From Akkermansia sp. (lineage in GTDB: Bacteria; Verrucomicrobiota; Verrucomicrobiia; Verrucomicrobiales; Akkermansiaceae): DNA of 64,000 bases. Where the stretch lies: the NCBI GenBank assembly GCA_017477935.1, contig JAFVIC010000037.1:1-64000 (forward strand), given 5' to 3'. Each line of letters starts with the position of its first letter. Positions within the stretch are counted from its first letter, which is position 1. The notes beneath the pieces were generated by a model that did no database searches, was not told the origin of the DNA, and saw nothing but the letters and a program-made list of their open reading frames with translations. Both the position numbers and the translations under genes were made by a program. This document shows positions 1 to 64,000 of the stretch, piece after piece.

Positions 1-1191
1 AAGGCCATGATTCGCATCAGTAACCATGATTCGCATCAGTAAATAGGTGAGCAACGCGCTCCATATCTGCCATTCTATGGCGTTACGGCTAAAACCAACG
101 AAGATCCGGATTTGCAATGTTTGCTTAATTTCCTTAAAAAATGTCTCAATTCCCCAACGGCAGCGATACAAATCGCAGATACTGGAGGCTGCCCAATCCA
201 TATTATTGCTGAGGAAGCTCACGGTTATTTCTACGCCATTACTATCCAGCACCTTAGCTACAACGTGTCTGAAACGCTTTGGGTAACGGGCGTAACTAAC
301 CTTTCCCGTTAACTCCACCTCATCATCACTCAGAATAATTGGATAATGGGCTTTCTTATCCTTTCGGGCCTCATTCCTACTATCATTAACACGACTTCTG
401 ATAACTTTGACCTTCATGTTGGATTTGCTTCGCGTTACCCAGAATACGCCTTTCTCGCTTAAGGTGTTCAGCTGTATGTAATCCACATACGCTCTATCCA
501 TCACAGCTATGTCACCGGGCTTCATATTGCCACACAACTCGCTCATGTAGCTACCGTCATGATGATTTGCCGAATCCGTGACTACGCGTATCGGTATGAA
601 GGAGATCAAATCGAGAGCGACATGTACTTTTGCTGCTGCTTTGTGTTTTCTGTGTTTAGCCCAGTCCATACATTTGGCTATCAATTCAATAGTCGTAGAA
701 TCAATAGCTCTGATGGCTCGCTTGAAGCGCCGTGGCAGCCTGAAATAACTTCTTCCTCCCTGAGTGAAGAAGTTCGGATGAGTCTGCTGATAATGCACGA
801 CAATTTTCCAGAAAAGTTTCTTTATCAGTGCAATGTCCCGTGTCCGATTGGCATGTGACAATGTGTTGCGATGTGGTGCGGTCGCATTCCGGATGTTATT
901 CAGATTACCTTTGAAGTTCTGCAATCCATCACATATATCATTAAGACTGATGCAATGAGCCATGTGGCAATATATCATGCTGACAATATGGCTCCATACG
1001 CTGAACGCCCTGGCTGCAATCTTGATTCCTTCTTTGTTCAGTTCTGCGCATACATTTGCAATGCAATATTTCGGAATAAGCTTGCAAAACTGCCCTAATA
1101 CTGTTAATCTCTCTGTGGTGTTTTGGTGTTTGTTTTTCAAACTCCGATTATGAGGTATAATCGGGCAATTCCAAAACACCATTTTTGTCAT
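1..1191 (-). CDS. IS4-family transposase, partial at window edge, probably frameshifted
   Basis: The minus-strand frame is open for 397 codons from ATG 1191 to the window edge. It encodes a DDE transposase: first Asp in AIDSTTIEL (D164), second Asp in AVMDRAYVDY (D232), and the YREK signature Y342-x2-R345-x3-E349-x6-K356 in YRCRWGIETFFKEIKQ, which is diagnostic of the IS4 family. The N-terminal part resembles the DUF4372 region common in these proteins. A 19-bp tandem duplication at the 3' end (5-42) shifts the frame near LTYLLMRIM, so the copy is probably inactive. ATG 1182 is an alternative start. The second end of the element lies outside the window, so its terminal inverted repeats cannot be defined. 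Base composition is lower in GC than the chromosome to the right. Confidence 0.85.
   Translation of the reverse strand, partial: MTKMVFWNCPIIPHNRSLKNKHQNTTERLTVLGQFCKLIPKYCIANVCAELNKEGIKIAARAFSVWSHIVSMIYCHMAHCISLNDICDGLQNFKGNLNNIRNATAPHRNTLSHANRTRDIALIKKLFWKIVVHYQQTHPNFFTQGGRSYFRLPRRFKRAIRAIDSTTIELIAKCMDWAKHRKHKAAAKVHVALDLISFIPIRVVTDSANHHDGSYMSELCGNMKPGDIAVMDRAYVDYIQLNTLSEKGVFWVTRSKSNMKVKVIRSRVNDSRNEARKDKKAHYPIILSDDEVELTGKVSYARYPKRFRHVVAKVLDSNGVEITVSFLSNNMDWAASSICDLYRCRWGIETFFKEIKQTLQIRIFVGFSRNAIEWQIWSALLTYLLMRIMVTDANHGL
5..42. repeat. 19-bp tandem duplication inside transposase gene
   Basis: The 19-mer CCATGATTCGCATCAGTAA occurs at 5-23 and again at 24-42 with no mismatch. Nineteen is not a multiple of three. 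The single-copy reading would give LLMRIMAF-like residues, usual for IS4 transposases, while the duplicated reading changes frame. Confidence 0.95.
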
Positions 1192-1279
1192 CCGGTATTT
1201 TTCGTGGGCATCAGCACCTCGTGCTTACTCTTTTCCGATTTATGGGATGGCAATGAATAATTATCAAAAGTATACAATT

Positions 1280-3100
1280 ATGCAAGCAATCATATTAGCA
1301 GCCGGCATGGGCAAGCGCCTTGGAGACCTTACACAGAACAACACGAAATGTATGGTCAAAATCAATGGCGTGACACTTATCGAACGATTATTGCACCAGT
1401 TGGAAGAAATACGTACTCCCGAAGCGCTTTCGCGCATCATTATCGTAACAGGATATGAAGGTCAGAAGTTAAAGGAGTACATAGCCACTCTAGGAATCAA
1501 ATGCCCCATCGAATACGTGGATAACCCAATCTATGCGTCTACGAACAACATTTACTCTCTCTATCTGGCCAAGGATTACTTGCTGGAGGAGGACTCTCTG
1601 TTATTCGAATCTGACCTTATTTTCGAAGATTCTGTAATAGACAGAATCGTGCAGAATCCATATCCCAGTTTGGCACTTGTAGATAAATTTGAGAGCTGGA
1701 TGGATGGCACTGTGGTAACACTAGATGATGAGGATAACATTAAGCGCTTCATTTCCGGCAGTAAGTTTGCCTATGAAAACACCGAGAGTTATTACAAGAC
1801 TGTCAATATCTACAAGTTCAGCCGCGAGTTTTCCAGCACTCACTATGTACCGTTCCTGGCAGCTTACAGCAAGGCTCTTGGGAACAATGAATATTATGAA
1901 CAGGTACTGCGCGTTATAGCCCTGCTCGACCGCCCTGAGATTAAGGCTCTCCGACTGAACGGCGAAGCTTGGTATGAGATTGACGATGTGCAGGACCTTG
2001 ACATTGCAGAATCCATGTTCTGCAAACCGGAGGAAAAACTCAAAAAGATGGAAGGTCGCTATGGTGGGTACTGGCGTTATCCCCGAATTCTGGACTTCTG
2101 CTACTTAGTTAATCCCTATTTCCCGAACAGCCGACTGATGTCGGAATTGAAGGCAAACTTTGACAAACTGGTTCGAGACTATCCCTCAGGCATGCGGGTG
2201 AACAGCCTGCTCGCCGGCAAATACTTCGGCATCAAACAGGACTATGTATGTGTAGGTAATGGCGCTGCTGAATTGATTAAGGGGCTTATGGAATCAATTG
2301 AAGGTAAGCTTGGTGTCATCTTGCCGACCTTTGAGGAATACCCGAATAGATTGACCAAAGATAGGCTTGTTTGCTATGAAACAGCTGAGCAGGATTTTGC
2401 ATACTCAGCCGATCAATTAATGGATTACTTTAATAATAAGGATATCTCCACCCTGCTGGTGGTTAATCCTGATAATCCCAGTGGAAATTTCATTTCAAAA
2501 GCAGATGTACTCCGTCTTTGCGTCTGGAGTCGTAATAAGGGCATACACCTGATTATCGACGAATCTTTTGTGGATTTCTCTGAGGGCACCCCGAACAACA
2601 CTCTGTTGAGCAATGAGATTCTGGAAAGCTATCCGCATCTCATCGTGGTCAAGAGTATTTCCAAATCTTACGGTGTTCCTGGTCTGCGTCTTGGTATCAT
2701 GGCCAGTGGAGATAAGGATTTCATTACATGGCTTAAAAAAGATGTCGCCATCTGGAATATCAATTCTCTGGGTGAGTTCTACATGCAGATATTCGGTAAG
2801 TACGAGAAAAACTACCAGCAGGCTTGCGTGCAGTTTATGAAAGAGCGTGAACGCTTTATGAAAGAGCTGACAGCGATTCCATTCCTGCGAGTGCTGCCGA
2901 GCCAAGCCAATTATTTCCTCTGCGAGGTGCTGCCACCTTATACCTCACGACAGCTCACCGAGCTTCTGCTGGAGAAGTTCGATATTCTCATCAAGGATTG
3001 CAGTGGCAAAAATGCCATGAAGGGGCGTAACTTCATACGAATCGCCGTGCGGGATGAGAGAGATAACAATGTCCTTGTGGCTGCAATGAAGCAACTCTAA
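1280..3100 (+). CDS. Bifunctional nucleotidyltransferase / PLP-dependent aminotransferase fusion
   Basis: Residues 1 to about 250 are a LicC/PntC-type nucleotidyltransferase: MQAIILAAGMGKRLG opens the Rossmann fold, followed by TKCMVKINGVTLIERL, the STNNIYSLYLAKDYL motif and FESDLIFED. From about residue 265 a fold-type I aminotransferase of the HisC/CobD class follows, with VVNPDNPSGNF, IDESFVDF and the PLP lysine in SISKSYGVPG (K462). The same domain order is known in PntC-AEP transaminase fusions, which activate 2-aminoethylphosphonate with CTP; this role here is inference, because no phosphonate mutase or decarboxylase is in view. I prefer ATG 1280 because it places the glycine-rich loop at the N-terminus; ATG 1247 would add 11 residues. 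The gene lies between the IS4 element and a broken ornithine-cyclodeaminase-like gene. Confidence 0.8.
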   Translation: MQAIILAAGMGKRLGDLTQNNTKCMVKINGVTLIERLLHQLEEIRTPEALSRIIIVTGYEGQKLKEYIATLGIKCPIEYVDNPIYASTNNIYSLYLAKDYLLEEDSLLFESDLIFEDSVIDRIVQNPYPSLALVDKFESWMDGTVVTLDDEDNIKRFISGSKFAYENTESYYKTVNIYKFSREFSSTHYVPFLAAYSKALGNNEYYEQVLRVIALLDRPEIKALRLNGEAWYEIDDVQDLDIAESMFCKPEEKLKKMEGRYGGYWRYPRILDFCYLVNPYFPNSRLMSELKANFDKLVRDYPSGMRVNSLLAGKYFGIKQDYVCVGNGAAELIKGLMESIEGKLGVILPTFEEYPNRLTKDRLVCYETAEQDFAYSADQLMDYFNNKDISTLLVVNPDNPSGNFISKADVLRLCVWSRNKGIHLIIDESFVDFSEGTPNNTLLSNEILESYPHLIVVKSISKSYGVPGLRLGIMASGDKDFITWLKKDVAIWNINSLGEFYMQIFGKYEKNYQQACVQFMKERERFMKELTAIPFLRVLPSQANYFLCEVLPPYTSRQLTELLLEKFDILIKDCSGKNAMKGRNFIRIAVRDERDNNVLVAAMKQL

Positions 3101-3112
3101 ACAAATATTAAC

Positions 3113-4021
3113 ATGAAATATATAACAAACGAACAGATTGCACCATTACTTACACATGCGCGGGCTGTAAAGTGGGTGCGTGAATCATTCTTATTAAAGA
3201 AAAGATCCAAATTGCCTCATAAAATCAGCATTCCTTTCGATTCGCTCAATTTTATGAATACTATGCCATGCATGGTACCTGAATTAAATGCTTTTGGAGC
3301 AAAAATCGTAACAAGATATTCAAACCGCACCCCATCAGTTGATGGTGAATTATTGCTTTATCGTTATGACAACGGTGAAATGCTTTGTCTCATGGACGCA
3401 TATCTCATCACCACATATCGCACTGGCGCTGTCGCGGCTTTAGCTGTCGAAACGTTTGCTAAAGATGATTTTGACAGCATTGGTGTTATGGGGCTGGGCT
3501 CCACAGGCATTGCGACTATAAAGTGTTTGGCTTCCAGATATGCAACTCGGGCACTTACGTTGAACTTGCTTCGATATAAAAATCACATAGACCGCATCCT
3601 GCCATGGCTTCATGATAACACTTGCTGGAACGTGATAGTATCAGAAAGTGCAGAATCAATGGTTCTCGAAAGTGATGTTATCATTTCTTGTGTAACCTAC
3701 GCAGGAGAGGATATTGCACCGATTGAATCATATCGCCCTGGTTGTCTGGTTGTTCCAGTACATACGAGAGGGTTCCAAAACTGTGACTTAACTTTTGATA
3801 AAGTGTTCGCAGATGACACTTCTCACGTATGTTGATTTAAATATTTCAATCAATTTAAGTCGTTCGGAGAAATGCCAGACGTATTGGATGGCACAATCAG
3901 AGGGAGAGAAACTGATAATGAGCGTATTTTAAGCTATAACATCGGAATAGCCCTGCACGATATTGTATTCGCTCATCATCTTTACAATAAATTGATAGAA
4001 GAGGGAACAATAAAATCATAA
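3113..4021 (+). pseudogene. Ornithine cyclodeaminase / mu-crystallin-like gene with in-frame TGA
   Basis: The reading frame runs 240 codons, meets TGA at 3833-3835, then stays open in the same frame for 61 more codons to TAA 4019-4021. The join reads DDTSHVC-stop-FKYFNQFKSFGEMPDVL, and the residues on both sides look like one ornithine cyclodeaminase-type protein: RTGAVAALAVETFAKDD and GVMGLGSTGIATIKCL (dinucleotide-binding loop) upstream, and NERILSYNIGIALHDIVFA downstream. The full length of about 302 residues fits the family. A single-base nonsense mutation explains the break best. It starts 12 bases after the fusion gene, so both were probably one transcript, and the pathway may be dead in this strain. 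Confidence 0.8.
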
Positions 4022-4311
4022 TCCTTAATAACAAGCAACGAAGAACACAGTTACATCCCCGCATATTTTCAAAATCAGCGGGGATTTTTCGCCACTAGCA
4101 TACAATGCCTCCTGCTCATTTCGAAAAGGCGAGCAGAATTCAACACCTAGTACATTAAGGTAATTTTTGGATGTTTAATGTCTTTGAGCTTGGCGGGCAA
4201 CTTGTAACTTATTTTAAGTTCGGCTTCGCCTCACGGTGAAGAACGGCGGAGCCGTGGTTCCGGCTTCGAGTCGGCGCTTTCTACGCCGAGACAGGGAATG
4301 GCTTTGAATTT

Positions 4312-4336
4312 CCCCGCCGCTTTTGCGGCGGGTTTG
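4312..4336. terminator. Hairpin terminator between island genes
   Basis: CCCGCCGC (4313-4320), loop TTTT and GCGGCGGG (4325-4332) form a perfect stem followed by TTT. It can end transcripts from either side. The rest of 4022-4362 holds only weak GC-rich inverted repeats and no gene that I can see. Confidence 0.6.
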
Positions 4337-4362
4337 CTTTATTCGGTTCTCAACGATGCGAC

Positions 4363-4680
4363 TCAGGTCAATCCGGCCTTACGAGTCAAAAATTCCCAAA
4401 GTAACAATGAGCGCGCCCTCTCTAAAGGTACCATTCTTCCCGGCAGAACATGCATAATCAGTAGGTTCCTCCAGTTATTGCACCTATCACACAGAGGAAC
4501 AAGCATGATTCTACCGTGATCAATAGACCAGACATGAGCACCAACTGTGTTGCACCGTTTCCCGCATGCAGCACAATGTCTGTCGTAAATACCGCACATC
4601 TCAAAGACGTCTTTCCACGCCTGTCCTTTGGGAGCTTTGTCGTTGCTCGTCCAAGGGATGTTTACTATTTTATTTTTCAT
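4363..4680 (-). CDS. Small Cys4 zinc-finger / HNH-like protein
   Basis: This 105-residue protein has two CxxC knuckles, CAACGKRC near residue 35 and LCDRCNNWRN near residue 66, separated by HVWSIDHGRIML. Such paired knuckles around a histidine are typical of zinc-binding HNH-like or McrA-type domains. The catalytic HNH pattern is not complete, so nuclease activity cannot be claimed. The gene is alone on the minus strand between two decayed genes, with a hairpin terminator just downstream. Function unknown; it may belong to the mobile island. Confidence 0.55.
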   Translation of the reverse strand: MKNKIVNIPWTSNDKAPKGQAWKDVFEMCGIYDRHCAACGKRCNTVGAHVWSIDHGRIMLVPLCDRCNNWRNLLIMHVLPGRMVPLERARSLLLWEFLTRKAGLT

Positions 4681-4923
4681 AATGTCTTTATAGTTAACTT
4701 TGTAACTCCTTTCTATGCATGTATTGTACTTCAGAATTACAGAAACAGCAAGAACTTTTTTTCAACACTGGCTATCAATGTATTACATGCACTCACTCGA
4801 ATATTTTGACATTAACCCTGCTCAATTCGTGCAGTCTTCCGACATCTCAGCAATACAACGGAGGTGAGTTCGAACCTCTACAGTGCGCAGTGTAAAAAAA
4901 TCCCCGGCTGCGGTAGTTGCCAC

Positions 4924-4951
4924 TTGACATCCGTTGCAGAGTTGCTAGAAT
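4924..4951 (+). promoter_or_regulatory. Sigma-70-type promoter of the Panacea-like gene
   Basis: TTGACA (4924-4929) and TAGAAT (4946-4951) are separated by 16 bases. The start site would be near 4958, about 17 bases before ATG 4975. The rest of 4681-4923 shows no gene. Confidence 0.7.
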
Positions 4952-4974
4952 ATGTGTGAACTACTGAATCCCTG

Positions 4975-5496
4975 ATGCTGTATTTTCCTTACAATTCTGA
5001 GGTAGCCCGTGTGGTGGCTGCTCGCTTTATCATCAATGAGGGAGGGCGCATGAACTACACGAAGCTGATGTACCTGCTGGAGCGCCGTTCCCTGATTGAA
5101 AACTGCGCGCCGGTGGTAGGTGGGCGCTATGTGGCAATGAACAATGGTCCGCTGATTTCGCAGGTGTACGATGAGGTGAAGGCGAATGCCTGGGACGGCA
5201 TTGAGCAGCGTGGCTACAATGTGGTGTAGCAAGGTAATGCCGCTGATGTGGAGGACTACCTGTCTGATTGGGAGGACGAGAACATTGATGCGCTCAGTGA
5301 GCAGTTCAAGGGGCAGGATTTTGGTGCTCTGATAGATTACACTCACCGAGATGATGTATGCCCGGAGTGGGGCAATGTTGCGCGCGCTAATACGTCTACA
5401 TATATCAAACTGCGAGATATCCCCGGCTGCAATGTGGAGGAGCTGGAGTCCTATGCCCGTGAGATGACAATGATTTTGAGTTTTGATTCTCAATGA
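4975..5496 (+). pseudogene. Panacea / SocA-antitoxin-like (DUF4065) gene with in-frame TAG
   Basis: The first 84 codons encode a Panacea-domain start: ARFIINEGGRMNYTKLMYLL, LIENCAPVVGGRYVAMNNGP and SQVYDEVKANAW. TAG at 5227-5229 interrupts it, and the same frame continues for 88 codons (QGNAADVEDYLSDWEDENID onward) to TGA 5494-5496. The total of about 173 residues fits the family, so this is one gene split by a nonsense mutation. Panacea proteins act as antitoxins or proteolytic adaptors in toxin-antitoxin pairs; no toxin partner is visible. A strong promoter precedes it. The 3' end runs into a truncated glycosyltransferase in another frame, marking a recombination joint. Confidence 0.75.
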
Positions 5497-6235
5497 TTCT
5501 CCGGATAACACGAAATTAGGGGATATAGTAGCTTCGTATGCGGATGAGCGTATACGTTATACGGTTAATGAGAAGAATATGGGTATAACTCCCAGCCGAA
5601 ACAAATTGTTGAAGATGGCTCAGGGTGAGTATATCGCTATATTTGATCATGATGATATATCGGAGCCTAATCGTCTGGAGCGTCAGGTGGCTTATTTGGA
5701 TGCGCACCCGGATGTGGGAGTGCTGGGGGCTGGGGTGCGTGAGTTCCCGAGCGGCAAAGAGGTGCATTACCCTGAGAATGATGCCGAGATTCGCATGGGG
5801 TTGATGTGGGGGTGCATGATTACCCACTCAGCTGCCATGGTACGACGCGATTTGCTGGTGAAGAACAATATCTGCTATGAAGAGTATTTCTCACCCTCTG
5901 AGGACTACGCCTTGTGGTGCCGCCTGATACCTTACACCCGCTTCCATAATCTGCCCGAGGTATTGTTCCGCTACCGATTCCATGCCAACAATACCTCCAA
6001 GAGCCAGGCCGACAAGATGGATCGTGCCACCTATGCCATCCGCGCGTTTGCCAAGGCCGACAACCCCGCCTTGTATGAAGAGTACCTCATGCGTGCGGAG
6101 CATACCACCCGTGTGCGTCTTTTCGGCTGCATACCCTTTCTTAAAATAGTGAGCAAGGGGGTGCGCACGCGTGTATATCTGTTTGACTGTATACCGCTCT
6201 ATACAGCCAAAACGGTTATCAAAATGCGAGGTTAA
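5480..6235 (+). pseudogene. GT2 family glycosyltransferase lacking its N-terminus
   Basis: From 5480 the frame reads VLILNDSPDNTKLGDIV, which matches the second beta strand and metal-site region of GT2 enzymes, then NEKNMGITPSRNKLL, YIAIFDHDDISEPNRL (the DxD-type motif) and FSPSEDYALWCRL (the ED motif). The first 35-40 residues that normally hold the VSIIIPVYN strand are absent; an in-frame TGA sits at 5477-5479. The only start codon near the 5' end is TTG 5483. The C-terminus has two copies of a short LFGCIPF / LFDCIPL motif common in envelope-sugar GT2 proteins. Likely a truncated remnant fused to the Panacea-like gene; expression as a short protein cannot be excluded. Confidence 0.75.
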
Positions 6236-6363
6236 GCGCTGTTAGCCGCTCGGTAGAGCACCTATTACCGAGCGGCTGGCCGCTCCTCGTTCGAAGAAAA
6301 TTCAAAAAAAGGCTTGCAATTCGGGGGGAAGTATGGCATATATCTGCAAGTTTACACTGTACC

Positions 6364-9300
6364 ATGCCTAAAGACACATCTATCAAGAAGATATTGGTCA
6401 TCGGTTCGGGCCCCATTATCATCGGGCAGGGTTGTGAGTTTGACTACTCCGGCACCCAGGCCTGCAAGACATTGAGAGAAGAGGGTTACGAGGTAGTGCT
6501 TGTCAATTCCAACCCCGCCACCATCATGACGGACCCGGAGACGGCACCACGCACTTACATTGAGCCGCTCGCCCCCGAGTACATTGAGAAGATTATTGCC
6601 CGTGAGCGGCCGGATGCCTTGCTGCCGACACTGGGTGGTCAGACGGCATTGAACGCTGCCATGGAGCTGCACCGCAGCGGTGTGCTCGAGAAGTACGGCG
6701 TGCGTGTTATCGGTGCAGATGCCGATGCTATCGACAAAGGTGAGGACCGCCAGCGGTTCAAGGATGCCATGCTCAAAATCGGTCTCGATGTGCCCGCCAG
6801 CGGCGTAGCGCACAACATGAGCGAGGCCTGGGACATCGCCAAGAACGTCATCGGTGGTTACCCCATGATTATCCGCCCCGCCTTCACCCTGGGTGGTACA
6901 GGTGGCGGCATAGCTTACAACAAGGCTGAGTATGAGGAGATTGTGCAGCGCGGGCTCGACCTTTCCCCCGTGCACGAAGTGCTGATTGAGGAGTCCCTGC
7001 TCGGCTGGAAGGAGATTGAGATGGAGGTCATGCGCGACAGCGCTGACAACTGCATCACCATCTGCTCCATTGAGAACCTTGACCCCATGGGCGTGCACAC
7101 GGGTGCCTCCATCACCGTGGCTCCGGCCATGACTCTTACCGCCCGCGAATATGCCATTCTGAAAGAGGCCTCCTTCGCCATCATCCGCGAAATCGGCGTG
7201 AAGAGCGGCGGCAGTAACATTCAGTTCGCCGTTTGCCCCCGCACCGGGCGCCAGGTGGTGATTGAGATGAACCCCCGTGTGAGCCGCTCCTCCGCTCTGG
7301 CCTCGAAGGCTACGGGTTTCCCCATCGCCAAGGTATCCGCCAAACTGGCAGTGGGTTATACGCTCGATGAGCTGAAGAACGACCTCACACAGACTTCCCC
7401 GGCCTCCTTCGAGCCTACCATCGACTATGTGGTGTGCAAGGTGCCGCGCTTCACCTTCGAGAAGTTCAAGAAGGCAGATGAGCGCCTGACCACTGCCATG
7501 AAGAGCGTGGGCGAGGTGATGAGTATCGGCGCTACGTTCAAAGAGTCCCTGCAGAAGGCTCTGCGCTCGCTTGAAACGGGGCGCTGGGGCTTCGGGTTCG
7601 ACGCGAAAGACCCCGTCAATCCCAGCCGTCAGGCCATCGCAGCCAAGCTTTCCGTGCCGAATGCCGATCGTATTTTCTGGATTCAGACTGCTTTCGTCAA
7701 TGGTTTCACAGCTGAGGAAATCGTGGACCTCACCCAGATTGACCCCTGGTTCATCGACCAGCTGCAGCAGCTGGCTGAGGCCGGTATGCAGCTGAAGACA
7801 CTCGACCTGCGCGAGGCTAAGAAACTCGGCTTCTCCGACCGCCAGATTGCTTATGCCCGCGGCTGCTCGGAAGATGACATCCGCGCAGAGCGCAAGGCCG
7901 CCGGTATTCTGCCCACCTACAGGCTGGTGGATACCTGCGCCTCAGAGTTCGAGGCTGTGAACCCCTACTACTACTCCACCTATGGTGATGAGCAGGAGGC
8001 TCGCATTTCCGACCGCAAGAAGATTATGATTCTCGGCGGTGGCCCGAACCGCATTGGCCAGGGTATCGAGTTCGACTATTGCTGTGTGCACGCCTCGTTC
8101 GCCCTGAAAGAGCTGGGTTACGAGACCATCATGGTCAACTCGAACCCCGAGACGGTTTCTACCGACTACGATACCTCTGACAAGCTCTACTTCGAACCCC
8201 TGACCCTCGAAGATGTGCTCAACATCTGCGATGTGGAGAAACCCGAAGGCGTTATCGTGCAGTTCGGCGGCCAGACCCCGCTGAACCTCGCCGCCGCTCT
8301 GGCCGAGCGTGGTGTGCCCATCATCGGCACCAGCCCTCGCAGCATTGAGTTGGCTGAGGACCGCAAGTATTTCTCCGCGCTTCTCGATGAAATCGGCCTG
8401 CGTCAGGCCGAGGCCGGTACCGCTACCAATGAGGAGGAAGCCGTGGCCGTGGCCCAGCGTATTGGGTTCCCTGTGCTGGTGCGTCCCTCGTTCGTGCTGG
8501 GTGGTCGCGCCATGATGATTGTGTACGATGAGCAGGAGCTGCGCACCTACATGCGCGAGGCTGTGGATGCCTCCCCCGAGCGCCCGGTGCTCGTTGACCG
8601 ATTCCTGCAGAATGCCCTCGAAATCGACGTGGATGTCATTGCCGACGGCGAGATGAGCGTGGTGGGTGCCATCATGCAGCACGTTGAGCCCGCCGGTATT
8701 CACTCCGGTGACTCCGCCTGCATGATTCCCCCGAACAAGGTCAGCGACAAGATGCACGCTGAAATGATGCGCGCTGCCAAGGAACTCGCTGCCAAGCTCA
8801 ATGTGAAGGGCCTCATGAATTGCCAGTTCGCCATTAAGGATGAACAGCTTTATGTGATTGAGGTGAACCCGCGCGCCTCGCGCACGGTGCCCTTCGTGTC
8901 GAAGTCTATCGGTGTGCCGCTGGCCAAGCTGGCTGCCAAGGTCATGAGCGGCATGAAGCTCACTGAGCTGGGTTTCACCAAGGAGGTGGTGCCGCCCTAC
9001 TACACCGTGAAGGAGGCCGTGTTCCCCTGGAACCGCTTCCCCGGCATTGACGTGGTGCTCGGGCCTGAGATGCACTCCACCGGCGAGGTGATGGGTATCG
9101 ACACCGACCCCGAGCTGGCCTACATGAAGAGCCAGATTTCGGCCTTCAACCCGCTGCCTGAGAAGGGGCTGGTGTTCATCTCTGTGCACGACCGCGACAA
9201 GGATACCGTGCTCGACATCGCCCGCAACATTGCGGCGGCCGGGTTCGACATCTGCGCCACCAAGGGCACGATGATTCACCTGCTTCAGCACGGTATCGAG

Positions 9301-9567
9301 TGTGAGCGCGCCTACAAGGTGCTCGAAGGCCGCCGCCCGAACATCGTTGACCGCATTAAGAATGGCGATATCGCATTCGTAATCAACACTCCCGGCTCGC
9401 ATGACGCCCGTGAGGACGAGGTGGCAATCCGCGCCGCTACGGTGAATACCAAGGTATCTTACGCCACCGACCTCTCCTCCGCTCGTGCCTGCGCCGCCGC
9501 CATCCTGCACAACAAGAACAAGGTGGCCGGTGTACGTACCCTGCAGGAGTACCACGCTACGAATTGA
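6364..9567 (+). CDS. carB: Carbamoyl-phosphate synthase large subunit
   Basis: CarB makes carbamoyl phosphate from bicarbonate, ammonia and two ATP for arginine and pyrimidine synthesis; the ammonia comes from the glutaminase subunit CarA, which is not in this window. The 1067 residues match full family length. The start [20 protein letters not shown] is typical. Two homologous halves are visible, each with a [10 protein letters not shown] or [10 protein letters not shown] loop and an ATP-grasp domain (about 130-335 and 675-870; [11 protein letters not shown] and [11 protein letters not shown]). An MGS-like regulatory domain ends the protein (about 940-1067, [12 protein letters not shown]). 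It stands alone, ended by a strong hairpin terminator. Codon use is that of the GC-rich backbone, in contrast to the island to the left. Confidence 0.98.
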
Positions 9568-9608
9568 TTTGAACTTCCCGGGCAATGAGCCCCGGGGCAG
9601 ATAAGAAA

Positions 9609-9657
9609 AGCCCGCCCGGCGCTTGCTGATTACCCATCAGCCGCCGGGCGGGTCTTT
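9609..9657. terminator. Bidirectional terminator after carB
   Basis: GCCCGCCCGGCG and CGCCGGGCGGG form a long GC stem around a loop near 9622-9641, with A-rich sequence before and TCTTTT after. It can stop both carB and the convergent minus-strand gene that ends at 9673. Confidence 0.85.
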
Positions 9658-9672
9658 TGATACCGGGGTGGT

Positions 9673-10032
9673 TCAGTTACCGCGTGAAAGCAGAAAATGG
9701 AGCACCTGCAGCAGCAAGATGAAAAATCCCATGGCCAGTACAGCCACACCCTGCAGCGCAAGCCAGTGTTTCCACCGGCTGGGGAGGGGTGACTGCGGGG
9801 CCATTCGGTAGTCATTCACCCGTTTGGCGTATTGCCCCAGGGCCAGCAGGCCATTACCACCTACGGCCGCCACGGTACCCAGCAAGGCGGCAACATGGTA
9901 TCCCCGCTCACCTCCTGTAGCAATCACGAGCATCAGGTAGCCGAACCCGGCACATACCGCCCCGCCGTACATCAACAGGGCCGCCGTGGCTTTTTCGCGT
10001 GCGCTGACCTCGGGCAAAATCCGCATTCTCAT
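9673..10032 (-). CDS. Small integral membrane protein, unknown
   Basis: The 119-residue protein has three clear hydrophobic segments: about 18-38 (LLMYGGAVCAGFGYLMLVIA), 47-66 (AALLGTVAAVGGNGLLALGQ) and 90-113 (LALQGVAVLAMGFFILLLQV). The N-terminus is basic and cytoplasmic-like. No family is recognised. It is convergent with carB and divergent from another membrane protein gene that starts at 10111. A second in-frame ATG at 10026 is possible. Confidence 0.65.
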   Translation of the reverse strand: MRMRILPEVSAREKATAALLMYGGAVCAGFGYLMLVIATGGERGYHVAALLGTVAAVGGNGLLALGQYAKRVNDYRMAPQSPLPSRWKHWLALQGVAVLAMGFFILLLQVLHFLLSRGN

Positions 10033-10076
10033 ACCTGTTACGATGTCAAATGTTCAGCCTTTGTTCAGATAAATTG

Positions 10077-10104
10077 TTGCCATTTTATTTCAGTATGTTA
10101 TACT
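10077..10104 (+). promoter_or_regulatory. Promoter giving a leaderless transcript
   Basis: TTGCCA (10077-10082), 16-base spacer and TATACT (10099-10104). The -10 box ends 6 bases before ATG 10111, so transcription should start at or next to the A of the start codon. This fixes the start of the next gene and excludes longer in-frame readings from 9832. Confidence 0.75.
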
Positions 10105-10110
10105 GGTGGC

Positions 10111-10599
10111 ATGAACGTCGTACTTGCACATGACCCGGCCGGTTTGTTAGCAGCCTTTCTGGGGGTAATGGCAGCGGTTTTATTCGGGATACCGCTGGTG
10201 AATTCGCTGCTGGCGGCCGCGGCATTCATGCTGTCGGGGATTGGGACCGGGGTGGCCTGGTGGCGGCGCATTCTGGCACCGGGGCTGTATGCGGTATGCT
10301 CTTTTGTGCTGGTGGGGCTCTGTTTATTGTTGCTGGGTGCGGTTACGGCAGAGGGGCCCACTCCGCTCTGGGTGAAGGTGGTGTTCTGCGTGATATGGGG
10401 TGTACATTTGCTGTTGCCCTTCTGGTTGAGCCGCGGTTTGTTGCGCTTCTGCCTGTGGCGGGCTCTTCTGGCTACGTTGCTGGTTCCGGTACTGCATGTG
10501 GTGCTGGCGTTGCTGTGTGGCTATGGGTTGCACGAAGCCTGGCAGGAAATTGAAAAGGCAAATGCCGAGCGGCAGAAGCAAGTTGAGGCGATAGATTGA
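10111..10599 (+). CDS. Polytopic membrane protein, unknown
   Basis: The 162-residue protein is almost entirely hydrophobic, with about four or five membrane segments (for example AGLLAAFLGVMAAVLFGIP, PGLYAVCSFVLVGLCLLLLG and VVFCVIWGVHLLLPFWL) and a short charged cytoplasmic tail, EIEKANAERQKQVEAID. No family is recognised. The start at 10111 is set by a promoter directly before it; longer readings would overlap the divergent gene. No operon partner is present. Confidence 0.65.
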   Translation: MNVVLAHDPAGLLAAFLGVMAAVLFGIPLVNSLLAAAAFMLSGIGTGVAWWRRILAPGLYAVCSFVLVGLCLLLLGAVTAEGPTPLWVKVVFCVIWGVHLLLPFWLSRGLLRFCLWRALLATLLVPVLHVVLALLCGYGLHEAWQEIEKANAERQKQVEAID

Positions 10600-10658
10600 A
10601 AGGGGGCCGGCTGTCGGCAGGCCGAATTTCAACCTATCGCCTGTGTTGTGAGCGCGGC

Positions 10659-11246
10659 TCACAGGCCGGCGAATTGCAGGTGCATCCAGTCGTAATTCCG
10701 GGTGCGGCCCAGAGAGGTGGCACCGTGACTTTCCCATATCTGCCACCAGCGCTCGCAGTCCGGATGGCTGAGAGTGGCGCGCGGGGCGCGGGTGCCGTAT
10801 GAGTTGGCCACGGGGGAGAAGTCGAGCGCAATTCCCCAGGCGTGCATGGAGAGAGTACTGCTGCCCGTGCTGCTGCGGTAGTTGTATGAGCCGCCGTAGA
10901 TATCGAGCCCCAGGCGGCGAATTTCGGCTGCTCCATAGTGTTCGAGCACTTCTCGCAGGGCTGCCTGCACATGCGTGGCTATCAGCTTATGCACGCGTAT
11001 GGTTCGTACCGGCTCGCCTTCGAAGTAGAGGGTGTAGGGCGGCACCAGCGCGGTAAGCTCGCTTTCACAACCGGGTGGGCCGAATATACTTTTGCCGCTG
11101 CGTACCTCGGCCTGTGAGGGCCAGGTGGGAGTGGTGGCTGTGGGGAGACCGAGGGCGAGCTTGAGGGCATGCACCGTGCGGGGACCCACGATGCCGTCGG
11201 GCGTTACGCCGATGTGTTTCTGAATACGGGCGATATCATTTTTCAT
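10659..11246 (-). CDS. Phage-type endolysin: peptidoglycan-binding plus M15 D-Ala-D-Ala carboxypeptidase
   Basis: Residues 1-35 form a PG_binding_1 motif (IQKHIGVTPDGIVGPRTVHA). The C-terminal half is an M15-type zinc peptidase: the SMHAWGIALDFSP motif supplies the first His and the Asp, and RNYDWMHLQF supplies the last zinc His. No signal peptide is visible, as expected for an endolysin released by a holin. Its start overlaps the end of the holin-like gene by 11 bases, so both are translated from one message. It cleaves peptide cross-links or stems in peptidoglycan. The base composition is that of the host, so this pair may be domesticated rather than recently acquired. Confidence 0.8.
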   Translation of the reverse strand: MKNDIARIQKHIGVTPDGIVGPRTVHALKLALGLPTATTPTWPSQAEVRSGKSIFGPPGCESELTALVPPYTLYFEGEPVRTIRVHKLIATHVQAALREVLEHYGAAEIRRLGLDIYGGSYNYRSSTGSSTLSMHAWGIALDFSPVANSYGTRAPRATLSHPDCERWWQIWESHGATSLGRTRNYDWMHLQFAGL

Positions 11247-11463
11247 GGCCGGTAGTGATTACGGTGGAGTGTTCGATTCGTTCCAGTCGGGAGTCCATAC
11301 TGCGCAGCACATCGACGGTGTGGGCGGCAGTGGTGGACTGTTCACAGGCGAGTTGTCTGAAATCGCTGTATACGAAGCACATCAGGCAGAAACCGCCGAA
11401 GGTCACGATTTCACGGGTATAATCTCTCAGCAGGCTGAGGTAATCTCGAAAAGGTTTGCACAT
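11236..11463 (-). CDS. Small holin-like membrane protein upstream of endolysin
   Basis: The 75-residue protein has one membrane segment (about 18-33, EIVTFGGFCLMCFVYSDF) followed by a soluble helix rich in charge (DVLRSMDSRLERIEHS). Size, single membrane helix and position directly before an overlapping endolysin gene suggest a phage holin or lysis accessory. ATG 11463 is preferred because AAGGTG lies 4 bases upstream, one of the few visible ribosome-binding sites here. A longer in-frame reading to 11775 would cross the hairpin at 11481-11515 and overlap the next gene. Confidence 0.6.
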   Translation of the reverse strand: MCKPFRDYLSLLRDYTREIVTFGGFCLMCFVYSDFRQLACEQSTTAAHTVDVLRSMDSRLERIEHSTVITTGHEK

Positions 11464-11480
11464 ACACACCTTATACAGCC

Positions 11481-11515
11481 GAAGCCCCGTTCCTGCAATA
11501 CAGAAACGGGGCTTC
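11481..11515 (-). terminator. Hairpin after the repeat lipoprotein gene
   Basis: GAAGCCCCGTT (11481-11491) pairs perfectly with AACGGGGCTTC (11505-11515) around a 13-base loop. It lies between the lipoprotein gene (ending 11567) and the lysis pair. No long T run follows, so efficiency is uncertain. Confidence 0.5.
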
Positions 11516-11566
11516 GCGGCGACTGTCAACCTGTTATGCTTTGGTTGGTAACAGGTTGCGCGCTTG

Positions 11567-12532
11567 TTACAGAATATTAGCCGGAGCTGTGGACGGAGCA
11601 GCGGGGGCAGCCGGAGCAGCGGGGGCTGCCGGAGCTGCCGGGGCCGCAGGGGCAGCCGGAGCGGGCTCAGGGCTGCCAGCCTTGGGATCCGGGGAGGCGT
11701 AGTACACCTCGCCATCGAGACTGGCGCGGTAACGACCGCCGGGCAGAATGGTAATGCCGATAGTCTTATTGGCATAGTTGGCCGGGGGAGTCACCTTGTA
11801 GCGGCGCAGCTCGGGGGCATCGGGCTTGTCGGGGTCACGAATCACCACGGTCAGCTGACCCTGAATGGGGCGGGCCTCAGAAGGCGGAGTGCTCAGGTTG
11901 GCACCGGCGAACATATAGCCCACGGGGAATACGTTGTCAGAATCGTCGAATACCTCCACAAACAGACGGCCTGTTGTGCCGTTAATCATCTGCACGGCAT
12001 AGTTGGCGGTGCTGCCGGCTACGGGCTGAGGCTGGGCAGGGCCTTGCGGAGCAGCGGGAGCTGCCGTGGCGGCGGGGTCATTGCCCACACCGTTAATGGT
12101 AGCCATGCCCGGCTGAGTCTGAGTCGGGGTGGGGTAGGGCTGCACGGTGGGCTGCTGGACGAGCACGGGCTGGCCGGTTATGGGGTCAGCAGTGTAGACG
12201 GGCTGCGGAGCCACGGTGGGCTGCTGAACGAGCACGGGCTGGCCGGTCATGGGGTCAGTGGTGTAGACGGGCTGCGGAGCCACGGTGGGTTGCTGAACGA
12301 GCACAGGCTGACCGGTCATGGAATCGGTAGCATAGACGGGCTGGGCAGGCTGCTGAGGCACGTAGGTCTGCGGGGCGGCCGGTTGTGCATAGCCGGAGGG
12401 CTGCACGTACGGATTGGCAGCCTGAGTCTGCGGCTTGGTAGCGGGTGCCGGGGTAAGGCCCGGGAACTGCATCGGGGCGCAGGCGGAAAGAAGGAGAGCG
12501 CCGCCTGCAGCGAGTATGTAGGAGCTCTTCAT
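11567..12532 (-). CDS. Repeat-rich lipoprotein
   Basis: MKSSYILAAGGALLLSAC is a lipoprotein signal with lipobox LSAC, so the mature protein is anchored by Cys. Residues about 60-130 hold three copies of a 22-residue unit built on PVYxTDxMTGQPVLVQQPTV. A central globular part (about 165-270, NYAVQMINGTTGRLFVEVFD) follows, and the C-terminus is an Ala-Pro stretch of about 45 residues. No family is recognised; the Pro-rich parts suggest a flexible periplasmic or surface linker. The start at 12532 is chosen because the -10 box (12539-12544) leaves no room for an earlier codon. It is monocistronic. Confidence 0.7.
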   Translation of the reverse strand: MKSSYILAAGGALLLSACAPMQFPGLTPAPATKPQTQAANPYVQPSGYAQPAAPQTYVPQQPAQPVYATDSMTGQPVLVQQPTVAPQPVYTTDPMTGQPVLVQQPTVAPQPVYTADPITGQPVLVQQPTVQPYPTPTQTQPGMATINGVGNDPAATAAPAAPQGPAQPQPVAGSTANYAVQMINGTTGRLFVEVFDDSDNVFPVGYMFAGANLSTPPSEARPIQGQLTVVIRDPDKPDAPELRRYKVTPPANYANKTIGITILPGGRYRASLDGEVYYASPDPKAGSPEPAPAAPAAPAAPAAPAAPAAPAAPSTAPANIL

Positions 12533-12538
12533 GCGCAC

Positions 12539-12567
12539 AGTCTATCACGGATTGTGTCATAATGCAA
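12539..12567 (-). promoter_or_regulatory. Promoter giving a leaderless lipoprotein transcript
   Basis: On the minus strand, TTGCAT (12567-12562), a 17-base spacer and TAGACT (12544-12539) stand 6 bases before ATG 12532. Confidence 0.75.
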
Positions 12568-12629
12568 GTGTTTATTGCCATTAAATTGTAAAAAAATGAT
12601 AAATATTGAGTCGATGGCTGATATTTTGC

Positions 12630-12658
12630 TTGCCAGGATGCGTAAAATTGTGTAAAAT
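12630..12658 (+). promoter_or_regulatory. pfp promoter
   Basis: TTGCCA (12630-12635), 17-base spacer and TAAAAT (12653-12658). The start site near 12665 leaves a leader of about 65 bases before ATG 12730, longer than for many genes here. Confidence 0.6.
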
Positions 12659-12729
12659 GCGCTACCCCGTGGTCGGCTTAGTAATATCGGCGGCGGGTAT
12701 GATTAATCCGTACATCACGTCATTCAGTT

Positions 12730-13980
12730 ATGAAAGAACTCAAAGGTGCATGCATCATCGGCCAGTCCGGCGGCCCCACCGCTGTGATTAACGCCAGCGT
12801 ACTCGGCGCCGTGCAGACGGCTCTCAATTCCCCCCAGATCACCCGCGTTCTGGGTGCCGCCCACGGTATTACGGGCGTGCTCAACGAACAGCTTTACGAC
12901 ATGGGTATGGAGGATCCCGCTGAGCTTGAGCTGCTCAAGTTCACCCCCTCTTCCGCCCTCGGTACCTGCCGCTACAAGATGAAGGACCCCGATGTGGATC
13001 CCACCGACTACGAGAAAATTCTCGATACCTTCAAGAAGTTCGACGTTCGCTACTTCTTCTACAACGGTGGTAACGACTCCATGGACACCTGCAACAAGAT
13101 TTCCAAGTTCATGCAGAAGTCCGGTTACGAGTGCCGCGTGATGGGTATTCCCAAGACCATCGACAACGACCTCTTCGGTACTGATCACTGCCCCGGTTTC
13201 GCCTCCGCCGCCAAGTACATCGCCACTTCCTGCATGGAGGTGCAGCACGATGCCTCTTGCTACGACACCGGCATGATCACCATCATCGAGGTGATGGGCC
13301 GCCACGCCGGCTGGCTGACTGCCGCCAGCGCTCTGGCCAACTACGCCGGTGCCGGTCCCGACCTCATCTACCTCCCCGAGGTTGACTTCGACATGAACAC
13401 CTTCCTCGATGACGTCGAGAAGCGCTACAACGCCACCGGCAAGTGCCTGGTAGTGGTTTCCGAGGGTATTCACGACGCATACGGCCAGTTCATCTCCCAG
13501 GCCAAGACCAACAGCAACGACGGCTTCGGTCACGCTCAGCTGGGCGGTCTGGCCAACAAGCTGGCTGAGGTGGTGCGTGAGCGCGTTCCCTCTGCCAAGG
13601 TGCGTGCCATCGAGCCCTCCCTGCTGCAGCGCTGCGCCACTCACCTGGCTTCCACCACCGACGCTCAGGAGGCCTACCTCGCCGGCAAGACCGCTGTGCA
13701 GGCTGCCGTGAACGGCGACACCGACAAGATGGTTGCCTTCGAGCGTAACGACCTCTACGGTCAGTACGTGTGCAACACCAAGATGCTGCCCCTTGAGAGC
13801 GTGGCTAACTTCGAGCGCAAGGTTCCCCGCGAGTGGATTAACGCCGCAGGTAACGGCATCGAGCGCGCCTTCATCGACTATGCTCTGCCCCTCATTCAGG
13901 GCGAGACCGGCATGAAGACCGTTCAGGCTCTGCCCCGCTTCGCCCGCCTGCGCAAGGTGCTGGCTAAGCCCTGCTGCTAA
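12730..13980 (+). CDS. pfp: Pyrophosphate-dependent 6-phosphofructokinase
   Basis: This glycolytic enzyme phosphorylates fructose 6-phosphate. The fold is shown by GQSGGPTAVIN (11-21), GGNDS (113-117), PKTIDND (141-147) and EVMGRHAGWL. Two residues point to pyrophosphate rather than ATP as donor: Asp in place of the second Gly of GGDGS, and Lys in place of Gly in PGTIDND. This is the reversible enzyme type known in several anaerobes. The length of 416 residues fits. The gene is monocistronic with its own promoter and a textbook terminator. Very even codon use (GCC, AAG, ATC) suggests high expression. Confidence 0.92.
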   Translation: MKELKGACIIGQSGGPTAVINASVLGAVQTALNSPQITRVLGAAHGITGVLNEQLYDMGMEDPAELELLKFTPSSALGTCRYKMKDPDVDPTDYEKILDTFKKFDVRYFFYNGGNDSMDTCNKISKFMQKSGYECRVMGIPKTIDNDLFGTDHCPGFASAAKYIATSCMEVQHDASCYDTGMITIIEVMGRHAGWLTAASALANYAGAGPDLIYLPEVDFDMNTFLDDVEKRYNATGKCLVVVSEGIHDAYGQFISQAKTNSNDGFGHAQLGGLANKLAEVVRERVPSAKVRAIEPSLLQRCATHLASTTDAQEAYLAGKTAVQAAVNGDTDKMVAFERNDLYGQYVCNTKMLPLESVANFERKVPREWINAAGNGIERAFIDYALPLIQGETGMKTVQALPRFARLRKVLAKPCC

Positions 13981-14006
13981 GTGCAGTTTGACAGCCTAAA
14001 CTTTGC

Positions 14007-14040
14007 GGCCGCGGTTCCTTTCGGAACCGCGGCCTTTTTT
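14007..14040 (+). terminator. Intrinsic terminator of pfp
   Basis: GGCCGCGGTTCC (14007-14018), loop TTTC and GGAACCGCGGCC (14023-14034) form a perfect 12-bp stem followed by six T. Confidence 0.95.
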
Positions 14041-14083
14041 GATGATGAATGGCAGATTCGAGAACAACTCGAGCCGGCGCCTT

Positions 14084-14632
14084 TTATTCGAGCACGATTT
14101 TGTCGAACCTTTTCTGAATGTTGTAGCGGCGGTCTATGAGCTGCCAGACGGCGCGGTGGAAAGAGCGCGAGCGCACGGAGGTGGAACAATCGCCGAGGTT
14201 GACGCCGAACTCTTCTGACGGGCAGATGGAGAGGGGCAGGCGCTTGTCACCGCAGCGTAACTCAAATCGAAGCCAGTAGTCGAGAGTATCACCGTATTCA
14301 ACCGCGGTGGTTTCATCTGCCAGCTTTTCCGGTTCAGCGTGGGGCATTGTTCCCAGGTTGACCCATTCGGCTTCTGAGGGCGCGGGGGAGATACACCATG
14401 CGAAAGAACCATTGTCCGGCTTCTTGTTGGCGCTGTACCAAAGCTCGACGGTAGCTCCCGGCTGCAGGTAGGGGGCGAGAATCTGCCGGAGTTCCGATTG
14501 CTGAGCGGAGGTCATGGGGGAAAAGCGGGCTTCGCCGGCCATGAGAGGCGGCTGCTCGGCCGGAGCCTGCACCTTGTGAGTGCAGGCCGCCGACAGCAGC
14601 AGGAGTGTGGTCAGATAAAGGGGGCGTAGCAT
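14084..14632 (-). CDS. Lipoprotein, unknown function, in GH84 operon
   Basis: The protein has 182 residues with a lipoprotein signal (LYLTTLLLLSAAC, Cys 17). The mature part contains four further cysteines and no recognised domain; WVNLGTMP and DYWLRFELRCGDKRLPLS are the most ordered-looking stretches. It is the last of three minus-strand genes: it starts 8 bases after the GH84 gene stop, so it is very likely cotranslated with the glycosidase and may be a partner at the cell surface. That partnership is inferred from position only. Confidence 0.65.
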   Translation of the reverse strand: MLRPLYLTTLLLLSAACTHKVQAPAEQPPLMAGEARFSPMTSAQQSELRQILAPYLQPGATVELWYSANKKPDNGSFAWCISPAPSEAEWVNLGTMPHAEPEKLADETTAVEYGDTLDYWLRFELRCGDKRLPLSICPSEEFGVNLGDCSTSVRSRSFHRAVWQLIDRRYNIQKRFDKIVLE

Positions 14633-14640
14633 AACGGATT

Positions 14641-17451
14641 TCAGTTGTTATCGTGTACGAAGATGACTTCGAAGGTGTATTTGCCGGTCTGCTGAGGGGC
14701 TTCCAGTTGCACGCGGTTGCTGTTTGCCGGAACTGCGAATTCTTGAGTGAACTCAGTGGTGGCTGTGGGTTGAGCTCCGTTAACGGTGCAGGCAGCGGTA
14801 CCGACTACGATGATTTTCTTCGTATTGGGCGTGAGAGCCATATTGAGCCGCATGTCCCCCTTGCCATTGCTGTAGAACGTAGTCAGGTCACCATCGGTGA
14901 GCAGTGCCGGGTTCACTTCTGCCTGTTCGGCGGGCTGCTCCAGGCGGAAGTAGGTGAGCTTGACCTCCTGTGCAGTATTGCCCTTGTGGGTCAGGCGCAC
15001 GGCGGTGATGGGTTTGGTGGGCAGGTGTTTTTGTTCGAATATGAGCCATTCGTCTTCGCTCTCACCTGTTACCCGGGTCTGTGTTCCGTCACTGTGGGTG
15101 AGGGTGATTTCTGCCCACTCGCGCAGTTCGGTGTTGGCCAGGTTGAGCAGCATGTTTTTCGGCGTGAGAGTGGCCGGGAGCTTCAGCTCTATGTATTCAT
15201 CGGGAATCATGGTGAAGACCTCCATGATTCGGTTGATTCCTACATGGTTTTCATCCTGATAGGCTGAGAACGTGGGAGCTTTGGCCATTTTGTGAGCCGT
15301 GAAGGGCGGCAGTGTACGGTTGACGCTGAACTCGGTGATGGCGGTGGGCTCGCTCTGCGGTTCAAGCACGCGGAAACGCAGCATCGTGGCTTGTACGGGG
15401 GCTTCGGCGGTGTCTTTCACCAGGGTGTTGCCACCGATAGCTGTGCCGATGGGTTCCCACTTGCTGCCGTCGGTGGAGAATTCGAACAGGCCTTGTACCA
15501 TGGGGGCGTTCCGGCTGGTGCACAGTACAATGTTGCGAATGTCGGTGAGCCTGCCAAAGTTCAGGCAGTAGCAGTCACCGGCCTGCTGTCGGTGAACTTT
15601 CGTTTCCTTGGTGGGTATTCCGTTGATGGTGAATGTGGTGCGTATGTCGCGATAACCTGCGATTGCTGCCAGAACTGCGGGGTTCATGTAGCGCAGGGTA
15701 GACATCATGGCGGGGGTCATGTGGTACATGGCCACCTCGGTGTCTTTCAGGTAAACGGTGCCGTCGGGGGTCCATTCATCGCGCAGGGTGTTTTCCATAT
15801 CTGCGTGGGTTTTCACCGCGCGGAAGAAGTGCTGCAAACGCGAGGTTTCATCAGTGGCCTGTATAGCTTGCATGGCCGCCGTGCCGGCATGCCCGGCGAG
15901 GATAAACTGGGTAATCCACGGTTCGATATCGCTGCGGAGTTCGGCTGTGCCGGGGGAATTCAGCAGGGTGATGCCGGCATGCTCCATGCGCGAGAACTCA
16001 GCCTGCAGGGTAGCGGCCGCGGTGGTGTCCGGTGTGTTGTCGTGCAGCGATTTTCTGTAGGTGGCAAATATTGGCGCGAACTGCACGGACTCCTCGCGCA
16101 GGTACTTGTGCGTATTGGGCAGCAGGTAGGAGTTGTGGTCGCAGAAACACTGCATGGCCGCCGTGCAGTCGGGGTACAGGCGGGCAATGCCGGCGCGCCA
16201 GGATTTGTCGGATTCAAAGCCGGTGATGTTCCAGGTGTAGTCTGCCACACCGAACAGGCCCACCTTGCTGGCCTCGGCATGCTCCATGGGGTTAGCCACG
16301 AAACCGCTCATTTCGTTCTTCATTTCGGCTTCCGTTCCCAGACCGTAGGTTCGGCCCATGGAAATGCGGCTGCGCTTGAAGTCGTTGCAGGGCCAGTTCC
16401 ACCAGATGAAGGTTGGGCGCTTGACGTGCATGTTCACCCACTTCTGGCCGCTCAGGGTGATGTCATTCACCACCGTGTCACCTGTCCACATGACGGGGAT
16501 GGAGCGGTCGAGTCCGTTGCCGAGGGTTTGCAGGAACTGTTCGTTGGTCCAGGCCTTGTTGTAGCCGGTGGGGCACATGATGAGGGTCTGGTTCACGTCT
16601 GCATGTTTGCGGATGAAGTGCTCCAGAATGTAGTTGCAGAGCTGTACCTGGCGCTCGGCTTTGCCGATTTCGCCGCTGGAATCGTCCACCAGCACGCCGA
16701 AATTCCTCACGCCCAGGTCATACATGAGCTTCAGTTTGTGGCAGAGCCCATCCAGCTGGGTTTTTCCGCCGTTTTCATTCCATTTGACGGTATTGGCCGG
16801 GTGAATAGCCCACACAAAGCGCACGTGGTTGCGGCGGGCGTGCTGCACGAGTTGGCGAATTTCCTCCGCTTTTTCGGCGGGGTAGGGTTCGTAGCAGCCC
16901 AGGCCATGGTGGTAGGGGTCATCCTTGGGGGCGTAGATGTAGGTGTTCATCTTATTGCGCCCGTAGAAGTCGAACTGAGCCTTGCGGGCGGCATAGCTCC
17001 AGGGAGCACCGTAGTAGCCTTCCACGGTGCCGCGGAAGGGCAGGTCGGGCCAGTCGAGCACGGTGCCCAGGGGCAGTTCTCCGCGGGTGGCAACGTCTGC
17101 GATAGTCAACTCAGGAAAGGGGTCTCTGTGAGCATTGTCCGCACCGGCCACACCGCGCAGCAGCTGGCTGAGGGTCTGCTTGGCGTAGAAGATTGCCTCT
17201 TCGCTGTTGGCCCATACGGTCAAGGTGCCATCGGTGATTTCGATGGCGTATGCGCCCACATTGTCAGTGGGCAGGCGCTCCCACATGCCGCCCTTGCTGT
17301 CGGGGCTGCGTTGCTCAATCTGCACCCGGGTGATGTGGGTGTAGTTTTCCTGCAGGTTGACCTGCTGGGGTTTGGGGAAGATATCGGGTGCGGCGGTCAC
17401 CAGTGAGGTGCAGCCGAGCATCAGCCCGGCCATCAGTGCGTGTTTGTTCAT
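14641..17451 (-). CDS. Secreted GH84 beta-N-acetylglucosaminidase
   Basis: The enzyme removes terminal beta-linked GlcNAc from mucin glycans or GlcNAc-modified proteins by substrate-assisted catalysis. A signal peptide spans residues 1-21. An N-terminal GH20b-like domain (about 25-125) precedes the GH84 barrel, marked by FRGTVEGYYGAPWSYAARKA (139-158) and the paired catalytic aspartates in FGVLVDDSSGE (D256, D257). The C-terminal third (about 560-936) contains beta-rich carbohydrate-binding-like modules. The length of 936 residues is usual for secreted members. The gene overlaps the upstream HAD gene by 4 bases (ATGA) and is followed by a lipoprotein gene, forming an operon. In a mucin-feeding lifestyle it would free GlcNAc; the lifestyle is inference. 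Confidence 0.92.
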   Translation of the reverse strand: MNKHALMAGLMLGCTSLVTAAPDIFPKPQQVNLQENYTHITRVQIEQRSPDSKGGMWERLPTDNVGAYAIEITDGTLTVWANSEEAIFYAKQTLSQLLRGVAGADNAHRDPFPELTIADVATRGELPLGTVLDWPDLPFRGTVEGYYGAPWSYAARKAQFDFYGRNKMNTYIYAPKDDPYHHGLGCYEPYPAEKAEEIRQLVQHARRNHVRFVWAIHPANTVKWNENGGKTQLDGLCHKLKLMYDLGVRNFGVLVDDSSGEIGKAERQVQLCNYILEHFIRKHADVNQTLIMCPTGYNKAWTNEQFLQTLGNGLDRSIPVMWTGDTVVNDITLSGQKWVNMHVKRPTFIWWNWPCNDFKRSRISMGRTYGLGTEAEMKNEMSGFVANPMEHAEASKVGLFGVADYTWNITGFESDKSWRAGIARLYPDCTAAMQCFCDHNSYLLPNTHKYLREESVQFAPIFATYRKSLHDNTPDTTAAATLQAEFSRMEHAGITLLNSPGTAELRSDIEPWITQFILAGHAGTAAMQAIQATDETSRLQHFFRAVKTHADMENTLRDEWTPDGTVYLKDTEVAMYHMTPAMMSTLRYMNPAVLAAIAGYRDIRTTFTINGIPTKETKVHRQQAGDCYCLNFGRLTDIRNIVLCTSRNAPMVQGLFEFSTDGSKWEPIGTAIGGNTLVKDTAEAPVQATMLRFRVLEPQSEPTAITEFSVNRTLPPFTAHKMAKAPTFSAYQDENHVGINRIMEVFTMIPDEYIELKLPATLTPKNMLLNLANTELREWAEITLTHSDGTQTRVTGESEDEWLIFEQKHLPTKPITAVRLTHKGNTAQEVKLTYFRLEQPAEQAEVNPALLTDGDLTTFYSNGKGDMRLNMALTPNTKKIIVVGTAACTVNGAQPTATTEFTQEFAVPANSNRVQLEAPQQTGKYTFEVIFVHDNN

Positions 17452-18107
17452 GATGTCAGTTTGGTGAGTAGTGGCTCCAGTTCGGCGAAATCAGCCAATC
17501 GGAACTCAGGGTTCAGGGCGGTGCAGGCGGCGCTATCGGCAGCACTGTTGCTGCCCCAGGCGGCATTGATGATAGGCACGCCTACGCTGTGGCACAGGGA
17601 GATGTCGCTGGGGGCATCTCCCACGTAGATGATTTCCTGCGGGCCGAGCTGCCACGCGGCCATGGCTCGCTTCAGATTGTCGGCCTTGCAGTTGTAGAAA
17701 GGGTCACCGTAGAGGTGCAGGTCGAACACGCCCTCCATGCCGAACTTTGCCAGCGTGGGCTCACCGGTGTGGTGTTCTTTGCCGGTGAGCAGAGCAAGCT
17801 TCAGCCCGCGGGCTTTCAGGTTTCGCAGCAGTTCCGCCGCGCCGGGGAAGGGAGCCGGGGCCAGCTCATCGTGCAGCTCGCAATATATTCGCACAAAGGT
17901 ACCGATGGGCAGCTCCGGTGAATCTGGGTCCATATCCAGCAGGCCGCCCAGTACCCCGCGGTCACTCAGTCCGAAGTAACTTACAACCTCTTCTGCACTT
18001 GGTTTTCGCCCCGTCAGCTCTGCTGTCGTTGCACGGTAGGACTCGATACACAGCTGCAGTGTGTCGCCCAGTGTGCCGTCCATGTCGAATATGATTCCTT
18101 TCAGCAT
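17448..18107 (-). CDS. HAD-superfamily phosphatase (phosphoglycolate phosphatase-like)
   Basis: The start MLKGIIFDMDGTLGDTLQL carries the DxDGT nucleophile motif (D8, D10). Motif II is in KLALLTGKEH, motif III Lys in FYNCKADNLKRA, and motif IV in IYVGDAPSDISLC. A helical cap lies between residues 18 and 85, as in Gph/beta-phosphoglucomutase-type enzymes. It has 219 residues. I take ATG 18107 because the first beta strand begins there; earlier readings add 46 residues of poor quality and cross the promoter. It is the first gene of the HAD-GH84-lipoprotein operon, and may dephosphorylate a sugar phosphate; the substrate cannot be told from sequence. Confidence 0.8.
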   Translation of the reverse strand: MLKGIIFDMDGTLGDTLQLCIESYRATTAELTGRKPSAEEVVSYFGLSDRGVLGGLLDMDPDSPELPIGTFVRIYCELHDELAPAPFPGAAELLRNLKARGLKLALLTGKEHHTGEPTLAKFGMEGVFDLHLYGDPFYNCKADNLKRAMAAWQLGPQEIIYVGDAPSDISLCHSVGVPIINAAWGSNSAADSAACTALNPEFRLADFAELEPLLTKLTS

Positions 18108-18127
18108 ATCATGTAGTGAGTCTGCGG

Positions 18128-18157
18128 ATTCTACCAGAACCCCCTGCGGACTGGCAA
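18128..18157 (-). promoter_or_regulatory. Promoter of the HAD-GH84-lipoprotein operon
   Basis: Minus-strand TTGCCA (18157-18152), 18-base spacer and TAGAAT (18133-18128), 20 bases before ATG 18107. Confidence 0.6.
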
Positions 18158-18250
18158 GGGGTAAGTGCGACATCCCCCCGACAAATGGCAAAACAACCTG
18201 CCTTTTCCGGCGGGGCGAGGGACTGTGTGACATCTCCTGATACAAACAAA

Positions 18251-18278
18251 CACCCCCGCAGCTGAACTGCCGGGGGTG
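18251..18278 (-). terminator. Terminator of the His-rich lipoprotein gene
   Basis: CACCCCCGCAG and CTGCCGGGGGTG pair with a one-base bulge; on the minus strand the stem is followed by TGTTTGTTTG. Confidence 0.7.
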
Positions 18279-18302
18279 ATGATGAGGAGCCGTAGCCGGA
18301 AA

Positions 18303-19220
18303 TCAGCGCCGCCTGCTGTGCCCGCCGATGCGACGAGAGATGCTGCTGCCGCGTGAGACGCTGGGGCGCTGGTGGCCGGCGCTCGGCCGCTGCCCGATGT
18401 TGGGGCGCTGGTGGCCGGCGCTCGGCCGCTGCCCGATGTTGGGGCGCTGGTGGCCGGCGCTTGGCCGCTGCCCGATGTTGGGGCGCTGGTGGCCGGCGCT
18501 CGGCCGCTGCCCGATGTTGGGGCGCTGGTGGTTAGCGCTCGGCCGCTGATGCCCGATGTTGGGGCGCTGGTGGCCGGCGCTCGGCCGCTGCCCGATGTTG
18601 GGGCGCTGGTGGTTAGCGTTCGGCCGCTGGTGCCCGACGTTGGGGCGCTGGTGGTTAGCGTTCGGTCGCTGGTGCCCGACGTTGGGGCGATGGTGGCCGG
18701 CGCTCGGTCGCTGGTGCCCGACGTTGGGGCGCTGGTGGTTAGCGCTCGGTCGCTGGTGCCCGACGTTGGGGCGATGGTGATTGGTATGCCCGTGGTGAGA
18801 ATTGCCGTGGTGGTGTATGGGGGCGTTCATACCACCGTGCGGGCGTACCGTTGGGTGGTGTCCGTGGGGGTGGTGCGGCGGCCGGGCTACACGGTGAATA
18901 TGGTGCGGGTAATGCCAGTGCCCGTGGTACCAGGGGGCAGGACCCCAGTCAGGCACAAAGCACAGTGCCGTCAGAGCTGCTATGCTGAAAATAGCGGCAC
19001 CGGTGGCCGTATAACCGTATACGGGGCGACCGTATGAATAACCGTAAATAGGGAATCCGTCGGCATCGTAGCTGGCGTTTGTCCAGGCCACCCCTACGCT
19101 GGCTCCGTAGCCATTCGTGCCGTACGTGAATGACCCGTACCCGTCTACCGGCGTCACGCACGACGTGCACAGCACCCCCGCGCATGCCAGTATTGCGATT
19201 GATATATCTTTCAATTTCAT
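18303..19220 (-). CDS. Lipoprotein with His/Arg/Pro-rich tandem repeats
   Basis: MKLKDISIAILACAGVLCTSC is a lipoprotein signal with lipobox LCTSC. A Gly/Tyr-rich part (about 27-75) and a hydrophobic stretch (AAIFSIAALTALCFVPDWG) come next, then a His-rich region (WYHGHWHYPHHIHR). From about residue 145 to 290 the protein is a tandem array of 13-residue (RPNIGQRPSAGHQ) and 14-residue (RPNVGHQRPSANHQ) units. The tail is SRRIGGHSRRR. The repeats are strongly basic and rich in histidine, so binding of metal ions or of polyanions is plausible but unproven. Copy number probably varies by slippage. The ORF on the opposite strand is only a by-product of the repeats. Confidence 0.7.
   Translation of the reverse strand: MKLKDISIAILACAGVLCTSCVTPVDGYGSFTYGTNGYGASVGVAWTNASYDADGFPIYGYSYGRPVYGYTATGAAIFSIAALTALCFVPDWGPAPWYHGHWHYPHHIHRVARPPHHPHGHHPTVRPHGGMNAPIHHHGNSHHGHTNHHRPNVGHQRPSANHQRPNVGHQRPSAGHHRPNVGHQRPNANHQRPNVGHQRPNANHQRPNIGQRPSAGHQRPNIGHQRPSANHQRPNIGQRPSAGHQRPNIGQRPSAGHQRPNIGQRPSAGHQRPNIGQRPSAGHQRPSVSRGSSISRRIGGHSRRR
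18361..18780. repeat. 39/42-bp coding minisatellite
   Basis: About ten tandem copies of a 39-bp unit (containing GGGGCGCTGGTGGCCGGCG on the plus strand) and of 42-bp variants. Unit lengths are multiples of three, so changes in copy number keep the lipoprotein frame. Confidence 0.85.
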
Positions 19221-19405
19221 GGCGTTGCTTCTATTTTGTCAGTTGCGGTTATTTGGAGTTGTTTCTTGATTGAATAGCAAAGTTGATATATTAAAAAATA
19301 GCAACAATTTATCAAAAAGCAAGTATTTTTTGTGTCTCCTGACCTATTTTTCTGTATTTTTGGCACATTTATGCCATTACAAGCACTATTTTTTTGATTT
19401 TAGGC

Positions 19406-19434
19406 TTGCATGCAACGGCTAGTTGTGGTAAAAA
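19406..19434 (+). promoter_or_regulatory. tRNA-Gln promoter
   Basis: TTGCAT (19406-19411), 17-base spacer and TAAAAA (19429-19434), about 37 bases before the tRNA. The rest of 19221-19470 is AT-rich, with no gene visible. Confidence 0.5.
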
Positions 19435-19470
19435 CTCCGCGCAACCTGCTTGCAGGTTGACATCCAGGCG

Positions 19471-19543
19471 TGGTCTCGTGGTGTAACGGTAGCACAAGAG
19501 GTTTTGGTTCTCTTGGACTTGGTTCGATTCCAGGCGAGACTAT
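19471..19543 (+). tRNA. tRNA-Gln (anticodon TTG)
   Basis: The acceptor TGGTCTC (19471-19477) pairs with GAGACTA (19536-19542), with the U1-A72 pair usual for tRNA-Gln. The anticodon loop reads TTTTGGT, giving anticodon TTG for CAA codons. The T arm contains GGTTCGATTCC. The 3' CCA is not encoded. Confidence 0.93.
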
Positions 19544-19562
19544 AAAAACTACGTCTTTTTAT

Positions 19563-19600
19563 GTCCGTTCAGGGTTCTGAATCCCCGAGCGGACTTTTTT
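19563..19600 (+). terminator. Terminator after tRNA-Gln
   Basis: GTCCG...GGG (19563-19574) pairs imperfectly with CCC...CGGAC (19583-19594) and is followed by seven T. Confidence 0.75.
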
Positions 19601-19743
19601 TGTGCCGGGTTGGTACCATGGGGCAATGCGGCATATTGTAAACGACAAACAATATATGGCCGGATTGATGAAGGATTGCGCTTATGTCTTGCCACACTTC
19701 AGAAGGGGCGGTAGTGAGTTGCGAGAAAGAACCGGAGTAACAC

Positions 19744-19771
19744 AAAAAGCCCGCAGCAGGCTGCGGGCTTT
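19744..19771 (-). terminator. Terminator of the acidic-tail lipoprotein gene
   Basis: AGCCCGCAG (19748-19756) and CTGCGGGCT (19761-19769) form a stem; on the minus strand it is followed by TTTTTG. Confidence 0.8.
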
Positions 19772-19808
19772 CGGAAGTGGGAGTGCGCCACGGAAGGCGC
19801 CGGGTTAT

Positions 19809-20558
19809 TTACTCAAGGTCGAGGTCAAGATCGTCCTCGTCACCGGAATCTTCGAGCAGGTCGGTGCTATCAGCGCTCTCAGCTTCGGCAGTTTCAGCGG
19901 CCTCGGCTGCGGCGGCAGCGGCTTCCTTGGCGGCGGCGGCCTGTTCGCGAGACTTCTTGATGAGCTCATCGTACTTCTTCTGGTCGGACTCGGAGAGCGG
20001 CTTGGAGATGAGGTAGCGCTTCTGAGTCAGGCCGGAAGCCTTGCGGGTGTCAATGCGGAATTTGTCGTAACCGGCATCTGCCAGGGCTTCCATGACAGCA
20101 TCGCCCAGGGCCTTGCGCTGGGGGGATTCACACACATACATGGTATGCTCGCTGGTGAAGGGAGCATCCCATGCGGGGCGGCCGTTCTTGGGGATAAGCA
20201 CGCCGACCATGTTGCCGTGGCCATCGGAGCAAATGCCCCACACGATTTCCTTCTTGCCCGGGTTGACGATGGAGAGGTAATACTGGGGGTATGCGTAGGA
20301 GAATTCGTGGGGAGTGGAATCACGCAGCCAGCCGTAAAGGGCACGCTCGGCACGGGCGGGCAGGGGGCCGGCCGGGTACACATCGCGGTTGATGGGGGAG
20401 GCGGTGTCGTCATAGCTGTACACGGTGGCGGTACCACCGGAGCGCAGCTTGTTGGCGGCATCAATGGGGGCGGGGCCGGAGCAGGAGCTCACGGCAGCGA
20501 GTGTGGCCACGGTGCAGCAGGCCAGAGCGAGGTTCTTGAAGAGGGAAAGATGTTTCAT
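19809..20558 (-). CDS. Lipoprotein with acidic C-terminal tail, unknown
   Basis: The signal peptide ends in the lipobox SSC (Cys 26, TLAAVSSC). The mature region (about 30-190) has a compact, Tyr-rich part (PHEFSYAYPQYYLSIVNPGK, EIVWGICSDGHGNMVGVLIP) and no family I recognise. From about residue 195 an Ala/Glu/Lys-rich helix, probably coiled coil, leads to a strongly acidic end, EDSGDEDDLDLDLE. The gene is monocistronic with a promoter (TTGTCT-18-TAGAAT at 20606-20577) and a hairpin terminator. A role in the envelope is likely from the lipobox. Confidence 0.65.
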   Translation of the reverse strand: MKHLSLFKNLALACCTVATLAAVSSCSGPAPIDAANKLRSGGTATVYSYDDTASPINRDVYPAGPLPARAERALYGWLRDSTPHEFSYAYPQYYLSIVNPGKKEIVWGICSDGHGNMVGVLIPKNGRPAWDAPFTSEHTMYVCESPQRKALGDAVMEALADAGYDKFRIDTRKASGLTQKRYLISKPLSESDQKKYDELIKKSREQAAAAKEAAAAAAEAAETAEAESADSTDLLEDSGDEDDLDLDLE

Positions 20559-20576
20559 GTCGTTTCGGTGTTCCTC

Positions 20577-20606
20577 ATTCTAGCCAATAATGGAGGGGAA
20601 AGACAA
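20577..20606 (-). promoter_or_regulatory. Promoter of the acidic-tail lipoprotein gene
   Basis: Minus-strand TTGTCT (20606-20601), 18-base spacer and TAGAAT (20582-20577), 18 bases before ATG 20558. Confidence 0.6.
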
Positions 20607-20708
20607 GCAAAATTTTGCAGAAAGTGCTTTTTTTTGCCATTTTTATGACCAAATAGGTGGAAAGAGGGTAAAAACGGGTTCGTTTTCGGGTGCAAACTCA
20701 GAAATGGC

Positions 20709-20738
20709 TTGACGAATGGGGGATTCTCGGTACAGAAT
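20709..20738 (+). promoter_or_regulatory. Promoter of the TPR lipoprotein-nspC operon
   Basis: TTGACG (20709-20714) with TACAGA (20731-20736, spacer 16) or CAGAAT (20733-20738, spacer 18). The start site falls just before ATG 20749, which argues against the earlier codons at 20716 and 20740. Confidence 0.6.
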
Positions 20739-20748
20739 AATGACCGAT

Positions 20749-21849
20749 ATGAAGATGAAGGGTATACAGATTTCTGCTCGCCGTGTAGCGGCGGTAGTTG
20801 CCGGGGTTACGGCGATGGTGGGGTTAAACTCGTGCGAGGAAAAAGCGCCCGATGAAACGAAACCGGCAGCAGGGGCGCAAACGGTAAAGCCTGCTGATGA
20901 ATCGGCAGCACCTGCACCTGCACCTGCTCAGGCAACTGCAGATGATGCGCGAGCCGCGCTGCTGGAAGCCCTCATCTATGATTTGGGGCGCTGTGCCTCC
21001 GAAAATGCCCGTCATCCGGAGCTGAATGCAGCCGTGCGCAATATGCTTGAGCTACTCGAGAAGTACTACGAACAAAGTAAGGAAACCACGACCGGTACCC
21101 CTGAGCGGGTACGCCTGGCACTGCGCCTGGCTGACACCACGCGTGAGCTGACGGCCTGGACTCGCGCCTGCGCGTTCTATGATGAAGCCGCCGCTGCGTT
21201 CGAAGCCATGCCGCAGGAACTGCGCGACCGCACCGAAAACAAGCGCCTGCTCAGCTCTATACTCAATGGCAAAGCTTTCTGCATGATGAGCAGTGGGAAC
21301 ATGGACGAGGCTATCAAGCTTTACTCCGATGGGCTTGCTCTCGACAACGAGCTCTACACCACGGTAGTGCCGACTGAGGGGCCGGTTATTCCTGAGCAGG
21401 GTGAGGTGCCGCCGGGGGTGTCGCAGGCGGCAACGGCTGTATTTTCATCGTACCGTTGCCTGGGTGAGTGCCAGATGCTGGCAGACGACCCGGAAGAAGC
21501 ACGCGAAACGCTCAAAACCGGTATTGCTCTTGCGGAGGAAATTCGCCGCCTGACCCCTGAAATGCACATGCAGTATATACGCCTGCTGGTTGCCATGGGT
21601 AACCTGGAGAGCCGCTGCGGTAATGAGAGTGAAGTGCTGCGCTACTGGGCTCGCGCTGCTGAAATGTGCCGTGCCCTGTACAGCGCTACGAATGACCAGG
21701 CCATGCGTTTCAGGGTGGAGCAGGCTTTCAGTAAACTGGTGCCCAATGTGCAGGCGCTCAGTAAGAAACTTAACCCCGCAAATCCTGAACCGTCGGTCTC
21801 GCAGCAGGAGCAGGCCCCGCTGGAACAACAGCCTGCCCCCCAGCCCTGA
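20749..21849 (+). CDS. TPR-like helical lipoprotein
   Basis: MKMKGIQISARRVAAVVAGV... ends in the lipobox LNSC, so the protein is membrane-anchored. A Pro/Ala linker (about 22-50) precedes a long all-helical region of TPR type (about 50-345): RACAFYDEAAAAFEAMPQE, KAFCMMSSGNMDEAIKLYSD, CQMLADDPEEARETLKTGIA and GNESEVLRYWARAAEMCRAL are recognisable helix pairs. A Gln/Pro tail follows. TPR proteins hold other proteins together; the partner is unknown. The nspC gene starts 12 bases after the stop, so the two are probably cotranscribed, though no functional link is evident. Confidence 0.7.
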   Translation: MKMKGIQISARRVAAVVAGVTAMVGLNSCEEKAPDETKPAAGAQTVKPADESAAPAPAPAQATADDARAALLEALIYDLGRCASENARHPELNAAVRNMLELLEKYYEQSKETTTGTPERVRLALRLADTTRELTAWTRACAFYDEAAAAFEAMPQELRDRTENKRLLSSILNGKAFCMMSSGNMDEAIKLYSDGLALDNELYTTVVPTEGPVIPEQGEVPPGVSQAATAVFSSYRCLGECQMLADDPEEARETLKTGIALAEEIRRLTPEMHMQYIRLLVAMGNLESRCGNESEVLRYWARAAEMCRALYSATNDQAMRFRVEQAFSKLVPNVQALSKKLNPANPEPSVSQQEQAPLEQQPAPQP

Positions 21850-21861
21850 TTCTTCGCTACC

Positions 21862-23064
21862 ATGGCGTCGTTTCTCATATCACTCCCGGCGCTTGAGCGC
21901 AACGCTCGCATTCTTTCCGGTGTTGCGCAAGAGAGCGGGTGCCACATGCTGCTGGCGTTGAAGGCGTTTGCCACGACGGCTGCTTTTGCCACCCTGCGAC
22001 CGCACGCCGCGGGGTGCTGCGCATCGGGTCTGTATGAGGGGCGCCTGGCCGCGCGCCACATGGGCGGGCATGTCGCCGTGTATTCTCCGGCGTACCGCCC
22101 GGCTGAGCTGGCCGAGTTGCTGGATTTTGCCCACCATATCGACTTCAACAGCCTGCCACAGTGGCAGCGCTATCGCGAGCTCTGCCTGAGCCACCCTCGG
22201 GTGCAGAGCGGGCAGGTGCAGCTCGGTCTGCGGGTTAACCCCTGTTATTCCACCGGCCATACAGCTCTTTATGACCCCTGCGTGCCCGGTTCACGCCTGG
22301 GTATACCGGCGGCAGAACTCGCCGGTGCTGACCTCAGCGGTATATCGGGCCTGCATTTTCACACCCTCTGCGAGCAGGGAGCTCAGGAGCTGATAGACAC
22401 CTTCCGCGCCTTTGAAAAAGACTTCGGTGCCCTGCTGGCAAGCCCGCAGATTCGCTACCTGAACCTCGGCGGCGGTCACTGGATTACCAAGCCGGACTAC
22501 GACCGCGCCGCCCTCGTGAACCTGCTGCGTGAAATCCGCACGGCCTATCATGTGGAGGTGTACCTCGAGCCGGGGGAGGCTTGGTGTGTGCACACCGGTG
22601 TGCTGCGCGCGCGCGTGCTCGATGTGTTCCATTCCCTGGGCTACCACCACGCCATACTCGATGTGAGCGCCAGCGCCCACATGCCCGATGTGCTTGAAAT
22701 GCCCTACCGCCCCGATGTGTTCGCCGTACGGCCTGCTGCAGCAGAACCGTCACCCGGCACCCCGGCGGTGCAGCTCCCCGGTGAGAGCTACGCCCCTGCC
22801 GGGCAGCCCGGAGAGCAGCCCTACACCTATCGCCTGGGGGCTCCCACCTGCCTGGCCGGTGATGTGATTGGCGACTACTCGTTCGCAGCACCCCTGCAGC
22901 CGGGGGATGAAATCGTGTTCGATGACATGACCCACTACACCATCGTGAAGACCACCCACTTCAACGGTGTGCCTCACCCCGCTGTGCAGTTGTTGCATGC
23001 CGATGGGCATATTTCTACCGCCTGTGCGCTCGATTATGTCGATTTTGTGCACCGTTTGGGCTGA
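21862..23064 (+). CDS. nspC: Carboxynorspermidine/carboxyspermidine decarboxylase
   Basis: NspC is a fold-type III PLP decarboxylase that makes norspermidine or spermidine from the carboxy form, the last step of the polyamine route that avoids S-adenosylmethionine decarboxylase. Diagnostic pieces are the PLP lysine in LALKAF (K34), HFHTLCEQ, YLNLGGGHWI (phosphate loop), YLEPGEAW and PTCLAGDVIGDYSF with the dimer-interface Cys and Asp. The length of 400 residues fits; an insert rich in Pro and Ala lies near 290-320. The partner carboxyspermidine dehydrogenase is not in this window. Second gene of an operon behind a TPR lipoprotein. Confidence 0.9.
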   Translation: MASFLISLPALERNARILSGVAQESGCHMLLALKAFATTAAFATLRPHAAGCCASGLYEGRLAARHMGGHVAVYSPAYRPAELAELLDFAHHIDFNSLPQWQRYRELCLSHPRVQSGQVQLGLRVNPCYSTGHTALYDPCVPGSRLGIPAAELAGADLSGISGLHFHTLCEQGAQELIDTFRAFEKDFGALLASPQIRYLNLGGGHWITKPDYDRAALVNLLREIRTAYHVEVYLEPGEAWCVHTGVLRARVLDVFHSLGYHHAILDVSASAHMPDVLEMPYRPDVFAVRPAAAEPSPGTPAVQLPGESYAPAGQPGEQPYTYRLGAPTCLAGDVIGDYSFAAPLQPGDEIVFDDMTHYTIVKTTHFNGVPHPAVQLLHADGHISTACALDYVDFVHRLG

Positions 23065-23121
23065 TTTTTCGGGAAAAATGGGCTTTTTTTACATTTTTTT
23101 GCAAAAAAATAAAAATTGTTG

Positions 23122-23149
23122 TTGACATTTGTTCGGAGTTTGCTATACT
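23122..23149 (+). promoter_or_regulatory. Strong promoter of tRNA-Arg
   Basis: TTGACA (23122-23127), 16-base spacer and TATACT (23144-23149), following an A/T-rich upstream stretch. The start site lies near 23156, 30 bases before the tRNA. Confidence 0.85.
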
Positions 23150-23185
23150 GTGCGCACCGCAACAGCGGTAATCAAACAAGGCAAA

Positions 23186-23259
23186 GCGCCCGTAGCTCAA
23201 TTGGATAGAGCATCTGACTACGGATCAGAAGGTTTGGGGTTCGAATCCCTGCGGGCGTG
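23186..23259 (+). tRNA. tRNA-Arg (anticodon ACG)
   Basis: The acceptor GCGCCCG (23186-23192) pairs with CGGGCGT (23252-23258, one G-U). The anticodon loop is CTACGGA with anticodon ACG, read as ICG after deamination. The T arm contains GGTTCGAATCC. CCA is not encoded. Confidence 0.93.
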
Positions 23260-23290
23260 TTTCCTAAACATACATGGCCTTCGGGCTCAG

Positions 23291-23328
23291 AAAAAAAGGC
23301 CGGTTTTCTTCAACGAAACCGGCTTTTT
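23291..23328 (+). terminator. Terminator after tRNA-Arg
   Basis: GCCGGTTTT and AAACCGGC pair around TCTTCAACG and are followed by TTTTTCT. Confidence 0.85.
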
Positions 23329-23378
23329 CTGACTCTGAACCTTGTGGTGGGAAAAACTTGCCGCGTACAAGACTGCAT

Positions 23379-23735
23379 GGGGGCGTCCCGGTTTCGACTG
23401 AACATCTGAGGCGCCGGCTGCATGTGGAGGTTGAACGGCTGGCCTCCTTAAAAGCCGCTCAAAACATTAAATGCCTATTCCAAGAACGAATACGCAATGG
23501 CTGCGTAACATACGCGCCCGATTCAACGCCTGACGCCTACTAAGGTCGCGAATCTCAGCTCAGTAGGCAGGTGCCGTGCGGGGGAACCGCGCACCGGCAT
23601 GACATCCACAGGTTCCTGGCTTGGTGGAAGGCCGATGCAGAGCGGACCACCGGTGAGAGCAGCAATCTGCATCTGAACATGGAGATGCTTGCGTCAACGG
23701 TGTTCAGGACAGGGGTTCGACTCCCCTCGCCTCCA
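23379..23735 (+). ncRNA. ssrA: tmRNA, tag AYSKNEYAMAA
   Basis: tmRNA rescues stalled ribosomes and tags the unfinished protein for proteolysis. The 5' end GGGGGCG (23379-23385) pairs with CGCCTCC (23728-23734), and A23735 is the discriminator. The hallmark GTCCCGGTTTCGACTG opens the tRNA-like domain and GGGGTTCGACTCCCC is the T arm. The resume codon is GCC 23473, by comparison with the E. coli TAAAAGCCGC context just before it; the tag reads AYSKNEYAMAA and stops at TAA 23506-23508. Pseudoknot stems follow. CCA is not encoded. SmpB is not in the window. Confidence 0.97.
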
Positions 23736-23743
23736 GCATATTA

Positions 23744-23778
23744 CCCGCACAACACCGCGCCTGTTGTGCGGGATTTTT
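23744..23778 (+). terminator. Terminator after tmRNA
   Basis: CCCGCACAAC (23744-23753) and GTTGTGCGGG (23763-23772) form a 10-bp stem followed by ATTTTTG. Confidence 0.9.
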
Positions 23779-23830
23779 GTTTGCTATACCCGGGAAGGTA
23801 ATCGCGAAACTCAAAAATGAAAATCAAAGA

Positions 23831-23862
23831 AACCGCCCTCGGCCATGAAACCTTGGGCGGTT
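23831..23862 (-). terminator. Terminator-like hairpin after the PEP-CTERM gene
   Basis: AACCGCCC (23831-23838) pairs with GGGCGGTT (23855-23862). On the minus strand TCTTTGATTTT follows. Confidence 0.6.
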
Positions 23863-23932
23863 GCGCAATGTAGGGCTTGGTTACCCCACTTGAACTTGTA
23901 GTTGTTCCTTACTTACGGCTTGTCTGGGCGTA

Positions 23933-24586
23933 TCAACGAGTAGCACGACGACGACGTGCTGCCAGACCTGCGAGAGCCAGCAGAGAAAGCGTGGCTGTGG
24001 TCGGTTCGGGAACATTAGGGGAGGGGGCAGCAGGTGGATTTGCCATCTCTGTTTCGGTTACTATACCCTCCCATGTCCTGAGTTCAGACACAGGCGAGTA
24101 GCTATTGCCGTTAGAAGTACCCACTTCAAATGTTGCGGTATTTATAGAAGACGGGAAAGTGCAATTGGTAGTAACTTCTTTTATCGTTGTAAAAAGTTGT
24201 GTTTCCTCATCAAAATGACTCAGGGTTATAACAAATCCATTATTGTTAACGCACTGAAGGAGGAAGCTGCCGCTGTATTCAGCTGGCCCCATGACCATAC
24301 TATTAAACCAGTCAAGATCGGGAGCCATTATAGACAGGGCCGTGTCGCTACCGAAAACTGAAATGTTAAATGATTTTATGCCATCTCCCATTCGCAAGTT
24401 CAAATCAAGTGCGTACGAGGATTCCGCTTCAAAAGAAACCGCAAAAGTACCACTGCTGAAAGAGGTCGCAACATCATCGAGGGAGATGCTGACACGGTTC
24501 AGATTGTCTTCAAAATCGTCTTTGGTGACGTTTGCAGCACTTGCCACACCAGCCAGAGCGATGAGTGTGATAATGGTTTTCTTCAT
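23933..24586 (-). CDS. PEP-CTERM sorting-domain secreted protein
   Basis: Residues 1-17 are a signal peptide (KKTIITLIALAGVASAA). The C-terminus has the full sorting signal: VPEPTT motif, hydrophobic stretch ATLSLLALAGLAA and a basic RRRRATR tail, which in this phylum directs processing by an exosortase-like system during export. The middle (about 25-185) is beta-rich with no recognised catalytic residues. The GC content is lower than in the flanks. Such proteins are numerous in Akkermansia-like genomes and often contribute to the surface or matrix. The promoter TTGCAC-17-TAATAA (24631-24603) sets a short leader. Confidence 0.85.
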   Translation of the reverse strand: MKKTIITLIALAGVASAANVTKDDFEDNLNRVSISLDDVATSFSSGTFAVSFEAESSYALDLNLRMGDGIKSFNISVFGSDTALSIMAPDLDWFNSMVMGPAEYSGSFLLQCVNNNGFVITLSHFDEETQLFTTIKEVTTNCTFPSSINTATFEVGTSNGNSYSPVSELRTWEGIVTETEMANPPAAPSPNVPEPTTATLSLLALAGLAARRRRATR

Positions 24587-24602
24587 GTTAGTAAGAATTG
24601 AT

Positions 24603-24631
24603 TATTAGATGTTTGACGAGAATCGTGCAAG
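24603..24631 (-). promoter_or_regulatory. Promoter of the PEP-CTERM gene
   Basis: Minus-strand TTGCAC (24631-24626), 17-base spacer and TAATAA (24608-24603), 16 bases before ATG 24586. Confidence 0.55.
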
Positions 24632-24650
24632 CCGTTTCATCTCTCGCGCA

Positions 24651-24690
24651 TTGAGAAGAGAACAGACTTATTGAGAAGAGAGCAGACTTA
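24651..24690. repeat. 20-bp tandem repeat in intergenic region
   Basis: ATTGAGAAGAGAACAGACTT (24651-24670) is repeated directly at 24671-24690 with one change (A to G). The rest of 24587-24951 is AT-rich; a small hairpin (CGTAAAA/TTTTACG) sits near 24823-24844, and no gene is visible. Confidence 0.8.
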
Positions 24691-24951
24691 CTACAATCCA
24701 ACGAACCTACAATACAGCATTGCTGATGCTGTCCCCTTATCTTTGTATTGAAACTCTGTCTGTTAGATATGATTAGGTATCTCTCGCTCGCTCTGCTTGT
24801 CATCTTTAATGATACCCTAACTCGTAAAATTCTAATCTTTTACGAAATTTAGGCTTGCTACAGCATCAGCAATGCTGATTGCGAGTGATGAGGGCATGCG
24901 CCATGTGGGTTTTGCGTGCGGGGGAACTGTGACAGTGCGTGTGCTTTTGGC

Positions 24952-24980
24952 TTGCGTTGAGCGGGGGAGGGGGCTATGAT
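24952..24980 (+). promoter_or_regulatory. Promoter giving a leaderless PEGA-like lipoprotein transcript
   Basis: TTGCGT (24952-24957), 17-base spacer and TATGAT (24975-24980), 7 bases before ATG 24988. The ATG at 24976 is part of the -10 box and cannot be the start. Confidence 0.75.
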
Positions 24981-24987
24981 GGTGTGC

Positions 24988-25425
24988 ATGCGAAGCCGCC
25001 TGTTTATTTCCGCCGTTGTTGCCGCCGTGCTTGCCTCTTGCGCAGGCACCAAGGAATTCACCATTCACACCACCCCTTGCGATGGCGCTACCGTGCATAT
25101 CAACGGTAAGCTGATAGAGGGTACCACCCCGGTTACTACCGAAATCGCGCAGGACAAAGACCTCGGTATCGTGGTGGAGAAAGAGGGGTACCAGGTCGGC
25201 TCGGCTACTGTCTGCACTCAGACCAGCTGGTGGCGCTCGCTGTTGTGGACGGAGAATGACCCCCTCGCGCGTTATATAGAAGAGGACGAAATCACCATTC
25301 CCATGGAGAAAATCCGCACCGTGAAAACCTATACTCCCACGCTGCTGCCCACCTTCAACCCGCCGCCTGCTGCGATTCAGGCAGCGCCCTCGCTGCGCCC
25401 CCTGCCGGCGGGGTTACGCCGCTAA
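24988..25425 (+). CDS. PEGA-domain-like lipoprotein
   Basis: MRSRLFISAVVAAVLASC is a lipoprotein signal with lipobox LASC. The segment FTIHTTPCDGATVHINGKLI, then GTTPVTTEIAQDKD and VEKEGYQVGSATV, follows the PEGA pattern (a short beta domain often found in surface lipoproteins). The second half is Pro-rich. The start at 24988 gives 145 residues and is dictated by the promoter; the earlier in-frame ATG lies inside the -10 box. It stands alone between the PEP-CTERM gene and the ribosomal protein operon. Confidence 0.75.
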   Translation: MRSRLFISAVVAAVLASCAGTKEFTIHTTPCDGATVHINGKLIEGTTPVTTEIAQDKDLGIVVEKEGYQVGSATVCTQTSWWRSLLWTENDPLARYIEEDEITIPMEKIRTVKTYTPTLLPTFNPPPAAIQAAPSLRPLPAGLRR

Positions 25426-25544
25426 GTTGCTTGGGTTGTTACTGTTCGGGCTGCACAGGTGTGTGGCCCGTGCTTTTGAAGGGGTGGGGAAGGGGTGCGA
25501 AATCCCAAATTTCTCCAAAGAAGTAATTTTTTGTGAAATTTTAC

Positions 25545-25572
25545 TTGCAAAACGCGGAAAAAGGGGTATAGT
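25545..25572 (+). promoter_or_regulatory. Promoter of the rpsM-rpsK-rpsD operon
   Basis: TTGCAA (25545-25550), 16-base spacer and TATAGT (25567-25572); the leader is about 60 bases long. Confidence 0.75.
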
Positions 25573-25638
25573 TGGCGCACGAAACTGCGCCGCAGCGTAT
25601 GCGGGGCTTCAACAAACGAACAAACACACACAAGCAAT

Positions 25639-26010
25639 ATGGCTCGTCTTTTCGGTATCGAAATACCCAATGAGAAGCGTATCGAGGCCTCCCTGTGCTA
25701 CATCTACGGCATCGGGCCCTCGACCGCCAAGAAGGTGCTTGAGCAGGCCGGTATCTCCCCGGACCTTCGCACAGGCACGCTCTCTGACGCTCAGCTGACC
25801 AAGATCGTACAGGCTATCACCAGCAACAACATCCTCATCGAGGGTGACCTGCGCCGTGAGAAGCAGATGGCTCTGAAGCGCCTGACCAGCATCAACTGCC
25901 TGCGCGGTATCCGCCACCGCAAGGGTCTGCCCGTTCGCGGTCAGCGCACCCGCACCAACGCCCGTACCCGCAAGGGCCGCAAGAAGACTGTCGGCGCCAA
26001 CAAGAAATAA
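25639..26010 (+). CDS. rpsM: 30S ribosomal protein S13
   Basis: S13 sits in the head of the small subunit and contacts the 50S subunit and the P-site tRNA. The 123-residue protein has the family start (MARLFGIEIPNEKRIEASLC), the helix-hairpin-helix region (YIYGIGPSTAKKVLEQAGI) and the basic C-terminus GQRTRTNARTRKGRKKTVG. It opens a three-gene operon with rpsK and rpsD, the usual order of the alpha operon. A promoter lies about 60 bases upstream; the leader could hold the S4 autoregulatory site, but I cannot show it. Confidence 0.98.
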   Translation: MARLFGIEIPNEKRIEASLCYIYGIGPSTAKKVLEQAGISPDLRTGTLSDAQLTKIVQAITSNNILIEGDLRREKQMALKRLTSINCLRGIRHRKGLPVRGQRTRTNARTRKGRKKTVGANKK

Positions 26011-26034
26011 CCCCTCACATACAAGATACTGAAA

Positions 26035-26556
26035 ATGGCTGAAGAAACCATCCAGGAAGTAGTAGAGACTGCCGCCCCCGCTGCAGAGGCTCCCGCCCCC
26101 GCCGCCGCTGAGCAGAAGAAGCCCGAGGGTCGCCGCGATATCTTCGCTGAGCTCGGTCTCGTGGACGATGACGACAAGGTCAAAATCCTGAAGGCTAAGG
26201 GCAGCAAGAATGTGACTACGGGTATCGTGCACATTTCCTCCACTTTCAACAACACCGTCGTGAGCGTAACCGACCTCAAGGGTAACGTCATCGGCTGGTC
26301 CTCTGCCGGTAAGCTCAACTTCAAGGGCAGCCGCAAGAGCACCGCTTATGCCGGCCAGGTTGTTTGCCAGGACGCTTGCCGCCAGGCCATGGGCCACGGC
26401 CTCAAGGAGGTCGAGGTTCGTGTGAAGGGGCCGGGTTCCGGTCGTGAGTCCGCCGTCCGTGCCGTGCAGACCATGGGTCTTGAGATTTCGTCCATCGCCG
26501 ACGTAACTCCCATCCCCCACAACGGTTGCCGCCCGCCCAAGGCTCGTCGCGCCTAA
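26035..26556 (+). CDS. rpsK: 30S ribosomal protein S11 with N-terminal extension
   Basis: S11 lines the platform of the 30S subunit near the mRNA exit site. The conserved part starts near residue 50 ([20 protein letters not shown]) and ends with the classic [17 protein letters not shown]. Before it stands an extension of about 45 residues, rich in Ala, Glu and Pro ([20 protein letters not shown]) and ending in [20 protein letters not shown]. The total is 173 residues against about 129 in E. coli. The start is supported by the 24-base gap to rpsM and by continuous GC-rich codon use. Confidence 0.97.
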
Positions 26557-26595
26557 TAGCAGTTTAATAACCCAGAAGAAAGATTACACAAGATT

Positions 26596-27207
26596 ATGGC
26601 TCGTTACACAGGTCCTACCGCCAAGATCAGCCGTCGTTTCGGTGTTGAGCTCTTCGGTGCCAGCAAGGCTTTTGCCCGTCGTCCCTTCCCCCCGGGTCAG
26701 CACGGTGCCCGCGCCGGCCGCAAGAAGAAGTCCGACTACGGTATCATGCTCGCTGAAAAGCAGAAGCTTCGCTTCATGTACGGCGTGCTCGAGGGTCAGT
26801 TCCGCAAGTACTATGAGGAAGCCTCCCGCCGTTCCGGCGTGACCGGCGAAATCCTCCTACAGCTGCTGGAGCTCCGTCTCGACAACATCATCTACCGCCT
26901 CAACTTCGCCAGCACCCGCGCCGCTGCTCGTCAGATGGTGTCCCACGGCCACGTGACCGTGAATGGCAAGAAGGTGAACATCGCCTCCTACAGCTGCAAG
27001 CCCGGCGACGTGATTGCCGTTGCTGCCAAGGCTCGCTCTCAGGCTCTCGCCAACCGCGCTCAGGAGCTCACCGCTAACGCTGTGACCCCCGATTGGCTCG
27101 AGGTTGACGCCGCTAAGCTCTCCGCTAAGGTGGCCCGCATCCCCTCTCAGGAGGAGATTGCTCCCATCGTTAACGTGCAGCTTATCGTGGAGTTCTACTC
27201 CCGCTAA
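26596..27207 (+). CDS. rpsD: 30S ribosomal protein S4
   Basis: S4 nucleates assembly of the 30S body and binds 16S rRNA. The 203-residue protein starts MARYTGPTAKISRRFGVELF and has the S4 RNA-binding domain at about 92-155 (LRLDNIIYRLNFASTRAAAR, QMVSHGHVTVNGKKVNI). A hairpin terminator follows at 27233-27265, so rpoA and rplQ, which follow rpsD in the classic alpha operon, are not part of this transcript. Confidence 0.98.
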   Translation: MARYTGPTAKISRRFGVELFGASKAFARRPFPPGQHGARAGRKKKSDYGIMLAEKQKLRFMYGVLEGQFRKYYEEASRRSGVTGEILLQLLELRLDNIIYRLNFASTRAAARQMVSHGHVTVNGKKVNIASYSCKPGDVIAVAAKARSQALANRAQELTANAVTPDWLEVDAAKLSAKVARIPSQEEIAPIVNVQLIVEFYSR

Positions 27208-27232
27208 AGAGCGCCCTGCAAGCTATTCTTCC

Positions 27233-27265
27233 AAAAGCCGCATCCGCTTACCGGATGCGGCTTTT
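27233..27265 (+). terminator. Terminator of the rpsM-rpsK-rpsD operon
   Basis: AAAAGCCGCATCCG (27233-27246) and CGGATGCGGCTTTT (27252-27265) form a perfect 14-bp stem that includes the T run. Confidence 0.93.
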
Positions 27266-27320
27266 GCGTGATATGAGCAAGAGCGAGTGCCAAAAAAACG
27301 AGTTGGGGCACACTTTCCGC

Positions 27321-27348
27321 TTGAATATATGGCGTGAGAGTGTAGAAT
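27321..27348 (+). promoter_or_regulatory. serS promoter, near-leaderless
   Basis: TTGAAT (27321-27326), 16-base spacer and TAGAAT (27343-27348); 9 bases separate the -10 box from ATG 27358. Confidence 0.75.
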
Positions 27349-27357
27349 AGTGTTGCT

Positions 27358-28641
27358 ATGCTAGATATCCGAGTTGTCAGGGAGAATCCTGAGTATGTGA
27401 AAGAGCGTGTCCGCCTGCGCGGTGGGGACCACTGGATGCTTGTAGACAAGGTGCTTGAGTGTGATGTGAAGCGCCGCAATGCCGAGACGGAAAAGCAGGC
27501 CCTTTCTTCAGAGCGTAACAGCTCCTCCAAACTTATCGGCCAGATGATGAAGGAAGGCCGCCGCGAGGAGGCGGAAGAGCTGAAGAAGCGCATGGGCGAA
27601 GTGGGTGACCGCATTAAAGAGCTTGATGCCGTGGCTACGGCTGCTGCCGAAGAACAGGAGAACCTGCTGCTCAACATCCCCAACATGCCGCACGACGGAG
27701 CTCCCATCGGTTCGGACGAGAGCGCCAACCCTGAGCTGCGCGTGTGGGGCACTAAGCCCGAGATAGCGGAGCCGAAGGACCATGTGCAGATCGCCACGGC
27801 GCTGGGGCTGCTGAATTTTGAAGATGCCGCCCGAATTTCCGGCTCCGGTTTCATCGTGTATCGTGGGCTTGGTGCCCGCCTGGAGCGCGCGCTCATCAAC
27901 TTCCTGCTCGATACGCAGACGCAGGAGAACGGTTACCAGGAAGTGGGTGTTCCCTTCATCGTGAAGCGTGAGTGTATGTACGGCACCGGTCAGCTGCCCA
28001 AGTTCGAGGAGGACATGTACGGGCTTGAGGGTAACAGCATGTTCCTCGTGCCCACGGCTGAAGTGCCGGTAACTAACCTGTGCCGTGACCGTATTCTGAA
28101 AGAGGCCGACCTGCCTGTCAAGATGACCGCTTACACCCCCTGCTTCCGCCGCGAGGCCGGTTCCGCAGGCCGCGAGAATAAGGGTATGATTCGCGTGCAC
28201 CAGTTTGATAAAGTGGAGCTGGTGGAAATCTGCCGCCCGGAGGATGGCTTTGCCGAGCTGGAGAAGCTCACCGGCCATGCCGAGTGCATCTTGCAGAAGC
28301 TGGGGCTGCACTACCGCGTGATTGAGCTTTGCACGGGGGATGTGGGCTTCTCCTCTGCCAAGACCTATGATATCGAGGTATGGGCACCGGGGCAGGGTAA
28401 GTACCTGGAGGTGTCGAGCTGCTCCTGCTTCACTGACTATCAGGCTCGCCGCATGAAGCTGCGCTACAAGGACGCCGATGGCAAGATGCGCGTGCCCTAC
28501 ACCCTCAACGGCTCCGGCACGGCTCTGCCGCGCCTGTATGTGGCCCTGCTTGAGCAGTGCCAGCAGCCCGATGGTTCCGTGCGCATACCCGAGGCGCTCG
28601 TGCCCTACTTCGGGGCTGAAACCATAGCCCCCGGCTCATAA
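27358..28641 (+). CDS. serS: Seryl-tRNA synthetase
   Basis: SerS charges tRNA-Ser and tRNA-Sec with serine. The 427-residue protein has the N-terminal coiled-coil arm (about 30-105, ETEKQALSSERNSSSKLIGQ) and the class II core: motif 1 around GYQEVGVPFIVKRECMYGTG, motif 2 in CFRREAGSAGRENKGMIRVH and motif 3 in NGSGTALPRLYVALLE. GSGTALPR varies from the usual GSGLAVGR but keeps the Arg. The start is decided by the promoter immediately before it. It is monocistronic. Confidence 0.97.
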   Translation: MLDIRVVRENPEYVKERVRLRGGDHWMLVDKVLECDVKRRNAETEKQALSSERNSSSKLIGQMMKEGRREEAEELKKRMGEVGDRIKELDAVATAAAEEQENLLLNIPNMPHDGAPIGSDESANPELRVWGTKPEIAEPKDHVQIATALGLLNFEDAARISGSGFIVYRGLGARLERALINFLLDTQTQENGYQEVGVPFIVKRECMYGTGQLPKFEEDMYGLEGNSMFLVPTAEVPVTNLCRDRILKEADLPVKMTAYTPCFRREAGSAGRENKGMIRVHQFDKVELVEICRPEDGFAELEKLTGHAECILQKLGLHYRVIELCTGDVGFSSAKTYDIEVWAPGQGKYLEVSSCSCFTDYQARRMKLRYKDADGKMRVPYTLNGSGTALPRLYVALLEQCQQPDGSVRIPEALVPYFGAETIAPGS

Positions 28642-28755
28642 ACAATCTCCGCTGCCGGCAGCAGCCCACAGCTGTTGCCGGCTTGCCTTGCAAATCACTT
28701 ACTCTCCTTTTTTTCTCTCTCTACCAGCACTAACACTCAGCCAATCTCTCACACT

Positions 28756-29487
28756 ATGTTCGACATGATAGCAAGCATGGGGCCTATCGCCTGGCTTATG
28801 ATTATATGCGCCGTCATTGCCATGGCCGTGGTGGGCGAGCGCCTGTTCTATTTCCACCGGGTCAACATTAACTCCGAGGATTTCCTGCGCGGCATGTCCG
28901 CCCTGTTGCGCAGCGGGCAGTACAACGAGGCTCTGCATGAGGTGCGCCTGCTGCCCGGCCCGATGGCGCGTGTGGTCGAGGCCGTGCTCTCACGCCCGGA
29001 GCTGATGCGCAATGAGCTGCGTGACATCGCGCTTGAGGCCGCTGAGCTCGAGGTATTCCGTGTCGAGCGCTACATTCGCAGCCTGCTGGCCTGCACGACC
29101 CTGCAGCCGCTGCTGGGCATATTGGGCACGGTGCTGGCTTTGGTAGAGTTCTACGAGCAACCCGGGATAACGGATGGTGCTGCTACCATGCCTGTGGTGG
29201 CGGAGACTCTCACCCGCGCCCTGCTGCTCTCGGCAACCGGTATTTCGCTGGCAATTCCCAGCTACATTTTCTACACCTACCTGGTGGCCCGCGCCCGCAA
29301 GACAATCAATAACATCGAGCGCGCCGGTCTGGAGTGCGTGCACATCATCTGCGACGCCCGCGATCGCGACGCCCGCACCGCAGCCAAAGCTGCCACCCCT
29401 GCCGGTGGTACCTGCCGCAGCGGCAAGTGCTCCATCGAGCGCGAGGAAGCTGCTGCCGCCGAACCTGCTGAACCCGCCGACGCCTAA
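28756..29487 (+). CDS. ExbB/TolQ/MotA-family proton channel protein
   Basis: The 243-residue protein has three membrane segments: about 5-25 (IASMGPIAWLMIICAVIAMA), 115-135 (LQPLLGILGTVLALVEFYEQ) and 160-182 (ALLLSATGISLAIPSYIFYT). The pattern LLGILGTVxAL...ALxxTxxGLxxAIP is that of the ExbB/TolQ stator, which uses the proton gradient to drive TonB- or Tol-type work across the periplasm. The C-terminus is Ala- and Cys-containing (GGTCRSGKCS) and variable. ATG 28756 is chosen because the earlier reading to 28675 has no membrane-protein character. First gene of a four-gene operon with an ExbD-like protein. Confidence 0.85.
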   Translation: MFDMIASMGPIAWLMIICAVIAMAVVGERLFYFHRVNINSEDFLRGMSALLRSGQYNEALHEVRLLPGPMARVVEAVLSRPELMRNELRDIALEAAELEVFRVERYIRSLLACTTLQPLLGILGTVLALVEFYEQPGITDGAATMPVVAETLTRALLLSATGISLAIPSYIFYTYLVARARKTINNIERAGLECVHIICDARDRDARTAAKAATPAGGTCRSGKCSIEREEAAAAEPAEPADA

Positions 29488-29512
29488 CCTCCCACCGCCA
29501 GCTGCCGCCGCC

Positions 29513-29941
29513 ATGCGCCGTGTACGTTCCAAACTTCAGGACTCCGCAACCTCAACCGTTGCTCTGGCCGGTATCAATCTGGTGCTGCTGCTCTGCCTGT
29601 GTGTGTTGCTCAACACCCACCGCCTGCCTAAATACGGGCTTAATATCTGCCCCGCCGAATCGCATTTCGTGCTTGCCCGCTATGACCGCTCTTACTCGCA
29701 CGTTATCACCATCACCCCCGGTGAGGTGCCGCGCCTTTACCTCGAAGATGCCGAGATTCCCGGTGGCGTGCAAGGGCTCGAACCCCTGCTGAAGAGCTGG
29801 GAGGACGGCTACCCCGGCCGCGTGTCAGTCATCCTCGTGTGCGATGCCGCTGTACCCGTAGGCGTGGTGCAGCAGGTGGCAGACCGTGTGCTGCTGCATG
29901 GCTATAACTTCTCCCTGTCAGCCCGCCCGGCTACTAAGTAA
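29513..29941 (+). CDS. ExbD/TolR-like protein, divergent
   Basis: The 142-residue protein has one N-terminal membrane helix (about 15-35, VALAGINLVLLLCLCVLLNT) and a periplasmic alpha/beta domain (about 50-140, with EVPRLYLEDAEIPGG and SVILVCDAAVPVGVVQQVAD), the ExbD layout. The aspartate that usually sits in the membrane helix of ExbD/TolR is not visible, so proton coupling may differ; this would be a point to test. It follows the ExbB-like gene by 25 bases and its stop overlaps the next start (TAATG). Confidence 0.75.
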   Translation: MRRVRSKLQDSATSTVALAGINLVLLLCLCVLLNTHRLPKYGLNICPAESHFVLARYDRSYSHVITITPGEVPRLYLEDAEIPGGVQGLEPLLKSWEDGYPGRVSVILVCDAAVPVGVVQQVADRVLLHGYNFSLSARPATK

Positions 29942-30387
29942 TGCCCGAAGACGAAACCAGACTGGTGTACCACACCCGCTATGAGCGCCCGCTGCGCGGG
30001 TGCCTGTGGGTGTTTGTGGTCGCTGCTGTCGTGTTGGCTGCTGCCGTGTTGGTGTTGGTGCGCGTGCAGATGCCCGCCCCCTTGCCGCCGGCCAAAGTGG
30101 GCAATGTGCAGTACCGCGATGACGATTTGCTGCACCTGCAGGTGGTGCTGCGCAGTGCCATGCCGCTGCCCCTGCCGGCCTATGTGGACCCCGCCCGGCG
30201 TGAAGAAGCCGCCGCCCAGGCTCTCCCCGTCCATTTTACCCCCAGTTTGCACAAGGCCCCCGCTGAGCGAGTGTTCAACACCGCGCACGATTCCGCCGTG
30301 CTCGATGCCACAGACCTGCTTTCCCTGCCCCCGGCGGGGCTGCAGGATACCCCGCCTGCCGCGGATGGAGAGGAGGTGCAGCCATGA
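29941..30387 (+). CDS. Single-pass membrane protein in ExbB/ExbD operon
   Basis: The 148-residue protein has one membrane helix (about 20-42, LWVFVVAAVVLAAAVLVLVR) after a basic N-terminus, then a Pro-rich periplasmic part. The layout is like a short TonB-type protein, but no TonB C-terminal fold is visible and the sequence ends in PPAADGEEVQP. The start overlaps the ExbD-like stop by one base and the stop overlaps the next start by four, so translation is coupled. Function unknown; the position suggests a partner of the stator. Confidence 0.65.
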   Translation: MPEDETRLVYHTRYERPLRGCLWVFVVAAVVLAAAVLVLVRVQMPAPLPPAKVGNVQYRDDDLLHLQVVLRSAMPLPLPAYVDPARREEAAAQALPVHFTPSLHKAPAERVFNTAHDSAVLDATDLLSLPPAGLQDTPPAADGEEVQP

Positions 30388-30605
30388 TGGATTGGTTCGT
30401 GTGCTCGCCGTCCGAGTTTTTCATGTATTTTGCGCCTGCGGTTTTTGTGCTGCTGATGTGCGTGGTGGTGCCCGTGCAGCTCGCTGCCAAAATCCGCCGC
30501 ATGCGCCTGGAGCGCGTTCGCATCACCTGCCGTATTTGCGGCTACCGGTTCCTGCGCACCGACCCCGAGGCTACCTGCCCCCACTGCGAAGCGCGTAACA
30601 GGTAA
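30384..30605 (+). CDS. Small membrane protein with C-terminal zinc ribbon
   Basis: The 73-residue protein has a membrane helix at about 12-34 (FMYFAPAVFVLLMCVVVPVQ) and a C-terminal zinc-ribbon pair of CxxC knuckles (ITCRICGY and ATCPHCEA). It is the fourth gene of the ExbB/ExbD operon with a 4-base ATGA overlap. The zinc ribbon would face the cytoplasm if the N-terminus is outside. No named family is recognised. Confidence 0.65.
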   Translation: MMDWFVCSPSEFFMYFAPAVFVLLMCVVVPVQLAAKIRRMRLERVRITCRICGYRFLRTDPEATCPHCEARNR

Positions 30606-30621
30606 GACGCGCACCATTCAC

Positions 30622-30738
30622 TACGACGGCACAAGCCGTCGTAATCTCGCTGCTCCGTCAGGAGCAATCTCGCTCAGCAATCCTGCTGAATCTTGCTTTC
30701 GGCGCAAGCCGAAAATCTCGCCTGTTACCGCATCAGGC
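30622..30738. repeat. Hairpin array A: variable stems, constant ATCTCGC spacer
   Basis: Five successive inverted repeats: TACGACGGC/GCCGTCGTA with loop ACAA (30622-30643), TGCTCC/GGAGCA with loop GTCA (30651-30666), TCAGCA/TGCTGA with loop ATCC (30674-30689), TTTCGGC/GCCGAAA with loop GCAA (30697-30714) and GCCTG/CAGGC (30720-30738). The spacers are ATCTCGCT, ATCTCGC, ATCTTGC and ATCTCGC. The stems differ in sequence but stay paired, while the spacer is kept. No ORF. The array lies between the ExbB/ExbD operon and the phage-like module, and resembles array B at 36002-36166. Confidence 0.85.
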
Positions 30739-30808
30739 AAAAAACGGCTCGGCTTTCTACATGCCCGAGGTAATTGTGCTCTTCAAGTCGCCCCGCCCCG
30801 TATATACT

Positions 30809-30847
30809 AAAAAAAGCCTGCATTCCCCGAATGGTGGGGAATGCAGG
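30809..30847 (-). terminator. Terminator at the end of the minus-strand phage genes
   Basis: CCTGCATTCCCC (30817-30828) and GGGGAATGCAGG (30836-30847) form a perfect 12-bp stem; on the minus strand it is followed by CTTTTTTT. The rest of 30739-30969 shows no gene. Confidence 0.88.
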
Positions 30848-30969
30848 CCGGTTCAATACCCGTTAAGCGGGTTACATCACCGGGACTCTGAGCCGAAAAT
30901 CAACAGGCGGTGATTCATCGTTTGCAAGTGTCTTAAATCAACATCGGGCGGTGAGGGGGGGGCTTCTGT

Positions 30970-31212
30970 TTACGGCAGCATGGGTGGTGGCAGGGCATCC
31001 GCCAGCAGGCTGTGGGCGTGGTGGTGGTTGGTGGTGGCTGTGGCAGCAGCGGCGGCGGCTTGCTGCTGCTCCTCTTGCAACTGCGCCAGGCGCGTGTCTT
31101 CTGTCATGGCTTTGAACTTGTCTGCTTGGCTGTAGTCGCCGCTGACATCGCGGAATATGTCAGCGAGCCAGTCACGCTTTTCTTCGATGGTGAGGTGGCG
31201 TTCTCGGGGCAT
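30970..31212 (-). CDS. Small phage-like protein, possible small-terminase-type DNA-binding protein
   Basis: The 80-residue protein starts MPRERHLTIEEKRDWLADIF and continues YSQADKFKAMTEDTRLAQLQ, a pattern seen in short phage proteins that precede packaging genes. The second half is Gln/Ala-rich with a His cluster and is probably unstructured. The family call is weak; no large terminase is present in the window. Its start overlaps the stop of the winged-helix gene by one base, so the two are translated together. A strong terminator ends this minus-strand unit. Confidence 0.5.
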   Translation of the reverse strand: MPRERHLTIEEKRDWLADIFRDVSGDYSQADKFKAMTEDTRLAQLQEEQQQAAAAAATATTNHHHAHSLLADALPPPMLP

Positions 31213-31508
31213 TAGTGACGGGGGTGGGGTAGAAAATGAAGTAACCGTGCGATGGATTCCTTACCCTCGGTGGTGAGGCGGTAGAGCTCGGTGTCGTGGT
31301 CGATGAGGGTGATGAGCTTGTGGGCTTCGAGTCGTTTGAGGGTGTTGCTGACGTTGCCCGAGATATTACCTTTGTTGAGGAAATGGTTGATTTCTTCCTT
31401 GTAGTGCAGCCCGGCGGCGATACAGAACATCACGCGCACACAGGCTGTGCTCAGGTCACTTTCTCCCATTGTTTTCAGCAGGTTGCAGGCGAAATCAATA
31501 GCTTTCAT
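31212..31508 (-). CDS. Winged-helix (MarR-like) transcriptional regulator
   Basis: The 98-residue protein is predicted all-alpha with a beta wing: ACVRVMFCIAAGLHYKEEIN (helices 1-2), then GNISGNVSNTLKRLEAHKLI (recognition helix) and LIDHDTELYRLTTEGKESIA (wing and last helix). The wing pattern YxLTxEGKxxI is typical of MarR/PadR-type proteins. Its own upstream region carries DnaA-box-like 9-mers in direct repeat, two of them between the probable start site and the ATG, which would suit autorepression. The gene is translationally coupled to the small gene after it. Confidence 0.7.
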   Translation of the reverse strand: MKAIDFACNLLKTMGESDLSTACVRVMFCIAAGLHYKEEINHFLNKGNISGNVSNTLKRLEAHKLITLIDHDTELYRLTTEGKESIARLLHFLPHPRH

Positions 31509-31514
31509 ACGTAC

Positions 31515-31615
31515 TTATTCACTGAGTTATTCACAATGTTTATACCTATTCTACTTGTCTGATTGTCAAGTGAGTTGTGTGTTTGTTGACAGGGTTATGC
31601 ACAGAGTTATTCACA
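31515..31615. promoter_or_regulatory. Four DnaA-box-like 9-mers in two direct pairs
   Basis: TTATTCACT (31515-31523) and TTATTCACA (31527-31535) form one pair; TTATGCACA (31595-31603) and TTATTCACA (31607-31615) form the other. Both pairs have a GAG spacer and a 12-base period, and all four are in the same orientation. TTATNCACA is the DnaA-box consensus. Between the pairs lies a minus-strand -35 (TTGACA, 31569-31564) with weaker -10 candidates near 31539-31546. The set may be operators for the winged-helix protein, DnaA sites, or iterons. Confidence 0.7.
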
Positions 31616-32210
31616 ATTTTGGCCTTCGGGATTGAGAGAGTGAGAGCAACCCGCGCAGGGGGTGAGTATCGTTCGAGTGAGCCTGCACGGCATTGATGTG
31701 GGCGGCTTGTGGCAGGGCCAGGCGGTGGTATTCCTGGGTGAGAGCCTCGCGTGCGGTGGTACTGCTGGTGAGGGGTATGCAGAGCTTGCAGGCGAGCCGA
31801 GTGGCGAAGGCCTCCGTAAACATGGGGTCGAAGAGGGTGGGGTCTTCCACATCGGCCAGGTAGAGCAGGTTAATGCTGCGCTCGGGGCAGTAGATGGAGC
31901 GCCCGCGCAGCGTCCAGTCGCGGCTGCTGACCTCGAGCACGCGCAGGCAGTCCGGGGGCAGGGGATGTGCGAGCGGGGCGGTTTGCGGCGAGTCCGGCTC
32001 AGCGGTCAGGGCAGTGAGCGCCGTGGCGAAGGTCCACCGGTTGGTGCAGAGTATTTCGCGGCGCACGGGGTGGTAATGAGCATAGCAAAGCCTGGCAGCC
32101 GGCGAGCCGGTGGGAGATATGGCAGGGATGGGGGCTTCTCCCAGCTTGGCGAGTGCCAGGTTGCAGATACTCAATGCTGTAGTAGCTGTAGGTGGTGGTG
32201 CTGTATTCAT
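31611..32210 (-). CDS. Podovirus tail tubular protein A (T7 gp11-like)
   Basis: The 199-residue protein (T7 gp11 has 196) carries the family opening ALSICNLALAKLGEAPIPAI, then AARLCYAHYHPVRREILCTN and RWTFATALTALTAE. In podoviruses this protein forms the ring that joins the portal to the nozzle. ATG 32210 is chosen because the conserved region starts soon after; a longer reading to 32273 adds 21 unlike residues. It is on the minus strand, divergent from the portal module, which is unusual for a functional phage where these genes run together. GC-rich composition is host-like. Confidence 0.75.
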   Translation of the reverse strand: MNTAPPPTATTALSICNLALAKLGEAPIPAISPTGSPAARLCYAHYHPVRREILCTNRWTFATALTALTAEPDSPQTAPLAHPLPPDCLRVLEVSSRDWTLRGRSIYCPERSINLLYLADVEDPTLFDPMFTEAFATRLACKLCIPLTSSTTAREALTQEYHRLALPQAAHINAVQAHSNDTHPLRGLLSLSQSRRPKL

Positions 32211-32284
32211 GGTGAAGGGGGGTGATTTTACCGGAATGTTGCAAAGGGTGGCACATAAATCGGGGCAATGCAAGCAAAGAATGA

Positions 32285-32326
32285 CCTTCGCGGCGAGATG
32301 TCATAAACGGGAACTCGCCGCGAAGG
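32285..32326. repeat. 13-bp inverted repeat between divergent phage genes
   Basis: CCTTCGCGGCGAG (32285-32297) pairs perfectly with CTCGCCGCGAAGG (32314-32326) around a 16-base loop. It lies 12 bases before the -35 box of the next plus-strand gene and has no T run, so it is more likely an operator or structural element than a terminator. Confidence 0.7.
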
Positions 32327-32338
32327 GTCGAATGGTTC

Positions 32339-32366
32339 TTGCAATCGCGAAAAGATGCGTTATTCT
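32339..32366 (+). promoter_or_regulatory. Promoter of the portal module, leaderless
   Basis: TTGCAA (32339-32344), 16-base spacer and TATTCT (32361-32366), 6 bases before ATG 32373. It probably drives the five plus-strand phage-like genes to 35910. Confidence 0.7.
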
Positions 32367-32372
32367 GAACAC

Positions 32373-32753
32373 ATGAACACAGATGCACGATTGACCGCAT
32401 TGCGCTACTACCGGGCTGCCGGGCGTGATTTGAACGCCGATTTGGCCGCCCTGGCTACCAACCCTCAGGGGGTGGTGGTTTGGTTACCCCACCTGGTGGT
32501 ACTCATGAAACCGGCAGACAGTCGCCGGCCGGCAGAGTGGGGCAACCTGGGCGACAACCCGACCGGGGCCGATGGTTGGTACGTGCACCTGTTGACAGGG
32601 GAGCTGGCACTTGCCCGGCGACTGCTCGGGCTGGTACCGCGGCGCAGTTGGGCCTGCTTTCAGCGCGGCCGCCGCAGCCCGGTACCGCACCGGTTGAGCT
32701 GGCAGCGGCTGTCGCGCCGCGGCACTACCGCCACCCCCACCCCACAGCACTAA
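32373..32753 (+). CDS. Unknown protein at the head of the portal module
   Basis: The 126-residue protein opens with a helical part (DARLTALRYYRAAGRDLNAD), has a hydrophobic strand region (VVVWLPHLVVLMKPADSRRP), then GADGWYVHLLTGELALARRL and a basic, Arg-rich C-terminus. I do not recognise a family. The start is set by the promoter, whose -10 box ends 6 bases before ATG 32373. Small proteins of unknown role commonly precede the portal gene in podoviruses; that is the only clue to function. Confidence 0.6.
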   Translation: MNTDARLTALRYYRAAGRDLNADLAALATNPQGVVVWLPHLVVLMKPADSRRPAEWGNLGDNPTGADGWYVHLLTGELALARRLLGLVPRRSWACFQRGRRSPVPHRLSWQRLSRRGTTATPTPQH

Positions 32754-32780
32754 CCGACATAGAAAGGAATACGCACGATT

Positions 32781-33020
32781 ATGGGATTTCTTACCCCCTC
32801 CGTTCCCTCAGCCCCCACTGTTGTACGCTCTACCCCGACGGTAAAGGATGACCCACCCGTTGTGACCGAGGTGCAGACGAATGATATTGCGGCGGACTAC
32901 GACCAGAAGTCCGCCCGCCGCAAGGGGCTGCTCTCGACCATCCTGACCAACCGCAGCACCCGCGTCAACGCGGCCCTGACATCCGCCCCTGCTAACAGCG
33001 GTAATACCACACTGGGCTGA
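32781..33020 (+). CDS. Small phage structural-type protein before portal
   Basis: The 79-residue protein starts MGFLTPSVPSAPTVVRSTPT and continues DQKSARRKGLLSTILTNRST. The combination of an N-terminal Pro/Val-rich strand and an RRKGLLSTIL-type motif is common in short proteins located just before podovirus portal genes. No catalytic residues. Spacing to the portal gene is 19 bases, so they share a transcript. Confidence 0.6.
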   Translation: MGFLTPSVPSAPTVVRSTPTVKDDPPVVTEVQTNDIAADYDQKSARRKGLLSTILTNRSTRVNAALTSAPANSGNTTLG

Positions 33021-33039
33021 CCCTCACACCCGTATAACT

Positions 33040-34704
33040 ATGCCGAATACCACGCCTGAGCAACACCTTCTCAGCACGTATAACGCGCTCCGCGCCATCC
33101 GCAGCCCCTGGGAGGGCTGGTGGGAGCGCCTGCGCCGTTACGTACTGCCCGACCGCCGACTCAATGATGAAACGGCGGCTGATTCCCCCGGCGATGCCCC
33201 TCAGCGCCTTACCGACACCACCGCGGTCGAGGCTTGCCAGAAACTCGCCAGCGCTCACATGAGCTACATCACCCCCGGCAATGAGCTGTGGTTCAAATGG
33301 ACCAGCCCTGACCCTGCCGCCGGAGATGAAGCGCAATCCTGGTACAACCGCTGCTCCGAAATCGCCAACCGTGAGCTGTCGCTGAGCAATTTCTACACCG
33401 CCCTGCATGAGTGTTTTCTGGATCGAGTGGGGCTGGGCACGGGCAGCCTGTACTGCGGCAGCACGCGGGGCGGCCGCCTGTTGTTCCGCCACATTCCCTG
33501 CGGGCAGTTCGTGTGCGCTGAGAATGATGAGGGGGTAATCGACACCTACATGCGCGAGTTCACCTTTTCGCCGCACCAGGCGCAAAGCCGTTTCGGCTCG
33601 GCGGCTCTGGGACCCCGGGCTCGAGCTCTCTGCGAGCGAGCAGCCGATTGCCACACACCATCCCTGCGGTTCCTGCATGTCGTGCGCCCGCGAGAGCAGC
33701 GCAACCGCTCCCGCAGCACCGCACGCGATATGGCCTGGCAGAGCCTCTATTACAGTATGGATGACTGCTGCACGGTCGAGGAGAGCGGCTACCGCGAAAT
33801 GCCCTACATGGTCACGCGGTTCCTGAAATGGGGCGACAGCCCCTATGGCCTGGCTCCCGCACGGCTGGTTTACCCGGATATCGAGCAGGCGCAGTTTCTC
33901 AACCGCATACTCGATATGCTGGGTGAGGTCGCCGCCTTCCCCCGCATACTTGAGCTGGCTAACCAGGTGGGCGAAGTCGACCTGCGCGCCGGCGGGCGTA
34001 CCCTTATCAGCCCTGAGAGCGCCAGCCTGGGTTTCCCCCGCGAGTGGGCCACCCAGGGTCGTTACGATGTAGGTATGGACCGCCTGCGCCAGAAGCAGGA
34101 GAGCATCAACCGCGCCTTCTTCGTACCCATGCTGGAGCTGTGGAATGAGCGCAAACTGCAGATGACCGCTGCCGAGGTCTATGCCCGTGAAAATGAGCGG
34201 GTCATGCAGTTCTCGCCCTCATTTACACTCTTTACCTGTGATTTTCAGCCGCTCATGGAGCGCGTGTTTGCGCAGTTGTTCCGCCTGGGGCGGTTCCCGA
34301 AACCGCCTGTCACCGTGCTGCAGGCCGACCGCCGCGGCGAACCCGCCATTGCTGAGCCGCATGTGGTTTACCAGGGGCGAATCGCCATGATTATGCGCCG
34401 ATTGCAGTCGGAGGGCATGGAGCGCACCCTAACCCGCCTGCAGGCCATGGCCGGTTTCGAGCCCACCCTGGTCGACCATATCGACCTCGATAGCACCTTC
34501 CGCCTGGCTGCCCGCCTGGATGGTGTACCGGAGCAGATGTTGCGCCCCGAACACGCCGTGCGCCGCTTGCGCCGCGAGCGTGAGCAAGCTCTCAGCACCG
34601 CCGCAGGGCAGGGGGCTGCCACTGCCCCGGCTGCCGATGCCGGCCCCGCCCCCGGGCTTTTTGACGCCCCCGCTCAACCCCTTGCCCCCTCGCCCGTAGC
34701 ATGA
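33040..34704 (+). CDS. Podovirus head-tail connector / portal protein (T7 gp8-like)
   Basis: The 554-residue protein (T7 gp8 has 536) has the hallmarks of podovirus portals: TYNALRAIRSPWEGWWERLR near the start, VEACQKLASAHMSYITPGNE with the PG-x-x-WF motif (ELWFKWTSPD), FLKWGDSPYGLAPARLVYPD, and AAFPRILELANQVGEVDLRA. The portal forms the dodecameric ring through which DNA enters and leaves the capsid. The C-terminus is Ala/Pro-rich. The frame is intact with host-like codon use, so the gene is under selection or recently decayed elsewhere. It overlaps the next gene by 4 bases (ATGA). Confidence 0.88.
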   Translation: MPNTTPEQHLLSTYNALRAIRSPWEGWWERLRRYVLPDRRLNDETAADSPGDAPQRLTDTTAVEACQKLASAHMSYITPGNELWFKWTSPDPAAGDEAQSWYNRCSEIANRELSLSNFYTALHECFLDRVGLGTGSLYCGSTRGGRLLFRHIPCGQFVCAENDEGVIDTYMREFTFSPHQAQSRFGSAALGPRARALCERAADCHTPSLRFLHVVRPREQRNRSRSTARDMAWQSLYYSMDDCCTVEESGYREMPYMVTRFLKWGDSPYGLAPARLVYPDIEQAQFLNRILDMLGEVAAFPRILELANQVGEVDLRAGGRTLISPESASLGFPREWATQGRYDVGMDRLRQKQESINRAFFVPMLELWNERKLQMTAAEVYARENERVMQFSPSFTLFTCDFQPLMERVFAQLFRLGRFPKPPVTVLQADRRGEPAIAEPHVVYQGRIAMIMRRLQSEGMERTLTRLQAMAGFEPTLVDHIDLDSTFRLAARLDGVPEQMLRPEHAVRRLRREREQALSTAAGQGAATAPAADAGPAPGLFDAPAQPLAPSPVA

Positions 34705-34988
34705 TTTTACCTGCCGACAAAAGCGCCGTAGACCGTGCTCGTGCCACCCGCCGCCGCTTGCGAGCCGTGCTTGGCACCCCCGCCGGGCAGCGCGTGCTGG
34801 CTGAGCTTGAGGCGCGTTTCGAGACGGAGCTGCCCGTTTTTCAGGGCAGGCGCGGTGAGTATGACCCTCTCGACGCCATGCGCCGGGACGCCCACCGCGA
34901 AGTATTCCTTGTCATCCGCCGCCAGCTCGCCCTGGCGGAGCAGGAGTCAATACCAACAACCAACAACGAACACGAAGATGATACATAA
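34701..34988 (+). CDS. Bbp19-like small phage protein
   Basis: The 95-residue protein is helical and charged: DRARATRRRLRAVLGTPAGQ, RVLAELEARFETELPVF and AMRRDAHREVFLVIRRQLAL. Size, position directly after the portal with a 4-base overlap, and the TPxGQxVL...DPxxxxxRxGxRxV-like layout match the Bbp19 family of phage proteins, whose role is unknown. It overlaps the start of the next gene by 11 bases. Confidence 0.65.
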   Translation: MILPADKSAVDRARATRRRLRAVLGTPAGQRVLAELEARFETELPVFQGRRGEYDPLDAMRRDAHREVFLVIRRQLALAEQESIPTTNNEHEDDT

Positions 34989-35910
34989 CACCACCACCAC
35001 CGATACCCGGAACTCACAGCCCGTTGAGCTCCCCACCGCCGGCGATGTAGCCGCTCTCCCGCAAGCCCCTGCACCGGTCGTTGCCGTGCCGATTGCGACG
35101 GCCTCGCCCGTTGCCGCCGAGCTGCCGCCCGCAGACCTGCCTGCCCTCATGCAGGAGGACGGCTCTTTCTCCCCCGAATGGTATACCCGATTCGAGGAAT
35201 TGCAGCCCTATGCTGCCACTCTCGGCAAGTTCCGCCGACCCGAGGCGCTCGCCAAGAGCTACGCCCTGCTTGAGCGCATGAAGGGCTACCCCGATGTGAA
35301 CGACACGCGCCGCATGGCCGCCTTCCGCGCCGCTGTCGGTCTGCCCGAACAGGCCGAAGGGTACACCATTCCCCGCCCTGAGAACACACCCGATGAAATT
35401 TGGGAGCCCCGCCTGGTCGATGCTATCTCCAAGGTAGCCTATGAGTACGGCGTGCCGCCCATCGCCATGGGCGCGCTCTGCGAGAAATATGCCGAAGAAG
35501 GCCGCAAGCAGCTCGCCGCACTCGAAAAGCTGGATGCTATCTGCATTGCCAAGGCTGACCAGGAGCTGCAGCGCGTATGGGGCAACGATTATGAGGATAA
35601 CCTCAAAACCGTGGATGATTTCCTGAACCACCTCGGTGCCAGAGCAGGGGTAGATGTGAGCTTTTTTGAAACCAACCCCGCTTTGCGCGGCAATTCTGAC
35701 TTCGCCAAGCTGATGTTTGCCGCCGCCACCCTGCTGGAAGAGGCCCCCCTCCACACCGGCAGCTCACCCACCGACTCCCGGGAGGAAGCCCGCCGAATCG
35801 CCGGCGACCCCAACCACCCTCTCCACGAGGCATACATGCGCACCTCGCATCCCCGCCACCGATTCGCCAATGAGCAGTACGACCGCCTGGCGTTTGGTCA
35901 CCCGCTCTGA
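34978..35910 (+). CDS. Phage scaffolding-like protein
   Basis: The 310-residue protein has a Pro/Ala-rich N-terminus (1-55), then SFSPEWYTRFEELQPYAATL, RRPEALAKSYALLERMKGYP and QAEGYTIPRPENTPDEIWEP. Proteins of this layout, acidic and helical with a Pro-rich start, follow the portal gene in podoviruses and act as capsid scaffold. In a complete phage the major capsid gene would come next; here the module ends and hairpin array B begins 91 bases later. ATG 34978 overlaps the Bbp19-like gene by 11 bases. Confidence 0.65.
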   Translation: MIHNTTTTDTRNSQPVELPTAGDVAALPQAPAPVVAVPIATASPVAAELPPADLPALMQEDGSFSPEWYTRFEELQPYAATLGKFRRPEALAKSYALLERMKGYPDVNDTRRMAAFRAAVGLPEQAEGYTIPRPENTPDEIWEPRLVDAISKVAYEYGVPPIAMGALCEKYAEEGRKQLAALEKLDAICIAKADQELQRVWGNDYEDNLKTVDDFLNHLGARAGVDVSFFETNPALRGNSDFAKLMFAAATLLEEAPLHTGSSPTDSREEARRIAGDPNHPLHEAYMRTSHPRHRFANEQYDRLAFGHPL

Positions 35911-36001
35911 GCGCCGCACACCGCGCGCTCAACACACCGTCCCTCTTCTCCGGCGGGTCTCGGAGGAGGAATTGGAATTGTGAGATGATGTGCATAACGC
36001 G

Positions 36002-36166
36002 CCCCCGGGTCGGCAGCCGCCGACCCGGGGGAATTACTTCCACTGCCGCCGTCAGGCGGCAATTTCAATGGCAGCGTCAGCTGCCAATTTCAATATGCCC
36101 TCGCAGGGGGCATCATTTCACTGTGGGCGGTACGCCCACAATTTCACCGGCCGCCACAAGCGGCCG
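36002..36166. repeat. Hairpin array B: variable stems, constant ATTTCAA/ATTTCAC spacer
   Basis: Six successive hairpins: a 13-bp stem CCCCCGGGTCGGC with loop AGCC (36002-36031), TGCCGCC/GGCGGCA with loop GTCA (36044-36061), TGGCAGC/GCTGCCA with loop GTCA (36069-36086), ATGCCC/GGGCAT (36095-36113), TGTGGGCG/CGCCCACA (36122-36140) and CGGCCGC/GCGGCCG with loop CACAA (36148-36166). After the first, longer spacer, the spacers are ATTTCAA, ATTTCAA, CATTTCAC and ATTTCAC. All stems differ. The array begins 91 bases after the phage scaffold-like gene. No ORF. Confidence 0.88.
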
Positions 36167-36214
36167 ACTGTCGAGAAGGAAATTTTGAAGAGTTTTTTTC
36201 GGGAGGTTGGATAT

Positions 36215-36271
36215 ATAATGAAAACATAATTGCATAATATGTGCATTTTCATGCAATTATGTTTTCATTAT
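36215..36271. repeat. Left 57-bp palindrome
   Basis: Two perfect 21-base arms (36215-36235 and 36251-36271; core ATGAAAACATAATTGCAT) around a 15-base loop. AT-rich; can form a long hairpin on either strand. Confidence 0.95.
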
Positions 36272-36321
36272 GATGCTTTGTTTTTATAAGGCTCTTATGC
36301 GCAATGCGGAACATTGTTTTC

Positions 36322-37746
36322 TCAGGTCAGCAGGTAGCAGAGGGCGGTGGCGGGTATGCGGAATAATGGGGCTGCCCCCGGGGCCTCTATCCTGCCGAAG
36401 TCATACGGTGACTTTGTGGCGAGCAGATGTAGTGCCGGTTCTTCGCCGTGGCAATGAGCGATGAGGGCGTCTTTTGCCGAAAGTTCTGAGCTGTTGCGGT
36501 ACTTTACCTCACAGAGAATTTTCGAGCCATTGCGCAGCATGACTGCGACGTCTATTTCGTTTTTCCCTCTGGCATTACCCCGCATAAATCCCACCTCTCC
36601 ACTGCGGCCGTAGTGCTCCAGAAAATGCTTGTACACAGCACCTTCGGCTACAATACCCATCTCTGTCTCGGTGTTTATCGGCGCGTAGCGCATGAGGGCT
36701 GCATTGCGCAGTGCTGCATCGGCCACATAGATTTTCGGCTGGGCGCTCAGTCCTTTTTTGCCTGTAGCGCAGAGGTTGCGCGAGAGGTAGATGAGGTTTG
36801 CGTCGCACAGGTAGCTGATATAGCGCGACAGCGTGGGTTTGGACACCCCGAGAGCGCTGCTCATCGTGTCCAGGTTAAACACGCTGCCACTATGCAGGCA
36901 GAGGTAGAGGAAAATCTTTTCCAGCTGCACCGGGTTACGCACATCGAAGAGTGCGGGGACATCGCGTTTCAGTACTTTATCCACAACATCCTCTTGCAGA
37001 ATGTTGAGCACGGTTTCCCGATCATCTATTGCCAGTAATTCCGGAAACCCGCCCTGCTCAAGATACCGGTACCAGTGCGGGGTAAGCTCTCCCAAGGTGG
37101 TCATGAGCAGGCTCAGCTCGCTGGCAGACATGGCAGGCAGAGCCTCCGGTCCAGGCGGTGGACCCTGCAAGGGGTGAATTCCCTGCAACTCGCAGTATTC
37201 GCTAAACAACATTGTAGGCATGCGGAAAACCCGCCAACGCCCCACTCCGCTATCAGCGGCCCCACGCTCCAACGCCGGGCTTGCAGACCCTGTCGCGACC
37301 AGCTGTAAATCGGGGTAATGGTCGTAGAGGGTTTTCACCCACAATGACCAATCTTCGGCATACTGAATTTCGTCCAGAAAGTAATAACAGGTTCCGCCAC
37401 GGTAATTACGCTGGCGGTAGGTCTCGAGAACGGCATGCAGACCACTGAGTTTAAATACAGGATTGTCAAAGGATATGTAGAGAATATTTGCCGCCGGCAC
37501 ACCCTCTGCCAGCAGGTGAGAAATTAACTGGCGCATAACGGTCGTCTTCCCCACGCGGCGCGCACCGCTCAGCACCGCAAAGCGCCGCAGCTGCGGGTGG
37601 TTCAGCGTCTGCAGCACATCGCCGAATGCCCGGCGCCGCAGTGCGGGTAACTTGCCCGACACCTGCCCCGTTCTCCACCAGGGGTTCACCTGTTGCAGTA
37701 ATCCGTAGAGCTCCTGCTCATTAAATATGGGCTGTCGTGTTTCCAT
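36322..37746 (-). CDS. AAA ATPase with C-terminal PD-(D/E)XK-type (DUF4143) domain
   Basis: The 474-residue protein has an AAA domain with Walker A in AVLSGARRVGKTTVMRQL and Walker B in CYYFLDEIQYAEDW, a sensor-like VATGSASPALERG, a winged-helix part (SSALGVSKPTLSRYISYLCD) and a DUF4143 domain with nuclease-like residues GKNEIDVAV...ILCEVKYRNS (E/D...ExK). The family is widespread and strongly horizontally transferred, with no well-established function. ATG 37746 is chosen because the promoter TTGACA-17-TATATT ends 10 bases before it. Palindromes flank the gene on both sides, so it probably moves as a unit; the palindrome edge lies 2 bases from the -35 box and could also be an operator. Confidence 0.85.
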   Translation of the reverse strand: METRQPIFNEQELYGLLQQVNPWWRTGQVSGKLPALRRRAFGDVLQTLNHPQLRRFAVLSGARRVGKTTVMRQLISHLLAEGVPAANILYISFDNPVFKLSGLHAVLETYRQRNYRGGTCYYFLDEIQYAEDWSLWVKTLYDHYPDLQLVATGSASPALERGAADSGVGRWRVFRMPTMLFSEYCELQGIHPLQGPPPGPEALPAMSASELSLLMTTLGELTPHWYRYLEQGGFPELLAIDDRETVLNILQEDVVDKVLKRDVPALFDVRNPVQLEKIFLYLCLHSGSVFNLDTMSSALGVSKPTLSRYISYLCDANLIYLSRNLCATGKKGLSAQPKIYVADAALRNAALMRYAPINTETEMGIVAEGAVYKHFLEHYGRSGEVGFMRGNARGKNEIDVAVMLRNGSKILCEVKYRNSSELSAKDALIAHCHGEEPALHLLATKSPYDFGRIEAPGAAPLFRIPATALCYLLT

Positions 37747-37756
37747 CTCGAGCTTT

Positions 37757-37785
37757 AATATACTCGTTCTATAAGCGGCTGTCAA
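37757..37785 (-). promoter_or_regulatory. Near-consensus promoter of the ATPase gene
   Basis: Minus-strand TTGACA (37785-37780), 17-base spacer and TATATT (37762-37757). The right palindrome begins 2 bases upstream of the -35 box. Confidence 0.88.
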
Positions 37786-37787
37786 GT

Positions 37788-37844
37788 ATAATGAAAACAT
37801 AATTGTATGAAAATGCGCATTTCATGCAATTATGTTTTCATTAT
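37788..37844. repeat. Right 57-bp palindrome
   Basis: Arms 37788-37808 and 37824-37844, with one mismatch (GTAT for GCAT), around a 15-base loop. The sequence from 37845 to 38078 shows no gene. Confidence 0.95.
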
Positions 37845-38078
37845 TGTTAAATATCTATGCAATATGATGGTAATAAAAAGTTTAAAGTTTACGCATTCCT
37901 GTTCTGAGTTACGAGTTCCGAATGATGAGTTGAAATTCGGGAGACAGAGTTCAGGTGTGGGGCTGTGGCTTTTTCTCTACCCGAGCGCAGCGGCGGGCAA
38001 TCTCACCGGTGGTTTCGGCTGCTGATTAGCTTCTTACCGGTCGGCAGCTTGTGGCGGCAGTGAGGGGGAAAAACCAGT

Positions 38079-39926
38079 CTATTTCTTGAGCCAGACGAGC
38101 AGCAGGGCGATATCGGCGGGTGTGATACCGGGAATGCGTGAGGCCTGGCCGATGGTTCCGGGGCGAATGCGGCTGAGCCGTTGGCGAGCCTCGGTTTTCA
38201 TGGCGGGGATGGAGTCGTAGTCGATATCGGCAGGTATACGCTTGTCTTCCTGTCGCTGAATACGCTCGGCGGTCACGCGCATGCGGTCGATGTGGCCGGC
38301 GTAGGTGACCTCGATGGCGATGGGTTCCCAGAGGTCGGCGGGGAAGGTGTCGATCAAGTATGGCGGGAGGTTGTGCCACACGTTGCCGGGGCGGCGGAGC
38401 CAGAGGTTGAGGTTGACGCCCGGCTCGACTTTCACGCGGTGGGTAAGTTCGACTCCCTGCCGGATGGCGCTCAGGCGCTCGGCGGCGGCGCGGCCGCGCT
38501 CGGGGGTGAGCAGTCCCAGCTCGGCGGCGAGGGGGGAGAGGCGCAGGTCGGCGTTGTCCTGGCGGAGCAGCAGGCGCATTTCGGCACGGCTGGTGAACAT
38601 GCGGTAGGGTTCATCCGTACCGCGGGTGACGAGGTCATCCACCATCACGCCGAGGTAGGCCTGGTCGCGGCGCAGGATGAGCGGCTCGCGGCCCTGCAGG
38701 GCGAGCATGGCGTTTGCCCCTGCAAGCAGGCCCTGACCGGCGGCCTCTTCATAGCCGCTGGTGCCGTTGATTTGGCCGGCGAAGTACAGGCCGCGCACGC
38801 GCTTGGTTTCGAGGGTGGGCTGCAGCTCGGTGGGGGGCACGTAGTCATACTCCACCGCGTAGCCGGGGCGAATAAGCTCTGCTTTTTCGAGGCCGGGTAT
38901 GCTGTGCACGATGTCCTGCTGCACGAAGAAGGGCAGGCTGGAGGAGAGGCCGTTGAGGTAGTACTCATCGGTGCTGCGCCCCTCGGGCTCGATAAAAATC
39001 TGGTGACGTTCCTTGTCGGCGAAACGCACGACCTTGTCTTCGATACTGGGGCAGTAGCGTGGGCCGGTACCCTCAATCACGCCGCCGAAGAGTGGGCTGT
39101 ATTGCAGGTTGGCGCGTATGATGTCGTGCGTGTGCTCATTGGTGTAGGTGGAGCCGCAGGGCAGCTGGCGAAGGCAGAAATCGGCATCTGCCAGGTAATT
39201 GAGGGTGCAGTGGGGCTCCGTACTGCGGTGCAGCAGGCTGCGTGAGAGGTTACTGAAGAGGGGCGGCGGTTCATCGCCCGGCTGCATTTCGAGGGCGGCG
39301 AAGTCGATGGTGCTGCCTTTGATACGGGGCGAGGTGCCGGTTTTGAAGCGTGCGAGGGGGAAGCCGAGCCCGGCCAGGCAAGCGGATATACCGGTGGGGG
39401 CGGCACCCAGGCGACCGCCGGGCAGGTGGTCCATGCCCACGTGCAGCAGGCCGCGCATGAAGGTGCCGCTGCACAGCACCACGGCGCGGGCGGCAATCTT
39501 CTGCCCCCAGGTGGTGGTGACCCCGGTCACGCGCCCGCCATCGGTCACGATTTCGGCGGCATCTCCCTGCACAAGCTGCACGCCGGGTGCGGTTTCCATG
39601 ACCCATTTCATGCGGGCGCGGTAGGCGAGCTTGTCACACTGGGCGCGGGGGGCACGCACGCTGGGTCCCTTGCTGGCGTTGAGCATGCGGAATTGTATGG
39701 CGGTGGCGTCGGTATTCAGGCCCATGGCGCCGCCGAGGGCATCGATTTCGCGCACGATATGGCCCTTTGCCAGGCCGCCGATGGCGGGGTTGCAGCTCAT
39801 CTGGCCGATGGTGTCGAGGTCGTGCGTGATGAAGGCCACGCTGCCGCCGAGCCGTGCAGCAGCGAGCGCGGCTTCGATACCGGCGTGGCCGCCGCCGATG
39901 ACGGCTATGTCGTATGTATGTGGCAT
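38079..39926 (-). CDS. mnmG: tRNA uridine 5-carboxymethylaminomethyl modification enzyme
   Basis: MnmG (GidA) works with MnmE to modify the wobble uridine of several tRNAs, using FAD and a folate one-carbon unit. The start [20 protein letters not shown] holds the FAD-binding GxGxxG. Further family marks are [40 protein letters not shown] and QGLLAGANA. The 615 residues fit. ATG 39926 is used because the FAD fold begins there and the preceding ankyrin gene ends at 39940; a longer frame to 39989 would overlap it. Last gene of the long minus-strand dcw transcription unit. Confidence 0.96.
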
Positions 39927-39939
39927 GGGGTATGGTGGC

Positions 39940-42723
39940 TCAGAGTGCGTAGTTGTTGCTTGCTTCGGCTTTGAGCAGCAGCTGGACACAATTTTCGTGG
40001 CCGTTCGAGGCAGCGTAGTGCTGCGGGGTTTTGCCGGTGTAATCTCTTACATTAGGCTCGGCGCGGTGCTGTAGCAGTAGCTTCACTATTTCGTTGTGCC
40101 CCCTGGCCGCGGCCTCGTGCAGGGCGGTGCGACCGGAGCTGTCTTTGATGTTTACCTTGGCGCCGTGTTCCAGCAAGAGTTTCGTGGTGAAGGGGCTGCC
40201 GATGGCGGCGGCCTCGTGCAGAGCGGTTCTGTTGTTGCGGTCGGTGCCGTTGACGTCGCTCATGGCTCGGACGAGGATTTGCAGGCACTCAGCGTTGTCG
40301 GCTTCGACCGCGATGTGCAGCATGGGGGTATTGCCGATGGTGCGGGTGACATCGGCGCCGTTGTCGAGCAGGGCCTGCAGGCACTGCGGGTGTTTGTGGT
40401 GAATGGCCCAGTAGAGCAGGCTGCGCCCCAGGCGGTCGGTTTCATTGGCATCGAGCCCTTGGGCGAGCAGCAGGCGCACACACTCCGTGTGGCCTTCCTT
40501 ACAGGCGGTGTAGAGGGGGGAGGGGATTTTAGCGGTGTCGGGCATGGTGGCACCCTTGCTGAGCAGAGCTCGCAGGCTGGCGGCTGCACCGATAGCGGCT
40601 GCCTCGTGCAGCAGGGTCGTGCCATCGCCGGCGGTTTCATTCGGCGAGGCTCCGGCATTGAGCAGCTCAATCACGCACTCGGAGCGGTTGACCCTGATAG
40701 CCTCCCTCAGCAGGCCGGTGCCCTCTTGTTCGGCTGAGTGGAAATCGGTGCCGGCCTGCAACAGCAGGCGCAGCGTTTCGAGGCTGCCTTCTTTGATGGT
40801 TTCGAGTATGGCTTTCGGGTAGTCCCCGGGCATGATTTGCTGCTTGGCCAGTTCTGTAACGGCTGAGAGCCGGGTAGTGCAGTCGGTGTGCCCGGCTGCC
40901 CGGGCGAGCATCAGCGGGGTCTGGTCATTGTCATTCGAGGCGCGGAAATCTGCTCCGGCAGCCAGCAGAGGGGCGAGGCAGTCGGTGTGACCGCCGGCGG
41001 CAGCCAGGTGCAGGGGGGTGTTGCTCCGGTTGCCGCGTGCAGTCGGTGTGGCTCCGGCGGCCAGCAGGAGTTCGAGCGCATTCTTTCGGCCCAGTTCGGC
41101 AGCCAGGTGCAGGGGGGTGTTGCTGTTTTCGAGAGGGTTTTTGCTCAGAATACCCGCCTGCAGCAACAGGTGGAGCAGGGCGGTGTCGTCATCTCGGATG
41201 ACCCGGAAAATCTGCTCTGCGGTGTTTTCTGCCAGGCCTTGTTGTTGGAGCGAGGCCTGGGCCAGCAGTGCGGCACAGGCTGAAGATTCGCCGGTGGCGA
41301 TGAGATTCAGGGCGGTGTGGTTGCGGGAATCAGTCGCGCTGACATCTGCACCGTGTTCGAGCAGGGCGCGGATGATGGAATCTTGCCCGGCGATGGCAGC
41401 CAGGTGCAGGGGGGTGCGCCCTTCGGGGGTGGTGACATGGACATCCGCCCCGTGTGCCAGCAACAGGTTCACGCAGGCGGCGTTGCCGGTCTGTACAGCA
41501 CGCATCAGGGCGTTGTGCCCGCGGGCTGTACCGGTGTTCGGCGAGGCGCCTGCGGTCAGCAGAGCCTGTATGCACTCGGCGTTGTCGTCATTGACGGCAA
41601 CATAAAGCGCGGTTTTGCCACTGTTGTTAATGGCATCGAGCAGGGCTCCACCCTCAATCAGCGCCTTCACGCTGTCGGTGTGGCCTTTTTCGGCGGCCCA
41701 GTGCAGGGCGGTATCGCCTGTATGGTCGGCAAAATTCAGGTTGGCACCGGCGGTGATCAGTGCTCGCAGGCAGTCGGTGTGCCCGGCTTTGGCTGCCATG
41801 AGCAGGGCGGTTTCATCACCTGCGCGGGCCTGCACATCTGCGCCGTGCTGCAGCAGCAACGGCACGCAGTCGCGGCTGTCTTCCTTCACGGCGACATGTA
41901 GGATGGTCTGGCCGGTGCGGTCGGAGCTGTTCGGGTCGGCCCCGGCAGCGAGTAATTGACGGGCAATTTCAGCGTGGTTCAGGCGTGCGGCCTCGTAGAG
42001 CGGAGTTACACCGCAGTCGGCGGCATCTACCGCAGCCTTGGCGGCCAGAAGGTGGTGTACACACTCCGCACTGCCATTGCGGCAGGCTTCGTGCAGGGCG
42101 GTGTCGCCGTTTTCGTTCGTGCTGTTGACGTCTGCCCCGTGAGCCAGCAGCAGGGCCACACATTCTGCCTGCCCGCGGCGGGCGGCTATCTGCAGAGCTG
42201 TGCGTTTGTAGGTCCCGTACGAATCTACTGCGGCCCCGGCCTGCAACCGGGCTTTCAGAGCGGCGATATCCCCCTGTTCTGCGGCTTGCAGAAGGGCGGC
42301 ATCGTTTTGGTGCGTGGGGGTGGCGGTCCCCGTGGTGGCAGGGGTGATGGGGGTGGTGCCATCAAGCTTGGCTCCGGCTGTGAGCAACAGGCGTGCGCAG
42401 TCGGTGTGCCCGCCGCTGATACTGTGTTGCAGGGCGCTGATGCCGTGTCGGTCGCGTGAGTTGACATCGACCCCGGCTGATATGAGCTCGCTGAGCAAGC
42501 GGGTATCCCCCGTGGTTGCCGCGCTGATGAGCGATTGGGTGTACTGAGCGGGGGTAATGCCCCGGCTGCTCAGTTTATCTGCTGCGGCTGTGGGGGATGC
42601 CGGGTCGGTTTCAGGGGCGGACTGCTCCCAGGGAAGGTAGATGAGTGTTGCCCCGGCTATAGCTACCGCGCCGCAGCAGAGTATAGCTATGTTTTTGGCG
42701 GTTCTGGTGGAGCGGGCGCGCAT
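39940..42723 (-). CDS. Membrane-anchored ankyrin-repeat protein
   Basis: The 927-residue protein has one N-terminal membrane helix (about 12-30, [20 protein letters not shown]) and then about two dozen ankyrin repeats to the C-terminus, e.g. [40 protein letters not shown] and [21 protein letters not shown] Cys before the paired Leu residues recurs in most repeats. The orientation puts the repeats in the periplasm if the helix is a signal anchor. Ankyrin proteins bind other proteins. It lies 17 bases after murG and 13 before mnmG, so it is in the dcw transcript; a role in wall synthesis is a guess from context. Confidence 0.8.
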
Positions 42724-42740
42724 AGTGTTGGGATCTGGAA

Positions 42741-43820
42741 TCAGTTGGCTATGGTGGTGGCGATATTCCGGGCGGCATCTTCCCGGGCCAGGGAGCGCAT
42801 GGCGGTTTCCATGGCTGAGCGTGCGTCGGGGTTCATGATGGTACCGTGCACGAACTCATGTACCTTGTCGGTGGTGAGCTCTGCCTGCGGGTACATGGCA
42901 GCAGCACCTGCCGCGGTAAAGACCCGGGCGTTGAAGCTCTGGTGATCATCCGCCGCGAACGGGTAGGGAACCAGCAGGCTGGCCTTGCCGATGTAGGCAA
43001 GCTCGGTCAGGGTTGAGGCCCCGGAGCGTGCAATCACGCCGTCTGCCGCGGCATAGGCGGAGGGCATATCTGCGCAGAAACCGATGACGGAGATGTTGGG
43101 GGCGCCGTCTGCCAGGGCGGTGACACGCTCGCAGTCGAGCCGCCCGGCGATAACATGGTAGTGGACATCGGGGTCGGCTTTGGCAGCCTCGATAAGCAGG
43201 CTGTTGAGGTTGCGCGCACCCTGTGAGCCACCGGTTACCAGAATGACAGGTTTGTCGGTCGGCAGGCCCAGGCGCTTGCGGGCTTCTGCCTGCGTGGGTA
43301 GGTGGCAGAGTTCATCGCGCACGGGGGTGCCGGTTACCACACAGTTGCTGCCGGGGAAATAGGCGGCGGCCTCTTTCAGCCCGAGCATGACGGCGGTGCA
43401 CCAGCGGGCGGTCAGGCGGTTGGCCTTGCCGGGCAGGGCGTTGCTGTCGTGCACATAGGTGCGCAGCCCGAGGTGGTGAGCCGCCACAATGGGCGGCAGC
43501 GAGGTGAAGCCGCCCATGCCGATGACGACGTTTGCCTGCTCCTGCCGTATGATGTTGCGGCAGGTCAGGTAGGAGCGCAGCATCTTCCACAGAAAGCCCG
43601 GCATGCGCAGGGAGAAGGTGGGGGGCTTGGCAATGGCCTGTATGGTGTGGAACTTCAGGTCACCATATTTGCCGGCGGCCTCGGCATCTACCTTTTTCTG
43701 CGAAATGAGCAGCACGGGGTTGTGCCCCATGCTGCGCAACTGCTGAGCCACGGCAATGCCGGGGAAGAGGTGGCCGCCCGTGCCGCCACAGGCGATGATG
43801 ACATTGAGAGATTTGCTCAT
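42741..43820 (-). CDS. murG: UDP-GlcNAc : lipid I N-acetylglucosaminyltransferase
   Basis: MurG transfers GlcNAc to lipid I, making lipid II at the inner face of the membrane. The 359-residue protein starts MSKSLNVIIACGGTGGHLFP with the glycine-rich GGTGGH loop. The donor-binding half has VILVTGGSQGARNLN, CADMPSAYAAADGVIARSGA (IARSGA motif) and PFAADDHQSFNA (close to the usual DDHQ-x-NA). ATG 43820 overlaps the ftsW stop by 4 bases, which fixes the start. It follows ftsW in the dcw cluster as in many bacteria. Confidence 0.97.
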   Translation of the reverse strand: MSKSLNVIIACGGTGGHLFPGIAVAQQLRSMGHNPVLLISQKKVDAEAAGKYGDLKFHTIQAIAKPPTFSLRMPGFLWKMLRSYLTCRNIIRQEQANVVIGMGGFTSLPPIVAAHHLGLRTYVHDSNALPGKANRLTARWCTAVMLGLKEAAAYFPGSNCVVTGTPVRDELCHLPTQAEARKRLGLPTDKPVILVTGGSQGARNLNSLLIEAAKADPDVHYHVIAGRLDCERVTALADGAPNISVIGFCADMPSAYAAADGVIARSGASTLTELAYIGKASLLVPYPFAADDHQSFNARVFTAAGAAAMYPQAELTTDKVHEFVHGTIMNPDARSAMETAMRSLAREDAARNIATTIAN

Positions 43821-44962
43821 GATTTGGAGTTTTGCTGAAGTCTGCGCGCGGGCCAGTACGGCTCGCGCTTGGTGGGGGTGTGGCGCTGAATGCTGGTGAG
43901 CAATCCGATGGCCAGGATGGTGAAGACGAGGTTGGTGCCGCCGTAGCTGATGAAGGGCAGCGGCAGGCCGGAGTTGGGCAGCATGGAGGTCACCACCATC
44001 ATATTGAGCATGGCGGGCCAGAATATCGTGCACACCAGCCCCGTGGCCAGCAGGCGCCCGAAGGTGTCACTCGTCTGCAGGGCCAGCAGTATGCCCGAGA
44101 GCGTCAGCAGGGTGAAGAGTATCAGTACCCCGGCTGTACCCACCAGCCCCCATTCCTCACCCACTTCAGCAAAAATGAAGTCAGTGTGAGCGAAGGGCAG
44201 GTTGCCGAACTTCTCAAGCCCATCGCCAAGCCCCACGCCGGTTATGCCGCCGCGTGCCAGAGCGAGCATGGCTATCCATTGCTGGCGGCCTGCCTCGCGG
44301 CTGTATTTTTCGGGGTCGAACCAGGCGTAAATACGCTCCAGTCGGTTGGCGCTGCCGGTGGCCTGGTCAAAGAGCACCATTGCCCCGAGCAGTATGCAGA
44401 GTGCCAGCACCCAGCCGCGCACACCTGCCACATACATCACGCAGAAGCCCGACATGGCCAGCGCCGCCGCTGTACCCATGTCCTTTTCCACCAGAATGAG
44501 CAGCAGCGGTATGCCGAAAATCATGCCGGGAGCCACAAACCCGCGCCAGAAGGTGCCGGCCATTTCGCGGTGGGTGGTGTACCAGTGAGCCAGGCAAATC
44601 ATGAGCACGCTCTTGGCCAGCTCACTGGGTTGAAAGCTCATGAACCCGAGGTTAATCCAGCGGTTTTCGCCGTTGATGTTCATGCCGATGACGGGCAGGA
44701 AACAGCAGATGAGCAGGATAGTCAGGCCAATCCAGAGCGGTTTGATGATACGGCGCAGAATATGGTAGTCAATACAGCTCACTACCAGGGCGCCCGTGAG
44801 CCCCAGCAGGGCAAAGCTGCTCTGCTTGTACAGGAACGAGGCCGGGTCTTCGTCCACACCTACCGGGGCACACAGACCGGTACTGGCCACCATCATGATT
44901 CCCAGCACCAGCAGGGTGATGAAGCAGAACCAGATGCAGATGATACTCAGGCGGGTGGACAT
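43817..44962 (-). CDS. ftsW: Peptidoglycan glycosyltransferase FtsW (SEDS family)
   Basis: FtsW polymerises lipid II at the division septum together with FtsI. The 381-residue protein has about ten membrane segments. SEDS marks are visible: NGENRWINLGFMSFQPSELA (with the QPSELAK motif), LVEKDMGTAAALAMSGF with the catalytic-type Asp, and LPNSGLPLPFISYGGTNLV near the C-terminus. The start MSTRLSIICIWFCFITLLVL leads directly into the first helix. It overlaps murG by 4 bases. Confidence 0.95.
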   Translation of the reverse strand: MSTRLSIICIWFCFITLLVLGIMMVASTGLCAPVGVDEDPASFLYKQSSFALLGLTGALVVSCIDYHILRRIIKPLWIGLTILLICCFLPVIGMNINGENRWINLGFMSFQPSELAKSVLMICLAHWYTTHREMAGTFWRGFVAPGMIFGIPLLLILVEKDMGTAAALAMSGFCVMYVAGVRGWVLALCILLGAMVLFDQATGSANRLERIYAWFDPEKYSREAGRQQWIAMLALARGGITGVGLGDGLEKFGNLPFAHTDFIFAEVGEEWGLVGTAGVLILFTLLTLSGILLALQTSDTFGRLLATGLVCTIFWPAMLNMMVVTSMLPNSGLPLPFISYGGTNLVFTILAIGLLTSIQRHTPTKREPYWPARRLQQNSKS

Positions 44963-44980
44963 GTGGTGCTACCGGTGGGG

Positions 44981-45883
44981 TTACTCGGAAATACGCAGGG
45001 TGTCACCCACGCGGATTTTGCCCTCCTTACCCTTGGGGATGTTGTTGAGCTGCATGAGCTTGCTGACTGTGGTGTTGTGCTTGCGGGCAATTCTCTTGAG
45101 GGTGTCGCCGCGCACGATGGTGTAGGTCTTGGCAGCCTGTTTGGCAGCGGCCTCGGCCTGACGGGCGGCAATTTCACGACCGGCGGCGGAGTCTGCCTTT
45201 ACGGGGATTTTCAGGTAGGTGCCGCAGATGATGTTGTTGCCCTTGATGTGGGGGTTGGCTTTGCGCACAGCCTCGACGGATACCTGGTACTTGGCGGCAA
45301 TGCCGAAGAGGGTGTCACCCTGTACAACGTGGTGCTTGTCGAAAGGCTGGTCGGCCGGGGCAGCGGGTTCGGGGGTGGCGGCTACGGCAGGCTCGGGGGT
45401 GTCGGCCACCTCGGCTATATCGTCCACAACGGGCGGGGTTATAATTTCAGGCTCAGTGGCAGCCACGGTCGTGGCGGTATTTGCCGGGGGCTGGGTGATG
45501 TGCCCCTGAGCTTCATTCGTGCGCACCGGGTTGGCCGTGGGGCCATCAACGGGCTGGGGCAGCACGTCATTGACGGGGGCTGCAGGCTGGGCAGCTGCTA
45601 CCGGCGCAGGGGGTGCCGTGATGGTAGCCTGAGCGATGGGGCCCGACTCTCCGGACTTAATCTTGCCGCGCAGAATCACACCGCCGATGACGATGAGGTG
45701 GATGAGCAGCAGCGCGATGATGAGCCGCACCACGGTCACGCTGTTGGCACGGTCTTCCACCAGGCCGGTATCGCTGCGGTGGCGCTTAAGATTGCGGTTG
45801 ATGATGGCGCGGAAGATGTGTTTTTTGGGCTTGGCTCGATCCATGTCGGAGTTGCGGAAAGTAGAGGAATATTGGCGCTTCAT
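44981..45883 (-). CDS. Single-pass membrane protein with two LysM domains
   Basis: The 300-residue protein has a cytoplasmic basic part (about 1-48), a membrane helix (about 50-70, VVRLIIALLLIHLIVIGGVI), a Pro/Ala/Thr-rich periplasmic linker and two LysM domains: HHVVQGDTLFGIAAKYQVSV at about 176-222 and TYTIVRGDTLKRIARKHNTT at about 250-298. LysM binds GlcNAc-containing glycan strands. It lies between murD and ftsW, so it may tie the wall to the septal machinery. Equivalent small LysM proteins are not standard members of the dcw cluster. Confidence 0.85.
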   Translation of the reverse strand: MKRQYSSTFRNSDMDRAKPKKHIFRAIINRNLKRHRSDTGLVEDRANSVTVVRLIIALLLIHLIVIGGVILRGKIKSGESGPIAQATITAPPAPVAAAQPAAPVNDVLPQPVDGPTANPVRTNEAQGHITQPPANTATTVAATEPEIITPPVVDDIAEVADTPEPAVAATPEPAAPADQPFDKHHVVQGDTLFGIAAKYQVSVEAVRKANPHIKGNNIICGTYLKIPVKADSAAGREIAARQAEAAAKQAAKTYTIVRGDTLKRIARKHNTTVSKLMQLNNIPKGKEGKIRVGDTLRISE

Positions 45884-45907
45884 AAATGGTACAGGGGGGA
45901 ACGGGGA

Positions 45908-47218
45908 TTAAAGGTGAAGAGTTTGCAGAACGGCTGCGCGGTAGCACTCGCCGCGCTGTACATAACCGGTGAACTGGTCGAAGGACGATGTGCCGGGGGA
46001 GAAGAGAACGACATCGCCGGCCTGTGCTTCTTTCGCGGCGGCGGTGACGGCCTCTGCCACCGTTTCCACTCGGATGGTGCGGCAGACGGGGGTGAAGGTC
46101 TCTACCAGCTGGCCGGCAATCTGACCGAAGACGATGCAGCAGCGGGCCTTCTCTGCCAGCATCGGGTTAATAGCGGTGTAGTCAAGCCCTTTGTCCTTAC
46201 CGCCGGCCAGCAGGATGATGGGGCGGGTCTGGGAGCGTACGGCTGCCTCGGTGGAGTGCAGGTTGGTGCTCTTGGAGTCATTGAGCCACAGCACGCCGTC
46301 CATTTCAGCCACGGTTTCGCAGCGGTGGCCGGGCGGCGAGAAACTGCGCAGGCCGGCGAAGATATCCTCATCGCTCAGGCCGACGGCTCGGCAGGCGAGG
46401 GTGGCGGCCATGGCGTTTTCGGCATTGTGGGCTTGCTCCAGTGCGGTGCCGCGCAGCAGGGTGAGGGCGGTGTCGCCCTCCATGATAGTGCCGTCGCGGT
46501 AGCACAGTTGCCCTGCGTCAGAGACGGAGGAGAACTCGGCCACACGGGGGTTGAGTCCGGGGAGGTTTTCGCCCACTCGCACAATGGCAAGCTGCTCTTG
46601 GCTCATGTTTTCGAAGACGCGCAGCTTGGCGTTGAAGTAGTCCTCGACCTTGGTGTAGCGGTCCATGTGGTCGGGGGCAAAATTGAGCCAGATGGCAACC
46701 TCGGGCCGGAAGTCGATGATGGTTTCCATCTGGAACGATGAAACTTCGAGTACGGCGAACTCCGGCTGCTCGGGCAACAGGGCCAGTTCGCAGAGCGGGT
46801 AACCGTAGTTGCCGCAGGCTTTGGCCGTGTGACCGGCCTGCAGCAGAATGTGCTCAAGCAGGGCGGTGGTAGTGGTCTTGCCGTTGGTGCCGGTGATGGC
46901 GATAATACGCCCGGTGTAGAAGTGATAGCCCAGCTCAATTTCGCCGATAATGGGAGCACCGTCGCAGGTGAACGCGAGGGTCCAGGGGATGTCGGCTTCA
47001 ATACCCGGGGAGAGCACAACGAGGTCGGCCGCGAAGGCCTGAGCTGCCTGCTCAGCCGCGCCGGGAACGAAGCAAAGCGAAGGGTCGGCGCAGGTAGCCT
47101 GCGGGTTGCTGTCGAAGATGCACACCTCCGCGGCACCCCTGGCCAGAGCCAGGCGCGCGGCGGCTACACCACTGCGACCGCAACCGAGAACTGCTACTTT
47201 TTTACCGGTGAGATTCAT
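45908..47218 (-). CDS. murD: UDP-MurNAc-L-alanine : D-glutamate ligase
   Basis: MurD adds D-Glu to UDP-MurNAc-L-Ala. The 436-residue protein begins MNLTGKKVAVLGCGRSGVAA (N-terminal Rossmann domain) and has the Mur-ligase P loop IIAITGTNGKTTTTALLEHI, the central FQMETIIDFRPEVAIWLNFA, and the C-terminal HRCETVAEMDGVLWLNDSKS (Asn-Asp-Ser-Lys-xT motif). The 30-base gap to mraY and the same strand place it in the dcw operon. MurC, which acts before it, is not in the window. Confidence 0.96.
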   Translation of the reverse strand: MNLTGKKVAVLGCGRSGVAAARLALARGAAEVCIFDSNPQATCADPSLCFVPGAAEQAAQAFAADLVVLSPGIEADIPWTLAFTCDGAPIIGEIELGYHFYTGRIIAITGTNGKTTTTALLEHILLQAGHTAKACGNYGYPLCELALLPEQPEFAVLEVSSFQMETIIDFRPEVAIWLNFAPDHMDRYTKVEDYFNAKLRVFENMSQEQLAIVRVGENLPGLNPRVAEFSSVSDAGQLCYRDGTIMEGDTALTLLRGTALEQAHNAENAMAATLACRAVGLSDEDIFAGLRSFSPPGHRCETVAEMDGVLWLNDSKSTNLHSTEAAVRSQTRPIILLAGGKDKGLDYTAINPMLAEKARCCIVFGQIAGQLVETFTPVCRTIRVETVAEAVTAAAKEAQAGDVVLFSPGTSSFDQFTGYVQRGECYRAAVLQTLHL

Positions 47219-47248
47219 GACGATGAGGGCGGGTGATTTTACTATATT

Positions 47249-48268
47249 TTACAGTCCCATGCAAGAATAAAAGAGCGCGATGCCGACGAATGCCAGAATA
47301 CCCGCCACAATCCAGAAACGAATGCAAACCTGAGTTTCGCTCAGGCCACCCTTCTCGAAATGATGGTGAATGGGGGCCATGCGGAAGATGCGGCGCCCCT
47401 CGCCGTATTTGATACGCGTGAACTTAAACCAGCCAACCTGAAGCATGACGGAAAGAGCCTCGGCTACAAATACACCGCCAATGACGACCAGTATCAGCTC
47501 CAGCCCGCTGCACACGGCTACAGTGCCCAGTGCACCGCCCAGAGCCAGGGAGCCGGTGTCGCCCATGAAGACGCGGGCGGGGTTGCAGTTGAACCACAGG
47601 AACCCGGCGCAGGCTGCCACGATAGCCATCAGGAAGGGCGTAAGCTCGGGAATCCACGGCAGTATGCACAGGAAGGCGAGGGCGGCGATAATCATGCAGC
47701 CGCTGGCCAGGCCGTCCAGACCGTCCGTGAGGTTGACGGCATTTGAGCTGCCGATGATGACCAGGATGGCCAGCGGAATGAAGAGCCAGCCCAGATCAAG
47801 CATGCCGTAGAAGGGAATCAGTATGCGGGTGAGCTCCGGGCAGTCGATGTAGAGGTACACGGCGCAGCCGGCGGCAGCCACGAATTGCAGGGCAATCTTG
47901 AACCAGCCGCTCACACCATCGGTGCTCTTTTTGGTGATTTTGGCGAAGTCGTCCAGGAAGCCGAGGAAGGCGGTGATGGTAGTGACAATCAGGCAGCACT
48001 GTACGCGCGGGTCGCTCAGGTTGCACACCAACAGGGTGGTGAGCAGTACCAGACCGATGAGCATGAGCCCACCCATGGTCGGGGTACCTACCTTGCTGCT
48101 GTGCTCGGGGGCGAGCACGCCCTTGCGAGCTTCGCGGATGGGCTGGCCTGCCTTCATGGCGCGCAGCACGGCGATGAGTTTCGGCCCGATGATGAGGGAG
48201 CCGACGAAGGGGATGACCAGCGCCAGGAGGCGCAGCAGACTGTCGGGGGTGTTAAAGAGTTGCAGCAT
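47249..48268 (-). CDS. mraY: Phospho-MurNAc-pentapeptide translocase
   Basis: MraY attaches the MurNAc-pentapeptide to undecaprenyl phosphate, giving lipid I. The 339-residue protein has about ten membrane helices. The catalytic-site motifs are visible: KVGTPTMGGLMLIGL, ITAFLGFLDDFAKITKKSTD (the DD of the metal site), NAVNLTDGLDGLASGCM and RIFRMAPIHHHFEKGGLSE (the HHH loop). The start MLQLFNTPDSLLRLLALVIP is typical. Only 3 bases separate it from murF. Confidence 0.97.
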   Translation of the reverse strand: MLQLFNTPDSLLRLLALVIPFVGSLIIGPKLIAVLRAMKAGQPIREARKGVLAPEHSSKVGTPTMGGLMLIGLVLLTTLLVCNLSDPRVQCCLIVTTITAFLGFLDDFAKITKKSTDGVSGWFKIALQFVAAAGCAVYLYIDCPELTRILIPFYGMLDLGWLFIPLAILVIIGSSNAVNLTDGLDGLASGCMIIAALAFLCILPWIPELTPFLMAIVAACAGFLWFNCNPARVFMGDTGSLALGGALGTVAVCSGLELILVVIGGVFVAEALSVMLQVGWFKFTRIKYGEGRRIFRMAPIHHHFEKGGLSETQVCIRFWIVAGILAFVGIALFYSCMGL

Positions 48269-48271
48269 AAC

Positions 48272-49660
48272 TTATGTGGTGGGGGTAAGGGTGGGGAAGA
48301 GTTCGTACATGGTGCGCTCCATACCGGCGGAGCGAGAGCCTTTGAAGAGGATGGCATCGCCCGGTTCCATGATATGGCGCAGGGCAGCGGCGGCCTCTGC
48401 CGGGGTGCTGACGAGCATGGCCGGTATGCGCTCGGCTGCTGCCTGACACAGTGCCTGTGTTTCGGCACAATCCGGCCCGACCACGACCACGGCGGTGTAG
48501 CCCAGCCCGGCGGCGCATAGGCCGATTTCGGCGTGAGCGGCTATGCCACCCTCGCCCAGTTCGCCCATTTTGCCGAGCACGGCAATGCAGCGCTTGGGGC
48601 CGCGCAGGGAGGCAACGGTGTGGAGGGCAGCCTTCATGCTCTCGGGGTTGGCATTGTAGGTGTCGTCTACCACGGTGAAGCCGTCTACCTCTTTGCAGCC
48701 CAGTCGGCCCTTGGTGAGGGCGGCGGCGGAGAGCCCATCGGCAATCTGTTGCAGGGTGCAGCCGAGTTTCCAGCCGGCTGCTGCGGCCAGCAGGCTGTTG
48801 CTGACCATGTGGGCACCGGGTACGGGCAGGTTCACTCGTATTTCGCCCACGCCGTCAATATGCAGGTCGAAGCTGCTGCCGATGGCGGTGGAGCGCACGT
48901 TGAGGGCGCGTACGGCACTGTCTGCCCCGCCTACGGGCAGGGGGGTAGCCTGCGTGCTGGCTGCGATGGTGGCGGCGAAGTCATCCGCCGCCGGGTAAAT
49001 CATGTAACCATCGGCCGGCAGTGCGCGCGCAACGGTGCACTTCTCCTGCGCGATAGCTTCGCGGGTGCCCAGGAATTCGAGGTGGGCGGAGCCGATGGTG
49101 GTGATGATGCCGATGTGCGGTTGGGTCATGCGGCAAAGCGGGGCGAGCTCGCCGGCGTGGTTCATGCCCATTTCCCAGATAGCAGCCTCGGTACCCTTTT
49201 CGGCGCTGAGAATGCTCAGGGGGGTGCCGATGTGGTTGTTGAGGTTCCCCTTGGTGGCGAGGGCGTTGAAACGCTGCGAGAGCACGGAAAGGCACATGTC
49301 CTTGGTGCTGGTCTTGCCGCTGGAGCCGGTCAGCCCCACCACATGCAGCGGGGCAAGCTGACCACGCCACCACAAGGCGAGTTCCTGCAGGGCTACCAAG
49401 GTGTCAGGTACCTGTATGACGGTGCAATCAGGGTGGTAATTGCCCGTCAGGCGGCTGACGATGACAGCCGCGGCATCGGTCGAGGCGGCGGCGGCGAAGC
49501 TGTTGCCATCGAATCGCTCGCCGCTCAGGGCCAGAAAGATACAACCGGGTGTCACCGCCCGGCTGTCGGTGGTAAGCCCGGCGGTGACGGCTCGATTGCC
49601 TGTGGCAACGGCCTGACCGGCGGTGGCGGTGATGAGGTCACTGATGGCGATGCTTTGCAT
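48272..49660 (-). CDS. murF: UDP-MurNAc-tripeptide : D-Ala-D-Ala ligase
   Basis: MurF adds D-Ala-D-Ala to the UDP-MurNAc-tripeptide. The 462-residue protein starts MQSIAISDLITATAGQAVAT; TDSRAVTPGCIFLALSGERF marks the N-terminal domain, VVGLTGSSGKTSTKDMCLSV the P loop, and FTVVDDTYNANPESMKAALH the Asn-rich motif typical of MurF. ATG 49660 is chosen because the family fold begins there; the open frame to 50074 is antisense-like and overlaps murE. It is 19 bases after the murE stop. Confidence 0.96.
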   Translation of the reverse strand: MQSIAISDLITATAGQAVATGNRAVTAGLTTDSRAVTPGCIFLALSGERFDGNSFAAAASTDAAAVIVSRLTGNYHPDCTVIQVPDTLVALQELALWWRGQLAPLHVVGLTGSSGKTSTKDMCLSVLSQRFNALATKGNLNNHIGTPLSILSAEKGTEAAIWEMGMNHAGELAPLCRMTQPHIGIITTIGSAHLEFLGTREAIAQEKCTVARALPADGYMIYPAADDFAATIAASTQATPLPVGGADSAVRALNVRSTAIGSSFDLHIDGVGEIRVNLPVPGAHMVSNSLLAAAAGWKLGCTLQQIADGLSAAALTKGRLGCKEVDGFTVVDDTYNANPESMKAALHTVASLRGPKRCIAVLGKMGELGEGGIAAHAEIGLCAAGLGYTAVVVVGPDCAETQALCQAAAERIPAMLVSTPAEAAAALRHIMEPGDAILFKGSRSAGMERTMYELFPTLTPTT

Positions 49661-49679
49661 GGCGGTGGCCGGTGTGGGG

Positions 49680-51206
49680 TTATTTTTTACCTTCGGGTTT
49701 GCGGGAGGGCACGCTGCGCCCCTCGGGGTTTTTCTCTTCGTAGTACTTGTGCACCACGGCTGAGTCGGAGAAGGTGATGGTTTCGTCCGCAAAAATCTGG
49801 TAATTTTCGTGACCCTTGCCGGCAATGAGGATGCAGTCGCCGGGGCGGGCGTTTTCGAGGGCGGCGCGTATGGCTTCAGCGCGGTCGGTGATGCGGTGCT
49901 GCTTCTCCTTGGGAATACCCGGCATGACGTCATCGATAATCTTCTCAGGGTCTTCGGAGCGGGGATTGTCGCTGGTGACGATGCAGACGTCGCTGTAGCG
50001 TGCAGCGGCTTCGCCCATGAGGGGGCGCTTGCCGGTGTCGCGGTCGCCGCCACAGCCGAAGACGGTGAACACACGCCCCTGGCGGCAGAGCTGTTTCATG
50101 GTGCGGCACACGTTTTCAACGGCATCGGGCGTGTGGGCGTAGTCCACAAAGCACTGCACATTGTTCACGCTGCTTACCAGCTCCATGCGGCCGGGCACCT
50201 GGGGGGATTGCGCCAGGCAGGTGATGGCATCTCGTATATTGATGCCGGCAGCCACCACACCGGCCAGGGCGGCCAGGCTGTTGCTCAGGTTGAATTCCCC
50301 GATGAGCGGGGTGCGAACCAGGTAGGTCTTGCCCTGGTAGTGCAGTTCGTACTGGCTGCCCTTCAGGGAGATGAGGCGGGGCTCGGCGCGGAAGTCGGCG
50401 TCTTTCGCCGTGCCGAAGGTGCGCACGCGCATGAAGGGGCGCAGTTCGTCTGCCAGTCGGCGGCCGTACTCGTCATCGATGTTGATGACAGCCGTGGCTT
50501 TCGGTGTGCTGCTGGCTGCCATGCCGGTGAAGAGTTGCTTCTTGGACTGGTAGTATTCCTCCATGGTGCCATGGTAGTCGAGGTGGTCCTGCGTGAGGTT
50601 GGTGAAGATACCCACGCGGAATTCGCAGCCGGCGGTGCGCTGTTGGTGCAGCGCGTGCGAGGAGACTTCCATAGCGCAGGCACGGCACCCGTTGCTGACC
50701 ATATCGGCGAGCATGCTTTGCAGTTCGGCGCAGCCGGGGGTTGTGTTGTGCGAGGGCTGGCGGCGGGCGCCGTCATCGTACATGATGGTGCCGATGAGCC
50801 CGGCGCGCTGCCAGGTGGCGCGGAAGATGGCGTTGGTGAGGTAGCTGATGGTGGTTTTGCCGTTGGTGCCGGTTACGCCCAGCAGCACGAGTTCGCGGCT
50901 GGGCAGGTTGTGCCAGGCGCTCATGAGCAAACCATCGGCCAGGTGACTGTCAGGTACCTGTACCCAGCAGATTCCGGCTTCTTCAGCTGTAGCAGGGCAG
51001 GGGGTCTGCGCCACGATGGCAACGGCCCCGGCCTGTATGGCCCCGTCTATGGCGCTGTGACCATCGAACTGCGTGCCTTTAACCGCTACGAAACAGCTGC
51101 CCGGTATCACGCGGCGGCTGTCGTCGGTCAGCAGGGTGAGCGGTTTGCGCAGCTTACCGATTATCACGGCTTCGGGGAGCACGGAGAAAAGTTGTTTGCT
51201 GTTCAT
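49680..51206 (-). CDS. murE: UDP-MurNAc-L-Ala-D-Glu : amino-acid ligase
   Basis: MurE adds the third amino acid. The 508-residue protein has TLLTDDSRRVIPGSCFVAVK in domain 1, the P loop LLGVTGTNGKTTISYLTNAI, and a C-terminal region TSDNPRSEDPEKIIDDVMPG. The DNPR sequence is the signature of enzymes that add meso-diaminopimelate, so this organism probably has mDAP-type peptidoglycan (inference). The protein ends with a charged tail not needed for catalysis. It sits between ftsI and murF. Confidence 0.96.
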   Translation of the reverse strand: MNSKQLFSVLPEAVIIGKLRKPLTLLTDDSRRVIPGSCFVAVKGTQFDGHSAIDGAIQAGAVAIVAQTPCPATAEEAGICWVQVPDSHLADGLLMSAWHNLPSRELVLLGVTGTNGKTTISYLTNAIFRATWQRAGLIGTIMYDDGARRQPSHNTTPGCAELQSMLADMVSNGCRACAMEVSSHALHQQRTAGCEFRVGIFTNLTQDHLDYHGTMEEYYQSKKQLFTGMAASSTPKATAVINIDDEYGRRLADELRPFMRVRTFGTAKDADFRAEPRLISLKGSQYELHYQGKTYLVRTPLIGEFNLSNSLAALAGVVAAGINIRDAITCLAQSPQVPGRMELVSSVNNVQCFVDYAHTPDAVENVCRTMKQLCRQGRVFTVFGCGGDRDTGKRPLMGEAAARYSDVCIVTSDNPRSEDPEKIIDDVMPGIPKEKQHRITDRAEAIRAALENARPGDCILIAGKGHENYQIFADETITFSDSAVVHKYYEEKNPEGRSVPSRKPEGKK

Positions 51207-51236
51207 GATATTATAGTGCTGGGGGATGGTTCGGGG

Positions 51237-53480
51237 TTATTTCTTCTCGGGCTGGCCATTTTTTTCGGCCAGGTACTTCTCATAAGCTTCGGGGTCACTG
51301 GGTTGCAGGTTGAGCGTCTCGATAAAGCGCTCGGCTGCTGCGCGGAAGATGGGGGCTGCCACGGTGCCGCCGCCTGCATTGCAATCGCGCGGGTGCGGTT
51401 CGTCGATAACGGTCATCACTACCAGGCGCGGGTCATCGATGGGCAGTACTCCGGCGAAGGACACTGTGTAGAGCCCTTCGTAATAACCCACGCCGCCGGC
51501 TTTCACCTTCTTGGCTGTGCCGGTCTTGCCGCCGATGCGGAAGCCGGGAATGGCTGCCTGCGTGGCGGTACCTCGGCCGGCGGGGCCTTTCTTTTCCGTC
51601 ACACTTTCGAGGGCGCCGCGAATGGCTCGGGCTGTGCTCTCTGACATCACGCGGCAGACTTCCTGCGGTTTGCAGGGGTCGTACACGCTGCCGTCAGCGG
51701 CGATGATACTGTCGATGAGCCTGGGTTTCATGCGCACGCCGTTGTTGGCGATGGTGGCATATACCATGGCCATGTGCAGGGGGGACACGGAAACGGAGTA
51801 ACCGTAGGCAATACGTGAGAAGTTTACGATGTGGTTGCCGTTGGCCAGCTGGCATGAGCCGCCGCTGGGCAGGTCGATACCGGCACTCTTGGTCAGGCCG
51901 TAGCGCTCGACGTATTCTTTGTAGAGCGGCCACTTGCAGGCCATGGCGACACGAGCTGCACCGGGGTTACTTGATTTCTTGAGCATCTGCCCGACGGTGA
52001 GCACGCCGTAGTTGAAACGGCCATCGTTGATGGCCTTGCTGCCGCCGCCTACGGAGAAAGGCTGGCAGCTTACGTAGGAGTTGATGCCCATGATTCTGTT
52101 GTCAACCGCCGTGGTAACAGCCACAACTTTGAAGGTGGAGCCCGGCTCGTAGCGGGCCTGGCAGGCGAAGTTGAAGTCACCTGTCACGATGTTGCCCTTT
52201 TCGTCTTTCAGGCTGCCACGCTCGAAACAGCCCTCGTGCGTGATAACCTCTTTGGTCATCAGGTTGATGGCAGGGCGGCTGACCATGGCGAGAATGTCAC
52301 CGGTTTTCGGGTCGACCACAATCATGCAGCCGCGCTTGGCGCGGAAGTGGCGCATGCCTTTATCGAGCTCCTGCTCGCAGATGGTCTGCAGGCGCATGTC
52401 GATAGTCAGGCGCAGGTTGAGGCCGTGCTTGGGGGCCAGGTAGCGGTCATCTTCGTTCGGCAGCACCAGTCCGCGGGCGCTGTGGCGGTACTCGCGCAGG
52501 CCGTTGGTGCCTGACAGGTAGCTGTTGAACACACCTTCCACACCGCCGGTGCCCACGTTGTTGGAGTCCACGTAACCCACCACGTGGCTGAGCATGTCGG
52601 GCACCACGTAGCTGCGGCGCAGCTCATTCTGCACAACAATACCATGCACGTGCGCGTTGTGCAGGGCCTCCTTAATCTTCTCGGCACGTTCCTGGGGCAG
52701 CCCTCGTGTAATCTTAATCTGCTGGCGGTAGCGGCGCTTTTTCTCACCGCGAGCCTCGGCGGTTTTGTTGAACTCCTCCACATCCGGCTGGGCAATCATG
52801 TCGATGATTTCCTCTTTGGTGATGTAGCGCACGCGTTCTTCTGTTTTGGCGGGCAGGGTGATGGTTTTGCCGCGGCGGGTCAGGGTGCGCTCGGGCTCGA
52901 TTTCCACGACTTCCTTAATCTCCACGTCCGAGAGGAAGGGGTGGAGGATTTCGGCCACCAGTCGGTCATGAGCAGCAAAGAGAGCGGCGCTCTTTTCGGG
53001 GTCGTAGTCGATGGTCAGGTCGGGCTTGGAGTTGGAGAGCATGGCCTGGCGGCGCATTTCGGCTCGCTCTTCCTTGCTGATTTCGCGCTCGGCGAGCTGC
53101 AGGAGCTCCGCGCGGGCGTTGCTGAACATGGTGCGGCGCTTGGCGGGGTCCGTCTCTTTCTTCCACTCCTCGGAGTTGCTGACCTGGTTGAACGCGAGGC
53201 CGTGAACAACGAGGGTGAGGGTGCGCAGGTGGTAACGGTCGCCGATGATTTCGGCGGACTGTACGTTGTTGGTGAGAATTTCTTCGTTGCGATCCATGAT
53301 TATACCGCGCTCGGCCGGTATAACCTCTTTCTCGATGTGTTCTTCAGCGGCAATCTTGCGGCAGTTCTTCTGATCGATAACCTGCAGGTCCACCAGACGC
53401 CAGGCGATGGATGATGATATGGTCATCACCAACACACACAGCCATAGGCAACGCCCGGCAAATGGTACTTTGGTTTTCAT
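51237..53480 (-). CDS. ftsI: Class B penicillin-binding protein FtsI (septal transpeptidase)
   Basis: FtsI cross-links septal peptidoglycan with FtsW. The 747-residue protein has a membrane helix at about 10-29 and the pedestal start AERGIIMDRNEEILTNNV. The transpeptidase motifs are ARYEPGSTFKVVAV (SxxK), LKKSSNPGA (SxN) and RIGGKTGTAKKV (KTG). A charged, helical insert of roughly 150 residues (about 100-260, rich in Glu, Arg and Lys) separates the pedestal parts and makes the protein longer than most FtsI. It stands directly after the FtsL-like gene, the classical order. Confidence 0.93.
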   Translation of the reverse strand: MKTKVPFAGRCLWLCVLVMTISSSIAWRLVDLQVIDQKNCRKIAAEEHIEKEVIPAERGIIMDRNEEILTNNVQSAEIIGDRYHLRTLTLVVHGLAFNQVSNSEEWKKETDPAKRRTMFSNARAELLQLAEREISKEERAEMRRQAMLSNSKPDLTIDYDPEKSAALFAAHDRLVAEILHPFLSDVEIKEVVEIEPERTLTRRGKTITLPAKTEERVRYITKEEIIDMIAQPDVEEFNKTAEARGEKKRRYRQQIKITRGLPQERAEKIKEALHNAHVHGIVVQNELRRSYVVPDMLSHVVGYVDSNNVGTGGVEGVFNSYLSGTNGLREYRHSARGLVLPNEDDRYLAPKHGLNLRLTIDMRLQTICEQELDKGMRHFRAKRGCMIVVDPKTGDILAMVSRPAINLMTKEVITHEGCFERGSLKDEKGNIVTGDFNFACQARYEPGSTFKVVAVTTAVDNRIMGINSYVSCQPFSVGGGSKAINDGRFNYGVLTVGQMLKKSSNPGAARVAMACKWPLYKEYVERYGLTKSAGIDLPSGGSCQLANGNHIVNFSRIAYGYSVSVSPLHMAMVYATIANNGVRMKPRLIDSIIAADGSVYDPCKPQEVCRVMSESTARAIRGALESVTEKKGPAGRGTATQAAIPGFRIGGKTGTAKKVKAGGVGYYEGLYTVSFAGVLPIDDPRLVVMTVIDEPHPRDCNAGGGTVAAPIFRAAAERFIETLNLQPSDPEAYEKYLAEKNGQPEKK

Positions 53481-53505
53481 GCTTGGCTTGCAGGTTCCCT
53501 TGTTA

Positions 53506-53856
53506 TCAGTGCTGCGTGTTGGCGGTGATGTGTGCGAGTTCCTGCTCGGAGCGGGCGAACTCGAGCTGGCTGCGGGTAATGGGGCGCAGGGCGGAGTTGT
53601 TGCTCACCAGGCGGCTGCGCATGGCCCAGCGGTTGGACTGGGCGTTGATTTTGGCTCGGTACTGGTTGGCGCTCATGCGGCAGATGGCGATTTCGCGGTC
53701 GAGTTTATCGATTTCGGTTTTAACGGCCACCTGGCGGTTCTTAAGGCTGGCGTAGGTTACGCCGAAGGCTGAGGTGATGACGGCGAAAGCAATCATCCAC
53801 ATCAGGAATGAAAGGCCGATGCGGCCGGCGTAACGAGAAGAAGGAATGCGAGACAT
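53506..53856 (-). CDS. ftsL: FtsL-like division protein
   Basis: The 116-residue protein has a short cytoplasmic start, one membrane helix (about 13-35, GLSFLMWMIAFAVITSAFGV) and a periplasmic coiled-coil region (YASLKNRQVAVKTEIDKLDR onward). This is the FtsL layout, and FtsL sequences are poorly conserved, so the name rests mainly on position between rsmH and ftsI. FtsL would activate FtsWI with FtsB and FtsQ, which are not in the window. Confidence 0.7.
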   Translation of the reverse strand: MSRIPSSRYAGRIGLSFLMWMIAFAVITSAFGVTYASLKNRQVAVKTEIDKLDREIAICRMSANQYRAKINAQSNRWAMRSRLVSNNSALRPITRSQLEFARSEQELAHITANTQH

Positions 53857-53884
53857 GTGAGTGATACAGAGGGAGGAGATTCAG

Positions 53885-55342
53885 TCAGAGCTTTTCGATA
53901 ACCCGTAGCTTGGCACTGCGCGAGCGCGGGTTGGCAGAGAGCTCTTCCTCTGCCGGGGTGACAGGTTTGCGGTATACCAAACGAGCGGCGTAGGCCGGGT
54001 TGGGGCGGGGGGCGGGCCATTCCGGACGGTCAATCTCGGGCTTGCAGACAAGCTCGAAGTAGCGTTTGACGGCACGGTCTTCAAGGCTGTGAAAGGTGAT
54101 GACGGCGAATCGACCGCCGCTTTTGAGCAGGCTCAGGCCGCTGTGCAGCAGCTCTTCCAGCGCGCCCAGCTCGTCGTTTACGGCTATGCGCAGGGCTTGG
54201 AAACTGCGTGTGGCGGGGTGCTGCTTGCCCTTGCGGGGCAGGACCGTGGCAATCAGGTCTGCCAGCTGTGTGGTGGTGGTGATGGGAGCCTTGGCGCGCT
54301 CCTGAACAATTCGGCGGGCGATGGCGCGGCTGGCGCGTTCTTCGCCGTACTGCCACAGTATATCAGCCAGCTTGCTTTCGGCAGCGGTGTTCACGATATC
54401 GGCCGCGCTGCGGGGGGCCGCGGGGTTCATGCGCATGTCGAGCGGCCCTTCGTGCAGGAAAGAGAACCCGCGCTCGGCGCAGTCTACCTGCGGGGAGGAT
54501 ATGCCGATGTCGGCCAGCAGGCCGTCTACACCCTGCACGCCGCGCTTGCGCAGTATCTCGGCGGCATTGCGGAAGTTGCCGGCTACGATGTGCAGGCGCT
54601 CGCCGTACTGTGCCAGGCGGGCTCCGGCAGCGGCGCGGGCGGCGGGGTCCTGGTCGATACCCCATACCTCGGCTCCGGCCAGCAGCAGGCGCTCGGTGTG
54701 GCCGCCGCCACCCAGAGTGGCGTCCACCATCACTTTGCCTTCGGCGGGCTGCAGGGCCTGTACAGCCTCGTTGAGCAGCACGGTTACGTGGTGAAATTCA
54801 CCCGAAGTGTACTCGGGTGTATCGACTTCGGTTTCGGCATGATCGCTGCACTCCTGCTGCCAAGCGGTGCCCTCGGCAGCGCTCATGGCCTGCACGATGG
54901 GGGCGGTGCACCAGTCCATGCCGGGGGTGGCTGCCTGCCAGTGGTTGAGCATGTCGGTCACGCTTTCCTCGCCCTGCAGCTGCATGAGCACCTCAACCGC
55001 GGCGTTGCCCAGGCGGTAGGCCAGCACGGCCTCGTGCGCCTGCAGGGTTGCGCCCAGCGCCTCTGCGCGCGCGAAAGAAAAGGCTGCTCGGGGGGCGAGT
55101 GCGAGAGGTTCTTCTATCAGCTTGACAGTGAGCGTTTTCAGTTCATTTTCGAGCTGGGTCAGCAAGCCGCGCGCACCTTTGATTCCGGCATCGCGCATGC
55201 GCCCCAGCAGCTCTTTGCGCTGCTCGCTCCACTCGTTGAGTTGTTCCGCCGGCAGGGCGCACGAATCCCACATCAGCACCCGGTAACAGGTGCCTGTCGG
55301 TTGGGTGGCTTTCGCCCGGGTTATGCTTGTGGCGGGGTCCAT
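53885..55342 (-). CDS. rsmH: 16S rRNA m4C1402 methyltransferase with large N-terminal extension
   Basis: RsmH (MraW) methylates N4 of C1402 in the ribosomal P site. The conserved part starts at residue 184 with HHVTVLLNEAVQALQPAEG, followed by the SAM loop DATLGGGGHTERLL and later RSFQALRIAVNDELGALEEL and FHSLEDRAVKRYF. Residues 1-182 are an extension with no recognised fold, about two-thirds helical and Ala/Leu-rich (PAEQLNEWSEQRKELLGRMR). The start ATG 55342 overlaps the mraZ stop by one base (TAATG), supporting coupled translation and the long form. Family members are usually about 310 residues; this one has 485. Confidence 0.93.
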   Translation of the reverse strand: MDPATSITRAKATQPTGTCYRVLMWDSCALPAEQLNEWSEQRKELLGRMRDAGIKGARGLLTQLENELKTLTVKLIEEPLALAPRAAFSFARAEALGATLQAHEAVLAYRLGNAAVEVLMQLQGEESVTDMLNHWQAATPGMDWCTAPIVQAMSAAEGTAWQQECSDHAETEVDTPEYTSGEFHHVTVLLNEAVQALQPAEGKVMVDATLGGGGHTERLLLAGAEVWGIDQDPAARAAAGARLAQYGERLHIVAGNFRNAAEILRKRGVQGVDGLLADIGISSPQVDCAERGFSFLHEGPLDMRMNPAAPRSAADIVNTAAESKLADILWQYGEERASRAIARRIVQERAKAPITTTTQLADLIATVLPRKGKQHPATRSFQALRIAVNDELGALEELLHSGLSLLKSGGRFAVITFHSLEDRAVKRYFELVCKPEIDRPEWPAPRPNPAYAARLVYRKPVTPAEEELSANPRSRSAKLRVIEKL

Positions 55343-55812
55343 TACAGCATGCGGAATTTCTTATTGAGCGAGCTCTGGGCAGCGGATTTCTCTGCCGTGT
55401 CGGCGTCGAAGTCGTCCGTGTTCCAGATTTCGAAATGAGCGGTGCGACCTACGAGCCTGGCGTATTCACCCAGGTGTAATCGCTCGCGTTGTTGCTTGGG
55501 AATGAGTAGTTTGCCTTGGGCGTTGACCTCGGCTGTGAAGCTCTTGCCGGCAATGTCGCCGATGAACTCATCCACCTCGCCCATGTCGAAGCCCTCTGCC
55601 AGAGCACTCTCGCGAATCTCGTGCAGCTTCGCGGCAAAACTCTCTTGCGTGTAGCACTTGATGACCTTGTAGTCGTGGTACGTGCTGTCCAGCAGTACCA
55701 GCTCCAGCCCGAAGATGCTGCGCCACCCCGCAGGAACCGCCACGCGGTTCTTCGGGTCGAGTTTGTGGGCGTAATTGCCCATAAACATTACTTTGGGTGC
55801 AGATTCGAGCAT
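55342..55812 (-). CDS. mraZ: MraZ transcriptional regulator of the dcw cluster
   Basis: MraZ is a double AbrB-like DNA-binding protein that represses its own cluster. The 156-residue form starting at ATG 55812 contains MGNYAHKLDPKNRVAVPAGW (first SpoVT/AbrB-like half) and AEVNAQGKLLIPKQQRERLH (second half). Later starts (ATG 55788 or 55782) would match the usual N-terminus even better; the promoter permits all of them. It heads an operon of at least 13 genes. The spacer of its promoter contains TGGGT and TGGAG one turn apart, like the TGGG-type MraZ boxes. Confidence 0.93.
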   Translation of the reverse strand: MLESAPKVMFMGNYAHKLDPKNRVAVPAGWRSIFGLELVLLDSTYHDYKVIKCYTQESFAAKLHEIRESALAEGFDMGEVDEFIGDIAGKSFTAEVNAQGKLLIPKQQRERLHLGEYARLVGRTAHFEIWNTDDFDADTAEKSAAQSSLNKKFRML

Positions 55813-55836
55813 TTCAGTACACTTTGCGCTATGACT

Positions 55837-55865
55837 AGTACACTCCAATACACCCAAAATGTCAA
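55837..55865 (-). promoter_or_regulatory. dcw promoter with MraZ-box-like repeats
   Basis: Minus-strand TTGACA (55865-55860), 17-base spacer and TGTACT (55842-55837), 24 bases before ATG 55812. Within the spacer, TGGGTGTATTGGAG gives two TGG-type half sites with a 10-base period, suited to autorepression by MraZ. The divergent PBP2 promoter lies about 115 bases away. Confidence 0.7.
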
Positions 55866-55980
55866 TTCATTTTTTCAAAATTCTGAAAAAAATTGTGTCC
55901 GTACGAGTGAAACGGGCAGCAATCGGCAGCAGGGCGCGCAAGCGTAACACGAAACGATGCAGAAAGCAAGAAAAGAAAGG

Positions 55981-56009
55981 TTGCAACGGCGATGAAAATA
56001 GGCTAGAAT
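55981..56009 (+). promoter_or_regulatory. Promoter of the PBP2-type gene, leaderless
   Basis: TTGCAA (55981-55986), 17-base spacer and TAGAAT (56004-56009); 9 bases separate the -10 box from ATG 56019. Confidence 0.75.
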
Positions 56010-56018
56010 AAGCGTGCG

Positions 56019-58283
56019 ATGCTCAGGAAGAAGCTTTTTTATGCACTGGTAGTATGGGCGGTGGCTGTGTTTTCACAGGTTGAAGCTCAGGGGGTAACTG
56101 CGCCGGAATCTGCGCCGGTGACGGCGGAGGAAGACTCTGCTGAAGCTGTGGAGGAAGAGGTGGTGGAGACGGTAAACCTGGGTGGTGAAGACAATGTGGC
56201 CGATGGCCGTGGCGGTGTGGGGCAGGCTGCAACGTATGAGCAGACGGCCGACCCGGATTCGCCGATGCATGTTAATGTGGATCACGGAGGGAGCTCAGAT
56301 GAAGAGGCGCCTGTGGGTACCCCCGAAATCAAACCCGTGGTGCCGGTGGCGAATGAGAACGAGCATGACCCGTCACGAGTAGCTTACGCGCGCACACGCA
56401 AGAACGCGCGCACAATGTCACTGGCCATACCCGGCCCGCGCGGATTGATAACAGACCGTAATGGCGAGGTGCTGGCGATGTCGGAGGTGGCGTATCAGCC
56501 AACGATTAATTTCGGCCAGTTGGAGAAGGATTCCGATGCGGACGTGCTGGCCGTGGCGCGCAAGGTGATAGCGGATTATGAGGCTGCCGGGGTGAAAACG
56601 AGTGAGAAGAGTGATGAGCAGCTGCTGTCGCACTACCGCCACCGCCGGTGGATGCCGCTGAGTGTGGGGCCGGTGATGCGGGCTGATGAGATGAAGAAGG
56701 TTCAGGCGAAGGCCGAGGCTGTGGAGCGTGGCTGGATGATGCCTCTTTATATCCGCAAATACCCTGAGGGCGAGAGTGCCGGCCACATCATCGGCTACAC
56801 CGGTGTGAAGGCCAAGTTGCCCACCGGCCCGATTAACCACAATGACCCCATCTTTGAGCGCCAGGAGGGCCGCTCCGGTCTGGAACTCAAGTTCAACAAG
56901 CAGCTTACCGGGCGCCCGGGGCTCTGGCGACTGATGTTCGACGAAAATGGCCGCAAGATTCTCGATGAGCATCAGGTTAAGCCCCGCCCGGGCGGCACTG
57001 TGGTGACTACCCTCAACCTGGCCTGGCAGAAGGCGGCGGAGGAATCGCTGCGCCGTAATACGCTGGGGCGTGGCGCTTTCGTGATGGTTGATGTGCAGAC
57101 GGGGGAGGTGCTGGTCATGGCCTCCGTACCGAACTTTGACCCGAACACCTTCATTCCTTCCATCTCTCAGAAGGATTATGATGCTCTGCGTAACGATGAA
57201 AATAACCCGCTCGTTTCGCGTGCTTTTGCCGGTGTGTACCCCCCGGCTTCGACGTTCAAAACCATCACTGTTGCCGCCGGTCTGCACCTCGGTATCATTG
57301 AGGAAGATACCTATATCAACTGTCCGTTCAGCATACGCATCGGCGGTCACTACTTCAAGAATCACAGCAAGTTTACCGGCAGTATCAACTGTATTACGGC
57401 GCTGGCGGTCTCGAACAACCCCTTCATGTACCAGATAGCTGCCACGCGTGACCAGCGTATCGGCGCTGACCGACTGTGTGCTTACGCGCGGCGTTTCGGT
57501 TATGGCAGCACGACCGGTCTGCCCATTGCCGACAAGGCCGGCAACGTGCCCGATGAGGCCTGGATGTTCCGTAACTACAACCGCGGGTTCATGCAGGGCG
57601 ATGCCGCCAACATGTCCATTGGCCAGGGGCCTCTGCTGGCTACTCCCCTGCAGGTGGCGCACGCCATGGCCGGTATTGCCAACGGCCGCTACCTGCCCAA
57701 GCTGCACCTGGTGCGCCAGATGCTTGATATTGACGGCAATGTAGTGTACCAGTTCAACCCGACTGTGCAGAACAACCTGCGCGATATGAGCGAGGCGCTC
57801 GCTGTCGTGCGCCGCGGTATGCGCGCTGTGGTGTACAATGGCTCCGGTCGCAGGGCTGCTCTCAGCTATACCGACAATGCCGGCAAGACCGGTACTGCCC
57901 AGTGGGGGCGCCCGTCAGATGATTGCCGTCTGGCCTGGTTCGCCGGGTTCCTGCCTGTGGACAATCCTCGCTTTGCCTATGCTGCGCTTTATGAGGGTAA
58001 GCCTCACCAGCGTATTTCCGGTGGTCGTATGGCAGCCACTATTGTCAAGAGCTTCTTTGAGAGCATTCGCCCCGACATGGAGCAGGCGCTGAAGGCTCCC
58101 TCCCGCGCGCTTGATGGCTCCGGCACGGAGGAAGACACCCCCATGAGCGAGGAGGAACGCTTCGCCGCCGAGGCAGAGGCCGCTGCCAACGCCCAGCGCA
58201 AGATTGATGAGGCACGCCGCCGTCAGGAGGCTGAGCGCCGCCACCGTCAGTCCGGTTGGGATGACGGCCGCTCCCGTCACTGA
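56019..58283 (+). CDS. mrdA: Class B penicillin-binding protein, PBP2-type
   Basis: The 754-residue protein is a transpeptidase of the elongation (PBP2) type or a second septal one. After a signal-like helix (about 5-22, LFYALVVWAVAVFSQVEA) and an acidic linker, the pedestal begins with GPRGLITDRNGEVLAMSEVA. The motifs are VYPPASTFKTITVA (SxxK), AVSNNPFMYQIA (SxN) and NAGKTGTAQWGR (KTG). The C-terminus is a charged helix (EEERFAAEAEAAANAQRKID). The hydrophobic N-terminus could be cleaved rather than serve as an anchor. It is divergent from mraZ, followed by a terminator; no rodA is beside it, so the elongation role is inferred from sequence only. Confidence 0.85.
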   Translation: MLRKKLFYALVVWAVAVFSQVEAQGVTAPESAPVTAEEDSAEAVEEEVVETVNLGGEDNVADGRGGVGQAATYEQTADPDSPMHVNVDHGGSSDEEAPVGTPEIKPVVPVANENEHDPSRVAYARTRKNARTMSLAIPGPRGLITDRNGEVLAMSEVAYQPTINFGQLEKDSDADVLAVARKVIADYEAAGVKTSEKSDEQLLSHYRHRRWMPLSVGPVMRADEMKKVQAKAEAVERGWMMPLYIRKYPEGESAGHIIGYTGVKAKLPTGPINHNDPIFERQEGRSGLELKFNKQLTGRPGLWRLMFDENGRKILDEHQVKPRPGGTVVTTLNLAWQKAAEESLRRNTLGRGAFVMVDVQTGEVLVMASVPNFDPNTFIPSISQKDYDALRNDENNPLVSRAFAGVYPPASTFKTITVAAGLHLGIIEEDTYINCPFSIRIGGHYFKNHSKFTGSINCITALAVSNNPFMYQIAATRDQRIGADRLCAYARRFGYGSTTGLPIADKAGNVPDEAWMFRNYNRGFMQGDAANMSIGQGPLLATPLQVAHAMAGIANGRYLPKLHLVRQMLDIDGNVVYQFNPTVQNNLRDMSEALAVVRRGMRAVVYNGSGRRAALSYTDNAGKTGTAQWGRPSDDCRLAWFAGFLPVDNPRFAYAALYEGKPHQRISGGRMAATIVKSFFESIRPDMEQALKAPSRALDGSGTEEDTPMSEEERFAAEAEAAANAQRKIDEARRRQEAERRHRQSGWDDGRSRH

Positions 58284-58311
58284 GTGTGCTCTCTGCCGGT
58301 TCTCTCTGCAT

Positions 58312-58335
58312 AAAAGCCGCCTTTTGGCGGCTTTT
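58312..58335. terminator. Bidirectional terminator between PBP2 and dinG
   Basis: AAAAGCCGCC (58312-58321), loop TTTT and GGCGGCTTTT (58326-58335) form a perfect 10-bp stem with T runs on both strands. Confidence 0.88.
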
Positions 58336-58358
58336 ATCGTTCGGTAAGAGTGGGGGGG

Positions 58359-60365
58359 TTACAGGAACTCGCGCGGTGCTGCAGCGGGTATGGCGTACAT
58401 GAAACGGGCTCCGTAGAATTTGGAAGTTACGCGTGAGTCCAGCAGGGTGATGATACCGTGGTCCGTCTTGCTGCGAATGAGTCGGCCGATGCCCTGGCGG
58501 AACTTCAGCAGGGCTTCGGGCAGGGAGTAATCGCGGAAGGCGTTGCCGCCGCGGGCGGTGATGTCTTCCATTCGGGCCTCGGTCAGTGGGTTAGTGGGTG
58601 ACTCGAAGGGGATTTTGGTGACGATGACGTTGGAGAGCGCCTCGCCGGGCACATCGACACCGGTCCAGAAACTGTCGGTTCCCAGCAGCACGCTGCCGAT
58701 GTTCTGCTTGAAGTCGCTGAGCATGCGGGAGCGATCCTGCCCGTCGCCCTGTACGAGCAGGGGCCAGCCGCGCTCGGTGCAATAGGGGCGCAGCAACCCG
58801 GCCATGCGGCGCATGAGATTGTAGCTGGTGAAGAGCACGAAGGCGCGGCCATCGCTTTCATCCAGTGAGCGGGTAATCCAGTCGAACAGGGCAGGGGTGT
58901 ACACGTCATCCTCACTGGCCGGTGGAGGCGGGGGCATGCTGCGCGCGACAATCACACGCATTTGCTCGGCAAAGTTGAAAGGACTGCCGATTTGCAGCGT
59001 TTCGGCGCTTTCGGCTCCCACTCGCCCGGCGAAGTAGCCCATGCCGCGGTCGCCTGTGGACAACGTGGCACTGGTGCAGATGCAGGTGTTGCCGGTTTCA
59101 AACAGTTTCTCGCGCAGCAGGTCGGCAACATTGATGAGCGCCGAGCGCAGGGTGGTGAAGCGGCGCTCCTGCCCTGAAGTTTCGGCCCAGTAGACGGAGG
59201 TGTCAGCATTGGTGAGCAGAATAAGCTCCTTCGCAGCCTCGCGATAGGCGCGCAGGCGGGCCTGTACGTCGAGCAATTCGGCGCGGGTAAGCTCGTTTTC
59301 CTGCACGTCGGCCATTTGTTTGACCTCGTTTTCGAGCGTGGCGAGCGAGGGGGAGAGTATGTCCTCCGTCCAGTCCGGGCGGCGCAGTCGCACGGTGCCC
59401 TGGTGCTCATCCACCTCGCAATCCATGCGGGCACAGCGGAAAAACTCGTCGGTGGCGGTTTGAGCGTCCTCGATGAACTGCAGCAATTTCGGGGTGGCAA
59501 GCTGGCGCAGGCGCCCCTTGCGGGTGTGCGGGTTGTAAAGGCGCAACAGGTCGTATTTCAGCTCGGCTTCTCCCAGCACGGTACCGAACTGGTGGGCGGC
59601 TACGGTTTCAATGGTGTGTGCCTCGTCAAGTATGATGAAGTCGTTGGGGAAGATGAACGAGGGCACTATCTCTTCGTCATCCAGCAAGGGGGCTTCCTGC
59701 CGAATTTCATCAGCCAGGGAAAGCAGGCCGAAGAAGAGCGTGTGATTGAGCACGACCACCTGGGCTTCGTCCACCCGGCGGCGGGCTGCCTGGTAAGGGC
59801 ACTCCGGGCCACAGTTGCGTGGCGTGCACACATGGTTTTCGCTGCACACCTGGGCCCAGACTTTGGGGGAGATGTCGAGTTCTTGCGGCAGATCAGCCAG
59901 GGAGCCCTCGCCACAATCGCGAGACCAGGCGAGCAGGTCGTGCAGCTGGCGGGTTTCATCCTGATTGAACAGGTCAGTAGCCTGCTCGAGAGCGCGGCGC
60001 AGGCGGGTGCGGCACAGGTAGTTGGCGCGCCCTTTCAGCAAGGCAGAGCGGAACTCCACCCCCAGTGCTTTGGCCACGGTGGGTATATCTTTGTGAAAGA
60101 GCTGCTCCTGCAGGTTGATGGTGTGGGTGGAGATGACGGCCTTTCGCCCCAGTTCGAGTGCATGGCGTATGGCGGGTATGAGGTAGGCCAGCGATTTGCC
60201 TACCCCTGTGCCGGCCTCGGCCAGCAGGGCACCGCGATTTTCCAGCGCAGCAGCTACGGCCGTGGCCATGAGCTGTTGCTGGGGGCGGTACTCAAACCCA
60301 CGGCCACCGGAGAGTATGCCGGTAGCGGAGAAGTCCTGCTCGGTCTGTTCGGTGAGCCAACCCAC
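58359..60365 (-). CDS. dinG: DinG/XPD-family ATP-dependent DNA helicase
   Basis: This superfamily 2 helicase unwinds DNA 5' to 3' and acts on R-loops and damaged DNA. The 668-residue protein has Walker A GALLAEAGTGVGKSLAYLIP, the iron-sulfur cluster cysteines (C in YLCRTRL, then HVCTPRNCGPECPYQAARRR), the DEAH box in DFIILDEAHTIETV and the C-terminal GTDSFWTGVDVPGEALSNVI and QGIGRLIRSKTDHG motifs. All four cluster cysteines are present. The first gene of the pair is the secreted unknown gene upstream; the 21-base gap suggests one transcript, but no functional link is evident. Confidence 0.9.
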   Translation of the reverse strand: MGWLTEQTEQDFSATGILSGGRGFEYRPQQQLMATAVAAALENRGALLAEAGTGVGKSLAYLIPAIRHALELGRKAVISTHTINLQEQLFHKDIPTVAKALGVEFRSALLKGRANYLCRTRLRRALEQATDLFNQDETRQLHDLLAWSRDCGEGSLADLPQELDISPKVWAQVCSENHVCTPRNCGPECPYQAARRRVDEAQVVVLNHTLFFGLLSLADEIRQEAPLLDDEEIVPSFIFPNDFIILDEAHTIETVAAHQFGTVLGEAELKYDLLRLYNPHTRKGRLRQLATPKLLQFIEDAQTATDEFFRCARMDCEVDEHQGTVRLRRPDWTEDILSPSLATLENEVKQMADVQENELTRAELLDVQARLRAYREAAKELILLTNADTSVYWAETSGQERRFTTLRSALINVADLLREKLFETGNTCICTSATLSTGDRGMGYFAGRVGAESAETLQIGSPFNFAEQMRVIVARSMPPPPPASEDDVYTPALFDWITRSLDESDGRAFVLFTSYNLMRRMAGLLRPYCTERGWPLLVQGDGQDRSRMLSDFKQNIGSVLLGTDSFWTGVDVPGEALSNVIVTKIPFESPTNPLTEARMEDITARGGNAFRDYSLPEALLKFRQGIGRLIRSKTDHGIITLLDSRVTSKFYGARFMYAIPAAAPREFL

Positions 60366-60386
60366 TTCGGTGGCGGGGAGTGGGGG

Positions 60387-61163
60387 TTATTGCAGCGGGC
60401 GCTCGCCGGTATCCGGGCGGGCGATGTCAAGCGGCAGGGTGGGGAAGTAAGAGCGCAGGGTATTCACATCAGTGTTGCCATCGATGAAGTACCACTTGTT
60501 GAGCTGGGTGCCGCGATAGTTGCGGTTGTTGGTGCTCTCTATCACCTCATCGCGCACGGCGTAGATGAAGTCACGGCGCTCTACGCGCAGGCGCCGACCG
60601 CTCTCGGTCGGGGCGCTGTACCACATGACCGTGGGCAGTACAACCAACCGGCTGCGCCCGCCTTTCCAGTTCAGGTGTTCGGCGCTGGTCAACCGCCCGC
60701 CCTGACGGCGTGAATCATTGCGCACGGTGCGCATGGCGGCTGATGAGTGCGGCAGTATATATTCCGCCATCGGGGTGCCGACAGCGTAGCGTTCCACCTT
60801 GAAGCCGGCCTGCTTCATTTGCTGGCCTATGCGCACATAGTGCTCTTTGAGTGCCCGTATGTTGCGCTCCATGCGGCGGCGCGCGACCTCATCGCTCTCG
60901 CGTGAACCGGCTGTGCCCATAATTCGGTGGGCGTTGGCAGCCTCTTGCCCGGGTGTGCGGCTTGCCAGTCGGTCTGCCAGGGTCCACTTCAGCGGCGGGT
61001 ACATGGCATCCACCGCCCAGCTCATATCACAGTTCAGTACGGCTCCCTTGAAGGCATTCGCCTCTGCCTGAGCTTCGCGGGCGGCTGAGCTTACCGGGGC
61101 GGCCTCCGCCGTGATGCTTGCCAGCGCGGTCACAGTTGCCGCGAGAGTGTAGAAGGTTTTCAT
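60387..61163 (-). CDS. Secreted protein, unknown function
   Basis: The 258-residue protein has a signal peptide (MKTFYTLAATVTALASITAE, cleavage after AEA). The mature part is alpha/beta with GAVLNCDMSWAVDAMYPPLK, RNIRALKEHYVRIGQQMKQA and RDEVIESTNNRNYRGTQLNK-WYFIDG, a layout like small periplasmic stress or NTF2-like domains, but I cannot name the family. The start is at 61163: the TAAGAT -10 box (61176-61171) overlaps the earlier ATG at 61172, which therefore cannot be used. It lies upstream of dinG with a 21-base gap. Confidence 0.65.
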   Translation of the reverse strand: MKTFYTLAATVTALASITAEAAPVSSAAREAQAEANAFKGAVLNCDMSWAVDAMYPPLKWTLADRLASRTPGQEAANAHRIMGTAGSRESDEVARRRMERNIRALKEHYVRIGQQMKQAGFKVERYAVGTPMAEYILPHSSAAMRTVRNDSRRQGGRLTSAEHLNWKGGRSRLVVLPTVMWYSAPTESGRRLRVERRDFIYAVRDEVIESTNNRNYRGTQLNKWYFIDGNTDVNTLRSYFPTLPLDIARPDTGERPLQ

Positions 61164-61170
61164 GCCCTGC

Positions 61171-61200
61171 ATCTTACCACACTCGCTATTGCCATGACAA
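61171..61200 (-). promoter_or_regulatory. Promoter of the secreted unknown gene, leaderless
   Basis: Minus-strand TTGTCA (61200-61195), 18-base spacer and TAAGAT (61176-61171), 7 bases before ATG 61163. Confidence 0.7.
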
Positions 61201-61230
61201 GCCCAAAGTATGCCCGCATATCGACACGAA

Positions 61231-61260
61231 AAAAGCGATTCTCTTTCGAGAATCGCTTTT
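61231..61260 (-). terminator. Terminator after tRNA-Asp
   Basis: AAAAGCGATTCTC (61231-61243), loop TTTC and GAGAATCGCTTTT (61248-61260) form a perfect 13-bp stem with a T run on the minus strand. Confidence 0.92.
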
Positions 61261-61268
61261 GCAAGGGA

Positions 61269-61343
61269 CGAAGCGGACGGGGCTCGAACCCGCGACCTCA
61301 GCCGTGACAGGGCTGCGCTCTAACCAAACTGAGCTACCGCTCC
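61269..61343 (-). tRNA. tRNA-Asp (anticodon GTC)
   Basis: On the minus strand the acceptor GGAGCGG (61343-61337) pairs with CCGCTTC (61276-61270), with G as discriminator. The anticodon loop CTGTCAC carries GTC. D arm TAGCTCAGTTTGGTTAGAGC and T arm GCGGGTTCGAGCCCCG are normal. CCA is not encoded. Confidence 0.95.
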
Positions 61344-61384
61344 TTGCCTTTGGTTGCTCCCTCCTTTCGGCGGGGTGCGAGGGA

Positions 61385-61413
61385 ATTATACACGAACTTT
61401 ATCGGCATTGCAA
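61385..61413 (-). promoter_or_regulatory. tRNA-Asp promoter
   Basis: Minus-strand TTGCAA (61413-61408), 17-base spacer and consensus TATAAT (61390-61385), about 42 bases before the tRNA. Confidence 0.8.
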
Positions 61414-61458
61414 GCTTTTTTTTGCAAAAAATGCAAAAAAAGTGAAAAAAACGCTTTT

Positions 61459-62535
61459 TTATGCCTTTTTCATGGCCTGTACGCAGGAATTGGTGACTTC
61501 TTCCCAGGTTGGGAAGGTGGGGCAGGTGAAGGGAAGCAAACCTTCGTAGCAGTTATTGGCAGTATTGATGAAGGCTTTTTCATCATCGTTGGGTACGAGG
61601 TATTGCGCCGGGACGTTTTCGCGAGGTCCCGGCAAATCCGAAGTGATGCAGGGAATACCGTTGAGCAAGCATTCGACAGGTGGCATGCCGAAGCTTTCGT
61701 AGTCTGACAGATAGACTGCCATGCGGCACTTTTCTCGCATGAGTTCGCAGAGTGACGCGAAAGGAAGTCGGGGGTGGTGAATCCAGTTGGCGTTCGGCAG
61801 GGTATAGTTTTCGGGCAACGAGCCGACGATGTGTATGCGGATGTCGTTTTGGTCGGCGCGTTGGGAGAGCCACGCGTTGAGGCGGGCTATGGTGCGCTCC
61901 ATTCGCTTGTGGGGGAATGTCGAGGCGTACGTCAGCACGTCCGCACGGCCTGTATCGGGCTGGGCTTGCGGCGGGGTGTCGAAACCGATGCCGATTCGCA
62001 CTGCCCGAGCCGTAGGTATGTAGGTGCGAATGCGGTCGGCGTTGAATTGGGTATGGGTCAGCACCAAATCCGAGGTGCGCATGGCGTGGAGCGAAAGATT
62101 TTTGAAATACAGGTACTCATGCAGAGGGAAGGCCATTCGGCGCTCTCTTGCGGGGCGTTGGGTATAATATTCCCAACCTACATCATGCACATAGCAGGCT
62201 ATCTTGGTTTTTCCCAGGCAGGGGAAGAGGGGCGGAAAGCCCTTGGGCAGCAGCAGCCAGTCCGGGGAAATGCGGCGCACGGCCGCAGGCAGGCCGAATT
62301 GGTCCCACCATACACGGCCGAATCGTCGGGGGACCGGTTTGTCCATGAGGTGCAGGTGAACGTGCGGAGGGCAGTCGGCAAAGGCCGCGGCGCATTCATC
62401 GTTGCCCAATATGTGCAGTTCCGTGACGTCGGGGTGGTGCATCAGTCCGCGGGTCAGTCCCATCGATACATTAAAGATACCCATGGATTTGGTGCGGGTG
62501 AAACTCTGGTCGGTTAGAGCAACGGCGATTTTCAT
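61459..62535 (-). CDS. GT4-type glycosyltransferase (GT-B fold)
   Basis: The 358-residue protein starts MKIAVALTDQSFTRTKSMGI. The C-terminal half has the donor-binding pattern LTYASTFPHKRMERTIARLN, NWIHHPRLPFASLCELMREK, and VYLSDYESFGMPPVECLLNG (the ExFGxxxxE motif of GT4 enzymes) followed by IPCITSDLPGPREN. The substrate is unknown; a role in envelope glycan assembly is likely. ATG 62535 is used because the promoter TTGACT-17-TATAAC ends 10 bases before it. It is monocistronic, ended shortly before the tRNA-Asp promoter. Confidence 0.85.
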   Translation of the reverse strand: MKIAVALTDQSFTRTKSMGIFNVSMGLTRGLMHHPDVTELHILGNDECAAAFADCPPHVHLHLMDKPVPRRFGRVWWDQFGLPAAVRRISPDWLLLPKGFPPLFPCLGKTKIACYVHDVGWEYYTQRPARERRMAFPLHEYLYFKNLSLHAMRTSDLVLTHTQFNADRIRTYIPTARAVRIGIGFDTPPQAQPDTGRADVLTYASTFPHKRMERTIARLNAWLSQRADQNDIRIHIVGSLPENYTLPNANWIHHPRLPFASLCELMREKCRMAVYLSDYESFGMPPVECLLNGIPCITSDLPGPRENVPAQYLVPNDDEKAFINTANNCYEGLLPFTCPTFPTWEEVTNSCVQAMKKA

Positions 62536-62545
62536 GATTGAGGTG

Positions 62546-62574
62546 GTTATACCATAGTGGGTGCAGTGAGTCAA
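62546..62574 (-). promoter_or_regulatory. Promoter of the GT4 gene, near-leaderless
   Basis: Minus-strand TTGACT (62574-62569), 17-base spacer and TATAAC (62551-62546), 10 bases before ATG 62535. Confidence 0.78.
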
Positions 62575-62577
62575 ACA

Positions 62578-62608
62578 GAAAAACCGCTCCTTTCGGGGAG
62601 CGGTTTTT
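62578..62608 (-). terminator. Terminator of rplI
   Basis: AAAACCGCTCC and GGAGCGGTTTT form an 11-bp stem; on the minus strand it is followed by TTTCTG. Confidence 0.85.
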
Positions 62609-62635
62609 CGTAAAAAAGTGATTGTCGGTCGGTTA

Positions 62636-63130
62636 TCAGGCCTCGACGGCGGCGGGAGCCTCCTCCTCCACCTTCTCGCCCTTCACCACGAGCACTACCT
62701 TCACGGTAGCGGTCACCTGAGCGTGCAGCTTGGCAGGTACCTCGTAGGAGCCGGACTTCTTGAGCGGCTTCTCGAGCTCGATGCTGTGGCGGTCGATTTC
62801 GATACCCAGAGCAGCCAGACCATCGGTGATCTGCTGGTTGGTGATAGCGCCGAACACCTTGCCATTCTCGCCGGCCTCGAGGGTGAGGTTCACCGTGACG
62901 GCAGCAATCTTGGCGGCAATCTCCTGGAAGTTGGCCAGCTCGGCGGCCTCGCGCTCAGCGCGCTTCTTCTGGAGCATGTTGATGAAACGCTGGTTGGCGG
63001 GGGTTGCCTCGAACGCAAGACCCTGAGGAATCAGGTAGTTGCGGCCGTAACCAGCCTTCACGGTAACGAGGTCGGCTTCACAGCCCAGACCGTCGATCTT
63101 TGTAGCGAGAATAACTTGCATGTTAGCCAT
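62636..63130 (-). CDS. rplI: 50S ribosomal protein L9
   Basis: L9 binds domain V of 23S rRNA near the L1 stalk and limits frameshifting. The 164-residue protein has the N-terminal RNA-binding domain VILATKIDGLGCEADLVTVK-AGYGRNYLIPQGLA, a long connecting helix (PANQRFINMLQKKRAEREAA) and the C-terminal domain from NGKVFGAITNQQITDGLAAL. The tail is Glu/Ala-rich. ATG 63121 would start closer to the usual M-Q-V-I, so the first three residues are uncertain. It is not linked here to rpsF or rpsR, its common partners. Confidence 0.96.
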   Translation of the reverse strand: MANMQVILATKIDGLGCEADLVTVKAGYGRNYLIPQGLAFEATPANQRFINMLQKKRAEREAAELANFQEIAAKIAAVTVNLTLEAGENGKVFGAITNQQITDGLAALGIEIDRHSIELEKPLKKSGSYEVPAKLHAQVTATVKVVLVVKGEKVEEEAPAAVEA

Positions 63131-63186
63131 AACTCAGTAATTTTGGTTTGGTTGAGCGGCTCTTGTACACGAATTTGCTCTGAATG

Positions 63187-63756
63187 TCAAGATTTTATTT
63201 TATCTTTTTTCACATTCTCGACCTTCACGCGGCGCACCAGAACCCAGGCGGCTTTGTCGCCATCGGGGCAGAGGGTGTTCACGTATTCCCAGCCATCAGG
63301 TATACCCAGCAGCTGCTCGCAGCGTATCATGCCTTGTGCCTCCTGACCGGCCACCATCTCCCCGCGGAATAAATCTTCTGCCTGGACTTTCAGAGAGGCG
63401 TATTCGTACTCCGTCGGAGGTTTCGGTTTCTCTATCTTATTGAACTGAACCAGAATCACAGCCGCGATGAAGGCCAGGAAAATGCAGCTGAACATCTGGG
63501 CTATGCTGCCACCTGCCGGCGGTACCGGTTCGGGCTCGCCGTCATCTATTACCTCGTCATCTTCGTTCTTCTTCGGCTTCGGCGTCGATTTCATCTTAAT
63601 CTGCATGACCACGCTGCGGATGGGCAGCCAGGTTTCTGAATTCTCCCGACGTACCTTCACGCTATCGCCCAAGGCGCCGTTTACATAGTCCGTCACCAGC
63701 TCGTCTTCCGTCAGCGGACCGTCTGTAATCTCGCCATCAGTATAGTAAAATCTCAT
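63187..63756 (-). CDS. GYF_2 (DUF4339)-domain membrane protein
   Basis: The 189-residue protein opens with a GYF_2-like domain (MRFYYTDGEITDGPLTEDEL ... TWLPI, about 1-50), a small fold that binds proline-rich peptides. A Lys/Asp/Glu-rich linker follows, then a membrane helix (about 85-107, SIAQMFSCIFLAFIAAVILV) and a periplasmic domain ending in a basic KVENVKKDKIKS tail. The start is fixed by TTGACA-17-TAGTAT, which ends 8 bases upstream. Divergent from the GbsR-like gene. Confidence 0.75.
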   Translation of the reverse strand: MRFYYTDGEITDGPLTEDELVTDYVNGALGDSVKVRRENSETWLPIRSVVMQIKMKSTPKPKKNEDDEVIDDGEPEPVPPAGGSIAQMFSCIFLAFIAAVILVQFNKIEKPKPPTEYEYASLKVQAEDLFRGEMVAGQEAQGMIRCEQLLGIPDGWEYVNTLCPDGDKAAWVLVRRVKVENVKKDKIKS

Positions 63757-63764
63757 ATACCCTT

Positions 63765-63793
63765 ATACTATGCCCCTCACCGTTTCATGTCAA
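63765..63793 (-). promoter_or_regulatory. Promoter of the GYF_2 gene, leaderless
   Basis: Minus-strand TTGACA (63793-63788), 17-base spacer and TAGTAT (63770-63765), 8 bases before ATG 63756. Confidence 0.8.
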
Positions 63794-63822
63794 GGTAAAA
63801 TCTATATTTTAGCATATTTTAC

Positions 63823-63850
63823 TTGACAATTTTCTGAAAATTCAGAAAAT
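63823..63850 (+). promoter_or_regulatory. Promoter with palindromic operator before the GbsR-like gene
   Basis: TTGACA (63823-63828), 16-base spacer and GAAAAT (63845-63850), 6 bases before ATG 63857. The spacer and -10 box are covered by a perfect inverted repeat TTTTCTGAA-AA-TTCAGAAAA (63830-63849), a likely operator for autorepression. Confidence 0.7.
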
Positions 63851-63856
63851 ACACTC

Positions 63857-64000
63857 ATGCAGCTTACCGATACACAGATGACCTTTATACGCCGTTGGGG
63901 CGACATGGGGTCTCGCTGGGGGATACCGCGTTCCACGGCGATGCTGCACGGGCTGCTGTACCTTGCTACGGAACCGTTGACAGCGGAGGAAATGTGTGAG
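63857..64000 (+). CDS. GbsR/MarR-type transcriptional regulator, partial
   Basis: The 48 residues in view read MQLTDTQMTFIRRWGDMGSR and GIPRSTAMLHGLLYLATEPL-TAEEMCE. This is the start of the GbsR-like branch of MarR regulators (FxxxWGxMGxxWGIxRTxAxxxGLLYL...LTAEEI), winged-helix proteins that often control osmolyte or multidrug genes. The gene runs off the right edge, so the wing and C-terminus are unseen. The palindrome between -35 and -10 suits autorepression by a dimer. Confidence 0.8.
   Translation, partial: MQLTDTQMTFIRRWGDMGSRWGIPRSTAMLHGLLYLATEPLTAEEMCE

Follow-up and report, generated by a model that had tools for sequence, protein, structure and literature searches.

The window analysed here is a 64-kb stretch from an Akkermansia assembly (G000; 113 contigs, 92.7% complete). 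On its + strand, at 30622-30738, four strong hairpins and a weak fifth stand in a row with the heptamer ATCTCGC between them (array A). The site is a gap between protein genes, and the array starts about 15 bases 3′ of a stop codon. Hairpin 1 (30622-30643), with a 9-bp stem, reads TACGACGGC(ACAA)GCCGTCGTA and is followed by the first ATCTCGC (30644-30650), a member of the spacer class ATYTCRC. Hairpin 2 (30651-30666; 6-bp stem) reads TGCTCC(GTCA)GGAGCA and precedes the second ATCTCGC (30667-30673). Hairpin 3 (30674-30689; 6-bp stem) reads TCAGCA(ATCC)TGCTGA, and the heptamer after it, ATCTTGC (30690-30696), is one base off. Hairpin 4 (30697-30714; 7-bp stem) reads TTTCGGC(GCAA)GCCGAAA and completes the strong part of the array (30622-30714). 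The fourth ATCTCGC (30715-30721) overlaps the weak terminal hairpin GCCTG(TTACCGCAT)CAGGC (30720-30738), which was found by folding; other copies end in CTGTTACC...GCATGAGGC.

The + strand of array A folds with a z-score of −5.7, as RNA and as DNA alike, and none of 200 shuffles folded as well, so that the row of hairpins with a near-constant spacer, first proposed from the letters alone, is real. Chains of at least three perfect 6-bp hairpins at array spacing occur twice in the window, at array A and at 36002-36166; at the same six-base setting there were none in 20 Markov-shuffled windows. A covariance-model search of the window with Rfam returned tmRNA and tRNAs only and left array A unmatched. 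The second chain (array B; 36002-36166, + strand) is of the same kind and is flanked by convergent genes. It has a leading 13-bp hairpin followed by five hairpins, its spacers are ATTTCAA, ATTTCAAT, CATTTCAC and ATTTCAC, and more copies of it lie in its own genome on contigs C4, C7, C16 and C65. The window also holds a tandem repeat at 18362-18779, built of 39/81-base units in about 5-10 copies.

Copies, covariation and the folded strand

Searches and fetched stretches of G000 gave near-full copies of array A on C72, C112, C65 and C85 and truncated copies on C60, C39 and others, several of them near contig ends, as is usual for repeats. Sequence and order of the stems are largely preserved in the copies (82-92% identity), with stems partly broken in some, and whole modules can be absent (C39 retains hairpins 1 and 4 only). 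The sequence-only reading had described the stems as unlike each other. This is true within array A; between copies it fails, since stems at the same position are largely alike.

The genus was searched with the pattern ATYTCRC, 12-26 bases, ATYTCRC, using the reversed pattern as control. Matches were far above control in about 14 of 59 Akkermansia genomes, with a peak in G023 (up to 100 versus 2 for the reversed control), and near control level in many others. Judged by named relatives, the array-bearing species sit among ruminant-gut Akkermansia assemblies. An order-wide search gave many ATYTCRC pairs outside the genus which, among the matches listed, were coding-like and not hairpins. No array with this spacer, and so no viral home, was found on IMG/VR viral contigs, where the sensitivity used gave 91 pattern matches, 6 of them with four of five outer positions paired and none an array.

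The arrays are intergenic and, in a small sample, occupy convergent, tandem and divergent gaps, none of them clearly favoured. At the site of array A, the orthologous gene is followed by no array in many relatives, and others have different repeats there. Two arrays of species G057 are missing at the matching sites of G002, one of which holds a RAYT composite. At L251 (G002:C22:28600-31200), about 2.5 kb of what are by appearance ankyrin-type repeat genes stand where G057 has an array composite. The mobility of array A is judged from its dispersed copies and from occupied and unoccupied sites; the relatives tested gave no exact empty site, and no target-site duplication was obtained. A terminal inverted repeat of G023 (AAATGGGAAGTTGT...) gave no target-site duplication either. 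Several spacer families can be chained in one gap: runs of CTTCAT-spaced hairpins come after ATCTCAC arrays in G057 and G002, and a constant-spacer repeat, CTATCATG, adjoins ATCTCAC arrays at L072:680-870 and L072:15690-15840 (G057) and at L250 (G002).

G002 and G057 have an array homologous to A in which the spacer is ATCTCAC and the stems are altered yet still pair. The stem at the position of hairpin 1 is TGAGCGGC/GCCGCTCA in both species, that of hairpin 3 is TCATCC/GGATGA and that of hairpin 4 is TTTCTCC/GGAGAAA. Array A and its relatives were aligned as a family of six members, in which 95.2% of cells pair; changes on both sides affect 8 pairs and 15 cells, compared with 0-5 such cells when the partner was slid by 1-3 columns. 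Among 57 non-redundant units, 67-86% pair at each position versus 24-45% with shuffled arms. The idea that stems vary under a conserved structure and spacer is thus upheld by compensated changes across arrays and species, and the further copies with covarying stems that this idea called for exist in both the genome and the genus. On the strand that reads hairpin and then ATYTCRC, there are 22 loops of the form G..A and 2 of the form T..C. Of 12 adjacent double mismatches, 5 are tandem G.A pairs, which are intelligible only in a folded strand. This loop excess and these pairs indicate that the hairpin-then-ATYTCRC strand folds on its own, as single-stranded DNA or RNA.

A standing structured RNA of the locus, as first suggested, gives way to a dispersed repeat missing from the orthologous place in most relatives. 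It is also unlikely that the arrays are a cis-acting structured RNA of 3′ untranslated regions, serving processing, stability or termination, which spread as a repeat. Such an RNA would suit the place of array A just past a stop codon and that of array B between convergent genes, and the GNNA/GNA loops and the covariation fit RNA as well as single-stranded DNA. However, arrays lie in all three kinds of gap with their orientation to genes unclear in the small sample, full elements hold both orientations, many relatives have no array at the orthologous gene end, and no Rfam family matches.

IVP genes between inverted arms

Array clusters of G023 and G018 contain the same small gene between arrays, which encodes a 23S-rRNA-IVP protein (PF05635). 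Among 92 IVP genes that were listed or fetched, and so are not a random draw, constant-spacer hairpin arrays judged by a fixed criterion flanked 32 (20 of them on both sides), versus 1 of 50 control loci, and the single positive control locus is itself a real array; the other 60 IVP genes had no array by this criterion. The arms are symmetric and inverted around the gene, with the order of stems mirrored. Each array has its own constant spacer, TATCG, TTTCG, TTTTCACC, TCTTCAC, ATATCAC, ATTTCAC, ACTTATC or AATTCTC at the IVP arms, and ATYTCRC-class arrays with an IVP gene were found in G002, G010, G018, G023, G044, G047 and G072. The 97 distinct detected arms, which hold at least 3 spacers by construction, have 3 or 4 and never more. 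Exactly five hairpins per arm, matching a pentamer, was not borne out by the counts: hairpins range from 2 to 5 per arm.

A complete element lies at G002:C48, with the heptamer ATCTCAC. Each of its arms holds about four spacers, and their order is reversed from one side of the IVP gene to the other. The complete repeat of G023 consists of two inverted half-arrays about a central hairpin (z = −14.5 for the whole fold), and the spacers of its half-arrays, GYGAAAT and ATTTCRC, are complementary. The stems of the arrays beside the IVP gene of G023 recur in gene-less arrays at other places of the G023 genome.

Every one of the 32 array-bearing IVPs belongs to a single 42-row clade of the protein tree (SH-aLRT 97). 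Mapped on this tree, the spacer family needs 7 changes, versus a mean of 19.4 and a minimum of 15 with shuffled labels (0 of 300 as low), the families having been grouped by eye before the test and not blind. Species labels put through the spacer-family test gave no signal (25 versus 25).

These results bear on two other origins. One is a neutral mosaic repeat, with the IVP gene as a passenger in repeat-rich gaps and the spacer as a relic of local duplication. Many repeat families do share these gaps and some array copies are decayed, but neutrality sits badly with symmetric arms inverted about the gene in mirrored stem order and with a spacer that follows the IVP lineage. In the element common to the close species G057 and G002, moreover, 0 of 108 stem positions changed versus 8 of 125 in the flanks (p 0.008), and we regard a neutral origin as very improbable.

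The other is a REP/BIME-like repeat moved by a RAYT, a Y1 HUH transposase that would read the hairpins as folded single strands. RAYTs are present in 10 of 14 array-rich and 12 of 45 array-poor genomes (Fisher p 0.004), one lies within an ATTTCAC array cluster of G023, the RAYT of locus L095 has ATTTCGA hairpins on either side, and RAYT-type repeats and arrays occupy common intergenic hot spots. Against this, RAYT genes have ends of a different kind, two hairpins 11-13 nt apart with GGGGTGAC-like motifs, and few RAYT loci have ATYTCRC arrays. G000, G007 and G009 carry many arrays and no clear RAYT, and a search of the 92.7% complete G000 assembly for a cognate RAYT gave no PF01797 match. A RAYT origin would account for part of the distribution, but the link between spacer and IVP lineage is left unexplained by it. 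Once the leading idea, it was demoted to the main rival in view of the distinct RAYT ends and of a spacer that tracks the IVP, and it now appears rather unlikely. A REP-core regular expression proved too loose, with 34 chance matches in shuffled sequence. RAYT loci were seen in Akkermansia, Bacteroidales and other Verrucomicrobiota (L095, L108, L109, L110, L113, L114, L123 and L124); in gut Bacteroidales and Verrucomicrobiota their ends are alike, two small hairpins 11-13 nt apart, inverted on both sides of the gene, and many of the loops are GTAA or GAA. An origin from a tyrosine recombinase or an integron, suggested by recombinase-like genes that flank the G023 cluster, was also rejected: these genes merely adjoin the cluster with their 3′ ends, and attC-like cores were not seen.

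IVP genes outside the array clade commonly have plain tandem repeats of period 7 alongside, usually four or five units. Of 120 non-array IVP arms, 75 reached 4 or more units with 4 or more invariant columns, versus 3 of 200 control windows, and periods 6 and 8 were near background in the same test. IVP genes of other Verrucomicrobiota likewise have period-7 tandems, a few of them period-8 tandems. In place of period 7, tandems of period 8 or 6 flank a handful of IVP genes (L469, L471, L473 and L480; L435 and L436). At L365 and L366 (G063 and G017) one IVP arm, on the downstream side only, holds at least 8 nearly perfect CCACTCT heptamers. Tandem repeats are also known from the Coxiella intervening sequence (IVS), where two to three copies of GACAGAT and a degenerate copy precede the S23p ORF and the terminal stem is 28 bp (PMC4990558). 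The Xanthomonas S23p is a homopentamer of four-helix bundles, as cited in PMC4990558, and the role of S23p-carrying rRNA intervening sequences is described as unclear (PMC4990558). The structure 2rld, of a PF05635 relative, has five chains. Avd of diversity-generating retroelements belongs to the same superfamily of four-helix-bundle pentamers as S23p and binds nucleic acid. We know of no nuclease activity of PF05635. Searches of the open-access literature gave no account of hairpin arrays of this kind beside IVP genes.

Array A as a probable gene-less arm

Array A has the four heptamers (30644-30721) of an arm with about four motifs. It comprises one arm only at 30622-30738, with no inverted second arm and no PF05635 gene alongside; two-arm versions exist in G023, G002 and G057. 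G000, an incomplete assembly, yielded no IVP gene with arms of the ATYTCRC class, and neither did the array-rich G007, also incomplete; contigs of both assemblies break at array repeats. One of the two IVPs of G000 has arms of the TTTTCACC class and the other has plain heptamers and no array. Array A is probably one gene-less arm of a mobile element of the 23S-rRNA-IVP type (S23p, four-helix-bundle, PF05635), a family in gut Akkermansia in which the IVP gene would be the sole gene. A single arm, no gene and no IVP of the same class found in the incomplete genome suggest a gene-less derivative or relic and not a full S23p/IVP member. In the simplest reading its constant spacer corresponds to the tandem heptamer that flanks other IVP genes, the hairpins having arisen between the copies, and the heptamer is likely to be the recognition unit of the IVP, for which it is the candidate.

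We propose that a pentameric IVP would bind the motif copies of one arm on the folded single strand. The hairpins would take up the DNA or RNA lying between the motifs and keep the motif spacing regular, a role that would need pairing but no particular stem sequence. The two arms would then meet, and a further enzyme would carry out excision or insertion. Arms without a gene, array A among them, would either move in trans or be relics. Repeated binding by a protein and a recombination site recognised as a folded single strand, the two roles first put forward for the array, are both possible, with the IVP as the candidate protein.

More tentatively, and at somewhat less than even confidence, S23p/IVP genes may mark small mobile elements that make up a large class not recognised before, with ends formed in each arm by about four tandem heptamers and read by a pentameric S23p; in ruminant-gut Akkermansia the arms would have become hairpin-heptamer arrays and spread gene-less. 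If true, transposition would be run by a multimeric nucleic-acid-binding protein without known nuclease, a host enzyme doing the chemistry. PF05635 proteins are widespread and often annotated merely as four helix bundle protein. The heptamer, inherited with the protein lineage and in one clade alternating with covarying hairpins, is a specific candidate for the recognition code of this family. It also makes directly testable an old proposal, in which the IVS is mobile and encodes a mobility protein. An origin from IVP elements would also account for dispersed hairpin repeats outside any named repeat family.

Comparison with known systems

Array A resembles CRISPR arrays in its regularity, but its repeat is 7 nt and the unit in between is self-complementary; direct repeats of about 23-40 nt, separated by unique spacers that are not palindromic, were not found in it. 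Integron attC sites are recognised as folded single strands, as array A may be, but no attC core sites were seen in the arrays. REP, BIME and REPIN repeats moved by RAYT (TnpA-REP) are also dispersed intergenic palindromes of mosaic build with inverted pairs, and are probably recognised as folded single strands. REP/GTAG repeats are defined by a GTAG or CGTC tag beside the palindrome (PMC3733652), which array A lacks; its spacer is the constant heptamer ATCTCGC, stems within one array are unlike, and the linked gene is an IVP and not a RAYT. Bacterial MITEs (Correia, RUP and similar) are, like array A, gene-less dispersed copies with inverted repeats of a gene-bearing element, but the arms here are hairpin arrays and not simple terminal repeats, and no DDE transposase is implicated. 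The 23S rRNA IVS with an S23p/IVP ORF, known from Coxiella and Leptospira, differs in that array A lies in a protein-coding intergenic gap outside 23S rRNA, has hairpins between its heptamers and holds no gene in the copy; what the two kinds of element have in common is the PF05635 gene, inverted terminal repeats, tandem heptamers and a sporadic, mobile-like distribution.
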